The position numbers and the translations under genes are program-made. Under the pieces are notes generated by a model, which saw nothing but the letters and a program-made list of their open reading frames with translations, was not told the DNA's origin and ran no database searches. Of a stretch of DNA of 64,000 nt, positions 1-64,000 are shown piece by piece. The stretch's first letter is position 1; the number at the start of each line of letters is the position of its first letter. The DNA comes from an uncultured Gammaproteobacteria bacterium (GTDB taxonomy: Bacteria; Pseudomonadota; Gammaproteobacteria; PS1; Pseudothioglobaceae): contig CACLHR010000005.1 of the NCBI GenBank assembly GCA_902606745.1, forward strand, positions 1 to 64,000, read 5' to 3'.

Positions 1-1530
1 ATGCTTCAATTCTCCAGCTGGATATGCTTCAGCATGAATGTAGCTTATCTCTTTCAACTTAAGTGCACCTTCCATCGCTATTGCATGCATAGTACCTCTG
101 CCTAAGAATAATGCACTATTTTTTTCCTTAAAACGAGTAGCTAGTTTCTTAATCAAATCTTCTTGTAACAAAGTCTCGTTAATTAGACCTGGTAATCGTT
201 TTAATCCTTCGACAATTATTTTTTCTTTTTGTTTATTTATAGTTTTTTTGCTAGCCCCTATACAACAAGTTAGTAGTGCTAATGCAACCAGTTGGGTGGT
301 AAAGGCTTTTGTGCTAGCAACGCCAATTTCAGGTCCTGCATGTGTTAAAAATACAAGATCAGAATTTCTTGTAATGCTTGATTCGGCACAATTACAAATA
401 CAAAGTGTAGTAATTGTATTATTTATTTTTTTGGCGGCTTTAAGGGCTTCCAGTGTATCTGCCGTTTCGCCACTTTGAGATATAGTAATGAACAGTGTTC
501 GATCTAAGATGAGTGGGTGACGGTATCGATATTCGCTTGCGACTTCCACATTGCAAGGAATTTTGGCAATATCTTCAAGCCAATATTTTGCTACTAGTCC
601 AGCATTAAAGCTGGTGCCACAAGAAACAATTTGTACTTGTTTAATATTGTTAAAAATATTTCTAGCATTATGCCCAAAAGCCGAAGCAACAACATTATTG
701 TTGGTAATACGAGACTCTAATGTGTCTCTTATAGCCTGTGGTTGCTCAAAGATTTCTTTTTGCATAAAGTGTTTATAATTTCCAAGTCCAACTTCGCCAT
801 ACTTAATCTTTGAGTACTTTATAGGGCGATTAACCTTGATTCCATCTTTATCGTAAATTTTGATTTTTTTTAGTTTCAATTCAGCCACATCACCTTCTTC
901 AAGGAAAATATGTCTTCTTGTGACTGATAAAAGTGCCATTTGGTCAGAGGCAATATAGTTACCATGATTTCCAATCCCTATAATGAGTGGCGAACCTTTA
1001 CGGGTGGCAACAATTGTATTTGGATATTTAGGTGACATAATCCCTAGTCCATAAGCACCATCGAATGTATTTATGGCTTTTTGTACTGACTGAAGTAAAG
1101 TATTGCTAGATTGCATTGCAAATTCAACAGCATGAGCAACAACTTCGGCATCAGTATCGGAAGTAAATTTGTAGCCCTGCTTTATCTGAATTTCCTTAAG
1201 TTTCAGATAATTTTCAATAATTCCGTTATGAACTATAGCAACATTTTTTTTTGAAATATGTGGATGTGCGTTGCGGTTAGATGGCTCACCATGAGTCGCC
1301 CAACGAGTGTGTGCAATGCCAATACTTCCAACAATTTTATCTTTCCTAATGTTTAAGTTTTTCTCAAGATTACTCACTTTACCGACTGACCTTGCGCGAT
1401 GTAAAAAATTATTTTTTGATAAAACGACAAGTCCTGAAGAATCGTAACCACGATACTCTAGTCGCTTCAAACCATCAAGCAATAAAGGAGTGATATTATT
1501 ATTTGTGATACCGCCAATAATTCCACACAT
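1..1530 (-). CDS. glmS: Glucosamine-fructose-6-phosphate aminotransferase (isomerizing), 3' end outside window
   Basis: The reverse strand reads MCGIIGGIT from an ATG at 1530-1528, and 510 codons are open to the window edge. The family is about 600 residues, so roughly the last 90 are missing. The enzyme makes glucosamine-6-phosphate from fructose-6-phosphate and glutamine, the first step to UDP-GlcNAc for peptidoglycan and LPS. Cys2 after the start Met is the Ntn-type glutaminase nucleophile; HTRWATHG and the glutaminase fold follow. Two SIS sugar-isomerase domains come next (SCGTSFNAG and ISQSGETADT), and the visible end AEAYPAGELKH is a conserved GlmS signature. It is divergently transcribed from the PHP gene. 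Identification is very secure; the true C-terminus is not visible. Confidence 0.97.
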   Translation of the reverse strand, partial: MCGIIGGITNNNITPLLLDGLKRLEYRGYDSSGLVVLSKNNFLHRARSVGKVSNLEKNLNIRKDKIVGSIGIAHTRWATHGEPSNRNAHPHISKKNVAIVHNGIIENYLKLKEIQIKQGYKFTSDTDAEVVAHAVEFAMQSSNTLLQSVQKAINTFDGAYGLGIMSPKYPNTIVATRKGSPLIIGIGNHGNYIASDQMALLSVTRRHIFLEEGDVAELKLKKIKIYDKDGIKVNRPIKYSKIKYGEVGLGNYKHFMQKEIFEQPQAIRDTLESRITNNNVVASAFGHNARNIFNNIKQVQIVSCGTSFNAGLVAKYWLEDIAKIPCNVEVASEYRYRHPLILDRTLFITISQSGETADTLEALKAAKKINNTITTLCICNCAESSITRNSDLVFLTHAGPEIGVASTKAFTTQLVALALLTCCIGASKKTINKQKEKIIVEGLKRLPGLINETLLQEDLIKKLATRFKEKNSALFLGRGTMHAIAMEGALKLKEISYIHAEAYPAGELKH

Positions 1531-1556
1531 AATGAAAATATATATTAATTGGTTAG

Positions 1557-1583
1557 ATTATAGAGAGTATCTTGCATTGTCTT
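1557..1583 (-). promoter_or_regulatory. Candidate sigma-70 promoter for glmS
   Basis: On the reverse strand a perfect TATAAT (1557-1562) lies about 27 bases upstream of the glmS ATG. A weak -35 match (AAGACA, 1578-1583) lies 15 bases further up. The -10 is convincing and the -35 is poor, so this is a tentative call. Confidence 0.35.
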
Positions 1584-1642
1584 TATTTAATCTCTTTCAA
1601 TCATGAGTTTTAGTGGAAATAATGACAAATTAAGTTTTAGAT

Positions 1643-1648
1643 TATAAT
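1643..1648 (+). promoter_or_regulatory. Candidate -10 box for the PHP-domain gene
   Basis: TATAAT ends only 9 bases before the ATG at 1658, so transcription would begin within a few bases of the start codon. No Shine-Dalgarno sequence precedes that ATG. The arrangement suggests a leaderless or nearly leaderless mRNA. No good -35 box is present. Confidence 0.35.
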
Positions 1649-1657
1649 GTTCAGATC

Positions 1658-2488
1658 ATGAAAGTAGATCTTCATAATCATTCCTATTATTCAGATGGTG
1701 TTTTCTCGCCCAGTGAAGTAGTTAGATTTTCTGAAGAAGCAGATTGTGATTTGTTTGCATTGACTGATCACGATACAACTGAAGGATTTGTTGAGGCTCA
1801 AAAAACAGCAGATGAGTTATCAGTTAAACTAGTTTCAGGCGTCGAAATATCCGCATTTTGGAGAAATATGACTATCCATATTGTTGGCTTAGGTGTAGAT
1901 GTTGATAATGACATTTTGCAAGATGGTCTAGTTCACAATCAACAACTTCGAAAGGAAAGAGCTAAAAAAATATCACTCGGACTTTGGCGTGCAGGTATCA
2001 AAGATGCTTTAGAGAAAACTCAAGCCCTTAGTAAAACCGATATGTTAACCCGAACTCATTTTGCACAAATGTTAATTCGAGAAGGTCATTGTAAAGATAT
2101 GAAATCAGTATTTAGACGCTACTTGACAGGAAAAAAACCAGGAGGTGTTCGGGTGGAATGGAAAAATATAGATGAAGTAGTTGGTTGGATTCATGCTGCA
2201 GGTGGTCAAGCCATACTAGCACACCCCTTTCGTTACAAAATGACTCAGACCAAAATAAAAAATATGTTAATCGACTTTAAAGAGGTTTTGGGAGACGGTG
2301 TCGAAGTAGTTACTGCTACAAGCACTGATGAGGAAATTAGTTTAAGTAACCAGTGGGCGGAGGAAAATGAATTGTTTTCATCATGCGGGTCGGATTTTCA
2401 TGGTTGGCCAAACCAGAGAATTCAAATTGGGTGCTTAAAGGACTTACCTAATGATGATAATGCTATCTGGAAGTATTTACCTTGTTAA
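1658..2488 (+). CDS. rnm: PHP-domain phosphoesterase / 5'-3' exoribonuclease (YciV/RNase AM type)
   Basis: 276 residues of PHP (polymerase and histidinol phosphatase) fold. The N-terminal metal motif is DLHNHSYYSDG, followed by TDHDT, an ILAHPFRY segment near residue 190 and a final SDFHGW. These histidines and aspartates bind the catalytic metal cluster. E. coli YciV (RNase AM, earlier TrpH) hydrolyses 3',5'-nucleoside bisphosphates and trims RNA 5' ends. The downstream yciO overlaps by 7 bases, and the rnm-yciO neighbourhood is the same as in enterobacteria, which supports the assignment. The exact substrate in this organism cannot be read from sequence. Confidence 0.88.
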   Translation: MKVDLHNHSYYSDGVFSPSEVVRFSEEADCDLFALTDHDTTEGFVEAQKTADELSVKLVSGVEISAFWRNMTIHIVGLGVDVDNDILQDGLVHNQQLRKERAKKISLGLWRAGIKDALEKTQALSKTDMLTRTHFAQMLIREGHCKDMKSVFRRYLTGKKPGGVRVEWKNIDEVVGWIHAAGGQAILAHPFRYKMTQTKIKNMLIDFKEVLGDGVEVVTATSTDEEISLSNQWAEENELFSSCGSDFHGWPNQRIQIGCLKDLPNDDNAIWKYLPC

Positions 2489-3096
2489 ACGTAATTAGAA
2501 TTCATTCTGAAAACCCTCAACAACGTCTAATAAAACAGGTTGTTGAAGTATTAGAGAAGGGGAGGGTTATTGCCTATCCTACAGACTCAGGTTATGCTTT
2601 AGGTTGCACTCTAGGTAAAAAGAGAGCCATGGAAAAGATTAGAATTATACGAAAGTTGAGTAAACATCACCACTTCACACTAATGCTAAAGGACTTATCA
2701 CATGTTGGAGAATATGCAAAATTTAATAACTCTGCATTTCGTTTGATGAAAAAAATACTGCCAGGAGCTTATACATTTATATTAGAAGGGACAAGAGAAA
2801 TACCAAATCGTTTATTGCATGAAAAAAGAAAAACCATAGGAATAAGAATCTCTAATCATCCAATAGTAAGAGCTATACTTGATGAATTATCAGAACCAAT
2901 GATGAGTGTGTCTTTAGTTGTAAAAGGATATGAATTTTATAACTATAATGATATACAAGCTGTGCTTAATAACTCTATCTCTCTAGTTATAGATGCAGGC
3001 CATTGTCCTCCTAAACCAACCACAGTGATTGATTTATCTGGTGATGAGATACTAATCCTAAGAAAAGGAGCAGGAAATATTGATTTGATCAATTAA
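2482..3096 (+). CDS. yciO: Sua5/YciO/YrdC family protein, YciO subgroup
   Basis: 204 residues starting at TTG 2482, overlapping the previous stop codon, which suggests translational coupling. The sequence tracks E. coli YciO closely: IHSENPQQRLI near the start, then AYPTDSGYALGC, FTLMLKDLS and LLHEKRKTIGIR, and KPTTVIDLS near the end. The fold binds ATP and threonine/bicarbonate in the YrdC/Sua5 enzymes that make threonylcarbamoyl-AMP for tRNA t6A. YciO is a paralogue whose physiological role is less clear. The alternative of a true TsaC is less likely because of the operon context and YciO-like sequence. Confidence 0.88.
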   Translation: MLNVIRIHSENPQQRLIKQVVEVLEKGRVIAYPTDSGYALGCTLGKKRAMEKIRIIRKLSKHHHFTLMLKDLSHVGEYAKFNNSAFRLMKKILPGAYTFILEGTREIPNRLLHEKRKTIGIRISNHPIVRAILDELSEPMMSVSLVVKGYEFYNYNDIQAVLNNSISLVIDAGHCPPKPTTVIDLSGDEILILRKGAGNIDLIN

Positions 3097-3110
3097 TTCT
3101 ATTTGATATT

Positions 3111-3139
3111 ATCATGTAATTACAATATAATTACATGAT
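3111..3139. promoter_or_regulatory. Perfect 12-bp inverted repeat upstream of mazE, candidate operator
   Basis: ATCATGTAATTA (3111-3122) and its exact reverse complement TAATTACATGAT (3128-3139) are separated by 5 bases. The centre lies about 36 bases before the mazE start. MazE/MazEF complexes usually repress their own operon by binding palindromes at the promoter, so an operator is the likeliest role. A terminator for yciO is possible, but no T-tract follows. Confidence 0.6.
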
Positions 3140-3160
3140 TTAAATAATTGTTTCTTATCA

Positions 3161-3370
3161 ATGGCTCAGATTATTAAAATAGGTAATTCACAGGGTATCA
3201 GAATTCCTAAACCAATCGTTTCAATTGCTAATCTTGAAAATAAAGAATTGCATTTTATTGTTTTAAAAGAAGGTTTGTTAATAACTCCAGAAAAAAAATC
3301 TAGAATTGGATGGCAAATTAACAAAGAGAAAATAAAACCAAGGGTAACCTGGGAGTGGTGGAAGAATTAA
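3161..3370 (+). CDS. mazE: MazE/AbrB-like antitoxin
   Basis: 69 residues with an N-terminal SpoVT/AbrB swapped-hairpin DNA-binding domain: MAQIIKIGNSQGIRIPKPIV matches the MazE pattern of an IxKxGNSxGIRIP core. The C-terminal tail (about residues 45-69, rich in Lys and Trp) would be the flexible part that wraps and blocks the toxin. Its stop codon overlaps the toxin's ATG by one base (TAATG), typical of coupled toxin-antitoxin pairs. The upstream palindrome is the probable autoregulatory site. Some family members act as plain regulators, but the adjacent MazF makes the antitoxin role secure. Confidence 0.88.
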   Translation: MAQIIKIGNSQGIRIPKPIVSIANLENKELHFIVLKEGLLITPEKKSRIGWQINKEKIKPRVTWEWWKN

Positions 3371-3684
3371 TGAAGCGTTTTGATGTTTGGTTGGTAATGA
3401 AAAATCCTGAAAAAGGCCGGGTGGTTGATAATTTGGGATTATGTACTATTGTCACGCCGGATGAGTTGATAGAATTGCCAAATCTCTTAGTTGCACCAAT
3501 GACGACAGAGAGCGAAAGTCTTGCATCCAGGGTTGAGTGTCGTTTTGATAATTCTTTAGGTTATATTATGGTTGACCAGCTTAGAACAATTGATAAATTT
3601 TGCTTTATAAAAAAGTTAGGTGAACTGGAATCAGATATTCAGGTCAAGTTGTGTGATTGCCTACTAGAGTTCTTTGCGCTGTAA
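3370..3684 (+). CDS. mazF: MazF/PemK-type endoribonuclease toxin
   Basis: The ATG at 3370 gives MKRFDVWLV, the standard MazF opening; a GTG at 3355 would only add five residues inside mazE. 104 residues follow the MazF plan: a short loop, a TIVTPDEL strand, LLVAPMTTES, and a C-terminal GYIMVDQLRTIDK(x)CFIKKLGEL block. MazF toxins cut mRNA at short motifs and slow growth when the antitoxin decays. The usual Arg-Pro just before the first core strand reads Leu-Gly-Leu-Cys here, so activity could be altered. The gene is intact and coupled to mazE. Confidence 0.85.
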   Translation: MKRFDVWLVMKNPEKGRVVDNLGLCTIVTPDELIELPNLLVAPMTTESESLASRVECRFDNSLGYIMVDQLRTIDKFCFIKKLGELESDIQVKLCDCLLEFFAL

Positions 3685-3730
3685 ATGACGTATGAGTATA
3701 ATTAGCTTCTTTCGTTAAATTGACTTAGTT

Positions 3731-6331
3731 ATGAAAACTGATGAAATAAGACAAAATTTTTTAAAGTATTTTGAAAGTAAAGGCCATAAAATTGAGCCGA
3801 GTGCTTCTTTAGTTCCTCATAATGACAATACCTTATTGTTTGTTAACTCTGGAATGGTTCAATTCAAAGATGTATTTACGGGAACCACTAAAAGCCGTTA
3901 CAAACGTGCTGTAACTTCTCAAAGATGTGTTAGAGCAGGTGGTAAGCATAACGATCTTGAAAATGTTGGATACACAGCCCGTCATCATACGTTTTTTGAA
4001 ATGCTAGGTAATTTTAGTTTTGGTGATTATTTTAAAAGTGATGCGATTCGATTTTGTTGGGATTTCTTAACTGAGGAACTCAGTCTTCCAAGGGAGAAAC
4101 TCTGGGTCAGCGTGTTTGAAGATGATGACGAGGCAGCTGATATATGGATCAATGAGATTGGCTTTCCATCAGATCGAATTTCACGTTGTGGTGCAAAAGA
4201 TAATTTCTGGCAAATGGCTGATACTGGACCTTGTGGACCTTGTAGTGAGATTTTTTATGATCATGGTGAACATATTCCTGGAGGACCACCAGGCACTCCA
4301 GAAGAAGACGGTGATAGGTTTATTGAGATTTGGAACTTGGTTTTTATGCAATTTGATCGTCAACAGGATGGTACTTTGGTCCCCCTAAAGTCAACTGGTG
4401 TTGATACAGGTATGGGTCTAGAACGCCTAGCTGCAGTTTTACAAAACGAAAACAACAATTATGATATTGATACTTTCAAGCAACTCACTAATGCAATTGT
4501 TAAGTTAATACCTAAAGTAGCCCAAATAAAAGATGATAACTCTTCTGTTAGGGTCATTGCTGATCATATTCGTTCAACCGCATTTATGATTGTTGATGGA
4601 ATAACTCCCGATAATGAAGGTCGTGGTTATGTGCTTCGAAGAATTATTCGAAGAGCAATTCGTCACGGCCATAAGTTAGGCATTGAAGATATTTTCTTTT
4701 ATAAACTGGTGCCACTTCTGGCTAAGCAATATGAAAAAGCCTTTCCAGAATTAATGGAAAATCTTTCTAACGTTAAGAAAGTGTTGAAAAAGGAAGAGGA
4801 GCGTTTTATTAAAACACTAGATCTAGGTATGAGTATCCTAGAGACAGCAATTAATCAATTAAAGACTAAAGATATAGATGGTGAAATAGCTTTTAAACTT
4901 TATGACACTTATGGCTTTCCTGTAGACTTAACAGCCGATGTTGCTAGAGAACGTGGGCTCACAGTGGATATGGAAGGCTTTGAAATTAAAATGAAACAGC
5001 AAAAAGATCGTGCACGTAAAGCGGGTGATTTTGATGATAAGAAATCTGCAGTTGTTATTGATGATGCAACAAAATTTTTGGGTTATGAGTTGTTTGATAA
5101 TACTGCTAAAGTTAGCGCGATTATTAAAGATAAGCAATTAGTAAACTCAATAAGTGAGGGTGATGAAGCTATTGTAATTTTAGATCAAAGTAGTTTTTAT
5201 GCTGAGTCTGGTGGACAGACCGGTGATAGTGGCTTATTGTTAAAAAAAGGGTCAAAATTTGAGGTTAATGATACTCAAAGACAAGCTTCCAATGCTTTCG
5301 AGCACTATGGTTGTCTAGTGAGTGGCTCCCTAAAGGTTGGCAATAAAGTTGAAGCAAAAATTGACCAACAAAGACGTAAAAATATTATGAATAATCACTC
5401 TGCAACTCACTTGTTACACGAGGCATTGATACAAATATTGGGTGATACAGTTCAACAAAAAGGTTCTTTGGTAGAGGCTGATAAGTTACGTCTTGACTTT
5501 TCTCATGATGAACTTGTCTCTACAGCTGAATTGGATAAAGTTGAGGCAATAGTGAATACACAAATTTTAGGTAACTCAGAAGTCAAAACTGAAGAGACTG
5601 ACATTGAAACAGCTATGAAGAAAGGTGCAATGGCTCTTTTTGGTGAAAAATATGGTAACTCTGTTCGTGTCCTTACAATGGGTAATGATAACTTTTCGGT
5701 TGAACTTTGTGGTGGTACCCATGTTAAAAGATTAGGGGACATTGGTCGTTTTAAAATTATCTCTGAAAGTAGTATCGCTGCAGGAATTAGAAGAATTGAG
5801 GCAATAACAGGAATTGACGCTTATCAGTTGGACAAACAAACAGAGGTTAGTCTTAATCAAATTGCTAATCTAACTAAATCAAGTGATATTGATCAAACGG
5901 TTAAAAAGGTAACACAGTTACTTAAAAATCAAAAAAATCTCGAGAAGCAAATTGCAGCCTTCCAAAAACAATTGGCAACTGGTCAGGGTGACGACTTAAC
6001 AAGCAAAGTAATTGAGGTAAAAGGCATCAATATACTTGCTACTGAAGTTTTTGACGTTGGCGCTAAAGATCTTCGAGTTTTAGTCGATAAATTAAAAGAT
6101 AAATTAGGCTCAGCTGTTGTAGTTTTGGCTATTGTTTCTGGAAAAAAAGTGTCACTAGTGGTTGGCGTTACTAAAGACCTTACAGACAAATATCAAGCCG
6201 GTAATATTTTGAATCACATAACCACTCAAATTGGTGGCAAAGGTGGTGGACGTGCTGACATGGCTCAAGGTGCTGGCACAGAGCCAGAGAAACTCACTAA
6301 AGCTTTGGATTCTGTTAAAGATATAATTTGA
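3731..6331 (+). CDS. alaS: Alanyl-tRNA synthetase
   Basis: 866 residues, full length for the family. The class II catalytic core starts with RQNFLKYFESKGH and contains the conserved FVNSGMVQFKD segment and GxDTGMGLERL near 230. The tRNA-binding helical region follows. The editing domain shows the zinc ligands HSATHLLH (near 556) and CGGTH (near 660), which remove mischarged Ser/Gly. The C-terminal oligomerisation domain ends in GGKGGGRADMAQGAG. A TATAAT at 3697-3702 is a plausible -10 about 28 bases upstream. The stop overlaps a TTG of the next gene, but that gene more likely starts at 6343. Confidence 0.97.
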   Translation: MKTDEIRQNFLKYFESKGHKIEPSASLVPHNDNTLLFVNSGMVQFKDVFTGTTKSRYKRAVTSQRCVRAGGKHNDLENVGYTARHHTFFEMLGNFSFGDYFKSDAIRFCWDFLTEELSLPREKLWVSVFEDDDEAADIWINEIGFPSDRISRCGAKDNFWQMADTGPCGPCSEIFYDHGEHIPGGPPGTPEEDGDRFIEIWNLVFMQFDRQQDGTLVPLKSTGVDTGMGLERLAAVLQNENNNYDIDTFKQLTNAIVKLIPKVAQIKDDNSSVRVIADHIRSTAFMIVDGITPDNEGRGYVLRRIIRRAIRHGHKLGIEDIFFYKLVPLLAKQYEKAFPELMENLSNVKKVLKKEEERFIKTLDLGMSILETAINQLKTKDIDGEIAFKLYDTYGFPVDLTADVARERGLTVDMEGFEIKMKQQKDRARKAGDFDDKKSAVVIDDATKFLGYELFDNTAKVSAIIKDKQLVNSISEGDEAIVILDQSSFYAESGGQTGDSGLLLKKGSKFEVNDTQRQASNAFEHYGCLVSGSLKVGNKVEAKIDQQRRKNIMNNHSATHLLHEALIQILGDTVQQKGSLVEADKLRLDFSHDELVSTAELDKVEAIVNTQILGNSEVKTEETDIETAMKKGAMALFGEKYGNSVRVLTMGNDNFSVELCGGTHVKRLGDIGRFKIISESSIAAGIRRIEAITGIDAYQLDKQTEVSLNQIANLTKSSDIDQTVKKVTQLLKNQKNLEKQIAAFQKQLATGQGDDLTSKVIEVKGINILATEVFDVGAKDLRVLVDKLKDKLGSAVVVLAIVSGKKVSLVVGVTKDLTDKYQAGNILNHITTQIGGKGGGRADMAQGAGTEPEKLTKALDSVKDII

Positions 6332-6342
6332 GTTCGATTCTA

Positions 6343-7389
6343 ATGAAAAAAAAACCTATTAAAGCAGTTTCACTCATTTCTGGCGGTCTTGATTCATTGC
6401 TCAGTACTAAATTAATAATAAATCAGGGTGTTCATGTTGAGGGTATTAATTTTTTTACAGGTTTTTGTGTAGAGGGCCATACTCACGCAATACGTAAGCA
6501 GAAAAATGATAAACCAAAGCGAAACAATGCACTATGGGTAGCTGAGCAGCTAGGTGTTAAGCTTCATATTATTGATGTGATTGAAGAGTATCGTGATGTA
6601 CTGCTGAACCCAAAACACGGTTATGGAAAAAACATGAATCCATGCCTAGACTGTAAAGGCTTCATGGTTAAAAAAGCCAAAGAATGGATGTTAACTAACG
6701 ATTTTGATTTTATTATTACAGGGGAAGTGATGGGCCAGAGACCGATGTCACAACGCAAAGATACAATGCCTATAGTGCAAAAAGAATCTGGTGCTGATGA
6801 TTTATTGTTACGTCCTTTGAGTGCACAACTACTACCTCCAACAAAACCTGAAATTGAAGGGTGGGTTGATCGTGAGAAACTATTAAATTATTCTGGAAGA
6901 AGTAGAAAGCCTCAAATGAGCTTGGCAAAGAAATTTGGTTTTGATGATTACGCAACTCCAGCTGGTGGCTGTTGTTTTCTTACCGATAAGCAGTATTCAA
7001 ATAAATTGGTTGATATGTGGGAGGCTCGAGGCTCTCGTGAGTATGAATTGGATGATTTAATGATGCTCAAAGTAGGAAGGCATATTCGACCTAATCAACG
7101 ATATAAAATGATTATCGCTCGTGAAGAGGGTGAGGTAAATTTTTTGGAAGGTTATCGTAATCAATATACTAATTTATATCCAACGAGCTGCAACGGCCCC
7201 TTGGCGATTATTGATGGCAAACCAAATCAAAAAGATTTAAAGACAGCAGCTAAAATATTAGCAAGGTACTCTCAAGGGAGAGAGACAGAAAATGTTGATG
7301 TTGAAGTGCGACTAGATTCTGGTCTTAAGCAACAATTCAGTGTGAAACCTTTTTTGGTTGAGGACATATCTAAGGACTGGATGGTTTGA
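6343..7389 (+). CDS. PP-loop ATPase, MnmA/ThiI-like putative tRNA sulfurtransferase
   Basis: 348 residues from the ATG at 6343; an upstream TTG at 6328 overlaps the alaS stop. The PP-loop SGGLDSLLS near residue 15 marks an ATP-pyrophosphatase that adenylates a substrate, as in tRNA thiolation enzymes. NPCLDCKG (near residue 99) and the later GGCCFLTD provide cysteines that could carry sulfur or bind metal. Proteins of this layout are often labelled thiouridylase or tRNA methyltransferase, but without experimental proof in the cases I know. It is not canonical MnmA or ThiI (no THUMP domain). It converges with the small thiS gene 32 bases away, which fits sulfur-transfer chemistry, but the link is only positional. 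Confidence 0.7.
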   Translation: MKKKPIKAVSLISGGLDSLLSTKLIINQGVHVEGINFFTGFCVEGHTHAIRKQKNDKPKRNNALWVAEQLGVKLHIIDVIEEYRDVLLNPKHGYGKNMNPCLDCKGFMVKKAKEWMLTNDFDFIITGEVMGQRPMSQRKDTMPIVQKESGADDLLLRPLSAQLLPPTKPEIEGWVDREKLLNYSGRSRKPQMSLAKKFGFDDYATPAGGCCFLTDKQYSNKLVDMWEARGSREYELDDLMMLKVGRHIRPNQRYKMIIAREEGEVNFLEGYRNQYTNLYPTSCNGPLAIIDGKPNQKDLKTAAKILARYSQGRETENVDVEVRLDSGLKQQFSVKPFLVEDISKDWMV

Positions 7390-7421
7390 TCTTAAAGCAA
7401 AGGTTCTGCTAAATTTTATGG

Positions 7422-7622
7422 CTAACCACCACCAACAGCATTAATTACTTCAACTTTATCATTGTCACTTAATAAAAATGTTGAGTGCTTTGATTTGGGA
7501 ATAATCAACTCGTTTACTTCGAGTGCGATTCGTTGATTTTGAAATCCTAAATAAGAAACAAGGTCTGTAATATTTGAATTAAAAGGGAGTTCTATCCTTT
7601 CACCATTTACATGAATATTCAC
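7422..7622 (-). CDS. thiS: Sulfur carrier protein ThiS
   Basis: 66 residues with a ubiquitin-like beta-grasp pattern: MNIHVNGERIELP at the N-terminus and VEVINAVGGG at the C-terminus. The terminal Gly-Gly is adenylated by ThiF and converted to a thiocarboxylate that donates sulfur to thiazole synthase ThiG. thiG is about 42 kb away in this window (49273-50073) and not adjacent, unlike the common thiSG arrangement. The gene stands alone between the convergent PP-loop gene and the divergent carA. Identification rests on length, start motif and the GG end. Confidence 0.9.
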   Translation of the reverse strand: MNIHVNGERIELPFNSNITDLVSYLGFQNQRIALEVNELIIPKSKHSTFLLSDNDKVEVINAVGGG

Positions 7623-7745
7623 TTTATTTTCATAATAGTTACCTGCATCATAATTATATCACTAGATTCTAAAATTGAAGATAAATAAGAAGCGAACACA
7701 TGGTAAAATTTCCCAAGTTTTTCTTACCGTCCTAGGAGAATTTTT

Positions 7746-8867
7746 TTGCCTCAAAACGCCATACTAGCTCTTGAAGATGGTCAAATTTTCTGGGGCAAGT
7801 CAATAGGTTCTAAAGGTGAAACAGTTGGAGAGGTAGTTTTTAATACTGCCATGACAGGTTATCAAGAAATATTGACAGACCCTTCTTACTCCCAGCAAAT
7901 TGTTGTCCTAACTTATCCCCATATTGGCAATACGGGCATCAATATAGTTGATGAAGAATCTTCTGGAGTTTACGCTGCTGGTTTAATTATTCGAGATTTA
8001 CCAATTTCTCACAGTAATTGGCGTTCTGAGATGAATCTTGCAAAGTACTTGTCGAGTAAAAATATTGTTGCGATTTCGAATATTGATACGAGGGCTTTAA
8101 CACGACATTTGCGTATAAATGGAGCATTAAATGGTTGTATTATAGTTGCGAATAATATTAATTCAGATCAAGCTATTGAAAAAGCAAAAGAATTTTTGGG
8201 TCTGAAAAATATGGATTTAGCGAAGGTTGTGTCTACTACTAAGAGCTATACTTTTAGTCAGGGAAGTTATGATTTAGAGCATTCTGATTTTCGTAAATCG
8301 ACTTCGAAATTTAAGGTAGCTGTCTATGATTATGGAGTGAAGAGAAATATTCTTAGAATGTTGGTTGATAGAGGTTGCGAACTTACTGTATTCAACGCTG
8401 AATCTCCGGCAGAAGAGATTCTAGATATCAATCCAGATGGAATTTTTTTATCTAATGGCCCAGGAGATCCTGAACCTTGTGATTACGCCATTGACAATAT
8501 TAAAAAATTATTGGAAATGGACCTGCCAATTTTTGGTATTTGTTTGGGCCATCAACTCCTATCTCTTGCAAGTGGAGCTAAAACTGAAAAAATGAAATTT
8601 GGTCACCATGGTGCAAATCACCCTGTACAGGATTTAAACTCAAAGAATGTGATGATAACTTCCCAAAATCATGGTTTTACTGTCTCCGAAAAAGACTTTC
8701 CTCAAAATGTTGAAGTAACCCATCGGTCTCTGTTCGATCAAACCATACAAGGTATTAAAATCAACGATAAATCTGCGTTTAGCTTTCAAGGTCATCCCGA
8801 AGCTTCGCCGGGGCCTCATGATATAAGCGTGTTGTTTGATCAATTTATTAATCATATGTCTAAATGA
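7746..8867 (+). CDS. carA: Carbamoyl-phosphate synthase small (glutaminase) subunit
   Basis: 373 residues. The TTG start at 7746 is supported by AGGAG at 7734-7738, seven bases upstream. The N-terminal domain contains [14 protein letters not shown]. The C-terminal class I glutamine amidotransferase shows SNGPGDP, the nucleophile loop FGICLGHQ and the His/Glu pair in [11 protein letters not shown]. It supplies ammonia to CarB for carbamoyl phosphate, feeding pyrimidines and arginine. It is the first gene of a close-packed run to mtnA. No attenuator peptide or clear pyrimidine-box promoter was recognised upstream. Confidence 0.96.
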
Positions 8868-8886
8868 TAATTTTTTATAGTTAAGC

Positions 8887-11800
8887 ATGCCTAAAAGAGA
8901 AGATATAAACAGTATTTTAATCATTGGTGCAGGACCTATTATTATTGGTCAGGCCTGTGAATTTGATTATTCCGGTGCGCAAGCTTGTAAAGCTCTTAGA
9001 GAAGAAGGTTATCGCGTAATTTTGGTTAACTCAAATCCTGCTACCATAATGACTGACCCTAAAATGGCAGATGCGACCTACATTGAACCAATTGTATGGG
9101 GAACTTTAGAAAAAATTATTGAAAAAGAAAAGCCTGATGCTCTATTGCCTACAATGGGCGGTCAAACCGCACTTAACTGTGCATTAGATCTCGAACGACA
9201 TGGCGTATTAGCAAAGCATAATGTTGAAATGATTGGTGCTAAAAAAGAATCTATTGATAAAGCTGAAGACAGGGAATTATTTCGTAAAGCGATGCTAAAA
9301 ATTGGCTTAGATATGCCAAAGGCTGCCATAGCACATAATATGGAAGATGCACATAGAGTTCAAGAAACAGTCGGCTATCCTACTATCATTCGTCCCTCAT
9401 TTACGATGGGCGGTACTGGTGGTGGTGTTGCATATAACAAAGAACAATTTATTGAAATCTGTAAACGTGGACTAGATTTATCTCCTACCAATGAACTCTT
9501 AATTGAAGAATCTATTATTGGTTGGAAGGAATTTGAAATGGAAGTAGTCCGTGACCGTAATGATAACTGCATTATTGTTTGTTCTATTGAAAATTTTGAT
9601 CCAATGGGTATTCATACGGGTGACTCAATTACAATTGCTCCAGCTCAAACGCTGACAGATAAGGAATATCAGGTAATGCGAAATGCTTCTTTAGCAGTTC
9701 TCAGAGAGATTGGTGTGGATACGGGTGGTTCTAATGTTCAATTTGCACTTAACCCAGATGATGGACGATTGACTATTATTGAGATGAATCCAAGGGTGTC
9801 ACGTTCGTCAGCATTAGCTTCAAAGGCCACTGGCTTTCCAATAGCTAAAGTTGCAGCTAAACTTGCTGTAGGTTTTACGCTTGACGAACTCGAGAATGAT
9901 ATAACTGGAGGTAGGACGCCTGCCTCATTTGAACCAACGATTGATTACGTAGTCACAAAAATCCCACGGTTTGCATTTGAAAAGTTTCCAAAGGCAGATG
10001 ATCGCTTAACCACACAAATGAAATCAGTCGGTGAAGTGATGGCAATGGGATCAACTTTTCAGGAGTCTCTTCAAAAGGCAATTCGAGGATTGGAGACCGA
10101 TAAGTCAGGTCTTGATCCAATAATCGACATCTCAACAGATGACGCCAGAGGCAAGATTCGAAGTGAATTACTATCAGCAGGTGCCGATAGAATTTTCTAT
10201 TTGGCGGATGCTTTTAGAATAGGGATGACCAAACAAGAGGTTTTTGACCTTACAAAAATTGACCCTTGGTTCCTAGCACAAGTTGAAGATCTTATCCTTT
10301 CTGAAGATAACATTATAGGTATTTCATTGAAAGAGTTTGATGCAGAGAGCATGCTTCAACTAAAGCAAAAAGGATTTTCAGATAAACGTCTGTCTCAACT
10401 TCTAGATTGCTCAGAAAAAGCTTTAAAAAATAAGAGAGAATTACTTAAGATTAAACCTGTCTTTAAGCGTGTAGATAGCTGTGCGGCAGAGTTTGACACT
10501 CAAACAGCTTACCTATATTCAACTTATCAATCGGAGTGTGAAGCTAATCCTACTAATAATAAAAAAATTATGATATTAGGTGGGGGCCCCAATAGAATTG
10601 GCCAAGGAATTGAGTTTGATTATTGTTGTGTGCACGCTTCTCTGGCTTTAAGAAAGGATGGTTATGAAACCATTATGGTGAATTGCAATCCTGAGACTGT
10701 TTCGACAGATTATGATATTTCTGATAGATTATATTTCGAGCCACTTACACTTGAGGATGTTTTAGCGGTTATAGAAGTTGAAAAACCTGAAGGTATTATT
10801 GTTCATTATGGAGGTCAGACACCTCTTAAATTGGCAAGAGAACTTGAACTTAATGGTGCAAATATTATTGGTACCAGTTCTGAGTCTATTGATTTAGCCG
10901 AGGATAGGGAGCGTTTCCAAAAGATGATTCAAAAGTTAGGCCTTAAGCAGCCCGTAAATAGTACTGCACGTTCGAAAGAGCAGGCAGTTATCAAAGCAAA
11001 CACTATTGGATATCCTTTGGTTGTTAGACCCTCTTATGTTCTCGGTGGACGGGCGATGGAAATTGTTTATGACAATGAGAGCCTTGAGCGTTATATGCAA
11101 ACTGCTGTTCAAGTATCTAATGACTCCCCAGTTTTGCTTGATTCATTTTTGGATCATGCTATAGAAGTTGATATCGATGTAGTTTGTGATGGAAGAGATG
11201 TTGTAATCGGTGGCATCATGGAGCATATTGAGCAAGCAGGCATTCATTCGGGAGATTCGGCCTGCTCATTACCTCCTTATTCTCTGTCAAATGGTGTTCT
11301 GGATGAGATGCGTAGACAGGTTAAATTAATGGCAAAAGAGCTTAATGTTGTTGGCTTAATGAATGCTCAGTTAGCCTATCAAGATGATGAAATTTATGTA
11401 ATCGAAGTTAATCCTCGTGCTTCTCGCACAATTCCATTTGTTTCTAAAGCGACAGGTGTTTCTCTTGCAAACATAGCTGTGCGAGCAATGACAGGAATTT
11501 CACTGAAAGAGCAAGGTTTTATTAAAGAAGTTATTCCAAAGCATTTTTCTGTGAAAGAGTCTGTTTTTCCATTCAATAAATTTTTAGGTGTTGATCCTTA
11601 TCTTGGACCAGAAATGCGATCAACAGGTGAAGTTATGGGAATCGGTTATGACTTTCCTTCAGCTTGTGATAAGGCCTTTCTAGCGGCAGGTGACATCATA
11701 CCTAGCAGTGGCAAGGTTTTTGTGAGTCTTCGAACCTTGGATAGAGATCGCCTAGTTGAATTAGGTGAAAGGCTCAATAATCAAGGTTTTGAAATCGTGG

Positions 11801-12093
11801 CGACACGCACTAACCAAGAAATACTCCAAAATGCAGGCTTAGAATGTACAATGGTTAATAAGGTATCTGAAGGATCGCCACATATTGTGGACTTGGTTAA
11901 GAATGATGAAATTAGTTTAATCATCAGTTCAACTGAAGATACTCAGGGATTGGAGGATGCGGCTGTTATTCGTTGCCAAGCCTTGGTTCACAAGGTTCCA
12001 TGTATGACAACAGTTGCAGCAGCATTTGCTACACTTGATGGCCTTAAGACGCATGATAAGATGATTGTTAGATCATTACAATCACTACATTAA
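8887..12093 (+). CDS. carB: Carbamoyl-phosphate synthase large subunit
   Basis: 1068 residues, full length. Two homologous ATP-grasp halves are visible: the first begins [20 protein letters not shown] near residue 13, the second [17 protein letters not shown] near residue 560. Each half has its own [19 protein letters not shown] or [19 protein letters not shown] metal and nucleotide segment. The last ~140 residues form the MGS-like allosteric domain. It joins bicarbonate, ammonia from CarA and two ATP into carbamoyl phosphate. It starts 19 bases after carA and is followed by greA after 9 bases. Confidence 0.97.
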
Positions 12094-12102
12094 TTTTAAA
12101 CT

Positions 12103-12579
12103 ATGGAATCAATACCTATGACAGTTGCTGGTGCAAAGGCACTTGAGGTTGAGTTATTAAGGCTCAAGGATGTAGAACGTCCAAGAATTGTTAATGAGAT
12201 TGCAACAGCAAGGGGACATGGAGATTTAAAAGAAAACGCGGAATATCATGCTGCCAAAGAAGAGCAAGGCTTTGTTGAGGGTCGTATTCAAGAAATTGAG
12301 TCGAAACTTTCTAGAATGCAATTGATTGATGTCACGCAACTTAATCAAGATGGTCGATGTGTATTTGGAACAACCATCACCCTATTAAATTTAGCTGATA
12401 ACAGTAAAATAAGTTATCAAATCGTTGGAGAAGATGAGGCAGATATTGAACTAGGTAAGATCTCTTGTCATTCTCCAATTGCAAAAGCGTTGATAGGTAA
12501 TGAAGAGGGTGAGGAGATAACCGTTAAAGCCCCAAAAGGTGATATACTCTACGAAATTATAGAAGTTCAATATTTGTAA
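12103..12579 (+). CDS. greA: Transcript cleavage factor GreA
   Basis: 158 residues. The N-terminal coiled coil carries [14 protein letters not shown] (around residues 43-56), which enters the RNA polymerase secondary channel. The C-terminal FKBP-like domain contains [17 protein letters not shown](D/E)E. GreA rescues backtracked polymerase by stimulating cleavage of the nascent RNA 3' end. The carAB-greA order is widespread in Proteobacteria. Its last base overlaps the ATG of the aldolase-SDR gene (TAATG), so translation is probably coupled. Confidence 0.95.
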
Positions 12580-14552
12580 TGAAAAGCTTATGGTCTGATG
12601 CTGAATCAGATAAGTTCCAAGGTGATCTGGCGTTACGAGTTTACACCTCACGATTACTTGGACAAAATCCGTCTTTAGTTCTCCATGGTGGCGGAAATAC
12701 ATCTGTCAAAATTACTGAAACCAACTTGGTGGGTACTAAAGAAGAAATTCTTTATGTTAAAGGAAGTGGCTGGGATCTGGTTTCTATTGAAAAAGATGGT
12801 TTTTCACCGGTACGTATGGCCCATATGTTGAGTCTTTCTAAGCTGAAATCACTCACTGACCCTCAGATGGTTAATGAGTTAAAAACTCAACTTACCAATG
12901 CCACATCTCCAACTCCTTCAGTTGAAACAATTCTTCATGCAATATTACCATTTAAGTATGTTGATCATACTCATGCTGATGCAGTTGTAACAATATCAAA
13001 TACTTCAAATGGTGAAGAAAGAATTCGTGAAGTTTATGGCAATCGAGTTGTGATTGTTCCTTATGTAATGCCAGGCTTTGATTTGGCAAAAGAAGTTGGT
13101 CGTTTATTTTCAGAGATGGCATCAGATGAAACAGAGGGAATGGTTCTTTTAAATCATGGAATATTTTCTTTTGGAAATACAGCACGAGAATCTTATGAAC
13201 GAATGATAGCTCTTGTGAATGAAGCTGAAAAATACCTTATTAGTCAAAATGCTTGGGATAATGAAAAGCCATTAACTGAGGCTAAATCTAAAAAAATACG
13301 TAATGATGTTTCTCAGTTAAGGAAGAAGATTTCAGCAGTTGTTGGAAATCCTGTTTTGTTCAATCTTACTAATAGCCTGCGTGGTATTAGTTTTGCTAAC
13401 CGAGACGATGTTGAGAAAATTGCAACTCGGGGCCCTTTAACGCCTGACCATGTAATTCGTACTAAGAGAATTCCAATGATTGGTCGTGATGTTGAAAAGT
13501 ATGAGAAAGAGTATGTTTCATATTTTAATGCTCATAAAACTAACGCCAAAGAGAAAAAAACAATGCTTGATGCTGCTCCTCGAGTAATTTTAGACAGAGA
13601 ATTTGGCCTTTGCGCCGTAGGCAAAAATATGGGTGAAATTGGAATTATCTCTGATATATATAAACATACAATGGAAAGTATTCTTAGGGCGGAAAAACTT
13701 GGTGGTTTTAAGGCTCTACCGGCATCTGATATCTTTGATATTGAATACTGGGATTTAGAGCAAGCAAAATTACTTAAGAATACTAATTCTTTTGAGTTTC
13801 AGGGTGAAGTGGTATTAATTACAGGTGCTGCATCAGGGATTGGAAAATCATGCGTCCAATCTTTTCTTAAACGTGGTGCTGCGGTAGTAGGAATTGATAC
13901 AGACTCTTCCATCGAAACTAATTTTAAGCATAAAAATTATTTGGGTTTGATTTGTGACGTAACTGATGAAGATGCGATAGAAGAAATACTCGAGAAAAGT
14001 GTTTGTCATTTTGGAGGTTTAGATATGATTGTACTTAACGCTGGCATTTTTCCAGAGGGGAAAATGGTATCTCAACTTTCCATGAAAGAGTGGAATAAAG
14101 TTTTTTCAATTAATCTTGATTCAAATTTAAATTTGTTGCGTGAAGTATATCCTCTATTAATAGAGGCACCAAATAAAGGTCGTGTGGTTATTATCGGTTC
14201 TAAAAATGTTCCAGCCCCTGGTCCTGGTGCAGCAGCTTATTCTGCTTCTAAAGCGGCTTTGAACCAGCTCATGCGGGTTTTATCAATGGAATGGGGTAGT
14301 GATGGTATTCGATTAAATGCACTTCATCCTAACGCAGTTTTTGATACCGGTATATGGACTGATGAAGTTCTAAAATCTCGAGCTAAACAATACGGCTTGA
14401 CAACTGAAAGCTATAAGACCAAGAATATACTTGGAGTTGAAGTAAATAGTATTGATGTATCAGAACTAGCAGCTGAATTGTGTGGATCTTTGTTTTCTAA
14501 AACCACTGCAGCACAAATACCTATTGACGGTGGTAATGAAAGAGTGATTTGA
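12579..14552 (+). CDS. Bifunctional class II aldolase / short-chain dehydrogenase
   Basis: 657 residues in two parts. Residues 1-~380 are a class II (zinc) aldolase/epimerase: HGGGNTSVK near 36, zinc ligands HTHAD (His130, His132) and LLNHGIFSFG (His193). Residues ~405-657 are a Rossmann SDR: ITGAASGIG at 414-422, a LNAG segment and the catalytic YSASK. The family is usually annotated as rhamnulose-1-phosphate aldolase/dehydrogenase. Here it directly precedes mtnP-apt-mtnA, so the likely substrate is 5-methylthioribulose-1-phosphate (or 5-deoxyribulose-1-phosphate). The aldolase would release DHAP and an aldehyde, and the SDR domain would reduce or oxidise that aldehyde. Domain identity is secure; substrate is inferred from context. 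Confidence 0.88.
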   Translation: MKSLWSDAESDKFQGDLALRVYTSRLLGQNPSLVLHGGGNTSVKITETNLVGTKEEILYVKGSGWDLVSIEKDGFSPVRMAHMLSLSKLKSLTDPQMVNELKTQLTNATSPTPSVETILHAILPFKYVDHTHADAVVTISNTSNGEERIREVYGNRVVIVPYVMPGFDLAKEVGRLFSEMASDETEGMVLLNHGIFSFGNTARESYERMIALVNEAEKYLISQNAWDNEKPLTEAKSKKIRNDVSQLRKKISAVVGNPVLFNLTNSLRGISFANRDDVEKIATRGPLTPDHVIRTKRIPMIGRDVEKYEKEYVSYFNAHKTNAKEKKTMLDAAPRVILDREFGLCAVGKNMGEIGIISDIYKHTMESILRAEKLGGFKALPASDIFDIEYWDLEQAKLLKNTNSFEFQGEVVLITGAASGIGKSCVQSFLKRGAAVVGIDTDSSIETNFKHKNYLGLICDVTDEDAIEEILEKSVCHFGGLDMIVLNAGIFPEGKMVSQLSMKEWNKVFSINLDSNLNLLREVYPLLIEAPNKGRVVIIGSKNVPAPGPGAAAYSASKAALNQLMRVLSMEWGSDGIRLNALHPNAVFDTGIWTDEVLKSRAKQYGLTTESYKTKNILGVEVNSIDVSELAAELCGSLFSKTTAAQIPIDGGNERVI

Positions 14553-14574
14553 ATTTATAAACAATACAAGGTAA

Positions 14575-15462
14575 ATGATGACTAATGTAAAGCCAATACT
14601 TGGAATTATCGGTGGCAGCGGTGTTTATGAAATAGATGGACTTCAAAATACCAGATGGGAAAAAGTTTCATCTTCTTTTGGAGAACCTTCTGACTCTTTA
14701 TTTTTCGGTGAGTTAGATGGTCAAAAATTGGTATTTTTGCCTAGACATGGCAGAGGGCATCGTATTCCTCCCTCCGAAATTAACTATAGAGCTAATATAG
14801 ATTCGTTGAAAAGAGCGGGAGTAACTGACGTTATTTCTGTAAGTGCTGTCGGTTCATTAAAAGAAGATTTGAAACCAGGTATGTTTGTGATTGTAGATCA
14901 ATTTATTGATCGGACATTTGCAAGAAGGAAGAGTTTTTTTGGGCCTGGATTAGTAGCACATGTTTCTATGGCTAATCCTGTTTGTAATCGACTGGGTAAT
15001 CATTTAGAACATGCAGCAAAAAAAATTGGGATAAAAGTTGTACGAGGTGGTGTCTACTTGGCTATGGAAGGCCCACAATTTTCATCTGTAGCCGAATCTG
15101 AACTATATCGAAGCTGGGGTTGTGATGTTGTTGGTATGACGAACATGCCAGAAGCAAAACTGGCTCGAGAAGCAGAGATGTGTTATGTATCAGTAGCCAT
15201 GGTGACAGATTACGATTGTTGGCATCCACATCATGATAACGTAAATGTTGATGCAATTATAAAAGTGCTCATGGATAATGCTGATAATGCAAGATCATTA
15301 GTTAGGAATGTTGCTTCATTTATTGAGTCAGATCAATCTAGTTCCAAGTGTGATTGTAAGATTAGTCTTGAAAGTGCGATTATTACTTCTTCAGAAGCTC
15401 GTAATAAAGATTTAGTAAAGAAATTAGAAGCGGTTGCGGGTAGATTATTAAATTCAACTTAG
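14575..15462 (+). CDS. mtnP: S-methyl-5'-thioadenosine phosphorylase
   Basis: 295 residues of the PNP/MTAP family II. GIIGGSGVYEIDGL near the start, FLPRHGRGH, INYRANI, AMEGPQFSS and GMTNMPEAKLAREAEM are all conserved; the last binds the purine and ribose. It splits methylthioadenosine (and possibly 5'-deoxyadenosine) with phosphate into adenine and the 1-phosphate sugar. Two ATGs in tandem (14575, 14578) are possible starts; AAGG at about 14568 favours the first. It lies 22 bases after the aldolase-SDR gene and 13 before apt, which recycles the adenine product. Confidence 0.94.
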   Translation: MMTNVKPILGIIGGSGVYEIDGLQNTRWEKVSSSFGEPSDSLFFGELDGQKLVFLPRHGRGHRIPPSEINYRANIDSLKRAGVTDVISVSAVGSLKEDLKPGMFVIVDQFIDRTFARRKSFFGPGLVAHVSMANPVCNRLGNHLEHAAKKIGIKVVRGGVYLAMEGPQFSSVAESELYRSWGCDVVGMTNMPEAKLAREAEMCYVSVAMVTDYDCWHPHHDNVNVDAIIKVLMDNADNARSLVRNVASFIESDQSSSKCDCKISLESAIITSSEARNKDLVKKLEAVAGRLLNST

Positions 15463-15475
15463 TAAGGAAAAACTT

Positions 15476-16003
15476 ATGTCAATAAAATCTAAAATTAGAA
15501 CAATTGAAAACTACCCTATTAAGGGAGTAATGTTTAGAGATATTACAACATTATTAAAAGACCCAGAAGGTCTTCGTGACTCAATCAATAAGCTAGTAGA
15601 TCGATATAAAGATTTAAATATTGATAAAATTGCTGCGATTGAATCTCGCGGTTTTATTATAGGCGCACCTCTCGCATACTTCTTAAATGTGGGTCTTATC
15701 TTGATAAGAAAACCAGGTAAATTGCCTGCTGAAACTATTGATCAGGATTATAAATTGGAGTATGGTACTGATCGCATAGAAGTTCATGTAGATGCAATCG
15801 AAAACGGTGAAAAAGTATTAATTGTAGATGATCTAATTGCAACAGGTGGAACAGCTGAAGCCGCAGTAAGACTTATTCAAAAGATGAAGGGCAATATAGT
15901 TGAGTGTTGTTTTATAATTGATTTGCCTGATATTGGTGGCAGGGAGCGTTTAGAAAATATGGGTCAAAAAGTCTTTACATTATGTGAATTCGAGGGAGAA
16001 TAG
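15476..16003 (+). CDS. apt: Adenine phosphoribosyltransferase
   Basis: 175 residues. IRTIENYPIKGVMFRDITTL is the characteristic Apt N-terminus. The PRPP-binding motif VLIVDDLIATGGTA is near residue 115, and AAIESRGFIIGAPLAY forms the hood segment. It converts adenine and PRPP into AMP. Its place between mtnP and mtnA makes sense because MtnP releases adenine. The stop codon directly abuts the ATG of mtnA. Confidence 0.96.
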   Translation: MSIKSKIRTIENYPIKGVMFRDITTLLKDPEGLRDSINKLVDRYKDLNIDKIAAIESRGFIIGAPLAYFLNVGLILIRKPGKLPAETIDQDYKLEYGTDRIEVHVDAIENGEKVLIVDDLIATGGTAEAAVRLIQKMKGNIVECCFIIDLPDIGGRERLENMGQKVFTLCEFEGE

Positions 16004-17056
16004 ATGAGCGAAAATAAAATTGAAACTTTAAGATGGGCAAAAGATCATCTTGAAATGATTGATCAGAGGATTCTACCTGCAGACTTTCAATATATTTCCT
16101 ATAATTCAGCCCTTTCAGTAGCTGATGGAATTCGTTCAATGGTCGTGCGTGGTGCGCCAGCGATAGGCTGTGCTGCAGCTTATGGAGTTGCATTGGAGGC
16201 ATTAAATTTGCAGGATGCTAGTATGGACAAGTTTTCAAAAGGCATGGAGCAAGCTTTTGAAATATTACTTGAAAGTCGCCCTACTGCAATCAATCTTTTT
16301 TGGGCTATTGATAGAATGCGTTTAAAAATGAATGAAAATATAAGTCTAACTCCAAAAGAAATTGCGAATATATTATTGTCAGAAGCCCATGAAATATTAA
16401 ATGAGGATATTAAAATTAATCGAAAAATGGGTAGTTTTGGTGCTGATCTTTTACCTGATGGGGCTCGTGTTTTAACTCATTGCAATGCAGGTGCTTTAGC
16501 GACTGCAGGTCATGGTACTGCCTTAGGAGTAATAAGATCTGCAGTTGAAGCTGGTAAAAAGATTTCAGTAATTGCTGATGAAACTCGTCCATTTTTACAA
16601 GGAGCTCGTCTTACTGCTTGGGAAATGGTGCAAGAGGATATCCCTATTACTTTAATTTCAGATAATATGTCTGGTCATTTAATGAGTCATGGAGAGGTTG
16701 ATGCCATTATAGTAGGCACTGATAGAGTAGCAGGTAATGGCGATGTGGCTAATAAGATTGGAACTTATATGGTTGCTGTTTTATCCAAAAGGCATAATAT
16801 TCCATTTTATGTTGCATGTCCATTATCGACAATTGACCGTTCAATTTTGAGTGGAAGTGATATTCCTATTGAAGAACGACCAATTGATGAGATAACTGGA
16901 TATCGAGATTATCAGTGGGCGGCTGATGGGGTTTCGGTTCGTAATCCAGCTTTTGATGTTACTCCAGCAGATTTGGTAACAGGATTGATTACTGAAAAAG
17001 GAGTTATTCTTAGTCCTACTACTGAAAAAATTAATCATTTATTTAATTCTAATTAA
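16004..17056 (+). CDS. mtnA: S-methyl-5-thioribose-1-phosphate isomerase
   Basis: 350 residues of the eIF2B-related MtnA family: SMVVRGAPAIGCAAAYG near residue 45, THCNAGALATAGHGTALG near 155 (catalytic Cys), ADETRPFLQGARLTAWE, and GTDRVAGNGDVANKIGTY with the catalytic Asp near 240. It isomerises methylthioribose-1-phosphate to methylthioribulose-1-phosphate, which would feed the aldolase encoded at the start of this cluster. No mtnB, mtnC or mtnD genes of the Met-regenerating route occur in the window. It is the last gene of the carA-mtnA run. Confidence 0.94.
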   Translation: MSENKIETLRWAKDHLEMIDQRILPADFQYISYNSALSVADGIRSMVVRGAPAIGCAAAYGVALEALNLQDASMDKFSKGMEQAFEILLESRPTAINLFWAIDRMRLKMNENISLTPKEIANILLSEAHEILNEDIKINRKMGSFGADLLPDGARVLTHCNAGALATAGHGTALGVIRSAVEAGKKISVIADETRPFLQGARLTAWEMVQEDIPITLISDNMSGHLMSHGEVDAIIVGTDRVAGNGDVANKIGTYMVAVLSKRHNIPFYVACPLSTIDRSILSGSDIPIEERPIDEITGYRDYQWAADGVSVRNPAFDVTPADLVTGLITEKGVILSPTTEKINHLFNSN

Positions 17057-17090
17057 TTCAATATTCCTATATTGAATTATTGAATTATTG
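17057..17090 (+). terminator. Hairpin after mtnA, possible terminator
   Basis: TTCAATAT (17057-17064), four-base loop, ATATTGAA (17069-17076) form a perfect 8-bp but A/T-rich stem directly after the mtnA stop. It is followed by T-rich, not strictly poly-T, sequence. A weak intrinsic terminator is plausible. Confidence 0.4.
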
Positions 17091-17122
17091 TATTATTTTA
17101 CTTTTATTGAGTGGAGTTGGTA

Positions 17123-18250
17123 ATGCCAGGCTTATTAACAAATATTGATCCTAATGGATTATTAGAGTATTCGGTTGTTTATACTGACAGGTCGCTCAAC
17201 CACATGTCGCAATCGTTCCAAGGTGTCATGAATGATGTGTCAACATCACTTAAAGGTGTCTATAACGCACAAGCAGTTATTGTTGTACCAGGGGGAGGCA
17301 CCTATGCAATGGAAGCTGTAGCCCGTCAATTTGCTACCAATCAAAATTGCTTAGTATTACGTAATGGTTGGTTTAGTTTTCGCTGGTCTCAAATCTTTGA
17401 AATGGGGAATATTCCATCTGAGGAGACAGTAATGAAGGCTCGTCGTGTCAGTAAGGGTTCGCAAGCACCATTTGCACCAGTAGAAATTAATGAAGTTGTA
17501 GGCATGATTAAAATGAAAAAGCCTAATCTGGTTTTTGCTCCTCATGTTGAAACAGCGTCCGGTATTATCCTGCCAGATGACTATATCCGTTCTGTTGCTG
17601 ACGCTGTTCATTCAGTTGGTGGCATGTTTGTATTGGATTGTATCGCTTCAGGAGCTATCTGGGTTGACATGGAAGATAGTGGTGTAGATATATTAATCAG
17701 TGCCCCTCAAAAGGGATGGAGCGCCTCCCCTGCATTTGGTTTAGTGATGCTCTCAGCTAAAGCGAATGAGGCAATTAATAAAACTCAAAGTACGAGCTTT
17801 TCTTGTGACTTACTTAAATGGTTACAAATTATGCAAACTTATGAAAATGGGGCACATGCTTATCACGCTACAATGCCGACAGATGCAATCAAACGTTTTC
17901 GAGATACAATTATTGAAACTGAGGAGTTTGGTTTCGATAATGCTCGTAAAAAACAACAAGAGTTAGGTGATAAAGTTAGATCTTTACTTGAGAGTCATAA
18001 TATTAATAGCGTTTCAGAAAAAGGCTTTCAAGCGCCTGGCGTTGTTGTGTGTTACACGAATGATAAGGAAATTCATAATGGTTCAAAATTTTCAAACATT
18101 GGTATACAAATTGCTGCAGGCGTACCCCTACAGTGTGATGAGGGTGATGATTATCAAGCTTTCCGCATTGGATTGTTTGGATTGGACAAACTAAAAGATG
18201 TTGATGCTGCAGTTAAAAGGTTTGAAGACGCGCTCAAACAAGTTGTTTAA
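17123..18250 (+). CDS. Class V aminotransferase (alanine/serine-glyoxylate type)
   Basis: 375 residues from the ATG at 17123, which has GGAG seven bases upstream; a GTG at 17111 would add four residues. Class V PLP fold: VVPGGGTYAMEAVARQ binds the phosphate, VLDCIASGAIWVDM carries the PLP aspartate, and SAPQKGWSASPAFG carries the Schiff-base lysine. Relatives transfer amino groups among alanine, serine, glyoxylate and pyruvate. PhnW (2-aminoethylphosphonate transaminase) belongs to the same fold, but no PhnX neighbour exists here. Its substrate is undetermined. A 66-base gap containing a hairpin separates it from mtnA, so it may be transcribed independently. Confidence 0.82.
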   Translation: MPGLLTNIDPNGLLEYSVVYTDRSLNHMSQSFQGVMNDVSTSLKGVYNAQAVIVVPGGGTYAMEAVARQFATNQNCLVLRNGWFSFRWSQIFEMGNIPSEETVMKARRVSKGSQAPFAPVEINEVVGMIKMKKPNLVFAPHVETASGIILPDDYIRSVADAVHSVGGMFVLDCIASGAIWVDMEDSGVDILISAPQKGWSASPAFGLVMLSAKANEAINKTQSTSFSCDLLKWLQIMQTYENGAHAYHATMPTDAIKRFRDTIIETEEFGFDNARKKQQELGDKVRSLLESHNINSVSEKGFQAPGVVVCYTNDKEIHNGSKFSNIGIQIAAGVPLQCDEGDDYQAFRIGLFGLDKLKDVDAAVKRFEDALKQVV

Positions 18251-18291
18251 ATATTTATCTCTTAAAAAAGCAATTACTCAAATATCTGGAC

Positions 18292-18735
18292 ATGAAAGTC
18301 GAAAAATTAACTAATACTGATCGAGAAGATTGGCAGTCACTTTACCGTGGTTATGCAGACTTTTATCAAATGCCAATGAATGAAGATATTCTTAACACTG
18401 TTTGGTTATGGATTTTTGATGAAAACATCAAGATTTATGCCATAGGAGTTAAAACAAGTAAAAGTAAATTAATTGGCTTTATGCATTATCGACAGATGCC
18501 ATCACCTTTACGTGGCTCTCTTGTCGGTTTTTTGGATGATTTATATGTCCATCCTGATCACAGAGGTACTGGAGCTGTCCAACTTCTATTTAAAGAGCTC
18601 AAAAGAATTGCAAGACAAAACGGTTGGCCATACGTTCGATGGATTACAGCCACCGACAACCATCGAGCACGCACAGTTTATGATAAGATTTCAGACACAA
18701 TAGATTTTGTGACTTATCAAATGCCAAGTCAATAG
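18292..18735 (+). CDS. GNAT-family N-acetyltransferase
   Basis: 147 residues. The acetyl-CoA binding segment LDDLYVHPDHRGTGAVQLLFKEL (about residues 80-102) fits the GNAT Q/RxxGxG/A motif. It is preceded by the usual beta strands and followed by WITATDNHRARTVYDKI. The acceptor substrate cannot be inferred. It sits between an aminotransferase and a small membrane protein gene, without overlap. No clear Shine-Dalgarno sequence is seen upstream of the ATG. Confidence 0.82.
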   Translation: MKVEKLTNTDREDWQSLYRGYADFYQMPMNEDILNTVWLWIFDENIKIYAIGVKTSKSKLIGFMHYRQMPSPLRGSLVGFLDDLYVHPDHRGTGAVQLLFKELKRIARQNGWPYVRWITATDNHRARTVYDKISDTIDFVTYQMPSQ

Positions 18736-18764
18736 CTCTTATTTTCTTGTAGGGAGGGTTTGAA

Positions 18765-19175
18765 ATGCCATTCTGGGCAATTCTATATTGTTTGTTGATC
18801 ATATTGAGTGGTATTGGCGTTGTTATAATATATAAAAAGCGCCCAATCTACTATATTCCTGGACAAGTATTGTCATCCCTTTTTAGTGTGTTAATGTTTT
18901 TGTTTTATTACGATACCTTCGTTCATAAACCACAATCGTTTTTGGTCCTTTTGGTAATGTTTTCCTATATTTTGTACTGGGAATTATGGGAGAATCGCCA
19001 CCTTTTTCCTACTGTAGTAACTGAGAAAAAAAATTCTTCGGAAGAAGAGTTAGTTTTTTTTGAAGAGCCATTTACAATGACTAAAAAAGCTTTTATTGGC
19101 TTTTTGGTGACAATTCTTATAGTCTCTTTACCATTTTTGTATGTAGTAACCCAACTTATGATATCGTACCTCTAA
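18765..19175 (+). CDS. Small inner-membrane protein of unknown function
   Basis: 136 residues with a strong ribosome site (AGGGAGG) before the ATG. Four hydrophobic stretches are visible: about 4-23, 32-50, 58-74 and 108-132. A soluble loop of about 30 residues rich in Glu (KNSSEEELVFFEEP) lies before the last one. I do not recognise the family. It lies between two GNAT genes. Confidence 0.7.
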   Translation: MPFWAILYCLLIILSGIGVVIIYKKRPIYYIPGQVLSSLFSVLMFLFYYDTFVHKPQSFLVLLVMFSYILYWELWENRHLFPTVVTEKKNSSEEELVFFEEPFTMTKKAFIGFLVTILIVSLPFLYVVTQLMISYL

Positions 19176-19194
19176 TTTTTTTTATACTATATTT

Positions 19195-19917
19195 ATGAAT
19201 AAAGATAAATCCCACAACCACATTGGTCAAGAGATTGGTTTTACCGTTGATGATTGGAACGTATGTCAGTTGCCATCCCGCGCCGATATGAATGGACATT
19301 TTTGTAGATTGGAGGTGCTAAATGTTGATAAGCATGCCGAAGATCTTTATCATTCCTTTTCGGAAGATACTGATCAACATAATTGGACTTACTTGCCTTA
19401 TGGACCATTCAATGATTATGAATCTTTTTACCTATGGTTAAAAGATATTTGTTTGAGTACAGATCCTTTGTTTCATTCAGTTATTGATCAACACACTCAA
19501 TCTGCAGTAGGTTTAGTTAGTTATCTTCGAATTAATCCCAAGGTTGGCGTAATTGAGGTTGGGCATATACACTTTTCGCCTAAACTACAACAAACAGTAA
19601 TGTCAACAGAGGCCATGTACTTGATGATGCTAAGAGTCTTTGATGAATTGGGTTATCGTAGATATGAGTGGAAGTGTGACGCGCTTAATGCAAAATCACG
19701 CAAGTCGGCTAAACGACTTGGTTTCACTTTCGAAGGGGTATTTCGTCAGTCAACTATGTACAAGGGACGTAATCGAGATACAGCATGGTATGCGATTATT
19801 GACTCCGATTGGCCTAAGGTAAAGCAAGCATTTCAAAATTGGCTTGACCCTGAGAACTTTGATAAATCAGGACAACAAAAAACAAAACTTCAGATAACTT
19901 TAGATCTAGATAATTAA
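19195..19917 (+). CDS. GNAT-family acetyltransferase, RimJ/RimL-like
   Basis: 240 residues resembling the RimJ/RimL group: an N-terminal half with RLEVLNVDKHAEDLY and WTYLPYGPF, then AVGLVSYLRINPKVGVIEVGHI, and the hallmark end YEWKCDALNAKSRKSAKRLGFTFEG. This subgroup acetylates ribosomal protein N-termini or small substrates; the target here is unknown. TATACT at 19183-19188 lies only six bases before the ATG and no Shine-Dalgarno sequence is seen, so the mRNA may be leaderless. It converges with xerD, with a 4-base overlap of stop codons. Confidence 0.85.
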   Translation: MNKDKSHNHIGQEIGFTVDDWNVCQLPSRADMNGHFCRLEVLNVDKHAEDLYHSFSEDTDQHNWTYLPYGPFNDYESFYLWLKDICLSTDPLFHSVIDQHTQSAVGLVSYLRINPKVGVIEVGHIHFSPKLQQTVMSTEAMYLMMLRVFDELGYRRYEWKCDALNAKSRKSAKRLGFTFEGVFRQSTMYKGRNRDTAWYAIIDSDWPKVKQAFQNWLDPENFDKSGQQKTKLQITLDLDN

Positions 19918-20795
19918 CCCCTCGGATGATGTTTAGCGTGCTGCGCTTTTAACTGTGCATTTTGAATGTGTGTGTACAGTTGAGTACTAGAAATATCACT
20001 GTGACCTAGCATTAATTGCACGGAACGCAAATCAGCACCCTTTTGTACTAGATGGGTTGCAAAGGCATGACGGAGAGAGTGCGGAGAGAGTGGTTTGTTT
20101 ATTCCCACTTTATTGGCGTAAGCTTTAATAATATAAAAGAAGTTTTGCCGAGACATAGCTCTACCACGATTAGATAAAAAATAACTATCACTTTGGCCAT
20201 TTTTCAATAACACAGGCCTTACATTTGTCTCATATTGCGTCAAATAATCAATAGCTATTTCTCCCATAGGTAAAATTCTTTCTTTGTTTCCTTTACCGTG
20301 AATACGAATGAACTCTTCTTTCAAATTGATGTTGTGATAACTTAAATTGATAAGTTCGGATACTCTCAAGCCACAGGAATACAGTAGTTCAAGCATGGCT
20401 CGATCTCGCTGTCCAAAAAGACTGGAACTATTTGGAGCTTCAAGCAGTTTTTCTACTTCTTGTATATTTAAAAAGACAGGTAATTTTTTTTCTAACTTAG
20501 GGTGAGACAATTTCTCAGTAGGGTCTTTTTTTACGAGTTGATTAGTCAATAAGTATTGGTAAAAAGAATGAAGACAAGTTAGAATTCTTGCTTGTGTTGA
20601 TGAGCCTATATTATTTTTTTGTCTGTCAGAGAAATAATCTTGAATGTGTTTTGAATTGACTGAAGTGAACTGCTTTCCTGCTAGCCATTTGTTAAATATT
20701 TTAAGGTCAGAGCGATATGCAGCCAAGGTGTTTTTGCTAGCACCTGTGCTTAACCAGTAGAAATCGATAAATTGGTCTATCAACTCAGTATTCAT
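19914..20795 (-). CDS. xerD: Tyrosine recombinase XerD
   Basis: 293 residues, the length of chromosomal Xer recombinases. The N-terminal SAM-like core-binding domain is residues 1-~90. Catalytic residues are in SCGLRVSEL (Arg), HGKGNKER (Lys), HSLRHAFATHL (His-x-x-Arg), LGHSDISSTQLYTH (His and the nucleophile Tyr). With XerC it resolves chromosome dimers at dif. It lies downstream of rplS with a terminator in between, so it should have its own promoter. Size and absence of mobile-element neighbours argue against a phage integrase. Confidence 0.92.
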   Translation of the reverse strand: MNTELIDQFIDFYWLSTGASKNTLAAYRSDLKIFNKWLAGKQFTSVNSKHIQDYFSDRQKNNIGSSTQARILTCLHSFYQYLLTNQLVKKDPTEKLSHPKLEKKLPVFLNIQEVEKLLEAPNSSSLFGQRDRAMLELLYSCGLRVSELINLSYHNINLKEEFIRIHGKGNKERILPMGEIAIDYLTQYETNVRPVLLKNGQSDSYFLSNRGRAMSRQNFFYIIKAYANKVGINKPLSPHSLRHAFATHLVQKGADLRSVQLMLGHSDISSTQLYTHIQNAQLKAQHAKHHPRG

Positions 20796-20832
20796 TTGCT
20801 ATTATTCTACTTGAGTCGGTTGAAATCAGGGT

Positions 20833-20863
20833 AAAAAAAAATGCCAGTCTGAGTTGGCATTTA
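20833..20863 (-). terminator. Intrinsic terminator of rplS
   Basis: Read on the reverse strand: AATGCCA, 8-base loop, TGGCATT, then a run of at least seven T. The hairpin follows the rplS stop codon by about 15 bases, a standard factor-independent terminator. Confidence 0.8.
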
Positions 20864-20877
20864 TTCTATCTTTTATT

Positions 20878-21228
20878 TTATCTCTTTTTAAGCTTCTCTT
20901 TGATACGAGCAGCCCTACCAGTTAGGCCTCGAAGATAGTACAGTTTTGCCTTTCGTACTTTACCACTACGTTTAACAGAGATGCTGTCTATCATAGAAGA
21001 GTGCGTTTGGAATACTCTTTCAACACCTTCACCGTGAGAGATTTTTCTAACGGTGAAAGCAGAATTCAAACCACGATTTTTCTTAGCAATAACCACACCT
21101 TCAAAGGCTTGTAATCGCTCGCGAGTACCCTCACGAACTTTAACCTGAACAACAACTGAGTCACCAGGAGAAAATTCAGGTATATCTGACCTTAGTTGTT
21201 CACCTTCAACTTCATCAATTAAATTCAC
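20878..21228 (-). CDS. rplS: 50S ribosomal protein L19
   Basis: 116 residues when started at the GTG at 21228, giving [12 protein letters not shown], the usual L19 start. AAGG lies seven bases upstream of that GTG. A longer reading from 21294 would overlap the strong promoter and is rejected. Conserved segments include [35 protein letters not shown]-like [17 protein letters not shown] and KLYYLRGL. L19 sits at the 30S/50S interface. Unusually, it is alone with its own promoter and terminator, not at the end of an rpsP-rimM-trmD-rplS operon. Confidence 0.96.
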
Positions 21229-21262
21229 GTTGATACCTTGAGTGGTTTTAGAAAATCCGCTA

Positions 21263-21291
21263 ATTATACAGAGGTTTTTTATCCCACACAA
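21263..21291 (-). promoter_or_regulatory. Strong sigma-70 promoter of rplS
   Basis: Reverse strand: TTGTGT (21286-21291), exactly 17 bases, then TATAAT (21263-21268). The predicted start site lies about 28 bases before the GTG start of rplS. The match is close to consensus. Confidence 0.8.
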
Positions 21292-21463
21292 CATTCGCTA
21301 ATACATATATTGGTGGAAAGTGATAATTGCAATATTGAGTTGATTATTTATTAATAAATTTTTCTCATAATGTGATAATCAAACTCTCATTATTCTTTCT
21401 ATTATTGAAACTCCTGAATAAGAGTATGGGATAATTACGCGCATTGCATTGTAAGAATAAATA

Positions 21464-22897
21464 ATGGGCAAGATTACTGGTTTTTTAGAGTTAGATAGGG
21501 AAGTTGAGTCATATCGTGATGTAGATATACGTATCAATGATTACGATGAAATATTTTCAGGTGACCATAACCTGAATCAATTGCAAGAACAAGGTTCACG
21601 TTGTATGGATTGCGGTGTGCCTTTTTGCCAGTCTTCAGACGGATGTCCAATAGATAACTTAATTCCTGAATGGAATGATCTTGTGTATAACAATGAATGG
21701 CGTAATGCGCTAGAACGACTTCAGAAAACGAATAATTTTCCTGAATTCACTGGCCGAGTTTGTCCTGCGCCTTGTGAGGGCTCTTGTGTACTGGGTTTGA
21801 TCGACCCTGCAGTAACGATCAAAAATATTGAGCTTGCAATTGTTGACAAGGGTTTTGATGAAGGTTGGATTAAAGCCAGAAAAGTTACTGAACGCTCAGG
21901 CAAGAAAGTTGCAGTTGTTGGTTCTGGTCCCGCTGGACTTGCAGCTGCTGATGAACTCAATCAGATGGGGCACTCTGTTAAAGTTTATGAGAGAAGCGAT
22001 AGAATAGGTGGGTTATTGATGTATGGCATTCCCAATATGAAGTTGGGGAAAGACGTTGTTGATCGTCGTATTAATCTTCTAAGAGCAGAAGGAATTCAGT
22101 TCATTACCGATACAGATATCGGTCAAGACATCTCAACAGCAGAATTACAAGCACAATTTGATGCAATTGTTTTCACCACTGGCGCAACCAAAGCGCGTGA
22201 CTTACCTGCTGAAAATCGTGATGCCAAAGGTATTTATCCAGCTATGGATTATTTGACAGCAAACACTAAGAGTCTTCTTGATACTGGACATGTTAACCAA
22301 GATGAGTTTTCTGCAACAGGTAGGGATGTTATTGTCATTGGTGGTGGTGACACTGGAACTGATTGTATTGGCACTGCAATAAGACAAGGTCCAAAATCAT
22401 TAGTCAACTTTGAACTTATGAGCCAACCTCCTGTTGACCGTTCTGAAAATAACCCTTGGCCACAATGGCCAACTATCTTTCGCGTTGATTATGGTCACGA
22501 AGAGGCTCAATCTGTCTTTGGTCAAGATCCTAGACACTATCAGTTACTAACAAAGGCTTTTATAAAAGATGACAATGGCAATGTTAGTGGTCTAAAGACA
22601 ATCAATGTTGAATTCGAAGAAGGCAAATTAAATGAAATTGCTGGTACTGAAAAGACTTGGGATGCACAATTAGTTTTGCTTTCAATGGGCTTTGTTTCAC
22701 CCGAGCACTATTTAAGTGAAGACGCCAATATCAATTTAGATGAGCGTGGAAATTATAAAGCTGATTATGGTGAATACAGTACATCAAAATCAGGAATATT
22801 TACTGCTGGGGATTGTCGTAGAGGACAATCCTTGGTTGTATGGGCAATTAATGAAGGTCGTGGTGTCGCTAAAAGCGTGAACACATATCTTTCTTAA
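21464..22897 (+). CDS. gltD: Glutamate synthase (NADPH) small subunit
   Basis: 477 residues, standard GltD length and ends. The N-terminal Fe-S domain has [24 protein letters not shown] and CPAPCEGSC cysteines (about residues 46-109). The FAD site is [15 protein letters not shown] near residue 150 and the NADPH site [11 protein letters not shown] near 290. [16 protein letters not shown] is typical of true GltD. It delivers NADPH electrons to GltB for ammonia assimilation. gltB is not next to it. DsrL, a relative in sulfur oxidisers, is longer; this gene's proximity to dsrCMK raises that thought, but its length and sequence fit GltD. Confidence 0.93.
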
Positions 22898-22917
22898 CAA
22901 ACTCTCAATTTATGATT

Positions 22918-22935
22918 ACCTAGCAGTTGCTAGGT
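22918..22935 (+). other. Perfect hairpin after gltD
   Basis: ACCTAGCA-GT-TGCTAGGT is a perfect 8-bp inverted repeat with a 2-base centre, 20 bases after the gltD stop. No T-tract follows, so it may be an RNA-stabilising hairpin or protein site rather than a classic terminator. Confidence 0.45.
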
Positions 22936-23006
22936 CTAAATTATTATAAGATTCTGAAGATTTAACCTATTTTTGTTTTTGATAGCAGTAAAATCATCCC
23001 TTAAAT

Positions 23007-23033
23007 ATATCAAATTTTTTTGTAATTTGATAT
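23007..23033. promoter_or_regulatory. Inverted repeat upstream of dsrC, candidate operator
   Basis: ATATCAAAT (23007-23015) and ATTTGATAT (23025-23033) form a perfect 9-bp inverted repeat with a 9-base T-rich spacer, about 38 bases upstream of the dsrC ATG. This is a plausible binding site for a regulator of the dsrCMK genes; no regulator gene is adjacent. Confidence 0.4.
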
Positions 23034-23070
23034 TTTGATAGATAAAATCAAGAGCAGGGTTTAATTAGAG

Positions 23071-23394
23071 ATGGCTGAAATACTTGGCGCAGAGATTGAT
23101 GAAGAGGGTTTCCTTTTAAAGATGGCTGATTGGAGTGAAGAGATTGCACTAGCAATGGCAGCTGAAGACGACATTGATTTGTCTCCAGAGCATTGGGAGG
23201 TGATTAATTTTCTTCGAGAATACTATATAGAATATGAATTTGCTCCTGCAGTGCGTATTCTTACAAAAGCAATCGCTAAGAAGTTGGGTAATGACAAAGG
23301 TAATTCACGTTATTTGTACTCACTTTTTCCTTATGGCCCTGCTAAACAAGGATGTCGATTTGCAGGCCTGCCAAAGCCAACCGGTTGCGTTTAA
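23071..23394 (+). CDS. dsrC: DsrC-type sulfur carrier protein
   Basis: 107 residues of the DsrC/TusE/RspA family. The flexible C-terminal arm GCRFAGLPKPTGCV carries two cysteines 11 residues apart, Cys95 and the penultimate Cys106. This pair defines true DsrC, which forms a sulfur-bridged trisulfide; TusE has only the last one. In sulfur oxidisers DsrC delivers sulfur to reverse dissimilatory sulfite reductase, and DsrMK handles the thiol/disulfide redox couple. It is followed after 64 bases by dsrM. dsrAB, dsrEFH and the other dsr genes are not in this window. Confidence 0.93.
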   Translation: MAEILGAEIDEEGFLLKMADWSEEIALAMAAEDDIDLSPEHWEVINFLREYYIEYEFAPAVRILTKAIAKKLGNDKGNSRYLYSLFPYGPAKQGCRFAGLPKPTGCV

Positions 23395-23458
23395 AGCTTA
23401 CCGAGAACTTTTATTAGCAAATTCTTTATTAGCCATCCTAAGTATTGGATAAAGTCAT

Positions 23459-24232
23459 ATGTCACTGACAAGCATTATATTTACATTGTTTTGTTACTTT
23501 TCGCTTTTGCTATTTTTTATAGGGTTAAGCTATAAGATAATTCAATATTGGCAGACACCAGTACCGCTTAAAATTCCAATTACTCCTGCTCCATTAAAGG
23601 TTTCAGGAGTATTTATGCGAATGATTCGAGAAGTTCTACTCTTTGAGAGTTTATTCAAATCCAGTAAATGGACTTGGTTTTTTGGTTGGATATTTCATTT
23701 CGCTTTAGTTTTACTTTTCTTACGTCATTTGGTTTATTTTTGGCCTGGGGAAATACCTGCAATATTAATGAAGACTGAACCCTTTAAATATGCCGCTTTT
23801 CCTCTTATTATCGGTCTATTAGGATTATTTGGTAGGAGATTATTTGTAGATAGAGTGAGATATATCTCTGCACCCTCAGATTACTTGATGTTAGTTCTTT
23901 TGATAGTAATCGGTGGAAGTGGAATGTTGATGACATTTGCACATAACCATCCAAACATACTTTTAGTGAAAAGCTTTGCAGTAGGTTTGATTACTCTTAA
24001 TTGGTCTGAATTACCGAGTGATTTACTTTTTTTAGCGCATATTTTTTTGGTATTCATACTTATTGCTATTTTTCCAATATCAAAATTATTGCATGCACCA
24101 GGAGTATTCTTTTCACCTACACTGAATCAGGTGGATAATGCCCGTAATAAGAGACATATTTCGTCTTGGGCTAGGCAGAAAGAAACAGACAAGGAAGTTT
24201 CCATAGAACAAAATTCAGAAAAGGATGAGTAG
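23459..24232 (+). CDS. dsrM: DsrM-like membrane cytochrome b subunit
   Basis: 257 residues with about five hydrophobic segments (roughly 4-25, 75-95, 110-125, 142-160, 185-208), and histidines such as those in GWIFHFALVLLFLRHL and HIFLVF that could ligate b-hemes. This matches the NarI-like DsrM/HmeC family, which exchanges electrons with the quinone pool. The C-terminal tail (about 215-257) is charged and cytoplasmic. Its stop is followed 2 bases later by dsrK, and DsrMK is the minimal conserved Dsr membrane module. NarI itself is excluded by the neighbour. Confidence 0.88.
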   Translation: MSLTSIIFTLFCYFSLLLFFIGLSYKIIQYWQTPVPLKIPITPAPLKVSGVFMRMIREVLLFESLFKSSKWTWFFGWIFHFALVLLFLRHLVYFWPGEIPAILMKTEPFKYAAFPLIIGLLGLFGRRLFVDRVRYISAPSDYLMLVLLIVIGGSGMLMTFAHNHPNILLVKSFAVGLITLNWSELPSDLLFLAHIFLVFILIAIFPISKLLHAPGVFFSPTLNQVDNARNKRHISSWARQKETDKEVSIEQNSEKDE

Positions 24233-24234
24233 TT

Positions 24235-25785
24235 GTGGCTGAAGTTGACATAGATAAACTACAAACTTATATCAAGATTCCAGCAATCCAAAAAGATTCT
24301 ATGGCAGGAGATGGTCCTTTTAAAGCAAGTGCAGAAATTCAAGAGCATCTAGGCTTTCCTAGAGAAAAGGTTGAAAACTGGCAACAAGTTGCGATTGAGA
24401 AAATGGCAGAAACCACTTCCAAGTATCGTTCTGTCCAAGTTTTTTTGGATACCTGTGTGAAATGCGGAGCATGTACTGATAAGTGCCATTATTACTTAGG
24501 CACTTCTGATCCAAAAAATATGCCAGTTGCAAGACAAGATTTATTTCGAAGTGTATATCGAAGACATTTTACTTTTGCTGGAAAATATTTCCCTAAACTG
24601 GTTGGAGCTAAGGAGCTTGATGATGCAATGCTTGATGATTGGTATAACTACTTTCATCAATGCTCTCAGTGTCGTCGTTGCGCAGTTTTCTGCCCTTATG
24701 GCATTGATACAGCAGAAATTTCAATGGCAGCTCGGGAGGTAATGAATGTTATCGGTGTTGGACAGAAGTATAGCAACCAAATATTGGGAAGAATAAATAA
24801 AATTGGTAATAATTTAGGTATGCCGGAGCCAGCGCTCAGAGACACGCTGCTTGACCTTGAAGAAGAAATTGAAAAAGAGACGGGCATTACTGTCAAGTTG
24901 CCCTTGGACAAAGAACATGCTGAGGTCTTGATGGTCACTCCCTCTGCTGATTTTTTTGCCGAACCACACATCGATGGTCTTATCGGTTATGCAAAAGTTT
25001 TTCATCAGAGTGCTGTTACTTGGACCATGAGTTCATACGCTTCTGAGGCGGCAAATTTTGGTATGTTTATAGGCAGTTATGAAGTGATGCGTCAAGGTGC
25101 CTTACGAATACGCAAAGCTGCCCTTGACTTAGGTGTCAGTCGTATAGTCGTTGGTGAATGTGGACATGCATGGCGTGTCGCTTATAGTTTCTGGAATACT
25201 CTTTCAGGTATTGGCGGTGGTGCCATTGATGAATATGCATTAAAACTGCAAAGGCAATTGGATAGTAACTATCCGCAACCACAGCACATTATTGAATTTA
25301 CCTATGACTTGATTAAAAAAGGGATGTTGACATTCGATAAAACCAAGAACGATCATCGCAAGGTAACTTTCCATGATTCATGCAATGTAGCTCGTGGAAG
25401 TAATATGGGTAATATTGAAAATGGTCAATTCATCTTGCCGAGAGAAGTTATCAAAGCTGCTTGCAATCATTTTGCTGATATGCCAAATTCGACCATTAAA
25501 GCCTCCACATTTTGTTGCGGCGGCGGCGGCGGTTTATTGACTGATGACCTTATTGAGCTTCGGATCAAAGGCGCAATGCCAAGAATGCAAGCCTTAAAGC
25601 AAAGTCAAGAAAATGATGGTGTGAATACTTTGGCAGCAATCTGTGCTATTTGCAAATCACAGTTTAGCAAAGTTTTGCCAAACTATGACTTTGACCCGTA
25701 CATGATAGTTAGTGTGCATCAATTGGTTAGTGATGCTCTAGTTCTCAGTGATAAATCTCAGACAAAGACAGAGGATTCTTTATAG
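24235..25785 (+). CDS. dsrK: DsrK-like heterodisulfide reductase (HdrD-type) Fe-S subunit
   Basis: 516 residues from a GTG start. Two [4Fe-4S] ferredoxin-type motifs are present: Cys74-77-80-84 (CVKCGACTDKC) and Cys143-146-149-153 (CSQCRRCAVFC). The C-terminal part has two CCG-type cysteine groups, around DSCNVARG to CCGGGGG and then CAICKSQF, as in HdrD/HdrB where they hold the catalytic noncubane cluster. With DsrM it is thought to oxidise or reduce the DsrC cysteine couple against quinone. The gene ends in a 6-base convergent overlap with amiC, so no dsrL, J, O or P follows. Confidence 0.92.
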   Translation: MAEVDIDKLQTYIKIPAIQKDSMAGDGPFKASAEIQEHLGFPREKVENWQQVAIEKMAETTSKYRSVQVFLDTCVKCGACTDKCHYYLGTSDPKNMPVARQDLFRSVYRRHFTFAGKYFPKLVGAKELDDAMLDDWYNYFHQCSQCRRCAVFCPYGIDTAEISMAAREVMNVIGVGQKYSNQILGRINKIGNNLGMPEPALRDTLLDLEEEIEKETGITVKLPLDKEHAEVLMVTPSADFFAEPHIDGLIGYAKVFHQSAVTWTMSSYASEAANFGMFIGSYEVMRQGALRIRKAALDLGVSRIVVGECGHAWRVAYSFWNTLSGIGGGAIDEYALKLQRQLDSNYPQPQHIIEFTYDLIKKGMLTFDKTKNDHRKVTFHDSCNVARGSNMGNIENGQFILPREVIKAACNHFADMPNSTIKASTFCCGGGGGLLTDDLIELRIKGAMPRMQALKQSQENDGVNTLAAICAICKSQFSKVLPNYDFDPYMIVSVHQLVSDALVLSDKSQTKTEDSL

Positions 25786-26910
25786 GGGATTTTCGATTTT
25801 GTGGTAATAATCTATGATACCCTGGTAGATTGAGTTGGCTATTTTTTGCTGCTGTTTGCTATTAGTTAAACGTTTTTCTTGAGTGGGGTTTGAGATGAAA
25901 GCCGTCTCAACCAAAACTGAAGGGATTGCAGGGGTTTTTAGCACAACGAAGTTGGCTGTTTGAGGTTCTTTTTTGTGGACAGGGCCGATTTTTTTAAGTT
26001 GGTTCAATATTTCATTGGCAAGCTGTTGCGATTGAATGTCACGGTCTTTTCTGGAAAAATCAGTGAGTATATTCTTTAAGAACTGGTCACTGTCAATTAC
26101 CATCTCTACGCCTCCGAATTGATCGACTGAGTTCTGAGATTGCTCTAATTGCTTGGCTAACTTGCTGTTGTTACCTTTTTCACTCAAGGTATAGATTGAA
26201 GCCCCTTCGGCACTTGTACTCTCTACAGAATCAGCATGGATAGAAATGAACATCGTGGCTTTTTCCCTTTGAGCTATAGTGATTCGTTTTGTAAGAGGAA
26301 TATAGTAATCACCGCTTCGAGTTAGGACAGCTGTTAAATCTGGGTTTTGATTAATTGTGGCAACTAGTTTCTTTGCGATTGCTAAATTAACATCTTTTTC
26401 TCGAGAATTATTCTTTCCAATCGCTCCGTAATCTTCACCTCCATGACCGGCATCAACCAATATAACTTTCTTTTTAATAGGCAATTCTTGTTCAATTGGG
26501 TCGACAGTTTCTAAAACATCTGATTCTAGGTCAATAACATCAATTACTAGGCGGTGATATCTGTATTTTGCATTTGGAGGCAATGTGAAATGTTTGACAA
26601 TGTAATCTTTGTTGGTGTGAAAGATGAGTTTAATTGTTTCTCGGTCACGTTTAATGAGGGTTTTCTTTATACGTTTATCTTCAAAAAAAATATGGGAAAA
26701 GGTTTCAGATAATACTTCAGCATCATCAACACTTAAAATGATATAGTTGCTATCTTCTGATATGCTGAAGAGAGTGTCCTCTTCAGTATCAATCACGATA
26801 CGAGTATGATCTGGAGCCGTCCAATAACGAAAATCATACAATGTTGTTTTGTCTTCAGCACCCACTGAAGAGATCCACAGTACAAAAAACAGTATTAAGT
26901 AGTTGCGCAC
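25780..26910 (-). CDS. amiC: N-acetylmuramoyl-L-alanine amidase (AmiC/AmiB type)
   Basis: 376 residues. A signal peptide is visible (MRNYLILFFVLWISSVGAED). An AMIN-like localisation domain occupies about 20-125. Then comes Amidase_3: VDAGHGGEDYGAIG near 155 (zinc His), REKDVNLAIAKKL with the catalytic-region Glu, SIHADSV (zinc His) and PSVLVETAFISNP with the second catalytic Glu. It cleaves the amide linking stem peptide to MurNAc during septum splitting in the periplasm. It overlaps tsaE by 16 bases. The tsaE-amiC order is common in gammaproteobacteria (before mutL). Confidence 0.93.
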   Translation of the reverse strand: MRNYLILFFVLWISSVGAEDKTTLYDFRYWTAPDHTRIVIDTEEDTLFSISEDSNYIILSVDDAEVLSETFSHIFFEDKRIKKTLIKRDRETIKLIFHTNKDYIVKHFTLPPNAKYRYHRLVIDVIDLESDVLETVDPIEQELPIKKKVILVDAGHGGEDYGAIGKNNSREKDVNLAIAKKLVATINQNPDLTAVLTRSGDYYIPLTKRITIAQREKATMFISIHADSVESTSAEGASIYTLSEKGNNSKLAKQLEQSQNSVDQFGGVEMVIDSDQFLKNILTDFSRKDRDIQSQQLANEILNQLKKIGPVHKKEPQTANFVVLKTPAIPSVLVETAFISNPTQEKRLTNSKQQQKIANSIYQGIIDYYHKIENPL

Positions 26911-27377
26911 TTAGTAACTTCTTTTCCTTCTTCAGTGTGGGATTTTATATTGATTTTCCTTTGATTCCCGTCACCACTAAGAGTAATGGAGATGTCAGCT
27001 TTTGCGATAGCTCCTTTGCCCAATTCTGGCCACTCTATGAGCTGCAAATGTCCTAGTAAAAGGTAATCACGAATACCGATATATTCTAGTTCTTGAGGGT
27101 CATTCAACCGATAACAATCCATATGGTGAATGTTGATCACTTCATTTTGATAGCTCTCTACCAATGAATAGGTCGGACTTTTAATTCGTTCAAAGCCAAA
27201 ATATTCGATAAAGCCTTGAGCTAAAGCTGTTTTACCTATACCCAATTCACCAATTAAATAGATAACGAAAGTACTTTGAAGTGACGAGCAGCAATGTGCT
27301 AGCCTCCCAGCAAGGGTCCTTGTTTCATTAAGATTATTAACAACTAATTCCAAAATAATAAATAGAGATAAACGCAC
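26895..27377 (-). CDS. tsaE: tRNA threonylcarbamoyladenosine biosynthesis ATPase TsaE
   Basis: 160 residues from GTG 27377; a TTG at 27353 giving MELVVNNLNETRT is an equally plausible start. Walker A is GELGIGKTALAQG (usually GDLGAGKTT), followed by KSPTYSLVESY and HHMDCYRL and a Walker-B-like LQLIEWPELG. TsaE works with TsaB and TsaD to make t6A on ANN-decoding tRNAs. It overlaps the end of the antiporter gene and the start of amiC. Confidence 0.92.
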   Translation of the reverse strand: MRLSLFIILELVVNNLNETRTLAGRLAHCCSSLQSTFVIYLIGELGIGKTALAQGFIEYFGFERIKSPTYSLVESYQNEVINIHHMDCYRLNDPQELEYIGIRDYLLLGHLQLIEWPELGKGAIAKADISITLSGDGNQRKINIKSHTEEGKEVTKCATT

Positions 27378-28294
27378 AATGCTGCTATCATTATTACCCC
27401 TTCAAAACGATTGATAGTACTCTCTTTTTTAAATTTATATGAAGTAATAAACAGTAAAACTGTTAGCAATAACATAAAAGGGTAATCGCGGCTCATCACT
27501 TCATTAGGAATCTCAAAAGGCATTATTATTCCAGGAATAGCTAAAACTCCGACCGTATTGAATAAGTTAGAGCCAATGATATTTCCAACCACCATTTCAT
27601 GTTGTTTTTTAAAAGCACTGCTAATTGAAACGGCGAGTTCAGGCAGACTTGTTCCGAGCGCAACAACGGTAAGACCTATAAGCAAGTCGGTTACACCAAA
27701 TTCAATGGCAAGTGTTGTACCACCCCAAACGATAAGCCTTGCACTAGTTAACAAAACCACTAAAGAGATAAATAGCAAAAACCAAGTTTTACCTTTTTCT
27801 TGTTTAGAAGGTTTGCTCTGTATCTCTTCAAATTCATGGTGATAATCCTTTTTAGATTCTCTAAAAACATAAGATAGAAACAATATTAAAAGACAAAGTA
27901 GCGTTAAACCATCTATAAAACTTAAATAGCCATCCAATAAGAGCCATCCTGCAATTAATGTTGAAATCATTAAATAAACCCATTCCTTTTTAAGAATATC
28001 CTGCTTGACCTTGATTGGTAGGATGATTGCAGTAATTCCAAGAACTAAGGCTATGTTGAAAATATTCGAGCCAAAGGCATTACCTATACTCATCTCTGGA
28101 TGACCCTTATAAGCAGCTAGCCCAGAGACTAGCATTTCTGGAGCTGAAGTACCAAAACCAAAAATAAGTAGACCAATAATGAGTGGGGAAATATTAAAAA
28201 TTTTGGCAATTTTAGCGCCATTGTTTGTAAATGCATCAGCACTCCAAATTAGCAATAAAAAGCCAGATACAAGAGATATAATCGACATTAACAT
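27344..28294 (-). CDS. Calcium/sodium antiporter family protein (CaxA/YrbG type)
   Basis: 316 residues with about ten transmembrane helices in two inverted halves. Each half has the ion-binding repeat: FGTSAPEMLVS with GNAFGSNIFNIALVLG near residues 48-85, and LGTSLPELAVS with GNIIGSNLFNTVGVLA near 213-250. These conserved Glu and Asn residues coordinate Ca2+/Na+ in the CaCA superfamily. A hydrophilic loop separates the halves (near 143-170). Ion specificity is inferred from the family. It is divergent from hemD and overlaps tsaE downstream. Confidence 0.9.
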   Translation of the reverse strand: MLMSIISLVSGFLLLIWSADAFTNNGAKIAKIFNISPLIIGLLIFGFGTSAPEMLVSGLAAYKGHPEMSIGNAFGSNIFNIALVLGITAIILPIKVKQDILKKEWVYLMISTLIAGWLLLDGYLSFIDGLTLLCLLILFLSYVFRESKKDYHHEFEEIQSKPSKQEKGKTWFLLFISLVVLLTSARLIVWGGTTLAIEFGVTDLLIGLTVVALGTSLPELAVSISSAFKKQHEMVVGNIIGSNLFNTVGVLAIPGIIMPFEIPNEVMSRDYPFMLLLTVLLFITSYKFKKESTINRFEGVIMIAALCVYLYLLFWN

Positions 28295-28465
28295 TATTAT
28301 TTGTTGGTGATATATACTATTTTATTGGGGCTTATTATAAAGGTATACAACTTAGAATGAATAAAACAGAGTTTTTTATTGGCCAGCTACACTCAGCTTT
28401 TAAAGTCATTTTTTATCCAGTAGTTTTAATACGCTGTCGTACGATACTATTTTGATGAGGTTTTA

Positions 28466-29194
28466 ATGGTACTTTTAACTAGACCCTTATCACAAGTTGG
28501 AAACCTCCAATCTTTATTGGAAGATTCAGATTTGGATTATGTGCTCTTTCCTGTCTTCGAGATTAATAAAATTGATACTGTGGTACCTAGTCAGAGTTAT
28601 GACGTCATTATTTTTATTAGTGTTAATGCGGTTATTTATTCGGAAGAGTACTTTAGTCAGTTGTTCGTCGAACCATTTAAAATATTTGCTGTAGGCCCGA
28701 CAACCGCTAAAAAGTTGACTAATAAGGGTGTAAAAGTTGACGCTTATCCATTGGAAAATGCCTCTAGTAAGGAACTTTTAGCGATGCCTGAATGTTCTGA
28801 ATTAGCTGATAAAAAAGTACTCATAGTGAGAGGTAAGGGTGGCTCAGAAACTTTGAAAAATTCTCTTAAAGTAGTGAATCAAGTAGACTACCTTGAAGTT
28901 TATAGGCGCACCCCTTGTAAAGTATCTCGCCTTCATGTCGAATCCATAGAACGTTTTATGCAAACACCAGATGGAATTGTAATTGCTAATAGTGTTGAAA
29001 GTCTTTTTAATATTGTTAAGTTAGTTAAAGAGATACGTCCATACCATGAAGAACAACTAAAATCGAGGAATCTTGTTGTTTTGAGTGAAAGAATAAAAGT
29101 TCAAGCACAATCAATAGGTTTTGAAAATATACACGTTACCCCCACTCCTTCTGATAAAGGGGCTATAATTGAGTTACTTAGTCAACAAGAATAA
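28466..29194 (+). CDS. hemD: Uroporphyrinogen-III synthase
   Basis: 242 residues. HemD proteins diverge strongly, but the opening LLTRPLSQVGNLQSLLEDSDLDYVLFP, FISVNAV, FAVGPTTAKKLTNKGV and DGIVIANSVESLFNIV in the second lobe match the two-domain fold. It cyclises hydroxymethylbilane with inversion of ring D, leading to heme, siroheme and cobalamin. Siroheme would be needed by a reverse Dsr enzyme if present. GAGG precedes the ATG. hemC is not adjacent. A hairpin separates it from the next gene. Confidence 0.86.
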   Translation: MVLLTRPLSQVGNLQSLLEDSDLDYVLFPVFEINKIDTVVPSQSYDVIIFISVNAVIYSEEYFSQLFVEPFKIFAVGPTTAKKLTNKGVKVDAYPLENASSKELLAMPECSELADKKVLIVRGKGGSETLKNSLKVVNQVDYLEVYRRTPCKVSRLHVESIERFMQTPDGIVIANSVESLFNIVKLVKEIRPYHEEQLKSRNLVVLSERIKVQAQSIGFENIHVTPTPSDKGAIIELLSQQE

Positions 29195-29200
29195 AAAATA

Positions 29201-29227
29201 TTACCCAAAGTGGAGAGGTTTGGGTAA
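29201..29227 (+). other. Strong inverted repeat between hemD and the next gene
   Basis: TTACCCAAA (29201-29209) and TTTGGGTAA (29219-29227) form a perfect 9-bp stem with a purine-rich loop GTGGAGAGG. No T-tract follows. The loop resembles a Shine-Dalgarno sequence but is 29 bases from the next start codon. It may be an RNA hairpin or a protein-binding palindrome. Confidence 0.5.
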
Positions 29228-29255
29228 CATATCTGAAACATGAAGTGGAGCGCAA

Positions 29256-29705
29256 GTGATTAAATTTGGTATCTCATGGGTTGCACGCTTACTGGGCGTA
29301 AGTGGTTTTACTGTCCAACAGCCAACCACACGTGGATCCCTTCAAGACCTAAATATTTCTGCCCGAGTTGTTCCTTTTAATCCCGACAATTTGGCTAAAG
29401 ATTATTCCCAATTCAATAATGATTCCAAAGCTACTGAACATCTTAAGCGCTTTCAGCATGCTCAAGTTATGCCTGATCAGAATAATCAAGTGAGTGATGC
29501 AAGTAATGACCAAGATTTAGTTTCAGTGATTGCAACTTTGAAATCCAAATTGTATCAAGAGTCATTAAAGAGTAAGCACTACTCTAACGCCTTCAATGAG
29601 CTTAACGAGCGATTGGTTGAGCTAGAGAAAATTGTTCAACCAGAGAAGAAGACAGACTTTCAAAAACTTCAAGGCTGGGTCCATTCAAAGCGTTTTCTGC
29701 ACTAA
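29256..29705 (+). CDS. Hypothetical protein with C-terminal coiled coil
   Basis: 149 residues from GTG, with GGAG six bases upstream. I do not recognise a family. Residues 1-15 (IKFGISWVARLLGVSG) are mildly amphipathic and might touch the membrane. The middle (35-80) is rich in Asn, Gln, Asp and probably disordered. Residues 87-128 look like a coiled coil (KSKLYQESLKSKHYSNAFNE and ELNERLVELEKIV). It follows hemD in the place often taken by hemX, but is far too short and lacks a clear membrane anchor. Confidence 0.65.
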   Translation: MIKFGISWVARLLGVSGFTVQQPTTRGSLQDLNISARVVPFNPDNLAKDYSQFNNDSKATEHLKRFQHAQVMPDQNNQVSDASNDQDLVSVIATLKSKLYQESLKSKHYSNAFNELNERLVELEKIVQPEKKTDFQKLQGWVHSKRFLH

Positions 29706-29796
29706 TCTTTCAACCTCTTAAAAAATTCACGTTTAGCCAACTAGTTTAGGCAATTTTTTTATATGTTTTTATAAGGATTTTTTGGTCTAGCTATTT

Positions 29797-30636
29797 CTAG
29801 ATAATATTCTCTGCTATAGATAAAACTGGCTCGGTCTGATTCATGCTATAGAAATGAAAATCCTTGACACCACCAGCTTTTAGTTTTAAGCACATTTCAC
29901 TCACAACTTCTTGTCCAAATGCTTTAAGACTTTCCTTATCATCTCTATAAACTTTTAGTCGATTAATAATCCAAGAGGGAATTTCAGCACCAGCTATTTT
30001 TGAGAAGCTCATCAACTTTTCATAGTCTGTAATAGGCATAATGCCAGGCACAATGGGTACATCAACACCGAATTTTTGTACCTCTTCTACAAAATTAAAA
30101 TAAGCTTCTACATTATAAAAATACTGTGTGACGGCACTATCTGCACCAGAATTCATTTTGTTAACAAAAAACTTAATATCATTAGTAAAAGATTTTGATT
30201 GAGGATGCTTTTCAGGAAAAGCGCCTACTTGGATGTGAAAGTAACCTTTATATTGCTCTTTGATAAACTCAACCATTTCATTTGCAAAACGAAAATCACC
30301 TTTGTCTCTACTATTTTTATATGGAAAACGAACTATAGGAGTATCACCCTTTAGCACCATAACTCGATTTACACCAAGTTCAATATATTTGTCAAGCAAG
30401 TCAGTGGCTTGGATTTTATTTATACCAACACAAGTTAGATGAGGAGAGACTGGAACATTTGTATTTTTGAGGAGTTTGGTAACTGTTTCAAAAGTGGCAT
30501 TTTGGGATGAGCCCAGAGCTCCAAAAGTGACAGAAAAAAACTCAGGCTTGATGGCGCTGAGTTTTTTTTGTACTTCATTGAGGGCTTTTTCCCCGTGCTC
30601 AGTACGTGCCGGGAAAAATTCAAAACTAATATTCAT
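29797..30636 (-). CDS. metF: 5,10-methylenetetrahydrofolate reductase
   Basis: 279 residues. The TIM barrel opens with ISFEFFPARTEHGEKAL (conserved Glu), then FFSVTFGALGSS, HLTCVGIN and VMVLKGDTP. The flavin and folate regions follow: GAFPEKHPQS, GADSAVTQYFYN and VPGIMPITDYEKL. It reduces methylene-THF to methyl-THF for methionine synthesis. It is divergent from infA. No SAM riboswitch or MetJ box was recognised in the 107-base upstream region. Confidence 0.95.
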   Translation of the reverse strand: MNISFEFFPARTEHGEKALNEVQKKLSAIKPEFFSVTFGALGSSQNATFETVTKLLKNTNVPVSPHLTCVGINKIQATDLLDKYIELGVNRVMVLKGDTPIVRFPYKNSRDKGDFRFANEMVEFIKEQYKGYFHIQVGAFPEKHPQSKSFTNDIKFFVNKMNSGADSAVTQYFYNVEAYFNFVEEVQKFGVDVPIVPGIMPITDYEKLMSFSKIAGAEIPSWIINRLKVYRDDKESLKAFGQEVVSEMCLKLKAGGVKDFHFYSMNQTEPVLSIAENII

Positions 30637-30743
30637 TATCGGAAAATGATTATACCTACCTTCTTTCTATGTCATGAACTATATAAATTGTTAATGTATA
30701 ATCTCCACTGGTTTTTTGATTAATACTTAATTACAAAAATAAT

Positions 30744-30962
30744 ATGTCGAAGAGCGATTACATAGAGTTAGAGGGCGTAGTAAAAGAAAAATTACCCAAT
30801 ACAACTTTTAAAGTTGAATTGGAAAATGGTCATAGCGTTCTAGCACATATATCTGGCAAGATTCGGAAGCACTATATTCGTATACTACCTGGCGATAAGG
30901 TAACTGTTGAAATGACACCTTACGATCTAACTAAAGCTAGAATTACTTTCAGACATAAATAA
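30744..30962 (+). CDS. infA: Translation initiation factor IF-1
   Basis: 72 residues, exactly the family length, with an S1/OB fold: [39 protein letters not shown] and a KARITFRHK-type end. It binds the 30S A site during initiation. A TATAAT at 30697-30702 could be its -10 element. The tRNA-Leu gene begins 10 bases after the stop, so both may share a transcript. Confidence 0.97.
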
Positions 30963-30972
30963 ATCTCGATAT

Positions 30973-31059
30973 GCCAGTGTGGTGGAATTGGTAGACACGC
31001 CGGATTCAAAATCCGGTTCCTTCACGGGAGTGACGGTTCGAGCCCGTCCACTGGTACCA
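30973..31059 (+). tRNA. tRNA-Leu (anticodon CAA)
   Basis: 87 bases including CCA. The acceptor GCCAGTG pairs with CACTGGT (first pair G-U). The D arm is TGGTGGAATTGGTAGACACG. The anticodon stem CCGGA/TCCGG holds the loop TTCAAAA with anticodon CAA. A long class II variable arm follows, then the T arm with GGTTCGAGCC. The 3' end lies 148 bases before an integrase-derived reading frame, consistent with this tRNA having served as an integration site. Confidence 0.95.
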
Positions 31060-31149
31060 AATAATATAAGATTGGATTTTCTCGAAGATATTTGATAACT
31101 AAGTGAAATAATTTCCCAATTTTTTCTCAATTTTGTTTTCTTTATTTTG

Positions 31150-31178
31150 TTGACGTTCAATAAAATTTACAGTATATT
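31150..31178 (+). promoter_or_regulatory. Near-consensus promoter of the integrase/nucleotidyltransferase gene
   Basis: TTGACG (31150-31155), 17 bases, TATATT (31173-31178). The start codon follows 30 bases after the -10. It probably was the integrase promoter and now would drive the chimeric gene and the transporter genes behind it. Confidence 0.7.
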
Positions 31179-31207
31179 AGTCGGAACTTTCTATATTTTG
31201 GTAAATT

Positions 31208-32338
31208 ATGTTTCGTAATAGACTTTCAGTTGTACAAATTGATAACTTCAGAAATATGAGAACTGATGGAAAGTCAGACAGATTATCAGATGGAATGGGA
31301 TTATGGCTTAATGTTACGACAAAACAAACCAAACAATTCAGGTTTGATTATTCAAGACCAAATACTAAATCAGAAAATTCTCCAAACGGTAAGCGTAATA
31401 CAATTTCAATTGGCCAATATCCTTCTCTGTCGTTATTAGAAGCAAGAAAAATAAGAGATCAATATAAACTGTTACTTGCTGAAGGAATCGATCCTTCTGA
31501 GTGGAAGAAGTCACAAAAGAGAAAAAACATTCTTGAAAAGAGTAGTGATTTTACATTTCAAGAAGTAATTACGTCTATAAATGTCAAATCTATAATTATT
31601 GCTGCAGGAATTGGGAGTAGGCTTGATCCTTATACTGAAAGTCTACCTAAATGCATGTTGAAATTCGGAAATAGTACTTTGCTTGAAAGGCAGTTGAAGG
31701 CATACCGAGAGTGTGGGATAAATAACATCTCAGTTATTCGTGGATATAAAAAGGAGAAAATATATTATGAAGAACTAAAGTACTATGAAAATACAGACTT
31801 TAAGAATAATAATATTCTCAACTCCTTGTTTTATGCTGAAGAAGAAATATTTGGGAATGTCATCGTAAGTTATTCGGATATTTTATTTGATTCTAATGTA
31901 GTTAAAAGGTTACTAGAGTCAGATGCTGATATCTCGATTGTTGTAGATATTGACTGGCGAGGTTATTATGCAGATCGTAAAGATCATCCTATTGATGAAG
32001 CTGAAAAAGTTATATTTGATGCTAATAACAAAGTCATAAAAATCGGTAAAGTTTTAACGAGTAAAGATGAAGTTTATGGTGAGTTCATCGGTATGATGAA
32101 ACTATCACCTCGGGGCGCTGAAATTTTTAAATTACATTTTAATCGCGCCAAAAAAATTTTTTGGGATCGTCCATTTCAACGTGCTGAGACATTTCAAAAA
32201 GCATATATTACAGATTTAATTCAGGATATGGTTGATCTTGGTATGCCTATTCATTGTGTAATTATAGAAAGAGGCTGGAAGGAAATAGATACCGTTGAAG
32301 ATTATGAAAAGGCTTTGATAGAATTCGAAGATGGTTAG
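31208..32338 (+). CDS. Chimera: P4-type integrase N-terminus fused to a LicC/PntC-like nucleotidyltransferase
   Basis: 376 residues. Residues 1-~120 match the arm-binding N-terminus of P4-type tyrosine integrases (LSDGMGLWLNVT, NTISIGQYPSLSLLEARKIR, LLAEGIDPSEWKK) up to DFTFQEV, where the core-binding domain would start. From residue ~127 a complete nucleotidyltransferase follows: IIAAGIGSRLDPYTESLPKC near 129-149, a metal-binding YSDILF, and an end with GWKEIDTVEDYEKA. This type makes CDP- or NDP-activated choline, phosphonate or sugar. No in-frame ATG, GTG or TTG lies at the junction, so only the fusion start serves it. No integrase catalytic residues remain. Substrate is inferred at best from the phosphonate-type transporter downstream. 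Confidence 0.85.
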   Translation: MFRNRLSVVQIDNFRNMRTDGKSDRLSDGMGLWLNVTTKQTKQFRFDYSRPNTKSENSPNGKRNTISIGQYPSLSLLEARKIRDQYKLLLAEGIDPSEWKKSQKRKNILEKSSDFTFQEVITSINVKSIIIAAGIGSRLDPYTESLPKCMLKFGNSTLLERQLKAYRECGINNISVIRGYKKEKIYYEELKYYENTDFKNNNILNSLFYAEEEIFGNVIVSYSDILFDSNVVKRLLESDADISIVVDIDWRGYYADRKDHPIDEAEKVIFDANNKVIKIGKVLTSKDEVYGEFIGMMKLSPRGAEIFKLHFNRAKKIFWDRPFQRAETFQKAYITDLIQDMVDLGMPIHCVIIERGWKEIDTVEDYEKALIEFEDG

Positions 32339-32381
32339 TTTGTTTTAATTTAAACATATAAATTTATTGGGAGATTTTAGT

Positions 32382-33248
32382 ATGAATATTTTTAGAAATT
32401 TTTTTGCGATTATTGCGGTAGTTTTACTGTCATTTACATTCAGTATTTCACAGGCAGAGACGATCAATTTGAAGATGGTTTTTGTTCCGGCAAGTGAGAA
32501 GGGTGATGATAAGGATTATGTTAATCTTATTAATATAATCGGAGATCTTACTGGCATAGAAATAACACCTATTCGTGTTACAGACTACAATGCAGCTGTT
32601 GAGGCGGTGCGTGCAAATCGGGCACAAATTGCATGGTATGGGGGTAAAACATACATTCAGGCAGCTAAAATTGCAGACGTTGAGGCTTTCGCAGCCGGTG
32701 TTCGTAAGGGGGATACTGATGCCAGTTATTTTGCGTATTTTGTCGTTCCTGTTGATAGTAAGTTACAAACTTTAGAGGAAATTAAAGGTAAAACACTTGC
32801 ACTTAATAGTATCGGTTCGACCAGTGGAGATTTAATCCCACAAGTTGAATTAATGAAAGTAGGCTTATCTGTTAAAAACAAGGATGACTTCGAGAATGTC
32901 TATTATGCTGGAAGCCATGATGCATGTTTAATGGCAGTACTAAATAAGCATGCAGATGTCTGTGGTATGAGTTCTCGTAATTTTGATGCACGTATCCTAG
33001 ATGGAACATTTAAGCTTGAACAAGTTCGTATCATTCATCGTTCAAATCCAGTTCCACCACCTCCACTGGCCTACTCAAAGAAATTACCAATTGAAGTTCG
33101 TAATAAAATAAAAGAAGCAACACTTGAAGCTCACAAATATGGAACTATTGGGGGTTATGGTGGCGAAATGTCACATTATATTGAAGTGACTGATGCTGAT
33201 TACGATCTATTAAGAGAAGTTGACAAACTATTGAGTAGTCAACAATAA
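32382..33248 (+). CDS. phnD: Periplasmic phosphonate/phosphite-type binding protein (PhnD family)
   Basis: 288 residues from the ATG at 32382, which has GGGAG eight bases upstream; a TTG at 32367 only adds five residues. A signal peptide is clear (MNIFRNFFAIIAVVLLSFTF, then SISQAE). The mature part has the PhnD/PtxB layout: NAAVEAVRANRAQIAWYGG, an oxyanion-binding GSTSGDLIP near 150, SHDACLMAVLNKHADVCG and a conserved GGYGGEMSHY end. Family members bind phosphonates, phosphite or related oxyanions; the exact ligand is not readable. First transporter gene after the nucleotidyltransferase, 43 bases downstream. Confidence 0.88.
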   Translation: MNIFRNFFAIIAVVLLSFTFSISQAETINLKMVFVPASEKGDDKDYVNLINIIGDLTGIEITPIRVTDYNAAVEAVRANRAQIAWYGGKTYIQAAKIADVEAFAAGVRKGDTDASYFAYFVVPVDSKLQTLEEIKGKTLALNSIGSTSGDLIPQVELMKVGLSVKNKDDFENVYYAGSHDACLMAVLNKHADVCGMSSRNFDARILDGTFKLEQVRIIHRSNPVPPPPLAYSKKLPIEVRNKIKEATLEAHKYGTIGGYGGEMSHYIEVTDADYDLLREVDKLLSSQQ

Positions 33249-33275
33249 TAAAACTAGTAGATAAAGGGTACTGTT

Positions 33276-34040
33276 GTGCTTCTTGAAATAAAGGGACTTA
33301 GGAAGACTTTTGATGATGGGACAAGAGCCCTTCAAGGTGTAGACCTTTCAGTAAAACTAGGAGAATTTGTTGTAATTTTAGGGTCTAGTGGGTCTGGAAA
33401 GACAACTCTTCTGAGAAGTATAAATGGACTAGTTAATCCCGAGGCGGGTGAGGTAAAGTTTTTTGACCAAGTTATTTCATCTACCACTTTGCCTGATCTA
33501 AGAAAAAAAACTGGGATGGTTTTCCAAGATTTTAATCTAGTAAATAATCTTTCATCTTTAAACAATGTACTTACAGGGTTACTTGATTCTAGTAATTCCC
33601 TTATGTCAATGCTATATTTATTCTCTCGAGAACAAAAAATGCAAGCTTTGAAGTGCCTTGAAATGGTAGGATTGCTTGATAAGGCATATTCTCGTGTCGA
33701 TAAACTTTCTGGAGGTCAAAAACAACGTGTAGGAATTGCAAGAGCTATCATTAAGAATCCAACCCTACTTCTAGCTGATGAGCCTGTTGCAAGCCTTGAT
33801 CCTATGATCAGTGGTTCAATAATGACCCTATTGAAAAATATTGGACATAAAATTGGGTTAACCATAATTTGTAATCTTCATCAAGTAGATCTAGCACTTA
33901 AATATTCTGATCGGATTGTAGGACTATCTGGAGGGCGTATCGTTCTTGACGCACCAACTAAAGATTTAGATGAGGAGTATATTCGTAAAATATATCAAGG
34001 CCATGGTAGTGGGTTATTTTTTAATGAAGATGACATTTAA
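33276..34040 (+). CDS. phnC: Phosphonate-type ABC transporter ATPase
   Basis: 254 residues from a GTG start. Walker A GSSGSGKTTLLR near 36, Q-loop MVFQDFNLV, signature KLSGGQKQR near 146, Walker B LLLADEP and the H-loop in NLHQVDLA. The Q-loop region and the inserted LFSREQ segment are typical of PhnC/PtxA. It energises uptake through the PhnE part of the next protein. It lies 27 bases after phnD and 14 before the fusion permease. Confidence 0.9.
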   Translation: MLLEIKGLRKTFDDGTRALQGVDLSVKLGEFVVILGSSGSGKTTLLRSINGLVNPEAGEVKFFDQVISSTTLPDLRKKTGMVFQDFNLVNNLSSLNNVLTGLLDSSNSLMSMLYLFSREQKMQALKCLEMVGLLDKAYSRVDKLSGGQKQRVGIARAIIKNPTLLLADEPVASLDPMISGSIMTLLKNIGHKIGLTIICNLHQVDLALKYSDRIVGLSGGRIVLDAPTKDLDEEYIRKIYQGHGSGLFFNEDDI

Positions 34041-34054
34041 GCAAGGTCAAGGTA

Positions 34055-35611
34055 ATGAGTAGTTCAAATCTCAAAGTTTTTAATTCTTTAATAATGGCTG
34101 TTGCCCCTGGTGGGGATAATCTAGAAGGTTTAGATTTTCAGCAACTTGCTTCCTATCTCTCTGACAAAATTGGTATTCCTGTAAAACCAAAATATTGTAA
34201 AGATTACAATGAAGCAATGACAATGCTGTCAGACGGGATCGCCCAGATTGGTTGGTTAGGTGCTTATGCTTATAAAAAATTAGAGAGTGATAATAGTCCA
34301 GTTGTTGAATTTGCTGTTGGTGTGCCAAAAGGAAAAAATGTGCCTTTTTATCGTTCACAGTTTATCGTTCGTTCTGAAAGTAATATTCAAATTCTTGAAG
34401 ATGTTAGAAATAAAAGAATAGCTTTGGGTGACGTCTATTCAACAAGTGGTTATGAGGTACCAAGACGTGAGTTGTTAGATGTTGGAATTAACCTTCAAAA
34501 CGAAGGATCCTTTAAAGCTATTACCAATGTAGCTAATCACGATGAAGCAATTCGTTCAGTTATTCAGGGTACAGCTGATGTTGCACCAGTAAGTTCTATT
34601 AATCTGGAATTAATGATTGCAAACGGGACAATTAATACTAAAGATTTTCGTATTATTCATCAGTCACCTAATATTCCAGGTGCTCCTTTGGTATATCTTC
34701 GAAATCTTGAGAAAAATTTAAAAGAACAAATTAAGTCACTAGTACTTGATGCTCATAATCACATTGATGTGTCTGGTTACGGTGGTCACATGGATCGTTA
34801 TGTAGATCCAGTAGAAAGTCACCGTGAATACATTGAATCTTATTTGAGACCACAGTGGACCTGGAGGACAATAATTGGAATTCTCGCTTTCATAATGATT
34901 TACACCTTAATTGTGATTGATCTAGAAGTTGATATTTCACAATTATTATCGGATTCATTCTTGTATATGAAAGATGTATTGGGACGAATGCTACCTCCAG
35001 ATTTTTCTAATTTTAACCACTTAATGCTTGCAATGTTAGAGACGGTTGAGATTGCAATGTTGGGAACACTTCTTGCTATTGCTCTATCTATACCAATTGG
35101 TCTATTATCAGCACGAAATATTGCACCAAATTATCCCATCTATCTTATTGCAAGAACAATCACCGTTTTTTTTAGGGCTATTCCAGAATTTATCATGGCT
35201 ATGATTTTAGTTATAGCTATTGGTTTTGGAGCCATGCCGGGAGTTATAGCTTTAGGTTTTCACACTATGGGGTTCTTAGCGAAGTTCTATGCAGAATCAA
35301 TCGAACATGTCAATGAAGAGCCTATGAAGGCAATTGAATCTATGGGTGCTTCTAAATGGCAAATTATTGCATTTTCAGTGGTGCCTCAGGTTATCCCTTC
35401 ATTTATTGGTAACAATCTTTATATTCTAGATCGTAATATTCGAATGGCAACTATGTTGGGCATTGTTGGAGCAGGTGGCATTGGTTATGAGTTACAATCA
35501 GCATTTAGGATGTTTGAATATCCCCGTGTTTCAGCAATTATTATAATAATTTTCCTAACAATTTTCGTTATAGACATGCTCTCATCCTATATCCGTTCAA
35601 AAGTTTTGTAA
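34055..35611 (+). CDS. phnE: PhnD-like domain fused to PhnE permease
   Basis: 518 residues. Residues 8-265 are a second PhnD-type binding domain (DYNEAMTMLSDGIAQIGWLG, DVYSTSGYEVP near 126, VSGYGGHMDRY near 239), recognisably paralogous to the separate PhnD. No signal peptide or membrane segment precedes it. Residues 270-518 are a PhnE-type permease: TM near 272-290, MLPPDFSNF, then TMs near 326-350, 370-391 and 393-413, and the cytoplasmic coupling loop EEPMKAIESMGASKWQII (421-438). Four TMs before that loop place the N-terminal domain in the cytoplasm. A cytosolic sensing role is therefore possible. The fold assignment is secure; the topology is predicted. Confidence 0.88.
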   Translation: MSSSNLKVFNSLIMAVAPGGDNLEGLDFQQLASYLSDKIGIPVKPKYCKDYNEAMTMLSDGIAQIGWLGAYAYKKLESDNSPVVEFAVGVPKGKNVPFYRSQFIVRSESNIQILEDVRNKRIALGDVYSTSGYEVPRRELLDVGINLQNEGSFKAITNVANHDEAIRSVIQGTADVAPVSSINLELMIANGTINTKDFRIIHQSPNIPGAPLVYLRNLEKNLKEQIKSLVLDAHNHIDVSGYGGHMDRYVDPVESHREYIESYLRPQWTWRTIIGILAFIMIYTLIVIDLEVDISQLLSDSFLYMKDVLGRMLPPDFSNFNHLMLAMLETVEIAMLGTLLAIALSIPIGLLSARNIAPNYPIYLIARTITVFFRAIPEFIMAMILVIAIGFGAMPGVIALGFHTMGFLAKFYAESIEHVNEEPMKAIESMGASKWQIIAFSVVPQVIPSFIGNNLYILDRNIRMATMLGIVGAGGIGYELQSAFRMFEYPRVSAIIIIIFLTIFVIDMLSSYIRSKVL

Positions 35612-35711
35612 AAAGTAATTAAGAATTGTTATTTTCCTTCAATAATTTTTATAATCTAAATATTCTTTAAAATCGTACTTTGCTTATTTATTTTGTAAGC
35701 ATAATTTAAGT

Positions 35712-35717
35712 TATAAT
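35712..35717 (+). promoter_or_regulatory. Candidate -10 box in the phnE-oadG gap
   Basis: TATAAT in an AT-rich 261-base gap, with no convincing -35. It would give oadG a leader of about 150 bases. I see no recognised riboswitch in that leader. Confidence 0.35.
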
Positions 35718-35872
35718 ATTTGCGCTTGTAGCGGTGGGTTGAAAATGTTGTTAATTGGTGATTTTAATTAATGATATATATTTTTTAACTAACAAAAAAT
35801 TTAATTTAATTAATGGATGACAAATAGGTTTAAAAGACTTTTAATAATTAAATAAATTATTGAGGGATAACA

Positions 35873-36106
35873 ATGGACAGTAATCTAATTAATGAAGCAG
35901 TAAACTTAACACTTTTTGGGATGGGTTTTGTTTTTGTATTCCTTGCATTGATGGTTGTAGTAACTACCATGATGTCGTTATTATTAAAAAGATTTCAGCC
36001 CAATTTAAATCTTGCAGCTACCTCAAGCATTGAATTATCCAGTGATATTGATGAAAGAACACAAGCAATTATTAAAAAAGCAATCAAGATGCATATAAAG
36101 ACCTAA
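35873..36106 (+). CDS. oadG: Oxaloacetate decarboxylase gamma subunit
   Basis: 77 residues preceded by GAGGGA. The N-terminus is followed by one transmembrane helix (about 12-37, LFGMGFVFVFLALMVVVTTMM). A polar tail ends with ERTQAIIKKAIKMHIKT, where the family carries zinc-binding or alpha-subunit contacts. It links OadA to the membrane subunit OadB. Small and divergent, it is identified mainly by topology and the oadGAB gene order. Confidence 0.85.
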   Translation: MDSNLINEAVNLTLFGMGFVFVFLALMVVVTTMMSLLLKRFQPNLNLAATSSIELSSDIDERTQAIIKKAIKMHIKT

Positions 36107-36202
36107 AAAGCCATTGATGATTTTATTTCAAGCCGTTATGAATTTTATTACTGACGTCTAATTGAATTTCTAAGATAATAATTGTAGTTAGGAAGATAAG
36201 CT

Positions 36203-37972
36203 ATGTCGAATTCAAAAGAAAACACCAGTCCAGTTGGAATTACCGAGCTAGTTTTAAGGGACGCTCACCAGTCACTTTTTGCTACTCGTATGAGAATTGA
36301 TGACATGTTGCCTATTGCTGAAAAGCTAGATAAGGTAGGCTATTGGTCAATGGAATCTTGGGGTGGCGCTACTTTTGATTCGTGCATCCGTTATTTGGGC
36401 GAAGATCCTTGGGACAGAATTAGAGAGATTAAAAAAGTGATGCCTAATACACCTCAGCAAATGCTACTTAGAGGCCAGAATTTATTAGGCTATCGTCATT
36501 ACGGTGACGACGTGGTGCGTAAATTTGTTGATCGTTGCGCAGAAAATGGCGTTGGTGTTTTGCGTATTTTTGATGCGATGAACGATATGCGTAACCTACA
36601 AACAGCGGTTGACCAAACAGTAAAAGTTGGCCAGCACGCGCAGGGCACGATTTCGTACACAGTTAGTCCAGTGCATACAACAGAACTGTGGATTGATCTG
36701 GCTAAGCAAATTGAAGATATGGGTGCACACTCACTCTGTATTAAGGATATGGCTGGCTTATTACAACCCTATGTAGCCTATGATTTAGTAAAGAAGTTAA
36801 AAAATGCTATTGATATTCCTATTCAGCTTCATGCCCATGCTACGACTGGGCTTTCAACAGCTTCCATCATTAAGGCAGTAGAGGCTGGAATAGATCGAGT
36901 TGATACATCGATTGGCTCAATGAGTATGACATACGGCCATTCTGCCACTAACGCAGTGGTTTCGATTTTGGAGCACAGTCCTCGCAAAACGGGCCTTGAT
37001 ATGGAACAATTAGAAGAGATTGATGCTTACTTCAGACCGGTGCGTGCCAAGTACGCTAAATTTGAGGGCTCATTGAAAGGCATTGATCCTCGTATTTTGT
37101 TGGCTCAAGTGCCTGGTGGCATGTTGACCAACATGGAAAGTCAACTTAGGGAGAATAATGCTTTGGATAGACTTGATGAAGTGTTGCAAGAAATCCCACG
37201 CGTACGAGAAGATCTTGGTTTTATCCCCCTGGTGACACCAACCTCGCAAATTGTGGGCACACAAGCGGTGATGAATGTTTTACTCGGTGAGCGCTATAAA
37301 TCAATTGCAAAAGAGTCTGCAGGCGTACTAAAGGGCGAATACGGTGCGTCACCAGCCCCTGTGAATGCCGAACTTCAGGCACGTGTTCTTGACGGTGGTG
37401 AGGCAATTACCTGTCGACCAGCTGACAATATCAATCCAGAAATGGATACCTTGGAAGCGGAATTCGATGTTATTGTTGCAGAAAAAGGCATCAAATTAGA
37501 AAATGAAAAAATTGACGATTTGTTAACTTTCATACTGTTCCCACAAGTGGGTATTAAGTTTTTAGAAAATCGCAACAATCCTGATTTCTTTGAGCCAGTG
37601 CCACAGGCGCCAAGCGGAGGTCCAAAAGAAGATGGTGTTTATACAGTGACACACAACGGTCAAGATTACGTCGTTGAAGTGAAAGCTGGTGGCGATATTT
37701 CATCAATCCAAGTTGCTGGACAGGCAGTTGCTGCACCTCAAGCAGCAACTGTTGATAATGCTGAAGATGTCCCAGCGCCACTTGCTGGCAATATCTGGAA
37801 AGTTTTGGTTTCGCTAAATCAGCAAGTTAACGAAGGCGACACACTTGTTATTCTTGAGGCAATGAAAATGGAAACTGAAATTAAGGCAGGTCATTCTGGG
37901 GTTGTGGCTAATATCAATGTCAAAGAAGGGGATTCGGTAACTGTTGGTCAAGTATTGCTGTCGTTGGCATAG
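36203..37972 (+). CDS. oadA: Oxaloacetate decarboxylase alpha subunit (biotin-containing carboxyltransferase)
   Basis: 589 residues. The N-terminal carboxyltransferase TIM barrel starts [19 protein letters not shown] and has [17 protein letters not shown] and LHAHATTG metal/substrate motifs. PYC_OADA domain and a linker follow. The C-terminal biotinyl domain carries [10 protein letters not shown], with biotinylated Lys near 553. It moves CO2 from oxaloacetate to biotin; OadB then decarboxylates this and pumps Na+. Codon use appears richer in G/C than in neighbours (frequent GGC, GCG, CGT). oadB starts 2 bases after its stop. Confidence 0.95.
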
Positions 37973-37974
37973 CT

Positions 37975-39105
37975 ATGGAACAATTTAACATACTTTGGAA
38001 TAATACTGGCCTATATCAAATGGTATGGGGTCAGGGGCTGATGTTATTAGTCGGTATTCTGTTGATTTATCTAGCTATTGTAAAGAAATTTGAACCACTT
38101 TTACTTTTACCTATTGGTTTTGGTGCAATTCTAAGTAACATCCCAGGAGCCAATTTAGCTGTAGATGGCGGTATTCTCCATCTCTTTTATATGGTAGGTA
38201 TTGAGTCTGGCGCATTCCCACTTATTATTTTTATGGGTGTTGGTGCTTTAACTGATTTTGGTCCACTTCTTGCTAATCCAAAAACCTTAATACTGGGAGC
38301 TGCAGCTCAGTTTGGCATTTTTGCAACCTTACTTGGAGCGGTTGGCTTATCAACACTTGGGGTATTTGACTTTACTTTAAAACAAGCTGCTGCTATTGGA
38401 ATTATTGGTGGCGCTGACGGCCCAACTTCGATTTATGTTGCATCAATACTAGCGCCAGAGCTTCTAGGTGCTATAGCTGTAGCGTCATACTCATATATGG
38501 CACTCGTTCCGCTCATTCAGCCGCCTATTATGAGGGCAATGACGACTGAAAAAGAACGACAAATTAAGATGGTACAACTACGAGAGGTTTCCAAAGCTGA
38601 AAAAATTATTTTTCCAATTATCTTGTTACTACTTGTTGCGTTATTACTCCCTGCAGCTGCCCCGTTGCTAGGTATGTTTGCGTTTGGTAATTTAATGAAA
38701 GAGTCTGGTGTAGTGAATCGTTTAAGTGATACAACTCAAAATGCTTTGATTAATATTGTAACTATTTTTCTTGGATTGGCTGTGGGATCAAAATTAATGG
38801 CTGAAAAGTTCTTACAACTCGATACATTAGGAATATTAGTATTGGGTTTGGTTGCTTTTGCAATTGGCACAACGAGTGGCTTGTTGATGGCTAAATTGAT
38901 GAACATATTCAGTAAAAATAAAGTTAATCCTCTGATTGGCTCAGCAGGTGTTTCAGCCGTTCCAATGGCAGCGCGCGTTTCAAACAAAGTTGGCCTCGAA
39001 TCTGATCCACATAACTTCTTATTGATGCACGCAATGGGGCCTAATGTAGCTGGTGTAATTGGATCAGCAATTGCAGCTGGTATTATGATTCAGTTTTTAG
39101 CCTAA
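37975..39105 (+). CDS. oadB: Oxaloacetate decarboxylase beta subunit (Na+ pump)
   Basis: 376 residues, mostly hydrophobic with about nine helices. Conserved signatures include [15 protein letters not shown] near residue 85, [14 protein letters not shown] near 142 (Na+ site), [18 protein letters not shown]-like [13 protein letters not shown], and [15 protein letters not shown]. It couples carboxybiotin decarboxylation to Na+ export. It completes a full oadGAB set, consistent with marine Na+ bioenergetics. Confidence 0.95.
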
Positions 39106-39124
39106 TTATATTCTTCTTAAAGTC

Positions 39125-39152
39125 TAAAAAACCGTTCACTCTAATGAGTGAA
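39125..39152 (-). terminator. Terminator downstream of lolD
   Basis: On the reverse strand, TTCACTC-ATTA-GAGTGAA is a perfect 7-bp hairpin followed by CGG and six T. It lies about 30 bases after the lolD stop codon. The same hairpin could also stabilise the oadB transcript end on the other strand. Confidence 0.6.
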
Positions 39153-39181
39153 AATTAATTCTAGTTGCTTCAGTTTCGTCT

Positions 39182-39853
39182 TTAAATTAGTTGCTGATTA
39201 CTCAGGGTGAGCGTTCTATTCATTTTATTAGCAATATCTTGATCATGAGTTACAATCACAAGGGATGAAGTGTCATTTTCATTGAGCTCCAAGATTAACT
39301 CTAGTACATCTTTAGCATTTTTGGAATCAAGATTACCTGTAGGTTCATCGGCTAAGAGACAGTCGGGCTCAACAACCATAGCTCTTGCTATCGCAACCCT
39401 TTGACGCTCTCCACCAGAGAGTTCTGATGGCTTGTGGCTTAATCGATTTTCCAAACCGACCTTTGTTAATAGTTTCTCAGACTGAGCAATTGCTCGTTCC
39501 TTGTCAACTCCTTTAATAAGGAGTGGCATAGCAACATTGTATACGGAAGAAAAATCATTTAATAAGTGATGAAATTGATAAACAAAACCAAAAGTGTTGG
39601 CACGCAACTCTGTACGGTCTTGTTCATTGAGTTTTGTAATATCACTGTTATTAATTAGAACATCACCTGAAGAGGGCGTGTCGAGACCTGCAATCAAATT
39701 CAGTAGTGTCGATTTTCCACAACCCGATGGACCTAAAATAGCAATAGATTCTCCTGACTTGACGTCAAGCATTAAATTACTCAATATGGAAGTTTGATTA
39801 TCTCCTTCAATATATGAAAAACAAAGAGAACGACACTCGATGATATTATTCAT
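39182..39853 (-). CDS. lolD: Lipoprotein-releasing ABC transporter ATPase
   Basis: 223 residues. Walker A GPSGCGKSTLLN near 41, signature ELSGGERQRVAIARAM near 145, Walker B CLLADEPTGNLD, and H-loop VTHDQ. FGFVYQFHHLL is the LolD-specific Q-loop. It powers extraction of outer-membrane lipoproteins from the inner membrane. Overlaps the upstream lolC by 8 bases. Confidence 0.94.
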   Translation of the reverse strand: MNNIIECRSLCFSYIEGDNQTSILSNLMLDVKSGESIAILGPSGCGKSTLLNLIAGLDTPSSGDVLINNSDITKLNEQDRTELRANTFGFVYQFHHLLNDFSSVYNVAMPLLIKGVDKERAIAQSEKLLTKVGLENRLSHKPSELSGGERQRVAIARAMVVEPDCLLADEPTGNLDSKNAKDVLELILELNENDTSSLVIVTHDQDIANKMNRTLTLSNQQLI

Positions 39854-41084
39854 GTCTTAGCACCTCAGAGATATTTATTTTTCCAGCACGTCTGGCTGGA
39901 TAAATTGCGGCAATAACCGCTAATACAATAGCACCTATCACGACACTTAATACATCATTTAATTGGATTACAGATGGGAAACGGTTGATGTAGAAAACAT
40001 CTTTTGGAAAAAATTGAAAGCCAAGGATGGTTTCAATTCCCGAGATAACTGATTCGATGTTCAGTGCCAACAAAAGCCCAAGTGCAGTTCCAACAACGAT
40101 ACCAATAAGACCAATACTTAGACCTTGATAAAAAAATATTTTGACGATTCTTTTTGGGGTCATTCCAATAGTCCTAAGGATTGCAATATCAGATTTTTTG
40201 TCAGTAACCACCATAACCATCATGGAAACTATGTTAAAGGCTGCTACAGCAATAATTAAAGAGAGGACTACAGCAATCATTTGTTTTTCAAGGTTTAGAG
40301 CTCGGATAAAATTGCGTTTTTGTTGCATCCAATCAACACCATAATACAAATCACTACCAAGCTTTTCAACAACATTATTAGTAATTTTGTTTGCTTCAAA
40401 GAGATTGTCTACTTTAAGACGAATTCCTGAGACTTGATCATCTAAACTGAAAAGTTCTTGGCCATCATTGAGATGAATGAAAGCCAAACTATTGTTATAT
40501 TCATTTAGACCAGCATTAAATATGCCAGTTACTGTAAAGGTTTTTGATTTTGGTATCAAAAAACCAAGTGAATTTCTACTAGGTGCAATTAGTGTTACTG
40601 AATCACCAATACTAGTGCTCAATATTGTCGCTAGGCCAACTCCAATTAAGACGGATGATGCATCTTCAGCTAATTTAATTTCACCATATTTGATGTCGTC
40701 AAGCAAAACAGAAGTTTTAACTTCAAGATCCATAATTATTCCTCTAACACTTATTCCTTGAGAAGCATTTTGTGAAGTTATCAAAGCAAAATTTTCAACA
40801 TATGGAGAAGAGGCTAATATATGATCTTGTGAGTTAATCTCATCGTTGAGAGCTTCCCAGTTTTCAAGTGTGTTGTCGTTTTCAGTTATATATGAATGAG
40901 ATATTGTATTTAGAACGCGATTTGTTAGCTCCTCATGAAAACCATTCATTACTGACAAGACAGTAATTAAAGACATAACAGCAAGAATTAATCCTACCAT
41001 TGAAACCCCAGAAATAAAGGAAACAAAGCCTTTTTTTCGATTAGAACGTAAATATTGGTTAGAAATATGAAATTCAACACTCAT
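39846..41084 (-). CDS. lolC: Lipoprotein-releasing system transmembrane protein (LolC/LolE family)
   Basis: 412 residues with the LolC/E plan: ISNQYLRSNRKKGFVSFIS at the N-terminus, first TM near 24-47, a large periplasmic domain (about 48-270), then three TMs near 270-395, ending in PARRAGKINISEVLRHE. It forms the LolCDE-type complex with LolD. Only one permease gene is present here, so either a homodimeric LolF-like arrangement or a second gene elsewhere is implied. LolC versus LolE cannot be decided from sequence alone. Confidence 0.9.
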   Translation of the reverse strand: MSVEFHISNQYLRSNRKKGFVSFISGVSMVGLILAVMSLITVLSVMNGFHEELTNRVLNTISHSYITENDNTLENWEALNDEINSQDHILASSPYVENFALITSQNASQGISVRGIIMDLEVKTSVLLDDIKYGEIKLAEDASSVLIGVGLATILSTSIGDSVTLIAPSRNSLGFLIPKSKTFTVTGIFNAGLNEYNNSLAFIHLNDGQELFSLDDQVSGIRLKVDNLFEANKITNNVVEKLGSDLYYGVDWMQQKRNFIRALNLEKQMIAVVLSLIIAVAAFNIVSMMVMVVTDKKSDIAILRTIGMTPKRIVKIFFYQGLSIGLIGIVVGTALGLLLALNIESVISGIETILGFQFFPKDVFYINRFPSVIQLNDVLSVVIGAIVLAVIAAIYPARRAGKINISEVLRHE

Positions 41085-41137
41085 GGTGAGAATATTTTGT
41101 CATAATTAATGTTTTAATAGTGATTAAAGTATTCAAA

Positions 41138-42106
41138 ATGTCAAGCATTATAAGTTTTGTTGATCATAACAAGTTTCGCATCACCAACTGCCTTTTATTG
41201 CCTTTTTCAGTGGTTTTTTTCATATTATCTCAATTAAGAGTTTGGTTCTATAAAGTAGGTATTTTAAAGGTAAGTAAGGCAGAAGTACCAGTCATAGTGG
41301 TTGGTAACATTACAATCGGAGGGAGCGGGAAAACACCTATAGTGATTGCGCTTTGTAGGTATTTTGAATCACATAATAAAAATGTAGGGGTTGTTTCTAG
41401 AGGTTACGGTGGCAAATATACCCAGGATGCTTTAGAGGTTACTCCATTAACAGATCCAAAAGAGTGTGGCGACGAGCCAGCTTTAATAGCACAGCAGACA
41501 AATGCCCAAGTCGTGGTTGCAAAAAGACGCAATAAAGCGATTAAATATTTGACTGCTAACCATAAAGTTGACATCATTATTAGTGACGACGGACTTCAAC
41601 ACTATGCCATGGACCGGGATGTTGAAATTGTAGTTATTGATGGAATTCGCCGTTTCGGAAATGGTTTGCTTTTACCTTCTGGGCCTCTTAGAGAGCCTCT
41701 AAAACGACTAAAATCAGTTGACATCATTATCAATAATGGATCTATAGTTGAGGGAGAAATATCTAGTCAGCTCAATCCTGAGCACTATGTTAATCTACTT
41801 ACCAATGAAACCAAACAGCTTGATTATTTTAAAGGAACTCAATGTTATGCTATAGCAGGCATTGGGAATCCAACTAACTTTTTTTCTCTTCTTGAAAGTC
41901 AGGGAGTTGACTTAATTAGCAAATCATTCCCTGATCATCACCCATTTGTTGCTAAGGACTTAGTATTTGATCAGGATTATCCAATCTTAATGACAGCAAA
42001 GGATTGTGTAAAATGTAAGCATTTTTCGACAAGTCAGATGTGGTATTTGTCTGTTAGTGCTGAACTAAATACGGATTTTTACAAACAGTTGGAGTCAAAA
42101 TTGTGA
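41138..42106 (+). CDS. lpxK: Tetraacyldisaccharide 4'-kinase
   Basis: 322 residues from ATG 41138, the start that best fits the family; GTG 41120 would add six. An N-terminal membrane-associated helix (near 18-34) precedes the P-loop VGNITIGGSGKTP. SRGYGGK, GDEPALIAQQ, SDDGLQHYAMDRDVE and LLPSGPLREP follow. It phosphorylates lipid A disaccharide to lipid IVA at the inner membrane. The stop overlaps the Trm112-like gene's GTG by 4 bases. msbA is not adjacent. Confidence 0.94.
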   Translation: MSSIISFVDHNKFRITNCLLLPFSVVFFILSQLRVWFYKVGILKVSKAEVPVIVVGNITIGGSGKTPIVIALCRYFESHNKNVGVVSRGYGGKYTQDALEVTPLTDPKECGDEPALIAQQTNAQVVVAKRRNKAIKYLTANHKVDIIISDDGLQHYAMDRDVEIVVIDGIRRFGNGLLLPSGPLREPLKRLKSVDIIINNGSIVEGEISSQLNPEHYVNLLTNETKQLDYFKGTQCYAIAGIGNPTNFFSLLESQGVDLISKSFPDHHPFVAKDLVFDQDYPILMTAKDCVKCKHFSTSQMWYLSVSAELNTDFYKQLESKL

Positions 42107-42273
42107 TTGATAAAGCTTTGTTAAAGATGCTAGTATGTCCAGAAAGCAAAGCCCCTTTAAAGCAAGTGGGGGAAGAACTAATTTGTGAAAAAAGTCAATT
42201 AGCCTATCCAATTCAGGATGGAATTCCAGTTCTTCTTGTTGAAGAAGCTCGCAAGATAAAGCCTAAAAAGTAA
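42103..42273 (+). CDS. Trm112-family small protein (YcaR-like)
   Basis: 56 residues from GTG 42103 (GTGA overlap with the lpxK stop): KALLKMLVCPESKAPL, then EELICEKSQLAYPIQDGIPVL. This is the Trm112/UPF0434 pattern; the family has paired cysteines, here Cys12 and Cys28. In enterobacteria the homologue ycaR also lies between lpxK and kdsB. Its stop overlaps the kdsB ATG (TAATG). The function in bacteria is not established. Confidence 0.9.
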   Translation: MIDKALLKMLVCPESKAPLKQVGEELICEKSQLAYPIQDGIPVLLVEEARKIKPKK

Positions 42274-43019
42274 TGGACTTTTCCGTTATTATCCCTGCCA
42301 GATATGCCTCAAGCCGATTACAGGCAAAATTACTCGAAGATATCAACGGTAAGTCTCTTATCGAGCATACCTATTTAAACGCACTTCAGAGTAGTGCCAA
42401 GCGTGTCATCATTGCAACGGATGATGAAAGAATTAATTCTATTGCTAAAGATTTCAATGCAGAAGTTTGTATGACAAGTATTACTCATACATCTGGCACC
42501 TCTCGATTATCAGAGGCGGCAGCAAGTCTTGCATTTGATGATGATGAGGTTGTGGTAAATGTTCAAGGTGATGAACCCATGCTCAGTTCTGAAGTGATTG
42601 ATCAAGTAGCTCATAACTTGGTTCATAGCGAAATGGATGTCGCTACTTTGTGTGAAAAAATTGAGACTGAAAGTTTATATTTTGATCCAAATTGTGTCAA
42701 AGTTGTATATAGTTCAAGCGGCAAAGCATTGTACTTCTCAAGATCACCGATTCCAGCTTTTCGCAAAAATGAAGAAATAGATTTATCAATTTGTTGTCGC
42801 CATATCGGTATCTATGCATACCGTGTAAGTTTTTTAAAAAAATACTCACAGATGGATAATTCGATTCTTGAGGAAGTTGAAAAATTGGAACAACTGACCT
42901 TTCTAAATGAAGGCATTGATATTCATGTTGAACTTGCTTGTGGTTCTACAGGTTATGGGATTGATACAAAAGATGATTTAATAAAAGTTAAACAGGAACT
43001 AAAAAATGAACATTATTGA
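42273..43019 (+). CDS. kdsB: 3-deoxy-manno-octulosonate cytidylyltransferase
   Basis: 248 residues: IIPARYASSRLQAKLLEDI at the N-terminus (CTP binding), VNVQGDEPML near residue 90, YFSRSPIPAFR and the CRHIGIYAYR segment near 168. It makes CMP-Kdo for lipid A inner core. It follows the lpxK-Trm112 pair with overlapping codons and overlaps folD by 14 bases. kdsA is elsewhere in the window (55594). Confidence 0.95.
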   Translation: MDFSVIIPARYASSRLQAKLLEDINGKSLIEHTYLNALQSSAKRVIIATDDERINSIAKDFNAEVCMTSITHTSGTSRLSEAAASLAFDDDEVVVNVQGDEPMLSSEVIDQVAHNLVHSEMDVATLCEKIETESLYFDPNCVKVVYSSSGKALYFSRSPIPAFRKNEEIDLSICCRHIGIYAYRVSFLKKYSQMDNSILEEVEKLEQLTFLNEGIDIHVELACGSTGYGIDTKDDLIKVKQELKNEHY

Positions 43020-43839
43020 CGGTAAGGAAATAGCGAAAAAACTAAGAGCAAAAATTGCTGAAGAGGTTAAAACTCTTGAGCGTCCACCAGGATTAGCAGT
43101 AATACTTGTTGGTGAAGATCCTGCATCTGCAGTTTATGTGCGCAACAAGGAACTTGCATGTATTGAGGCTGGCTTTTTTTCAGACAAAATTATTAAATCA
43201 GAAAATACGACTGAAGAGCAGTTATTAGAAGAAGTGGAACGCCTTAACAATAACCCTCATATTGATGGTATTTTGGTTCAATTGCCACTTCCAAGTCATA
43301 TCAATGCTAACAAAGTTATAGAGCACATTTCGCCTTATAAAGACATTGATGGTTTCCATAGTGAAAATATTGGTAAGTTGATGCAAAACAAAGCTCATTT
43401 ACGCCCATGTACTCCAAAAGGTGTTATGACAATGCTTGATTCTATTGGTTGTGAAGTATGGGGACAGAATTGTGTTGTGGTAGGCGCTTCAAATATTGTT
43501 GGAAGGCCGATGGCAATGGAATTATTAAATGCGGGTGGTACTGTAACTATTTGTAACAGCAAAACAAAGGACATTGCTTCTAAAGTAAAACAAGCAGATA
43601 TTGTCGTTGTAGGTGTCGGCATTCCTAAGATGGTTAAGGGAGATTGGGTCAAAGAGGGTGCGGTTGTTATTGATGTCGGCATTAATCGACTTGAAGACGG
43701 CTCTTTGGTTGGAGATGTAGATTATGAAGCAATTAAGGATAAGGCTGCTGGAATAACCCCTGTTCCTGGCGGAGTTGGTCCAATGACTATTGCAACACTT
43801 TTAGAGAACACGTTAATAGCCTACAAAGAGAATTTATGA
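43006..43839 (+). CDS. folD: Methylenetetrahydrofolate dehydrogenase/cyclohydrolase
   Basis: 277 residues. NKELACIEAG and the catalytic-region Tyr/Lys in SAVYVRNK, LVQLPLPSH, and PCTPKGVMTML precede the Rossmann part VVVGASNIVGRPMAMEL near 157. The end TPVPGGVGPMTIATLLENTL is a family signature. It interconverts methylene-, methenyl- and 10-formyl-THF. Immediately at its stop codon begins the first copy of the 26-bp repeat that brackets trpB2. Confidence 0.96.
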   Translation: MNIIDGKEIAKKLRAKIAEEVKTLERPPGLAVILVGEDPASAVYVRNKELACIEAGFFSDKIIKSENTTEEQLLEEVERLNNNPHIDGILVQLPLPSHINANKVIEHISPYKDIDGFHSENIGKLMQNKAHLRPCTPKGVMTMLDSIGCEVWGQNCVVVGASNIVGRPMAMELLNAGGTVTICNSKTKDIASKVKQADIVVVGVGIPKMVKGDWVKEGAVVIDVGINRLEDGSLVGDVDYEAIKDKAAGITPVPGGVGPMTIATLLENTLIAYKENL

Positions 43840-43863
43840 GTTGTTTTTGCTGAAAATGTTATA
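43838..43863 (+). repeat. Left copy of 26-bp direct repeat flanking trpB2
   Basis: This copy matches 45321-45346 at 25 of 26 positions (T/A difference at base 8). Read as codons it gives TTG TTT TTG CTG AAA ATG TTA TAA: the same start region as the HEMIH gene, cut short by a stop. It looks like the orphaned 5' end of that gene. Confidence 0.85.
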
Positions 43864-43894
43864 ATGAAATTATCACATCATTATCATTATCATT

Positions 43895-45259
43895 ATGACA
43901 GATTCAATAAAATATATATTAGAAGAAAATAAACTACCTAAAACTTGGTATAACATAAATGCTGATTTACCGAGTCCACCACCACCACCATTACATCCAG
44001 GTACAAAACAACCTGCTGGGCCAGATGATTTTGCGCCTTTATTCCCTATGGGTTTAATTATGCAGGAAGTTTCAACAGAAAGAGAAATAGAGATTCCTGG
44101 ACCTGTAAGGGAAATTTACAAACAATGGAGACCTTCTCCTTTATATAGGGCAAGAAGATTAGAAAAATATTTGGATACTCCAGCAAAAATTTATTACAAA
44201 TATGAAGGTGTAAGTCCTACAGGAAGTCACAAGCCTAACACTGCTGTACCTCAAGCGTTTTATAATAAAGAAGAGGGTGTAAAAAAAATATATACTGAAA
44301 CTGGAGCTGGTCAATGGGGAAGCTCTTTGGCATTTGCTGGTCAAATGTTTGGTATTGATATTGAAGTTTTTATGGTCAAAGTTAGCTTTGATCAAAAACC
44401 ATATAGAAAATTAATGATGCAATCATTTGGCGCAAAATGTCATTCAAGTCCATCTTCTATAACTGATTTTGGAAAAAAACTTTTAGATGAAAATCCAAAT
44501 AACCCTGGCAGTCTTGGAATAGCAATTTCAGATGCCATTGAATCTGTTGTGAAAAGCGGAGGTAATGCTAAGTATTCATTGGGAAGTGTTTTAGGCCATG
44601 TACTAATGCATCAAACTATCAATGGAAATGAAGCTATTTTACAAATGGAACAAGCAGGTGACTATCCTGATATTATTGTAGGTTGTACTGGAGGTGGAAG
44701 CAACTTATCAGGCCTCATGTTTCCATTTTTAGGTCAGCAACTCCGAGGAGGTCAAAAAATTGATATTATTGGTTGTGAACCATTATCATGTCCTTCTTTC
44801 ACTAAAGGGAAATATGCTTATGATCATGGAGATATGGCAAGGATGACCCCATTGATTAAAATGCATACTTTGGGTTCTGATTTTTTACCACCAGCAAATC
44901 ATTCTGGAGGATTAAGATATCATGGGATGTCATACCACTTAAGTCATTTATTTGAACTAGGATTAATGAGAGCAAAAGCTTATGGTCAAAAAGAGTGCTT
45001 TGAAGCAGGAGTTACTTTCGGAAAGCAAGAAGGTATTATTCCTGCCCCTGAAGCTAACCATGCAGTAAAAGGAGTTATGGATGCAGCTCTTGATTGTAAA
45101 GAAAAAGGTGAATCTAAAACTATTCTATTTAATCTTTGTGGACATGGACATTTTGATATGACAGCTTATCAAGATTATTTTGATAACAAACTTGCTGATG
45201 ATGTTTTTGAAGAAGAAAGGGTCAATAAAGCCCTAGCTAATTTACCAAATGTTGCATAG
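43895..45259 (+). CDS. trpB2: Tryptophan synthase beta-like protein, TrpB2 type
   Basis: 454 residues, longer than TrpB1 because of the TrpB2-specific N-terminal extension (SPPPPPLHPGTKQPAGPDDF). The PLP lysine lies in GVSPTGSHKPNTA near residue 108. ETGAGQWGSSLAF, GCTGGGSNLSG (PLP phosphate loop) and a HGHFDM end are visible. TrpB2 makes tryptophan from indole and serine and generally lacks good TrpA contacts. Arg is mostly AGA/AGG, unlike folD next door, suggesting foreign origin. Upstream lies an ATC/ATT triplet run (43870-43897) and no clear Shine-Dalgarno sequence. The gene is bracketed by 26-bp repeats. trpC is at 54716. Confidence 0.93.
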   Translation: MTDSIKYILEENKLPKTWYNINADLPSPPPPPLHPGTKQPAGPDDFAPLFPMGLIMQEVSTEREIEIPGPVREIYKQWRPSPLYRARRLEKYLDTPAKIYYKYEGVSPTGSHKPNTAVPQAFYNKEEGVKKIYTETGAGQWGSSLAFAGQMFGIDIEVFMVKVSFDQKPYRKLMMQSFGAKCHSSPSSITDFGKKLLDENPNNPGSLGIAISDAIESVVKSGGNAKYSLGSVLGHVLMHQTINGNEAILQMEQAGDYPDIIVGCTGGGSNLSGLMFPFLGQQLRGGQKIDIIGCEPLSCPSFTKGKYAYDHGDMARMTPLIKMHTLGSDFLPPANHSGGLRYHGMSYHLSHLFELGLMRAKAYGQKECFEAGVTFGKQEGIIPAPEANHAVKGVMDAALDCKEKGESKTILFNLCGHGHFDMTAYQDYFDNKLADDVFEEERVNKALANLPNVA

Positions 45260-45320
45260 CTTGAAATTCTCTATGTAGTTTTCTTTAATTATTTAGAGGT
45301 AATTGAGAAAGTTATTATAA

Positions 45321-45346
45321 GAGTTGTATTTGCTGAAAATGTTATA
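45321..45346 (+). repeat. Right copy of 26-bp direct repeat flanking trpB2
   Basis: Pairs with 43838-43863, one mismatch. This copy contains the functional start region of the following gene (ATG at 45339 inside it). The enclosed unit from left repeat to just before the right one is 1483 bp and contains only trpB2. Confidence 0.85.
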
Positions 45347-45716
45347 CATTCATGGCGGAAATAAAGAACAAGTAAAACTCTCACAGCAGTTATTTCACTT
45401 CTGTAATGAGAGTTTGTTTTCCAAAAAAGAAAAACCCACTATTGATTTAAGTATTAAAAAAGTCGAAGGTGCTCTTGCTTGGACAGATTATGAGGGTGAT
45501 GGCAAGTTTTTCATTGAAATTGAAGAGTCACTAGATAGAAGAAGATTTATTATTACTTTGTGCCATGAAATGATACATGTCAGACAATTCTTGGCTGGTG
45601 TTGAAGTGAGTGAATTTTCTGCCTATTATTACGAAGAAAGGCTAGCTAATCAGTTTTATGATGAAGAGCTGGCCAACAATTTTGAAGAAAATATTCTTGA
45701 TATTAATGAGGATTAA
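45339..45716 (+). CDS. Small putative zinc metalloprotein with HEMIH motif
   Basis: 125 residues from ATG 45339 (TTG 45324 would add five). TLCHEMIHVRQFL near residue 78 fits HExxH of zinc peptidases; SAYYYEERLANQFYDEE downstream supplies Glu residues that might complete the site. It resembles SprT-like proteins in layout but lacks clear family signatures. Before the trpB2 insertion this gene probably overlapped or abutted folD. No signal peptide is present, so it should be cytosolic. Function unknown. Confidence 0.7.
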   Translation: MLYIHGGNKEQVKLSQQLFHFCNESLFSKKEKPTIDLSIKKVEGALAWTDYEGDGKFFIEIEESLDRRRFIITLCHEMIHVRQFLAGVEVSEFSAYYYEERLANQFYDEELANNFEENILDINED

Positions 45717-45790
45717 GCTAATATCAGACAAATCAATAACCATCATTTCTTCACTTAATTTTTTTTCATTGATTGCATCTACAGCTTCAC

Positions 45791-46879
45791 TTAAGGCATA
45801 AAATCGCTTAATGTTTCGAGAGAAGTGTTTAAATCATAAACTGTATTAGCAGTTATGGTTATGTGCCCAAGTTTGCGTCCCTCACGTTCTGTTTTATTGT
45901 AAAGATGCAGGTGAGCGTTTTTTAAAGTAAGAGCTTTATCGACAGGCCCTTGCTCTCCAATAATATTAATCATAGCGCTATATTCATGCATGCACGATGT
46001 GTTTCCAAGTGTTGTTTCAGTAATAGCCCTTATATGATTTTCAAATTGTGAGGTGCGTGCACCTTCAATAGTCCAATGTCCAGAATTATGAACTCTTGGA
46101 GCCATTTCGTTAACAACTAGGTTATTGTCAGTTTCAAATAATTCAATAGTCAAAACACCAACATGATTCATCTCGTCAAGCAAAGAACGCATATAGGATT
46201 CAGCTTTTTGTTGCAGTTTTGAGCTGATATTTTGTGCAGGCGCAATTGTAAGACGAAGGATACCATTATGGTGTGAGTTTTCTACTAGTGGATAATACTT
46301 ATGAGTGTTATCTACACCACGAACAGCAACAAGTGAGAGCTCTCGTTTAAAGTTTATAAATCCTTCTAATATTGATTCAACACCAGACATGCTTTTCCAA
46401 GCTTGGTCAAGCTGTAAATCTGATTGAATTAGAAATTGGCCTTTACCATCGTAACCATCAGTCGCAGTTTTTAGTATCGCTGGTAGGCCAATTTTTTCAA
46501 CAGCAATTTTTAGCTCTTGTAGGTTGTTTACCATTTGATAAGGGGCACATGGTATGTTGAGTTTATCGAAAAGTAATTTTTCCCTACCTCGATGTTGGGA
46601 GGTGTATAAAGACTTAGCGCTAGGATAAACCATTGTTTTCTGACTGATTTCATTAACAATATTAATAGCCGTATTTTCACTTTCATAGGTAACCACATCA
46701 GAATTTTTAGCAAATTTTTCTATGATTTCTTGACTACCGTTTTGAATGAATGTATTACCTAAAAGTGAAGAGGGGTCTTCCTCAGATGATGCTAAGAAAC
46801 TCATTTGATGACCCAAAGGATAAGCAGACAGGGCTAGCATTCTTCCCAATTGACCAGAACCAAGAACACCAATTTTCAT
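45791..46879 (-). CDS. purK: N5-carboxyaminoimidazole ribonucleotide synthase
   Basis: 362 residues of ATP-grasp fold: IGVLGSGQLGRMLALSAYPLG at the N-terminus, ILKTATDGYDGKGQ near residue 138, EGFINFKRELSLVAVR and NEMAPRVHNSGHWTIEG near 258. It carboxylates AIR using ATP and bicarbonate. purE ends 3 bases upstream, a standard purEK operon. Confidence 0.96.
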   Translation of the reverse strand: MKIGVLGSGQLGRMLALSAYPLGHQMSFLASSEEDPSSLLGNTFIQNGSQEIIEKFAKNSDVVTYESENTAINIVNEISQKTMVYPSAKSLYTSQHRGREKLLFDKLNIPCAPYQMVNNLQELKIAVEKIGLPAILKTATDGYDGKGQFLIQSDLQLDQAWKSMSGVESILEGFINFKRELSLVAVRGVDNTHKYYPLVENSHHNGILRLTIAPAQNISSKLQQKAESYMRSLLDEMNHVGVLTIELFETDNNLVVNEMAPRVHNSGHWTIEGARTSQFENHIRAITETTLGNTSCMHEYSAMINIIGEQGPVDKALTLKNAHLHLYNKTEREGRKLGHITITANTVYDLNTSLETLSDFMP

Positions 46880-46882
46880 AAA

Positions 46883-47371
46883 TTATTTTTTGGGATTAGG
46901 ATTGTTTAGAACTTCTTGCGTTTGTTCAGAGCGAAATTTAGCTACTTTTTCTCTAATTTTATTATTATGATTGCCAACAATTTGAGCAGCTAAAATACCA
47001 GCATTTTTTGCACCAGCTTCGCCAATAGCTAATGTGCCAACTGGAATACCACCAGGCATTTGAACGATTGACAAAAGTGAATCTTTGCCACTTAAGGCGC
47101 GAGATTGGACTGGAACACCAAGAACTGGCACAATTGTTTTGGCAGCAACCATTCCAGGTAAGTGAGCTGAGCCACCAGCACCAGCAATGATTACTTCAAG
47201 TCCTCGATCTTGAGCAGTTTCAGCGTACTCAAACATTAAATCAGGTGTACGGTGAGCTGAGACTACTTTGACTTCATAAGGTACGCCAAATTCTTCCAAC
47301 ATATCTATGGCGTTCTTCATTGTAGGCCAGTCGGACTTTGAGCCCATAATAACACCAACTAATGCACTCAT
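46883..47371 (-). CDS. purE: N5-carboxyaminoimidazole ribonucleotide mutase
   Basis: 162 residues: [29 protein letters not shown] with the catalytic His, [19 protein letters not shown] and [21 protein letters not shown]. This is class I PurE, acting with PurK. The first gene of the purEK pair. Confidence 0.97.
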
Positions 47372-47438
47372 TAATTACTCAAAAGAAGAGAAAATTAAAT
47401 TATACCAAAACAACATCCTTATTAACCTTGAAACTGAA

Positions 47439-48158
47439 TTACCTGATACTCTTTTTTGATGGTAATTTAAATGTTTTATCTAAAAAAGGTAGGTGACCTG
47501 AACGCAACAAATATGTTTGTGTTTTATTGCTTTTATACCATCCTTCAATTTCGTCAGGAACTAGAGTATCGAGAGTGCCTAAAACAACACTCTTTGGAAT
47601 ATTAATCTTTTTATACAATTCCTGTAGATCTGAATTTAATAAAATATCTAGACCTATATTGAGGGCCTTATCAGTTGAGGGGTATTTTTGTATGGCTTCA
47701 TAGATCTCTAATATTTGAGACTTGTCTTTACTCTGCAGACCAACGAAGCGTTTAAGTGTTTTGGTATTATCATTTTTTAAATTAATCGCGAATTGGTGAA
47801 ATATTTCACTATTTATTCCAAACTTCCAATGCTCATGATTAACCAAGCTCGGTGTGGCGGCTACAAGAATTAAGTGTTCAAGTTGAATTTTATTTGCAAT
47901 ATAAATTGACAATAAGCCTCCTAGGGACCAGCCCAATAGAATGGATTTGTTAGGAATAAATTGAATCAATTCTTCGCACCAACTTTCTAAACCGCCATCG
48001 ACGTCATCACTTCTACCATGCCCTGGTAAATCTATAACAGTAATGCAATAGCTTTTTTTGTATTGTTCTATAAGCTTTTGAAATATATCGCTACTAAAAC
48101 CCCAACCATGTAATAGTACTAAATTTGGACCTTTTCCGATCGTCTTATGCCATAACAT
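47439..48158 (-). CDS. bioH: Pimeloyl-[acyl-carrier protein] methyl ester esterase
   Basis: 239 residues from ATG 48158 (MLWHKTIGKG); a longer reading to 48266 lies inside bioF and is rejected. Alpha/beta-hydrolase: LLHGWGFSSD oxyanion loop, LPGHGRSD, nucleophile LLGWSLGG (Ser near 77), Asp in GTLDTLVPD and His in LRSGHLPFLDK. BioH removes the methyl group to release pimeloyl-ACP for biotin synthesis. It overlaps bioF by 14 bases, supporting this role. Biotin is needed by OadA in this window. Confidence 0.88.
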   Translation of the reverse strand: MLWHKTIGKGPNLVLLHGWGFSSDIFQKLIEQYKKSYCITVIDLPGHGRSDDVDGGLESWCEELIQFIPNKSILLGWSLGGLLSIYIANKIQLEHLILVAATPSLVNHEHWKFGINSEIFHQFAINLKNDNTKTLKRFVGLQSKDKSQILEIYEAIQKYPSTDKALNIGLDILLNSDLQELYKKINIPKSVVLGTLDTLVPDEIEGWYKSNKTQTYLLRSGHLPFLDKTFKLPSKKSIR

Positions 48159-49254
48159 CTTTGACCTTTTGGAGAAGAGATTCAATCTGCGAAAAGCTAT
48201 GATTGGCAGACAATGTGAAACGCAGACGGGCAGTATTTGGAGGGACTGTTGGTGGGCGTATTGCACTCACAAAATAACCTGCCTCAAAAAGTTTATTGCT
48301 CAAGCTTAAGGCCTTATTACTGGAACCAATAATTAGTGGCTGGATGGGGCCTTCAGAAGGCTCAAAATGCAGGTCTAAAGTTTCAGCACAATTTTTAAAA
48401 TAATTTATATTACTAAATAGTTTTTCTTTTTGTTCGCCTTTTTTAATTAATTCTAAACTTTTAAGTATGGCAACGCACATGCTTGGAGAAATTGCTGTGG
48501 TATAAATATAGGGACGAGATTTTTGAATTAAAAATTCAATCAAATCGCTACTTCCAGAAACAAAAGCACCCATTACACCTGCTGCTTTTCCTAAGGTTGC
48601 CATATAGATTGAGTGATCAGGAATAGTTGATTCAAAAATACCAAAGCCATGAGCATCATCTTGCATCAAAAGAGCGCCAGATTGTGCGGAAATTGTTTTA
48701 ATTCCATCTATATTTGCTCTGTCTCCGTCCATACTGAAAACGTTATCAGTGACTACTAAGCCAGTACCAGCTTGTTTTTTTAGCTTTTTTTTAAGCGATT
48801 CAAGGTTGTTATGCAGATATCGTTGAACAGGTAAACCAATCAATCGATTGCCATCAATCAAAGATGCGTGATTTAATTTATCCTGCAGCACCCAGTCAAT
48901 TTCATCCCTTAGTGCAGAAAAAACACCCAGATTTGCGCTATATCCAGACGAAAATAAAAGAGCTCTTTCTTGACCAGTATCTTGTGCTAAAGCTTCTTCA
49001 AGTTTATGATGAGATTCTGAGTGCCCACTCACTAGGTGGGAGGCGCCTGAACCAACACCGTAACGATTCACTCCTTCAATCAAGGCCTCTTTAATTTGTG
49101 GATGGTTTGCGAGTGATAGGTAGTCATTAGAACAAAAATTTATTATCTTCTGGTCATCAATTACCATTTCAGTGCTTTGTTCACTTTGAGCAATTTTTCT
49201 CAAGCGCAATAGATTATTCTGCTCAATGACACTGATTTTTTTTGAGAAATTCAT
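48145..49254 (-). CDS. bioF: 8-amino-7-oxononanoate synthase
   Basis: 369 residues, PLP-dependent. NFCSNDYLSLANHP, YGVGSGASHLVSGHSESHHKLEE and MQDDAHGFGIF (PLP Asp/His) are present; the Schiff-base Lys is in YMATLGKAAGVMGAF near 229. It condenses pimeloyl-ACP and alanine, the first committed biotin step. bioH follows with overlap; bioB, bioC, bioA and bioD are not in the window. Confidence 0.93.
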   Translation of the reverse strand: MNFSKKISVIEQNNLLRLRKIAQSEQSTEMVIDDQKIINFCSNDYLSLANHPQIKEALIEGVNRYGVGSGASHLVSGHSESHHKLEEALAQDTGQERALLFSSGYSANLGVFSALRDEIDWVLQDKLNHASLIDGNRLIGLPVQRYLHNNLESLKKKLKKQAGTGLVVTDNVFSMDGDRANIDGIKTISAQSGALLMQDDAHGFGIFESTIPDHSIYMATLGKAAGVMGAFVSGSSDLIEFLIQKSRPYIYTTAISPSMCVAILKSLELIKKGEQKEKLFSNINYFKNCAETLDLHFEPSEGPIQPLIIGSSNKALSLSNKLFEAGYFVSAIRPPTVPPNTARLRFTLSANHSFSQIESLLQKVKDVMA

Positions 49255-49272
49255 GGTATTACTGTTATAGAA

Positions 49273-50073
49273 CTATATTAGGTTTTCCATTGGTGAAGAT
49301 GCACTAGCATAAGCTTTCTTCATCATTCTACCTGCAAGATAGGATTCACGTCCAGCTATAACAGCGTGTTTCATGGCGTTCGCCATTAACAGTGGATTAT
49401 TTGCATTTGCAATTGCTGAATTCATTAATACGCCATCACAACCCAGCTCCATAGCCTTGGCGGCATCACTGGCACAGCCAATGCCAGCATCAACCAGAAC
49501 AGGAACATTGGATTGTTCCTTGATGAGTTTAATATTGTATGGGTTAGAGATACCTTGACCTGAACCTATAAGCGAGGCAAGGGGCATCACTGCACAACAA
49601 CCAATAGCTTCAAGCTCTTTTGCAACGATAGGATCATCCGAAGTATAAACCATTACATCAAAACCATCTTTGATAAGAGTTTTAGCAGCATCAATTGTTT
49701 CAACAATGTTAGGGTAAAGTGTTTTTTCATCTCCTAGCACTTCTAACTTAACAAGATTGCGGCCATCAAGTAACTCTCTGGCTAATTGACATGTTCTGAC
49801 AGCATCTTTGGCATTGTAACAACCAGCTGTATTTGGAAGGATTGTATATTTTTCAGGCGAAATGACATCAAGAAGGCTTTCATTGTTTGGATTTTGACCA
49901 ATGTTAGTTCGGCGAATTGCCACAGTGATAATCTCAGAGCCAGATTTTTCAGTTGCTAATCTTGTTTCCTCAAGGTCTTTGTATTTTCCAGAGCCAACAA
50001 GTAATCTTGAGTTAAAAGTTCTACCTGCAATTGTGAATGGAGTGTCTTTTTTCATAGCATAATAAGATACCAT
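49273..50073 (-). CDS. thiG: Thiazole synthase
   Basis: 266 residues from 50073 (an ATG at 50055 giving [12 protein letters not shown] is also plausible). TIM-barrel Thi[15 protein letters not shown], Schiff-base lysine in [27 protein letters not shown] and [28 protein letters not shown]. It builds thiazole phosphate from DXP, dehydroglycine and ThiS thiocarboxylate. thiS is far away at 7422. bioF starts 18 bases downstream. Confidence 0.95.
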
Positions 50074-50210
50074 GAGCTGTCATTGATATTACTTAATTGC
50101 TCAGTAATCTATTCAAGTTTAAATGAATTATTTACTCGTAGCAAAATTTCATCTAATAGATGTTAAACTGAGATTTATATTATTAATGAAAATTAGTTTA
50201 ACGAAATATC

Positions 50211-50840
50211 ATGCCTCTAAATGCAATTGAACACCCATTATTAGCTCATAAACTGGCATTACTGAGAAAAGAGGGCATAAGTACCAAGCAGTTTCGAGAA
50301 CTTGCGAATGAAGTGGCAAGTCTATTAACGTATGAAGCGACTAGAGATTTGCCCTTAAAGGAATGTGAAATCAATGGTTGGCAAGGCGAACCTATAAAAG
50401 CAAAAATGTTGACTGGCAAAAAACTAACTATAGTGCCTATACTTAGAGCTGGTCTAGGAATGTTGGACGGAGTGTTAACTCTTGTACCCAATGCCAAAGT
50501 AAGTGTTGTGGGACTCTATAGAGATGAAGAGACACTAAATCCGGTAGCATACTTTGACAAAATTATCACTAATGTAGATGAACGAACAGCTCTAATTATT
50601 GATCCAATGCTTGCAACTGGTGGAACTTTACTGGCAACTATTGATTTGCTTAAACAAAAAGGCTGTAAAAAAATTATAGGGTTATTTTTGGTTGCCTCAC
50701 CTGAAGGTTTGAAAAGAGTTACGGAATTACATCCTGAGGTTGATCTCTTTATTGCTGCCATAGACGAATCATTAAATGACAAGGGATATATACTTCCTGG
50801 TTTAGGTGATGCTGGCGATAAGATTTTTGGTACCAAGTAG
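50211..50840 (+). CDS. upp: Uracil phosphoribosyltransferase
   Basis: 209 residues: [15 protein letters not shown] at the N-terminus, [14 protein letters not shown], the PRPP motif [14 protein letters not shown] near 128, and a DEKGYI-like [20 protein letters not shown] end that binds uracil. It salvages uracil to UMP. It converges with the GST gene. Confidence 0.96.
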
Positions 50841-50854
50841 CTAGTTATACTTTT

Positions 50855-51547
50855 TTATATACTGTCTGGCACGTCAAAAGCATACTCATCATTTGAAGTT
50901 TTTTCGTGAGCATAAGTCTTTATTTTCCATTCTCTGACGTGTGGATTTTGACTGACTTCGTTATATAACTTTTTTAGTCTTTTAAAAGGGTTAATAACTC
51001 CTGGAGGAATATCATCAAGAACTCCTGAAGCAATCCAACCTAAAAGACCCCAAACTGCAATATCAGCGACAGACATCTTACCTCCAACAAACCAATTTGA
51101 ATTATTTGCATTTAAAATATCTTCTAAATATCCAAAGTAATTTGGTAAGTCTTTATTAGTCAACTCTTCCCTCATTACTCTTTTTTTAATTGGATCATTT
51201 TCTCGCATTGAAGGATTTAAAAGCTCATTTATGTCAGTAACTGTATCAATGATTTGATCTACTTTGCCAGCCTCAATAATATCTTCAGGATACATGCCAC
51301 TTAGTTTGCCGCATATTCTAGCAATACCACCTGTTTGTGCTATACTTTGACCATTGATAACTAGCACTGGTAATTGATTGAAAGGAATTAATGTGCCATC
51401 CATTAATTTCCCATTTTCTTGAAGGTAGCTAAACTCAGCACTATTAATTCTTAAATCATCAAACTTTACATCTGCAATAAATAAAGCTAATCTTGCTACT
51501 TCTGCTCGCCAAAAAGGTAAATCCAAATATATAATTTTTAAGTCCAC
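50855..51547 (-). CDS. Glutathione S-transferase family protein
   Basis: 230 residues. An N-terminal thioredoxin-like domain (IIYLDLPFWRAEVARLAL; LPVLVINGQSIAQTGGIARI, where the cis-Pro and GSH-binding Gln-Thr lie) and a helical C-terminal domain with the FVGGKMSVADIAVWGLLGWI fold motif. The YxxxxxRAExxR start resembles sigma-class GSTs. Substrate unknown. It borders the tRNA-Ser mini-island on the chromosome side. Confidence 0.88.
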   Translation of the reverse strand: MDLKIIYLDLPFWRAEVARLALFIADVKFDDLRINSAEFSYLQENGKLMDGTLIPFNQLPVLVINGQSIAQTGGIARICGKLSGMYPEDIIEAGKVDQIIDTVTDINELLNPSMRENDPIKKRVMREELTNKDLPNYFGYLEDILNANNSNWFVGGKMSVADIAVWGLLGWIASGVLDDIPPGVINPFKRLKKLYNEVSQNPHVREWKIKTYAHEKTSNDEYAFDVPDSI

Positions 51548-51615
51548 TAGTTCTTCTCCAGATTATCAATATAGTTTTGAAAGAATTTTAAACCAAAAAT
51601 TAAAGATTTAGAAGT

Positions 51616-51646
51616 TGTATGGCGGAGAGAGGGATTCGAACCCTCG
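51616..51646 (-). repeat. Displaced tRNA-Ser 3' end (att-like fragment)
   Basis: This 31-base stretch matches 54131-54163 except for a 2-base GA deletion. It covers the T arm, 3' acceptor strand, CCA and four bases beyond. The upstream tRNA parts are absent, so it is not a tRNA gene. It marks the far end of an insertion at tRNA-Ser(GCT). Confidence 0.85.
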
Positions 51647-51682
51647 CACGATGTTGTATTAATAGGGTTTATAGAGCCAATA

Positions 51683-51741
51683 GTGCATTAATCGTGCATT
51701 AATTAGATTAATCATGCACTAATCAGTCCTATTTTTTGCAC
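51683..51741 (+). repeat. Cluster of GTGCATTAAT-type repeats, possible integrase arm sites
   Basis: GTGCATTAAT occurs at 51683-51692 and 51694-51703, a variant ATGCACTAAT at 51714-51723, and TTGCACTAT near 51737. Short direct repeats just inside an att fragment resemble arm-type sites of tyrosine recombinases. No integrase gene remains nearby. Confidence 0.5.
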
Positions 51742-51834
51742 TATAAAAAAATAAAGCCCATGGCTAGAGTTTGATACAATTGTCAGCATTTATTCAGCTT
51801 TACTGGCTTTACTTTTTTTGGTAACTTAATACTT

Positions 51835-52821
51835 ATGTCAGTTATATCTGTTCCCCCATCAAGATTTAGCCCGTCTGAAGCCCACCAAATAGCAAAAACT
51901 TTATACGGTTTTGAAGTCTCAGTTAAAGTCTTGGATAGTGAGCGAGATCAGAATTTTTATTTGAAACGTGAAGATGGCAAGGAATTTGTATTAAAGATTT
52001 CAAATCCGGCGGAGGATGTTGAGCTCATTAAGTTACAGGCCGCTAGTTTGAAGCATATCGCCAACTTTGATTCTTCCATACAAGTACCAAGTACGATTCA
52101 GACTGTAGGTGGTAAATTTATTAGTCGTCATAATGACTGTTTTATTAGGCTACAATCTTTTTTAGCAGGACACTTTATAAAGGACATTGAGAATCCTGAG
52201 TCTTTCTTATTGGAAGAATTTGGCGCATTTCTGGGTAAGTTGGACGTTGCTTTTCGAGAGTTTGGTTATCCGGATTTAAAGCGTAAATGGATATGGGATG
52301 TTAGAAATATTGACTTTTTGAAAAGTCATTTAGACTATATTGAGAGTGAGTCTGATAAAGCTGTAGTGCGTCATTTTATTGCAAATTATCAGTTAAACAT
52401 TGTGCCGAATGAAAAATATTTACGCACCCAGTATATTCATAATGATGGCAATGATTACAATGTACTTCTAAATGACAATGGCCACATATCTGGCGTTATT
52501 GATTTTGGTGATATGGCGCATACTTTTTTAGCAAGCGAATTAGCGGTTGCCATCACTTATCTTATTCTAGAAGAAGCAGAGCCTGAGACGAAGATCAAGT
52601 CGGTTGTGCAGGGATTTCAATCAGTTTATCCATTAAGAGACGAAGAAATTGAGTCACTCATTCATCTTGTTTGTGTACGTGCATGTTTTAGCGTGGTAAC
52701 AGCGAACTACCGAAAAAAACTATTTCCTGAAAACAAGTATATTTCTGTTACTGAGCCATACGCATGGACATTTCTGAAAAATTTTGCTGACAAAGAATTA
52801 AGTAATTTTAAAATATATTAA
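51835..52821 (+). CDS. APH-family kinase, hydroxylysine/ethanolamine kinase-like
   Basis: 328 residues of aminoglycoside phosphotransferase/choline kinase fold. A nucleotide-binding lobe contains NFYLKREDGKEFVLKIS with the ATP Lys. The catalytic loop is YIHNDGNDYNVLL near 201 (HxDxxxxN) and the metal Asp is in GVIDFGDM near 221. It is followed 3 bases later by a class III PLP enzyme. This pairing matches systems where a hydroxylysine or ethanolamine kinase feeds an ammoniophospholyase, in animals as separate proteins and in many bacteria as one fusion protein. The substrate is inferred. Confidence 0.82.
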   Translation: MSVISVPPSRFSPSEAHQIAKTLYGFEVSVKVLDSERDQNFYLKREDGKEFVLKISNPAEDVELIKLQAASLKHIANFDSSIQVPSTIQTVGGKFISRHNDCFIRLQSFLAGHFIKDIENPESFLLEEFGAFLGKLDVAFREFGYPDLKRKWIWDVRNIDFLKSHLDYIESESDKAVVRHFIANYQLNIVPNEKYLRTQYIHNDGNDYNVLLNDNGHISGVIDFGDMAHTFLASELAVAITYLILEEAEPETKIKSVVQGFQSVYPLRDEEIESLIHLVCVRACFSVVTANYRKKLFPENKYISVTEPYAWTFLKNFADKELSNFKIY

Positions 52822-52824
52822 AAA

Positions 52825-54096
52825 GTGCAATCCAAAAAAAATACATTGAAGTTGAGAAAAAAACACCTGGGTCCGTCACTCTCTCTGGCTTATTCAGAGC
52901 CACTAAAAATACTCAGGGGGAAGGGGCAATATTTGTATGATGAAAAAGGCAAGGAGTATTTAGATTGTGTTAATAATATAAGTCATGTTGGGCATTGCCA
53001 TCCTGCTGTTATTCAGGCGGCTCACGAGCAGAATCAACTATTAAATACTAACACTCGCTACCTGCATGATAATATTGTTGAGTTGGCTGAGAAGCTTTGC
53101 AGAAAATTACCCAAACCCTTATCCATTTGTCATTTTGTAAATTCGGGTAGTGAGGCGAATGAGCTGGCTTTAAGAATGGCCAGAGCATATACGGGCAATG
53201 ATAGCACAATTGTCCTAGATCACGCCTACCACGGAAACACCGACTCTCTAATCAATATCAGTCCTTATAAATTTAATAGTAAGGGTGGGCAGGGAAAGTC
53301 AAAACATGTTGAAGTTGTTCCGATGCCAGACTTATTCAGGGGTGAATTTAATAACCCAAAAACGGCGGGGAAACAATATGCCCAAGCGGTTCAGGAAGCA
53401 ATTAATAAGCACGGTGGGGGTTCAACCTTTATGGCTGAATCGATGTTAGGTTGTGGTGGGCAAATCCCGTTACCAAATGATTTTTTAGCGGAGTCGTATA
53501 AATGGATAAGGGCGTCCTCTGGAGTTTGTATCAGTGATGAGGTTCAGGTGGGTTTGGGCAGAGTGGGCTCTGCCTATTGGGGGTTTGAGGCACAAGAAGT
53601 CATCCCGGACATCGTCACAATTGGCAAACCGCTGGGTAACGGCCACCCTATAGCAGCTGTTGTGACCACAGCTGAAATAGCAAGCTTCTTTAATAATGGC
53701 ATGGAGTATTTCAATTCTTTTGGTGGTAACCCAGTTTCTTGTGCAATTGGACTCTCTGTTCTCAATGTAATCGAACAGGAGGGGTTGCAGCAGAATGCCC
53801 TAAATGTAGGAAATTATTTGTTCTCAGAGTTGTGTTTATTAAAAGATAAATTTTCATTGATTGGCGATGTTCGAGGCGCTGGATTATTTATTGGAATCGA
53901 ATTGGTTGAAGACAGAAAAACTCTGAAACCGGCAACAGAAAAGGCAAAGTTGATTACTGATAAAATGAAAGAACTTGGCATACTTCTCAGTACTGATGGG
54001 CCACATAATAATGTTATTAAAATTAAACCTCCTTTGGTCTTTACTCAGGACAATGCAAAGTTGTTGGTGGATTCATTGTCAAAGTTATTAGCCTAG
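52825..54096 (+). CDS. Class III PLP enzyme, phospho-lyase-like (AGXT2L/ETNPPL group)
   Basis: 423 residues from GTG 52825. Class III aminotransferase fold: [15 protein letters not shown] near residue 46, [36 protein letters not shown] (PLP Asp) and Schiff-base Lys in [12 protein letters not shown] near 271. VNNIxHVGHxHP is typical of the AGXT2-like phospho-lyases, which remove ammonia and phosphate from phosphoethanolamine or 5-phosphohydroxylysine. With the kinase gene it would form a two-step degradation module. An ordinary aminotransferase is the alternative. Confidence 0.83.
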
Positions 54097-54130
54097 CATT
54101 TGATAAATCTTATACTATTGGAATGGGAGA

Positions 54131-54163
54131 TGTATGGCGGAGAGAGAGGGATTCGAACCCTCG
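54131..54163 (-). repeat. Intact att-like copy within tRNA-Ser 3' end
   Basis: 33 bases at the 3' end of tRNA-Ser and four bases beyond, matching 51616-51646 with a 2-base indel. Together they bound a 2.5-kb segment. Confidence 0.85.
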
Positions 54164-54227
54164 ATAGGAGTTAAAGCCTATACTCCCTTAGCAGGGGAGC
54201 GCCTTCAGCCAGCTCGGCCATCTCTCC
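54135..54227 (-). tRNA. tRNA-Ser (anticodon GCT)
   Basis: 93 bases including encoded CCA. The acceptor GGAGAGA pairs with TCTCTCC. The D arm is TGGCCGAGCTGGCTGAAGGC, the anticodon stem CTCCC/GGGAG holds CTGCTAA with anticodon GCT. The long variable arm GTATAGGCTTTAACTCCTATC and a T arm with GGTTCGAATCC are typical of tRNA-Ser. Its 3' end is duplicated at 51616. Confidence 0.95.
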
Positions 54228-54305
54228 GAAGAAGGCATATTATACTGGATTTATTTTAGATGAGTATTTGAGTAAGTTTATAGACTTATCAAATCAATCC
54301 ATACG

Positions 54306-54719
54306 TTACTCTATGATTTCATAGTCATGGGTTATGATTGCAGTTTTACCAATCATGATTGAAGCCGAACAATACTTTTCGGCTGAAAGTTTGATTGCCT
54401 TATCAACCTTTAATGGGTTAAGTTGCTTTCCTCTCAAAACAAAATGGACGTGAATATTGGTAAAAACTTTTGGGTATTCTTCACTGCGATCTGCACTCAC
54501 CTGCGTTTGACAGTCAACAACATCTTCGCGCATTTTTTTGAGTGTACTGACTACATCAATCACTGTGCAGCCGGTCATTCCAAGAAGTAACATCTCCATA
54601 GGTCTGACGCCTAAATTTTCTCCACCAATCTCAGGAGGTCCATCCATCACGACGGCGTGGCCACTATCAGACTTGCCAACCATCAACATACCATCTATCC
54701 ATTTAACGGAAATGTTCAT
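54306..54719 (-). CDS. OsmC-family protein (YhfA-like)
   Basis: 137 residues. Two conserved cysteines are visible, in LLLGMTGCTVIDVVS and EKYCSASIMIG, as in the OsmC/Ohr peroxidase fold; the first lies on a helix. ENLGVRPMEMLL is typical of the YhfA branch rather than Ohr. It could reduce organic peroxides, though the YhfA branch is poorly characterised. It overlaps the end of trpC by 4 bases, suggesting cotranscription. Confidence 0.87.
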   Translation of the reverse strand: MNISVKWIDGMLMVGKSDSGHAVVMDGPPEIGGENLGVRPMEMLLLGMTGCTVIDVVSTLKKMREDVVDCQTQVSADRSEEYPKVFTNIHVHFVLRGKQLNPLKVDKAIKLSAEKYCSASIMIGKTAIITHDYEIIE

Positions 54720-55516
54720 TGAAAAAACTCCTTCAGTTGTTTGCCAGGGTCAGATTGCCTCATAAAAGCTTCTCCACCCAAAAAACCAAAAACATTGTGT
54801 TCATGCATCAATGCCACATCATTTCTGGATTTAATGCCTGATTCGGTAATCACGAGTTTATCATCACCAATTTCTTCAAGCAAGTTTAAAGTAATTTGCA
54901 GATCGACATCAAAACTATGAAGATTTCTGTTGTTGATGCCAATCATTGGTAAGTCAAGTCTAAGAGCACGCTTAAGCTCACTTAGGTCATGGACTTCAAC
55001 TAATACATCCATTGTTAAGGATATTGCAAGATCACTCAAAGTTTTAAGTTCTGTATCTGTTAAACAGGATACGATCAGCAAAATACAATCAGCCCCCATC
55101 GCTCTTGATTCATAAACTTGATAAGGATCAATGATGAAATCTTTTCGTATTACAGGAATTGATACAGCAGCACGCGCTTTTATTAAATTCTGAGGATCTC
55201 CCTGAAAGAAATCTCGATCAGTTAATATAGAAAGACAACTAGCGCCCCCATTCTCATAACTTTTTGCTATTTCAACGGGGTCAAAATTCTCACACAATAT
55301 ACCTTTGCTAGGTGAGGCTTTCTTGATTTCAGCAATAACAGCACTTTGGCGATTGTTAGTTTTTGTAGCTAGTGCATTATAAAAACCGCGTGTATTATCG
55401 ACAAACTTAGTAAGCTCAATCATTCTGTCAATCGAAACTCGATTGATTGATTCAGCAATTTCTTCATGCTTTCTAGCAACAATTCGCTTTAATATGTCAG
55501 GTGTTTTTTGAGTCAT
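54716..55516 (-). CDS. trpC: Indole-3-glycerol phosphate synthase
   Basis: 266 residues of TIM barrel: VIAEIKKASPSKGI (substrate Lys), FDPVEIAKSYENGGASCLSILTD, IPVIRKDFIIDPYQVYE, GINNRNLHSFDVD and ITESGIKSRNDV. It makes indole-glycerol phosphate in tryptophan synthesis. It stands without trpD or trpE neighbours; trpB2 is about 11 kb upstream. Confidence 0.95.
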   Translation of the reverse strand: MTQKTPDILKRIVARKHEEIAESINRVSIDRMIELTKFVDNTRGFYNALATKTNNRQSAVIAEIKKASPSKGILCENFDPVEIAKSYENGGASCLSILTDRDFFQGDPQNLIKARAAVSIPVIRKDFIIDPYQVYESRAMGADCILLIVSCLTDTELKTLSDLAISLTMDVLVEVHDLSELKRALRLDLPMIGINNRNLHSFDVDLQITLNLLEEIGDDKLVITESGIKSRNDVALMHEHNVFGFLGGEAFMRQSDPGKQLKEFFQ

Positions 55517-55593
55517 GGTTTGATTGAATTTGTAACAATGGTTATTTTAAACGAATATAATTTAGTTTTATATTTAAGTCTTGGGCGAAGTTC

Positions 55594-57157
<1,564 letters not shown>

Positions 57158-57166
57158 AGGATTCAA

Positions 57167-57466
57167 ATGTTATATGCAATTATTTCACAGGACGTAGAAA
57201 ATAGCCTAGAAAAAAGAATTGGGGCACGTCCTGAGCATATTGATCGATTAAATAAATTAAAAGATGAAGGTCGACTTATTTTGGCTGGACCTCATCCAGC
57301 TATTGATAATAATGAACCAGGTGAAGCAGGGTTTACAGGCTCATTGGTTGTTGCAGAATTTGAAGATTTGAAGGATGCTAGAGATTGGGCTGATGCTGAT
57401 CCTTATGTTGCGGCTGGTGTTTATTCAAGTGTAGTGGTTAAGACTTTTAAGAAAGTCTTACCATAA
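57167..57466 (+). CDS. YciI-family protein
   Basis: 99 residues: [41 protein letters not shown] and [22 protein letters not shown]. The conserved His23-Asp pair and the ferredoxin-like fold are typical of YciI-like proteins, whose cellular function is unclear. It follows dapB after 9 bases. Confidence 0.88.
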
Positions 57467-57545
57467 ATTTAGAAGTATAGTCAATAAGAAATAAAGGATA
57501 ATTTGCCACATTTTGTTATAACGACTGAGGACAAGCAATTAATCA

Positions 57546-58322
57546 ATGATTACAGTTAAGAATTTATCAAAACATTTTGGCGGTATCAAGGCAGTTGATG
57601 GAGTTGATTTACATATCGACCGAGGTTCTATTACGGGTTTAGTAGGACCTAATGGTGCTGGAAAAACCACGATGTTTAACTTAATTGCCGGCCTATACCA
57701 GCCGACAGAAGGAGAAATCATCCTTGATGGGGAAGATATTACCGATTTAACCTCTCATCAGCTGTTTCACAAGGGATTACTGAGGACATTTCAAATTGCG
57801 CATGAATTCCCAACCTTAAGTGTATTAGAGAATTTAATGATGGTTCCTGCTAATCAATTGGGTGAACATTTAATGAACACCTGGCTCAAGCGTAAACAAA
57901 TCCAAGAAGAAGAAAAAATTCTGCAAGAAAAAGCAGAGGGTGTCATTGACTTTTTGAATATCAGTCATTTAAAGAATGAAAGAGCAGGAAACCTTTCTGG
58001 AGGCCAGAAGAAATTACTCGAGTTGGCTCGTACAATGATGGTAGACGCCAAGGTGGTACTTTTAGACGAAGTAGGCGCAGGAGTGAATCGTACACTATTG
58101 AAGCAGATTGGAGATGCTATTTTACGACTCAACTCAGAAAGAGGATATACCTTCTGCATGATTGAACATGATATGGATTTTATTTCTAGGTTATGCAACC
58201 CAGTCGTTGTTCTGGCCGAAGGACAAATTTTGACCATAGGCACTCCAGATGAAATAAAGAGCAGCGACGCAGTAATCGATGCCTATCTAGGTAGAGGTCT
58301 GAGAACCGAGGTTTCGGCATAG
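57546..58322 (+). CDS. livG: Branched-chain amino-acid-type ABC transporter ATPase (LivG)
   Basis: 258 residues. Walker A GPNGAGKTTMFN near 36, LLRTFQIAHEFPTLSVLENL (Q-loop), signature NLSGGQKKLLELAR near 150, Walker B VVLLDEVGAGVN and H-loop IEHDMDFI. The long helical insert after the Q-loop is typical of LivG/UrtD. It is the first gene of livGFHMK. Substrate may be branched-chain amino acids or another amide. Confidence 0.92.
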   Translation: MITVKNLSKHFGGIKAVDGVDLHIDRGSITGLVGPNGAGKTTMFNLIAGLYQPTEGEIILDGEDITDLTSHQLFHKGLLRTFQIAHEFPTLSVLENLMMVPANQLGEHLMNTWLKRKQIQEEEKILQEKAEGVIDFLNISHLKNERAGNLSGGQKKLLELARTMMVDAKVVLLDEVGAGVNRTLLKQIGDAILRLNSERGYTFCMIEHDMDFISRLCNPVVVLAEGQILTIGTPDEIKSSDAVIDAYLGRGLRTEVSA

Positions 58323-59026
58323 TGGCTTATCTAGAAGGAACCAATTTGGTAGCCGCTTATGGTGTAGTACCGATACTGCATGAATGCTCCGTTGAAGTTG
58401 AAAAAGGTGAGCTGTCGGTAATTGTAGGTCCAAATGGTGCCGGCAAGTCTACCGTCATGAGAGTACTTTTAGGCATGCTGGAGGCGACTGCTGGTGAAGT
58501 TAAATTAGATGGTCAAGATATATCAATGCTTTCAACCCAAGAAAGAATTAGTCTAGGCTTGGCTTTTGTTCCTCAGAACAAAAACGTATTTCCATCAATG
58601 ACGGTTGAAGAGAATCTTGAGATGGGTGGATTTCTAAGATTGGATGATATAAACAAAACAATTGAAGAGGTGTATTCTCTTTTCCCCATTCTTTATGAGA
58701 AGCGCAAACAACTTGCAGAAGAACTTTCGGGTGGACAAAGACAACAGGTTGCTTTTGGAAGAGCAATGATGACTCAGCCTTCTGTAATGCTTTTAGATGA
58801 GCCTACGGCAGGAGTATCACCAATTGTTATGGATGAAATTTTTTCCAATATATTGGATGTTAGAAATGCTGGTATGGCGGTTCTTATGGTTGAACAGAAT
58901 GCCCAACAGGCACTCAATATAGCTGATAAGGGTTATGTTTTAGTATCGGGTCGTAATGAACATACTGGAACGGGTAGTGAATTGATTAATGACCCTGAAG
59001 TCAGAAAGAAATTTTTGGGAGGTTGA
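58322..59026 (+). CDS. livF: Branched-chain amino-acid-type ABC transporter ATPase (LivF)
   Basis: 234 residues from the GTG at 58322, whose first base overlaps the last base of the livG stop codon. Walker A GPNGAGKSTVMR near 36, FVPQNKNVFPSMTVEENL, signature ELSGGQRQQVAFGRAM, Walker B VMLLDEPTAGVSP and H-loop MVEQN. Second ATPase of the heterodimer. livH starts directly after its stop. Confidence 0.93.
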   Translation: MAYLEGTNLVAAYGVVPILHECSVEVEKGELSVIVGPNGAGKSTVMRVLLGMLEATAGEVKLDGQDISMLSTQERISLGLAFVPQNKNVFPSMTVEENLEMGGFLRLDDINKTIEEVYSLFPILYEKRKQLAEELSGGQRQQVAFGRAMMTQPSVMLLDEPTAGVSPIVMDEIFSNILDVRNAGMAVLMVEQNAQQALNIADKGYVLVSGRNEHTGTGSELINDPEVRKKFLGG

Positions 59027-60061
59027 ATGTCAGATTCTATTGATATTATTAACGCATTCGCTTTAATGACGAACTTTGTCATTCTCCCGGCGCTTTCATA
59101 TGGCTCACAATTGGCACTAGGTGCTTTGGCGGTGACGTTAGTATATTCAATTTTGAGGTTTTCCAATTTCGCCCAAGGTGATAGTATGGCCTTTGGAACG
59201 ATGATTGTTATATTACTTACTGGTTTTATGATTGGCAAGGGTTGGACAATTAGTGGAATTCCAACTGCTCTCTTAGTAATTCCTATTGCGGTAATTGGAA
59301 CTTCAATCTATATGCTTACAATGGACAGGTTGGTTTACAGGCACTATCGCAGAATAAAGGTTAAGCAGAATATTGTCGGTATTACAGCATCAATAGGCGT
59401 TATGTTTATTACGGGGGGCATTGTTAGGTTTATATTAGGAGCTTCTCCACAAAGATTTGAAGATGGTGAGAGATTTATTTTTTCTGTAAGAGAATTCAAG
59501 GCTTTTACTGGGCTCGAACAGGGTATAGCTCTTAAAACTTCTCAGTTTCTTACTATCACTATTGCTATATTACTTGTTGCTTTTCTATTTTATTTTTTAC
59601 AAAAAACTAAAACTGGAAAAGCTATGCGCGCTTATTCAGATAATACAGAATTGGCTCTTCTCTCTGGTATTGACCCAGATAAGGTGGTGCAAATAACCTG
59701 GCTACTGGTCGCAGCTCTTACTACAATAGCTGGCGCACTTTATGGGCTTGATAAAGGCTTTGCACCGCAACAATATCATTTATTGCTTTTACCAATTTTT
59801 GCCTCAGTCATCGTAGGCGGTATTGGGTCACCATTGGGGGCAATAGCGGGTGCCTTTTTGGTCTCATTTTCTGAGGTACTGCTTACTTACGCCTATAAGA
59901 AGTTTTTAATATATTTGTTGCCACTTTCTATGCATCCTAATTCCTTGGTTCAGCTTATTGGAACTGAGTATAAATATGCAATATCTTTTGTTATTTTGGT
60001 AACTGTCCTCTTAATTAGGCCTACAGGATTACTTAAAGGTAAGGTGATAGACGGTGATTAA
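59027..60061 (+). CDS. livH: Branched-chain amino-acid-type ABC transporter permease (LivH)
   Basis: 344 residues with about eight membrane helices. GALAVTLVYSILRFSNFAQGD near 30 matches the LivH signature, and GKAMRAYSDNTELALLSGID is the cytoplasmic coupling loop near 200. PIFASVIVGGIGSPLGAIAGA follows. It overlaps livM by 8 bases. Confidence 0.93.
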   Translation: MSDSIDIINAFALMTNFVILPALSYGSQLALGALAVTLVYSILRFSNFAQGDSMAFGTMIVILLTGFMIGKGWTISGIPTALLVIPIAVIGTSIYMLTMDRLVYRHYRRIKVKQNIVGITASIGVMFITGGIVRFILGASPQRFEDGERFIFSVREFKAFTGLEQGIALKTSQFLTITIAILLVAFLFYFLQKTKTGKAMRAYSDNTELALLSGIDPDKVVQITWLLVAALTTIAGALYGLDKGFAPQQYHLLLLPIFASVIVGGIGSPLGAIAGAFLVSFSEVLLTYAYKKFLIYLLPLSMHPNSLVQLIGTEYKYAISFVILVTVLLIRPTGLLKGKVIDGD

Positions 60062-61427
60062 TTTTAATAATATATGGGAGTCTTATAAAACCATAATTAG
60101 TTTTACAATTATGGGTTTGGTGCTTTTATTTGTTGGGTTAAACCAATCATGGGCTTTGGTACTTGGCATCATCAACTTATCTCTAATTTCAGCTATTATG
60201 GCTCTGGGTGTAAATATTCAATGGGGTTATGCAGGTCTTTTTAATGTAGGAATTATGGGTTTTGCTGCTCTAGGTGGTGTCAGTGTAGTTTTGATATCTC
60301 AGCAGCCTGTTACCGAAGCTATTGATGCGGGTGGTTTAAAAATGTTATTTGCCCTAGTTCTTGGTGCTATAACTATTGTTACTGGAGTAGTGCTTAATAA
60401 GAAAGGCTTTAATAAATGGTTAATAGCCTTAATAGTCGTTATTGGTTATCTATTTACCAGGCATTATTTTTCTGAAGCTTCAGATGTAATTGAAAAAGTA
60501 GATCCAGCAATTACAGGCTATTTGGGTGGATTTGGTTTTCCAATTGCTTTTTCATGGATCGTTGGTGGCTTGGCTGCTGCAGGAGCTGCTTGGTGGATTG
60601 GAAAGATTACTTTAAGTTTAAGGGCGGATTATCTTGCAATTGCAACCTTGGGTATTGCTGAAATTATTCTTTATGTCATTAAAAATGAAGACTGGTTTGT
60701 TCGTGGTGTTAAAAATGTTGCTGGACTTCCTAGACCTGTTCCTTACGAAGTTGACATGCAAAAGTCTGAATGGCTACTAAATATTGTTGCCTGGATTCAT
60801 CGCTCAGACCTAGCATTATTGACTCAATCAGATCAAGTTGCTCAGTTAAGCGAGTATGTTAGAGGGGCATCAGTCGTTTTTGTTAAACTTTGTTATTCAG
60901 GCTTATTTGTATTAATTTTAGTAGCTTTGATTGTGCTTTCCAATCTTGCTTTAAACTCTCCATGGGGTAGAAAAGTAAGAGCGATAAGAGATAATGAGGT
61001 TGCTGCTTCGGCTATGGGTAAAAACATCACTCGCCAGCATCTTCAAATTTTTGTTATTGGTTCTGCAATTGTAGGAATTGCCGGTGCTTTATTGGTAACC
61101 TACAATGGAATATTTATTCCCACTTCTTACATGCCTCTCAGGTTTACTTTTTTGATATGGGTAATGGTTATTCTTGGAGGCTCAGGTAATAATTTGGGAT
61201 CTGTTTTGGGTGCATTTATAATCTGGTTTATATGGATTCAGTCTGGCCCAATGGGACTTTGGGCTGTTGAAATGATTGGTAGTTTCAATCAGGAAGGAAA
61301 TACTATAACAGACTTCTTAGAAGATCGAGTTCACTATCTTAGACTTGTCTTTATGGGTAGTATATTGCTTTTCATAATGAGATTTGCACCTCGCGGCATC
61401 CTGCCAGAAAAAAACAAAGAACTGTAA
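60054..61427 (+). CDS. livM: Branched-chain amino-acid-type ABC transporter permease (LivM)
   Basis: 457 residues, on the long side for LivM. GVNIQWGYAGLFNVGIMGF near 52 and LRADYLAIATLGIAEI near 189 are family signatures; GRKVRAIRDNEVAASAMGKN is the coupling loop. A hydrophilic insert of about 70 residues (KNEDWFVRGVKN to QVAQLSEY) separates helices and accounts for the extra length. Ends 179 bases before livK. Confidence 0.92.
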   Translation: MINFNNIWESYKTIISFTIMGLVLLFVGLNQSWALVLGIINLSLISAIMALGVNIQWGYAGLFNVGIMGFAALGGVSVVLISQQPVTEAIDAGGLKMLFALVLGAITIVTGVVLNKKGFNKWLIALIVVIGYLFTRHYFSEASDVIEKVDPAITGYLGGFGFPIAFSWIVGGLAAAGAAWWIGKITLSLRADYLAIATLGIAEIILYVIKNEDWFVRGVKNVAGLPRPVPYEVDMQKSEWLLNIVAWIHRSDLALLTQSDQVAQLSEYVRGASVVFVKLCYSGLFVLILVALIVLSNLALNSPWGRKVRAIRDNEVAASAMGKNITRQHLQIFVIGSAIVGIAGALLVTYNGIFIPTSYMPLRFTFLIWVMVILGGSGNNLGSVLGAFIIWFIWIQSGPMGLWAVEMIGSFNQEGNTITDFLEDRVHYLRLVFMGSILLFIMRFAPRGILPEKNKEL

Positions 61428-61606
61428 AAAATCACAGATCATTGTCAAAAAAAAATAGTTCTAGAAAAGTCTTTCATTATTTTTTTTCAAATATTTTTAA
61501 CACAAAACCCAAGAAAATGTTTATCATTAACGCGAATCCCTTTTGAAATATGCTTTAATTAACATTATTGAGCATTGGGAATCTTTTTTTTAAAACAGGA
61601 GAGAAA

Positions 61607-62791
61607 ATGAAAAGTTATATAAAAACAACGGCTGGTTTTGTACTTTCAGCAACTATGGCAACAGCATCATATGGTGCTACGGTTAATGTTGGTGAGTTAC
61701 AAGGGTTTACAGGACCACTCGAATCTATGATAGGCGCTATGTCTGGTGGTGCTAACCTAGCAGTAACTGAGTCAAATGACTCTGGTAACTACCTTCAAGG
61801 TACTATCGTTGTTCATCAGGGCGATTCAGTCTGTATTGATGCAGCTGTTGCAATTGCTGAGGCAGAACGCCTAATTAATGATGAGAATGTTATGGCTATT
61901 ATGGGTCCTAACTGCTCGGGTAATACTGGTGCAGTTATAACCAATGTGCTAGTACCTAATGGTGTTGTTGCAATTTCACCATCAGCTACTTCACCTGCCC
62001 TAAGTACTCTTGAAGATGGTGGATGGTTCTTTAGAACTTCACCTTCTGATGCACGTCAAGGACAAGTTCTTGCTGATATTGCAATGTCAAGAGGACAAAG
62101 TGATATGGCAGTAACTTACACAAATAACGACTACGGAAAGGGTTTAGCTGATGCATTCGCATCTGCCTATGAAGCTGTAGGTGGAACTATTACCGTTATG
62201 TCAGGCCATGAAGACGATAAAGCAGACTACTCTGCTGATGTCGCTGCATTATCTGCGGGTGGCTCATCTACACTAGCTGTTCTTGGTTATGCTGACACAG
62301 GTGGCAAGGGAATCATTGCTGCTTCCGAAGATACGGGCGCATTTACTGATTACGTCTTTGCTGATGGTATGATTAGTACAACTACTTCAGGTGCAATTGG
62401 AGATGGTTCTTGGGGTACATTACCCGCACCAAGTGGTGCACTAGCTGCTAACTGGTTATCAGTTGCTGAAGCAGGTGGCGTTGATGGCACTGGGGCATAC
62501 TCAGCCGAGTCTTATGACGCGATGGCTTTGATTATCCTAGCCTCTCAAGCCGCAGGTTCAACTGACAGAGCTGCCATTCAGGCAGAGGTCATGAATGTAG
62601 CCAACGCTCCAGGTAGACAATGTAGCGCTGGTGGCTTAGGTGATTGCTTGAAATGGATTTCAGGCGGCCTAGTTGTTGACTATGTTGGTGCTACTGGTGT
62701 TGAGTTCACTGCAGTGGGTGAAGGTAAAGGCTCTTATGCAGAGAAAGAAGTTATTGGTGGTGCGTTTACAACTGTAGCGTCACATCAGTAA
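61607..62791 (+). CDS. livK: Amino-acid-type periplasmic binding protein (LivK family)
   Basis: 394 residues from ATG 61607, preceded by AGGAGAG at a good distance. The upstream TTG at 61568 is a worse start because it would bury the signal peptide (MKSYIKTTAGFVLSATMATA, then SYGA). The mature part is a type I periplasmic fold: GFTGPLESM, AVAIAEAERLINDENVMAIMGP and AISPSATSPALS. Two cysteines near residues 340-350 (RQCSAGGLGDCL) may form a disulfide. A strong terminator follows. The ligand is probably an amino acid, but not determined. Confidence 0.92.
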   Translation: MKSYIKTTAGFVLSATMATASYGATVNVGELQGFTGPLESMIGAMSGGANLAVTESNDSGNYLQGTIVVHQGDSVCIDAAVAIAEAERLINDENVMAIMGPNCSGNTGAVITNVLVPNGVVAISPSATSPALSTLEDGGWFFRTSPSDARQGQVLADIAMSRGQSDMAVTYTNNDYGKGLADAFASAYEAVGGTITVMSGHEDDKADYSADVAALSAGGSSTLAVLGYADTGGKGIIAASEDTGAFTDYVFADGMISTTTSGAIGDGSWGTLPAPSGALAANWLSVAEAGGVDGTGAYSAESYDAMALIILASQAAGSTDRAAIQAEVMNVANAPGRQCSAGGLGDCLKWISGGLVVDYVGATGVEFTAVGEGKGSYAEKEVIGGAFTTVASHQ

Positions 62792-62810
62792 TTAGTTTTA
62801 CTTATAGATG

Positions 62811-62842
62811 AAAAAAGCCCGTCTTTTGGATGGGCTTTTTTT
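62811..62842 (+). terminator. Intrinsic terminator after livK
   Basis: AAAAAAGCCC, a short loop, and GGGCTTTTTTTT: a strong stem ending in a T-tract, 20 bases after the livK stop. It closes the liv operon. Confidence 0.9.
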
Positions 62843-62948
62843 TGTCCTTTAATCTTGTTTATTAAATCTGAAGTAAAAGTATGAATATACAACCTCAAAA
62901 TTCACAGGTATTATAATGGTCATATGCAGATGACAATAAGGATTAAAT

Positions 62949-63314
62949 ATGAGCAAAGATGAACTATGGGACAGTGTAAAAGAAGCTGCCAAGACTTCTC
63001 TTGATCGTTTTGATAATCTAGATAAAAACTACATTTTTTATCTAGAGGAAATGGTGACTCCTAAGTTACTTACGATTTTCTATTGGATACTATTGTTTGC
63101 ATTTATAACGAAAGGTATTGGGGATATATTTGAGGGTGATTTCTGGCGTGGTTTGGTTTGGGTTGTTGGTGGTTCTCTTGCATCACGGGTAGCTTGTGAG
63201 CTTGTTGTTGTCCTGTTTCGTATTAATGAAACCTTGCATGTCATCAGTGACAACACTAAAGATCTTGATAGTTCCAGCAATAATGAATCTGAAAAAAATT
63301 TTTACAAACGATAG
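62949..63314 (+). CDS. DUF4282-type membrane protein
   Basis: 121 residues. Two hydrophobic helices (about 39-56 and 67-89) are followed by ELVVVLFRINETLHVISDNT. The MVTPKLLTIFYWILL start and the RxxxELxxVLFRINE end match the DUF4282 pattern. The tail is polar. Function unknown. Confidence 0.8.
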   Translation: MSKDELWDSVKEAAKTSLDRFDNLDKNYIFYLEEMVTPKLLTIFYWILLFAFITKGIGDIFEGDFWRGLVWVVGGSLASRVACELVVVLFRINETLHVISDNTKDLDSSSNNESEKNFYKR

Positions 63315-63378
63315 ATCTCTAAGTAGCCCTACCTTTATTCAACAATAGCGAACCTTTTCTTTATGTTGGAAAGAATTC

Positions 63379-64000
63379 ATGAATAGAGGCATAATACTTA
63401 TCGTATCGGGTTATCTTCTTTGGGGTTTGTTCCCTATTTATTGGGCGTTATTAAACCATGTAAACCCTTCGGAAGTTCTACTTCACAGAGTGGTTTGGGC
63501 TGTGCCTATTCTTTTTGTGATTATCTACTTGAAATCAAGTTGGCATGATAATTTCAAGGAATCTATTACTTCTCGTAAAGAGTTACTTTTCTTGTTGTTA
63601 ACGGCAACCCTTATAACTATTAATTGGGGACTCTACATTGTTGCCGTAAACCTTGGACGAGTGGTTGAGGGTTCTATGGGCTACTTTCTGGCACCGGTAA
63701 TAAGCATGATAGGAGGTTATATTTTTTTTCATGAAAGAATGTCCAGATTAAAGCAGTGGTCGGCTCTGCTTGCATCAGTGGGAGCTTTGTATTATGTGTT
63801 TAGTAGTGACTCGTTTCCATGGTTGGGTCTCATCCTTGGAGTCAGTTTCGCTTTCTACGGGCTCGCGAGAAAAGCAATGGTTACTTCGGCAGTGCCTGGT
63901 CTTTATGTAGAAACTCTATTACTTTTACCGGTGGCATTTGTATTCACAATATGGATGTACTTTTATCAAGAGGTCTCCTTTCTTAATGTCAATTTAACCA
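63379..64000 (+). CDS. rarD: RarD/EamA-type permease, 3' end outside window
   Basis: 207 codons visible from the ATG at 63379 before the right edge; the family is about 295 residues. GIILIVSGYLLWGLFPIYWALL, LLHRVVWAVPILF and INWGLYIVAVNLGRVVEGSMGYF are RarD hallmarks. Several membrane helices of the 10-TM DMT fold are visible. The transported compound is not known for the family. The C-terminal half is only partly seen. Confidence 0.92.
   Translation, partial: MNRGIILIVSGYLLWGLFPIYWALLNHVNPSEVLLHRVVWAVPILFVIIYLKSSWHDNFKESITSRKELLFLLLTATLITINWGLYIVAVNLGRVVEGSMGYFLAPVISMIGGYIFFHERMSRLKQWSALLASVGALYYVFSSDSFPWLGLILGVSFAFYGLARKAMVTSAVPGLYVETLLLLPVAFVFTIWMYFYQEVSFLNVNLT

Follow-up and report, generated by a model that had tools for sequence, protein, structure and literature searches.

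An integrase front end joined in frame to a predicted cytidylyltransferase in a decayed tRNA-Leu island of an uncultured gammaproteobacterium

The 64,000 nucleotides of contig CACLHR010000005.1 analysed here (the window) contain, at 31208-32338 on the plus strand, a single unbroken open reading frame of 376 codons that starts with ATG and encodes the front end of a P4-type integrase followed by a complete nucleotidyltransferase. This arrangement of 376 amino acids in one frame is real and unusual. It lies in a 4.8-kb insertion next to a tRNA-Leu(CAA) gene and would be explained by a deletion in a decaying genomic island that joined the integrase gene (int) to cargo. Such an origin, with the expression of the resulting frame left open, appears quite probable. 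A gene of a mobile element and a cargo gene were turned into one ORF, at a site that is well defined and for which relatives with the empty site provide a control. If the ORF is expressed, it shows how island cargo can be domesticated by reuse of an integrase's start codon and regulatory region; if it is not, it provides a clear case that an intact fused frame alone does not prove a new gene.

An earlier note on this DNA had described the ORF as an in-frame chimera, and this was confirmed by the open frame and by independent family matches when both halves were searched separately. Residues 7-102 constitute an Arm-DNA-bind_3 domain (PF13356; Pfam E 4e-19, above cut-off), the N-terminal arm-binding domain of P4-type tRNA-associated tyrosine integrases, and the best solved-structure matches of residues 14-114 (phmmer against PDB) are the phage integrase arm domains 3ju0 and 3jtz. 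Alignment with intact integrases extended the integrase-like stretch to 'TFQEV' at about residue 120, a few residues inside the first helix of the core-binding domain. The claim that this part stops precisely at the expected beginning of the core-binding domain therefore holds to within about five residues, with the similarity running just inside the helix. Pfam detected no PF00589 in the fused ORF. It shares with P4-type integrases (3ju0, 3jtz and the intact copies L018, L101, L102, L106, L107 and L109 of the same genus) the arm domain, the place just past the 3' end of a tRNA gene and the orientation, but it lacks their core-binding and catalytic domains and its frame enters an enzyme instead.

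The enzyme half matches NTP_transf_3 and NTP_transferase from residue 127 on (Pfam E 3e-9 and 9e-9, respectively). For residues 123-233, LicC (1jyk) was the best solved-structure match, and the cytidylyltransferase-type domain is complete (residues 124-376). The motif GIGSR-X8-PK at residues 134-148 agrees with the nucleotidyltransferase consensus GXG(T/S)R-X4-8-PK (PMC6697681). Over its entire length and with no frameshift, this half is 76% identical to a stand-alone protein of 261 residues, L002, from a Rhodospirillales MAG. L002 has an ATG of its own, which aligns with residue 115 of the fused ORF and hence within the integrase-like stretch, indicating that the enzyme of the fused ORF has lost its own start. 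An AlphaFold model based on an alignment of two sequences reached a mean pLDDT of 34 and was left unused.

In-frame ATG, GTG or TTG codons are present in the fused ORF at residues 1, 17 and 30 and then at 150, 151, 158 and later. None occurs between residues 30 and 150, so that the absence of such a codon at the junction, as noted before, was verified, and from an ordinary start an enzyme with its motif can be obtained only if integrase sequence is translated as well. Production of the enzyme from a non-canonical internal start, with the integrase stub being incidental, was considered in this context. An ATT at 31568, for example, would yield 256 residues; it is close to the start of the stand-alone relative and is preceded by a purine-rich stretch (AAGAAG). 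However, ATT starts are rare and weak, and since no ATG, GTG or TTG is on offer, this explanation is very improbable.

By its sequence, the enzyme is a member of the LicC/PntC/Cj1416 superfamily and predicted to be of the cytidylyltransferase type. The designation 'LicC/PntC-like' in the earlier note is correct at the level of the superfamily but too narrow otherwise. In a tree of 33 domains, the enzyme and L002 form a fully supported separate pair on a long branch, and the rows that come next by path are a homologue linked to APS kinase, GATase and PPDK (G214) and one linked to GATase (G027). The motif and the match to LicC are thus shared with the known LicC/PntC/Cj1416 cytidylyltransferases, while the separate branch and the N-terminal integrase extension set the fused ORF apart. 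Genes for PEP mutase, PhnW or a CDP-alcohol transferase, the neighbours expected for PntC, were not found in the island, and the tree places the enzyme outside the PhnW-linked rows. In the genome, which is 82.5% complete, PEP_mutase gave a single weak match (49 bits) to a 438-aa frame on contig C2, which was taken, from its length alone, as an isocitrate lyase-like protein.

The position of the tRNA-Leu(CAA) gene just upstream of the fused ORF, already noticed before, was confirmed by ARAGORN (Table 1). In three close relatives (G017, G027 and G014; 90-93% DNA identity) the site is empty: sequence corresponding to that up to 31061 is followed by about 16 bp and then by sequence corresponding to that from 35868 onward, the start of an apparent oxaloacetate decarboxylase (oad) operon. 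The same order of tRNA and oad genes is found in more distant members of the genus. Accordingly, the 4.8 kb represent an insertion in the genome bearing the fusion, since loss in all others would be less simple. The insertion contains the fused ORF, phnD, phnC and a phnD-phnE fusion, and its G+C content is 33.8% versus 37% in the flanks. As in P4-type islands, it is inserted at the 3' end of a tRNA gene and has empty sites in relatives, but at its right border no attR, the direct repeat of the tRNA 3' end, was found. The missing attR is consistent with loss of the border, and the insertion is therefore regarded as the remnant of an island that is no longer intact. Island decay at tRNA-Leu is well supported.

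Table 1. Features of the tRNA-Leu(CAA) region (positions refer to the window)
Feature	Position	Strand	Basis or remark
tRNA-Leu(CAA), integration target	30973..31059	+	ARAGORN; conserved beside infA in genus members
4.8-kb insertion (island remnant)	31062..35867, right edge approximate (35845-35867)	.	blastn empty-site comparison with L020, L021, L022 and others
Three near-copies of the 13-mer TTTCTNNATTTTG (31123, 31137, 31188)	31123..31200	+	Repeat search; weak candidate arm-type sites
Promoter-like TTGACG-17-TATATT, 10/12	31150..31178	+	Not distinguishable from chance in an AT-rich region
Integrase part of the fused ORF (residues 1-120): arm-binding domain and first core-binding residues	31208..31567	+	Pfam, PDB phmmer, alignment with intact relatives
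Junction zone (residues ~121-124)	31568..31579	+	Exact breakpoint would need parent sequences
Nucleotidyltransferase domain, complete, GIGSR-X8-PK intact, same frame	31580..32338	+	Pfam, structure matches, L002 alignment
phnD-type substrate-binding protein, 43 bp past the fused ORF; ATG with Shine-Dalgarno-like GGAG	32382..33248	+	Domain profiles
phnC-type ABC ATPase	33276..34040	+	TIGR02315 above cut-off
phnD-like domain fused to phnE permease, no evident signal peptide	34055..35611	+	ORF and domain profiles

The insertion separates tRNA-Leu from the oad operon, which in the nearest relatives begins some 20 bp past the tRNA. A promoter-like TTGTTA-18-TATAAT at 35626, in the region 35612-35872, might replace lost read-through into this operon. 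For the phnD-phnE fusion, the stop-to-stop frame is just seven codons longer than the gene, and a search of 80 family genomes found no other close match. Without an evident signal peptide, its binding domain would lack an obvious route to the periplasm.

Decay joining int to cargo, as proposed in the earlier note, is in agreement with the empty site in the relatives and with the missing integrase core, although the deletion itself is inferred. No integrase C-terminal sequence is present elsewhere in the island. In the draft genome (63 contigs), Arm-DNA-bind_3 was detected only in the fused ORF. Two other Phage_integrase genes, whose frames span 294 and 305 aa, have no arm domain of that type; from their size and this absence they were taken to be XerC and XerD. 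The lack of the core in both island and genome is in keeping with a deletion that has one end within int and the other at the beginning of the first cargo gene, although at 82.5% completeness the missing part could in principle reside in the unassembled fraction. A parent island, with an intact int beside the same cargo, was not found among the relatives searched, so that the deletion was not seen directly. Intact P4-type integrases next to tRNA or tmRNA genes occur in the same genus, and a source was therefore available.

The following course of events may be envisaged. A P4-type tyrosine integrase would have inserted a small genomic island at the 3' end of tRNA-Leu(CAA), with the enzyme gene heading a cargo in the order enzyme, phnD-phnC-phnDE. 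A deletion would then have removed the sequence between codon ~120 of int and the beginning of the cytidylyltransferase-type gene and, as the frame happened to be preserved, have left one ORF for the arm-binding domain and the whole enzyme, in an island presumably no longer able to move itself. If this ORF is translated from the start of int, the enzyme would be complete apart from carrying the arm domain mostly as an N-terminal leader, and transcripts that enter via int would also reach the phn genes, which begin 43 bp further on.

An assembly error that joined two unrelated loci within the contig would produce the same picture, and the source is a draft. On one contig, however, relatives show synteny with both flanks. 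Elsewhere in the genome, the lost portion of the integrase does not occur and the enzyme has no second close copy, and a random join would preserve the frame only about one third of the time. An assembly artefact is accordingly highly unlikely. The arrangement named as refuting in the earlier note, two separate complete genes at the same place in relatives, was not encountered either, as the relatives have neither gene there.

To judge how rare the fusion is, the class was surveyed. In 369 genomes, 150 arm-domain matches were listed, including that of the fused ORF. Frames of odd length (30 short and 4 long) were inspected singly, whereas the rest were near integrase length. The 34 inspected frames specify integrases ending in a frameshift, a stop, a contig end or a short tail, or full-length integrases with an N-terminal extension; a join to another enzyme was seen in none of them, short tails being judged by eye. 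Decay of int is therefore common (30 short frames among the 150 matches listed), but an in-frame join of int to a complete enzyme was seen only in the ORF described here and in none of the 34 odd-length frames inspected. It resembles the truncated integrase stubs of decayed islands in that int function was lost by deletion or frameshift, and differs in that its frame runs into a complete cargo enzyme. Looking for the same fusion in related genomes gave a negative result: it was absent from 58 relatives (whole protein as query), 83 family genomes (arm half) and 398 phylum genomes (enzyme half). Sequenced genome contigs yielded only the stand-alone L002 and one distant match, viral contigs contained no such fusion, and in tblastn searches of plasmids and phages no record reached 80% query coverage. 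A closer relative of the enzyme was not detected in the order of G214, and in the open-licence literature searched no integrase-arm/enzyme fusion of this kind is described.

That the fused ORF constitutes a new expressed gene, as had been suggested, is not supported by its signals. Upstream of its ATG no Shine-Dalgarno sequence is present, whereas phnD, phnC, phnDE and the oad genes all have a match. The near-consensus promoter said to drive the enzyme does exist as hexamers with 10 of 12 matching positions, but that it must do so is unsupported, because promoter-like sites are at chance level in the region (26 found, 25.1 expected from shuffled sequence). These observations would also suit a dead remnant, not usefully transcribed or translated and open only because the deletion is recent, with the phn genes expressed separately. 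The absence of the insertion in relatives of 90-93% identity, which suggests that it may be young, and the frequent decay of int point in the same direction. On the other hand, the enzyme half has kept its catalytic motif and its full-length similarity to a distant relative, and the arm half is intact too. A dead remnant overlaps with the deletion-born fusion and differs from it in the expression step only; it is a possibility of clearly less than even probability. In favour of expression, both halves are free of stops and frameshifts and phnD follows closely on the same strand. An expressed, functional fusion is plausible from sequence, and functional expression is given a chance somewhat below one half.

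In a further variant of expression, both domains of the protein would work, with the arm domain still binding arm-type sites in the stretch from the tRNA to the start codon. The cytidylyltransferase would then act as a repressor at the promoter from which it and the phn transporter are transcribed, and would be a trigger enzyme derived by accident from a decaying integrase. Negative autoregulation through attL sites that overlap the int promoter is predicted for many tRNA-associated integrase genes (PMC2951348), and three near-copies of the 13-mer TTTCTNNATTTTG flank the promoter-like site, an arrangement matched by one in 300 dinucleotide shuffles. The 13-mer, however, is T-rich and only mildly significant, and cooperative binding may be lost when the arm domain lacks the catalytic core. 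Moreover, in the same genus the repeat ahead of int is a different one, GTGAGTAGA, so that the 13-mer is a lead only. Overall, self-regulation is very improbable. The GTGAGTAGA-like motif is repeated just before int (L018, L106, L101, L107 and L102), between tRNA or tmRNA and int and partly with an inverted copy, and these repeats could be arm-type or autoregulation sites. The tmRNA tag in the genus is ANEDNYALAA, and the small size of the genome and its gene content hint at a streamlined gammaproteobacterium.

The gene neighbours give some indication of the role of the island cargo. L002 adjoins a CDP-glycerol glycerophosphotransferase-like protein that is 40% identical to a protein on contig C10 of the fusion-bearing genome, where the latter stands beside a second phn set. 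From these neighbours, the cargo probably serves to take up a phosphonate or phosphate ester, which would be activated with CTP and then transferred to a surface polymer. PhnCDE systems can also carry phosphate (PMC6469041, PMC10284923), and the identity of the imported compound is therefore uncertain.

The second phn set (L115:3954-12239 in G000) comprises phnD, phnE, a gene for an ATP-sulfurylase-family protein and one for a 649-aa protein combining a CDP-glycerol glycerophosphotransferase-like domain with a PhnC-type ATPase. Next to the latter are a further glycerophosphotransferase-like gene and a weak match to sulfatase. Distant homologues of the enzyme (L116, L117, L118, L119, L121, L062 and L063) are found in clusters with PPDK-like and glutamine amidotransferase genes, some of which also contain APS-kinase genes, and two genomes of the same genus carry such clusters. 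In domain content, the clusters appear to resemble Campylobacter cj1415-1418, needed for O-methyl phosphoramidate (PMC3907429; PMC12409886). The fused ORF differs from Cj1416-type clusters in that GATase, PPDK and APS kinase are not beside it.
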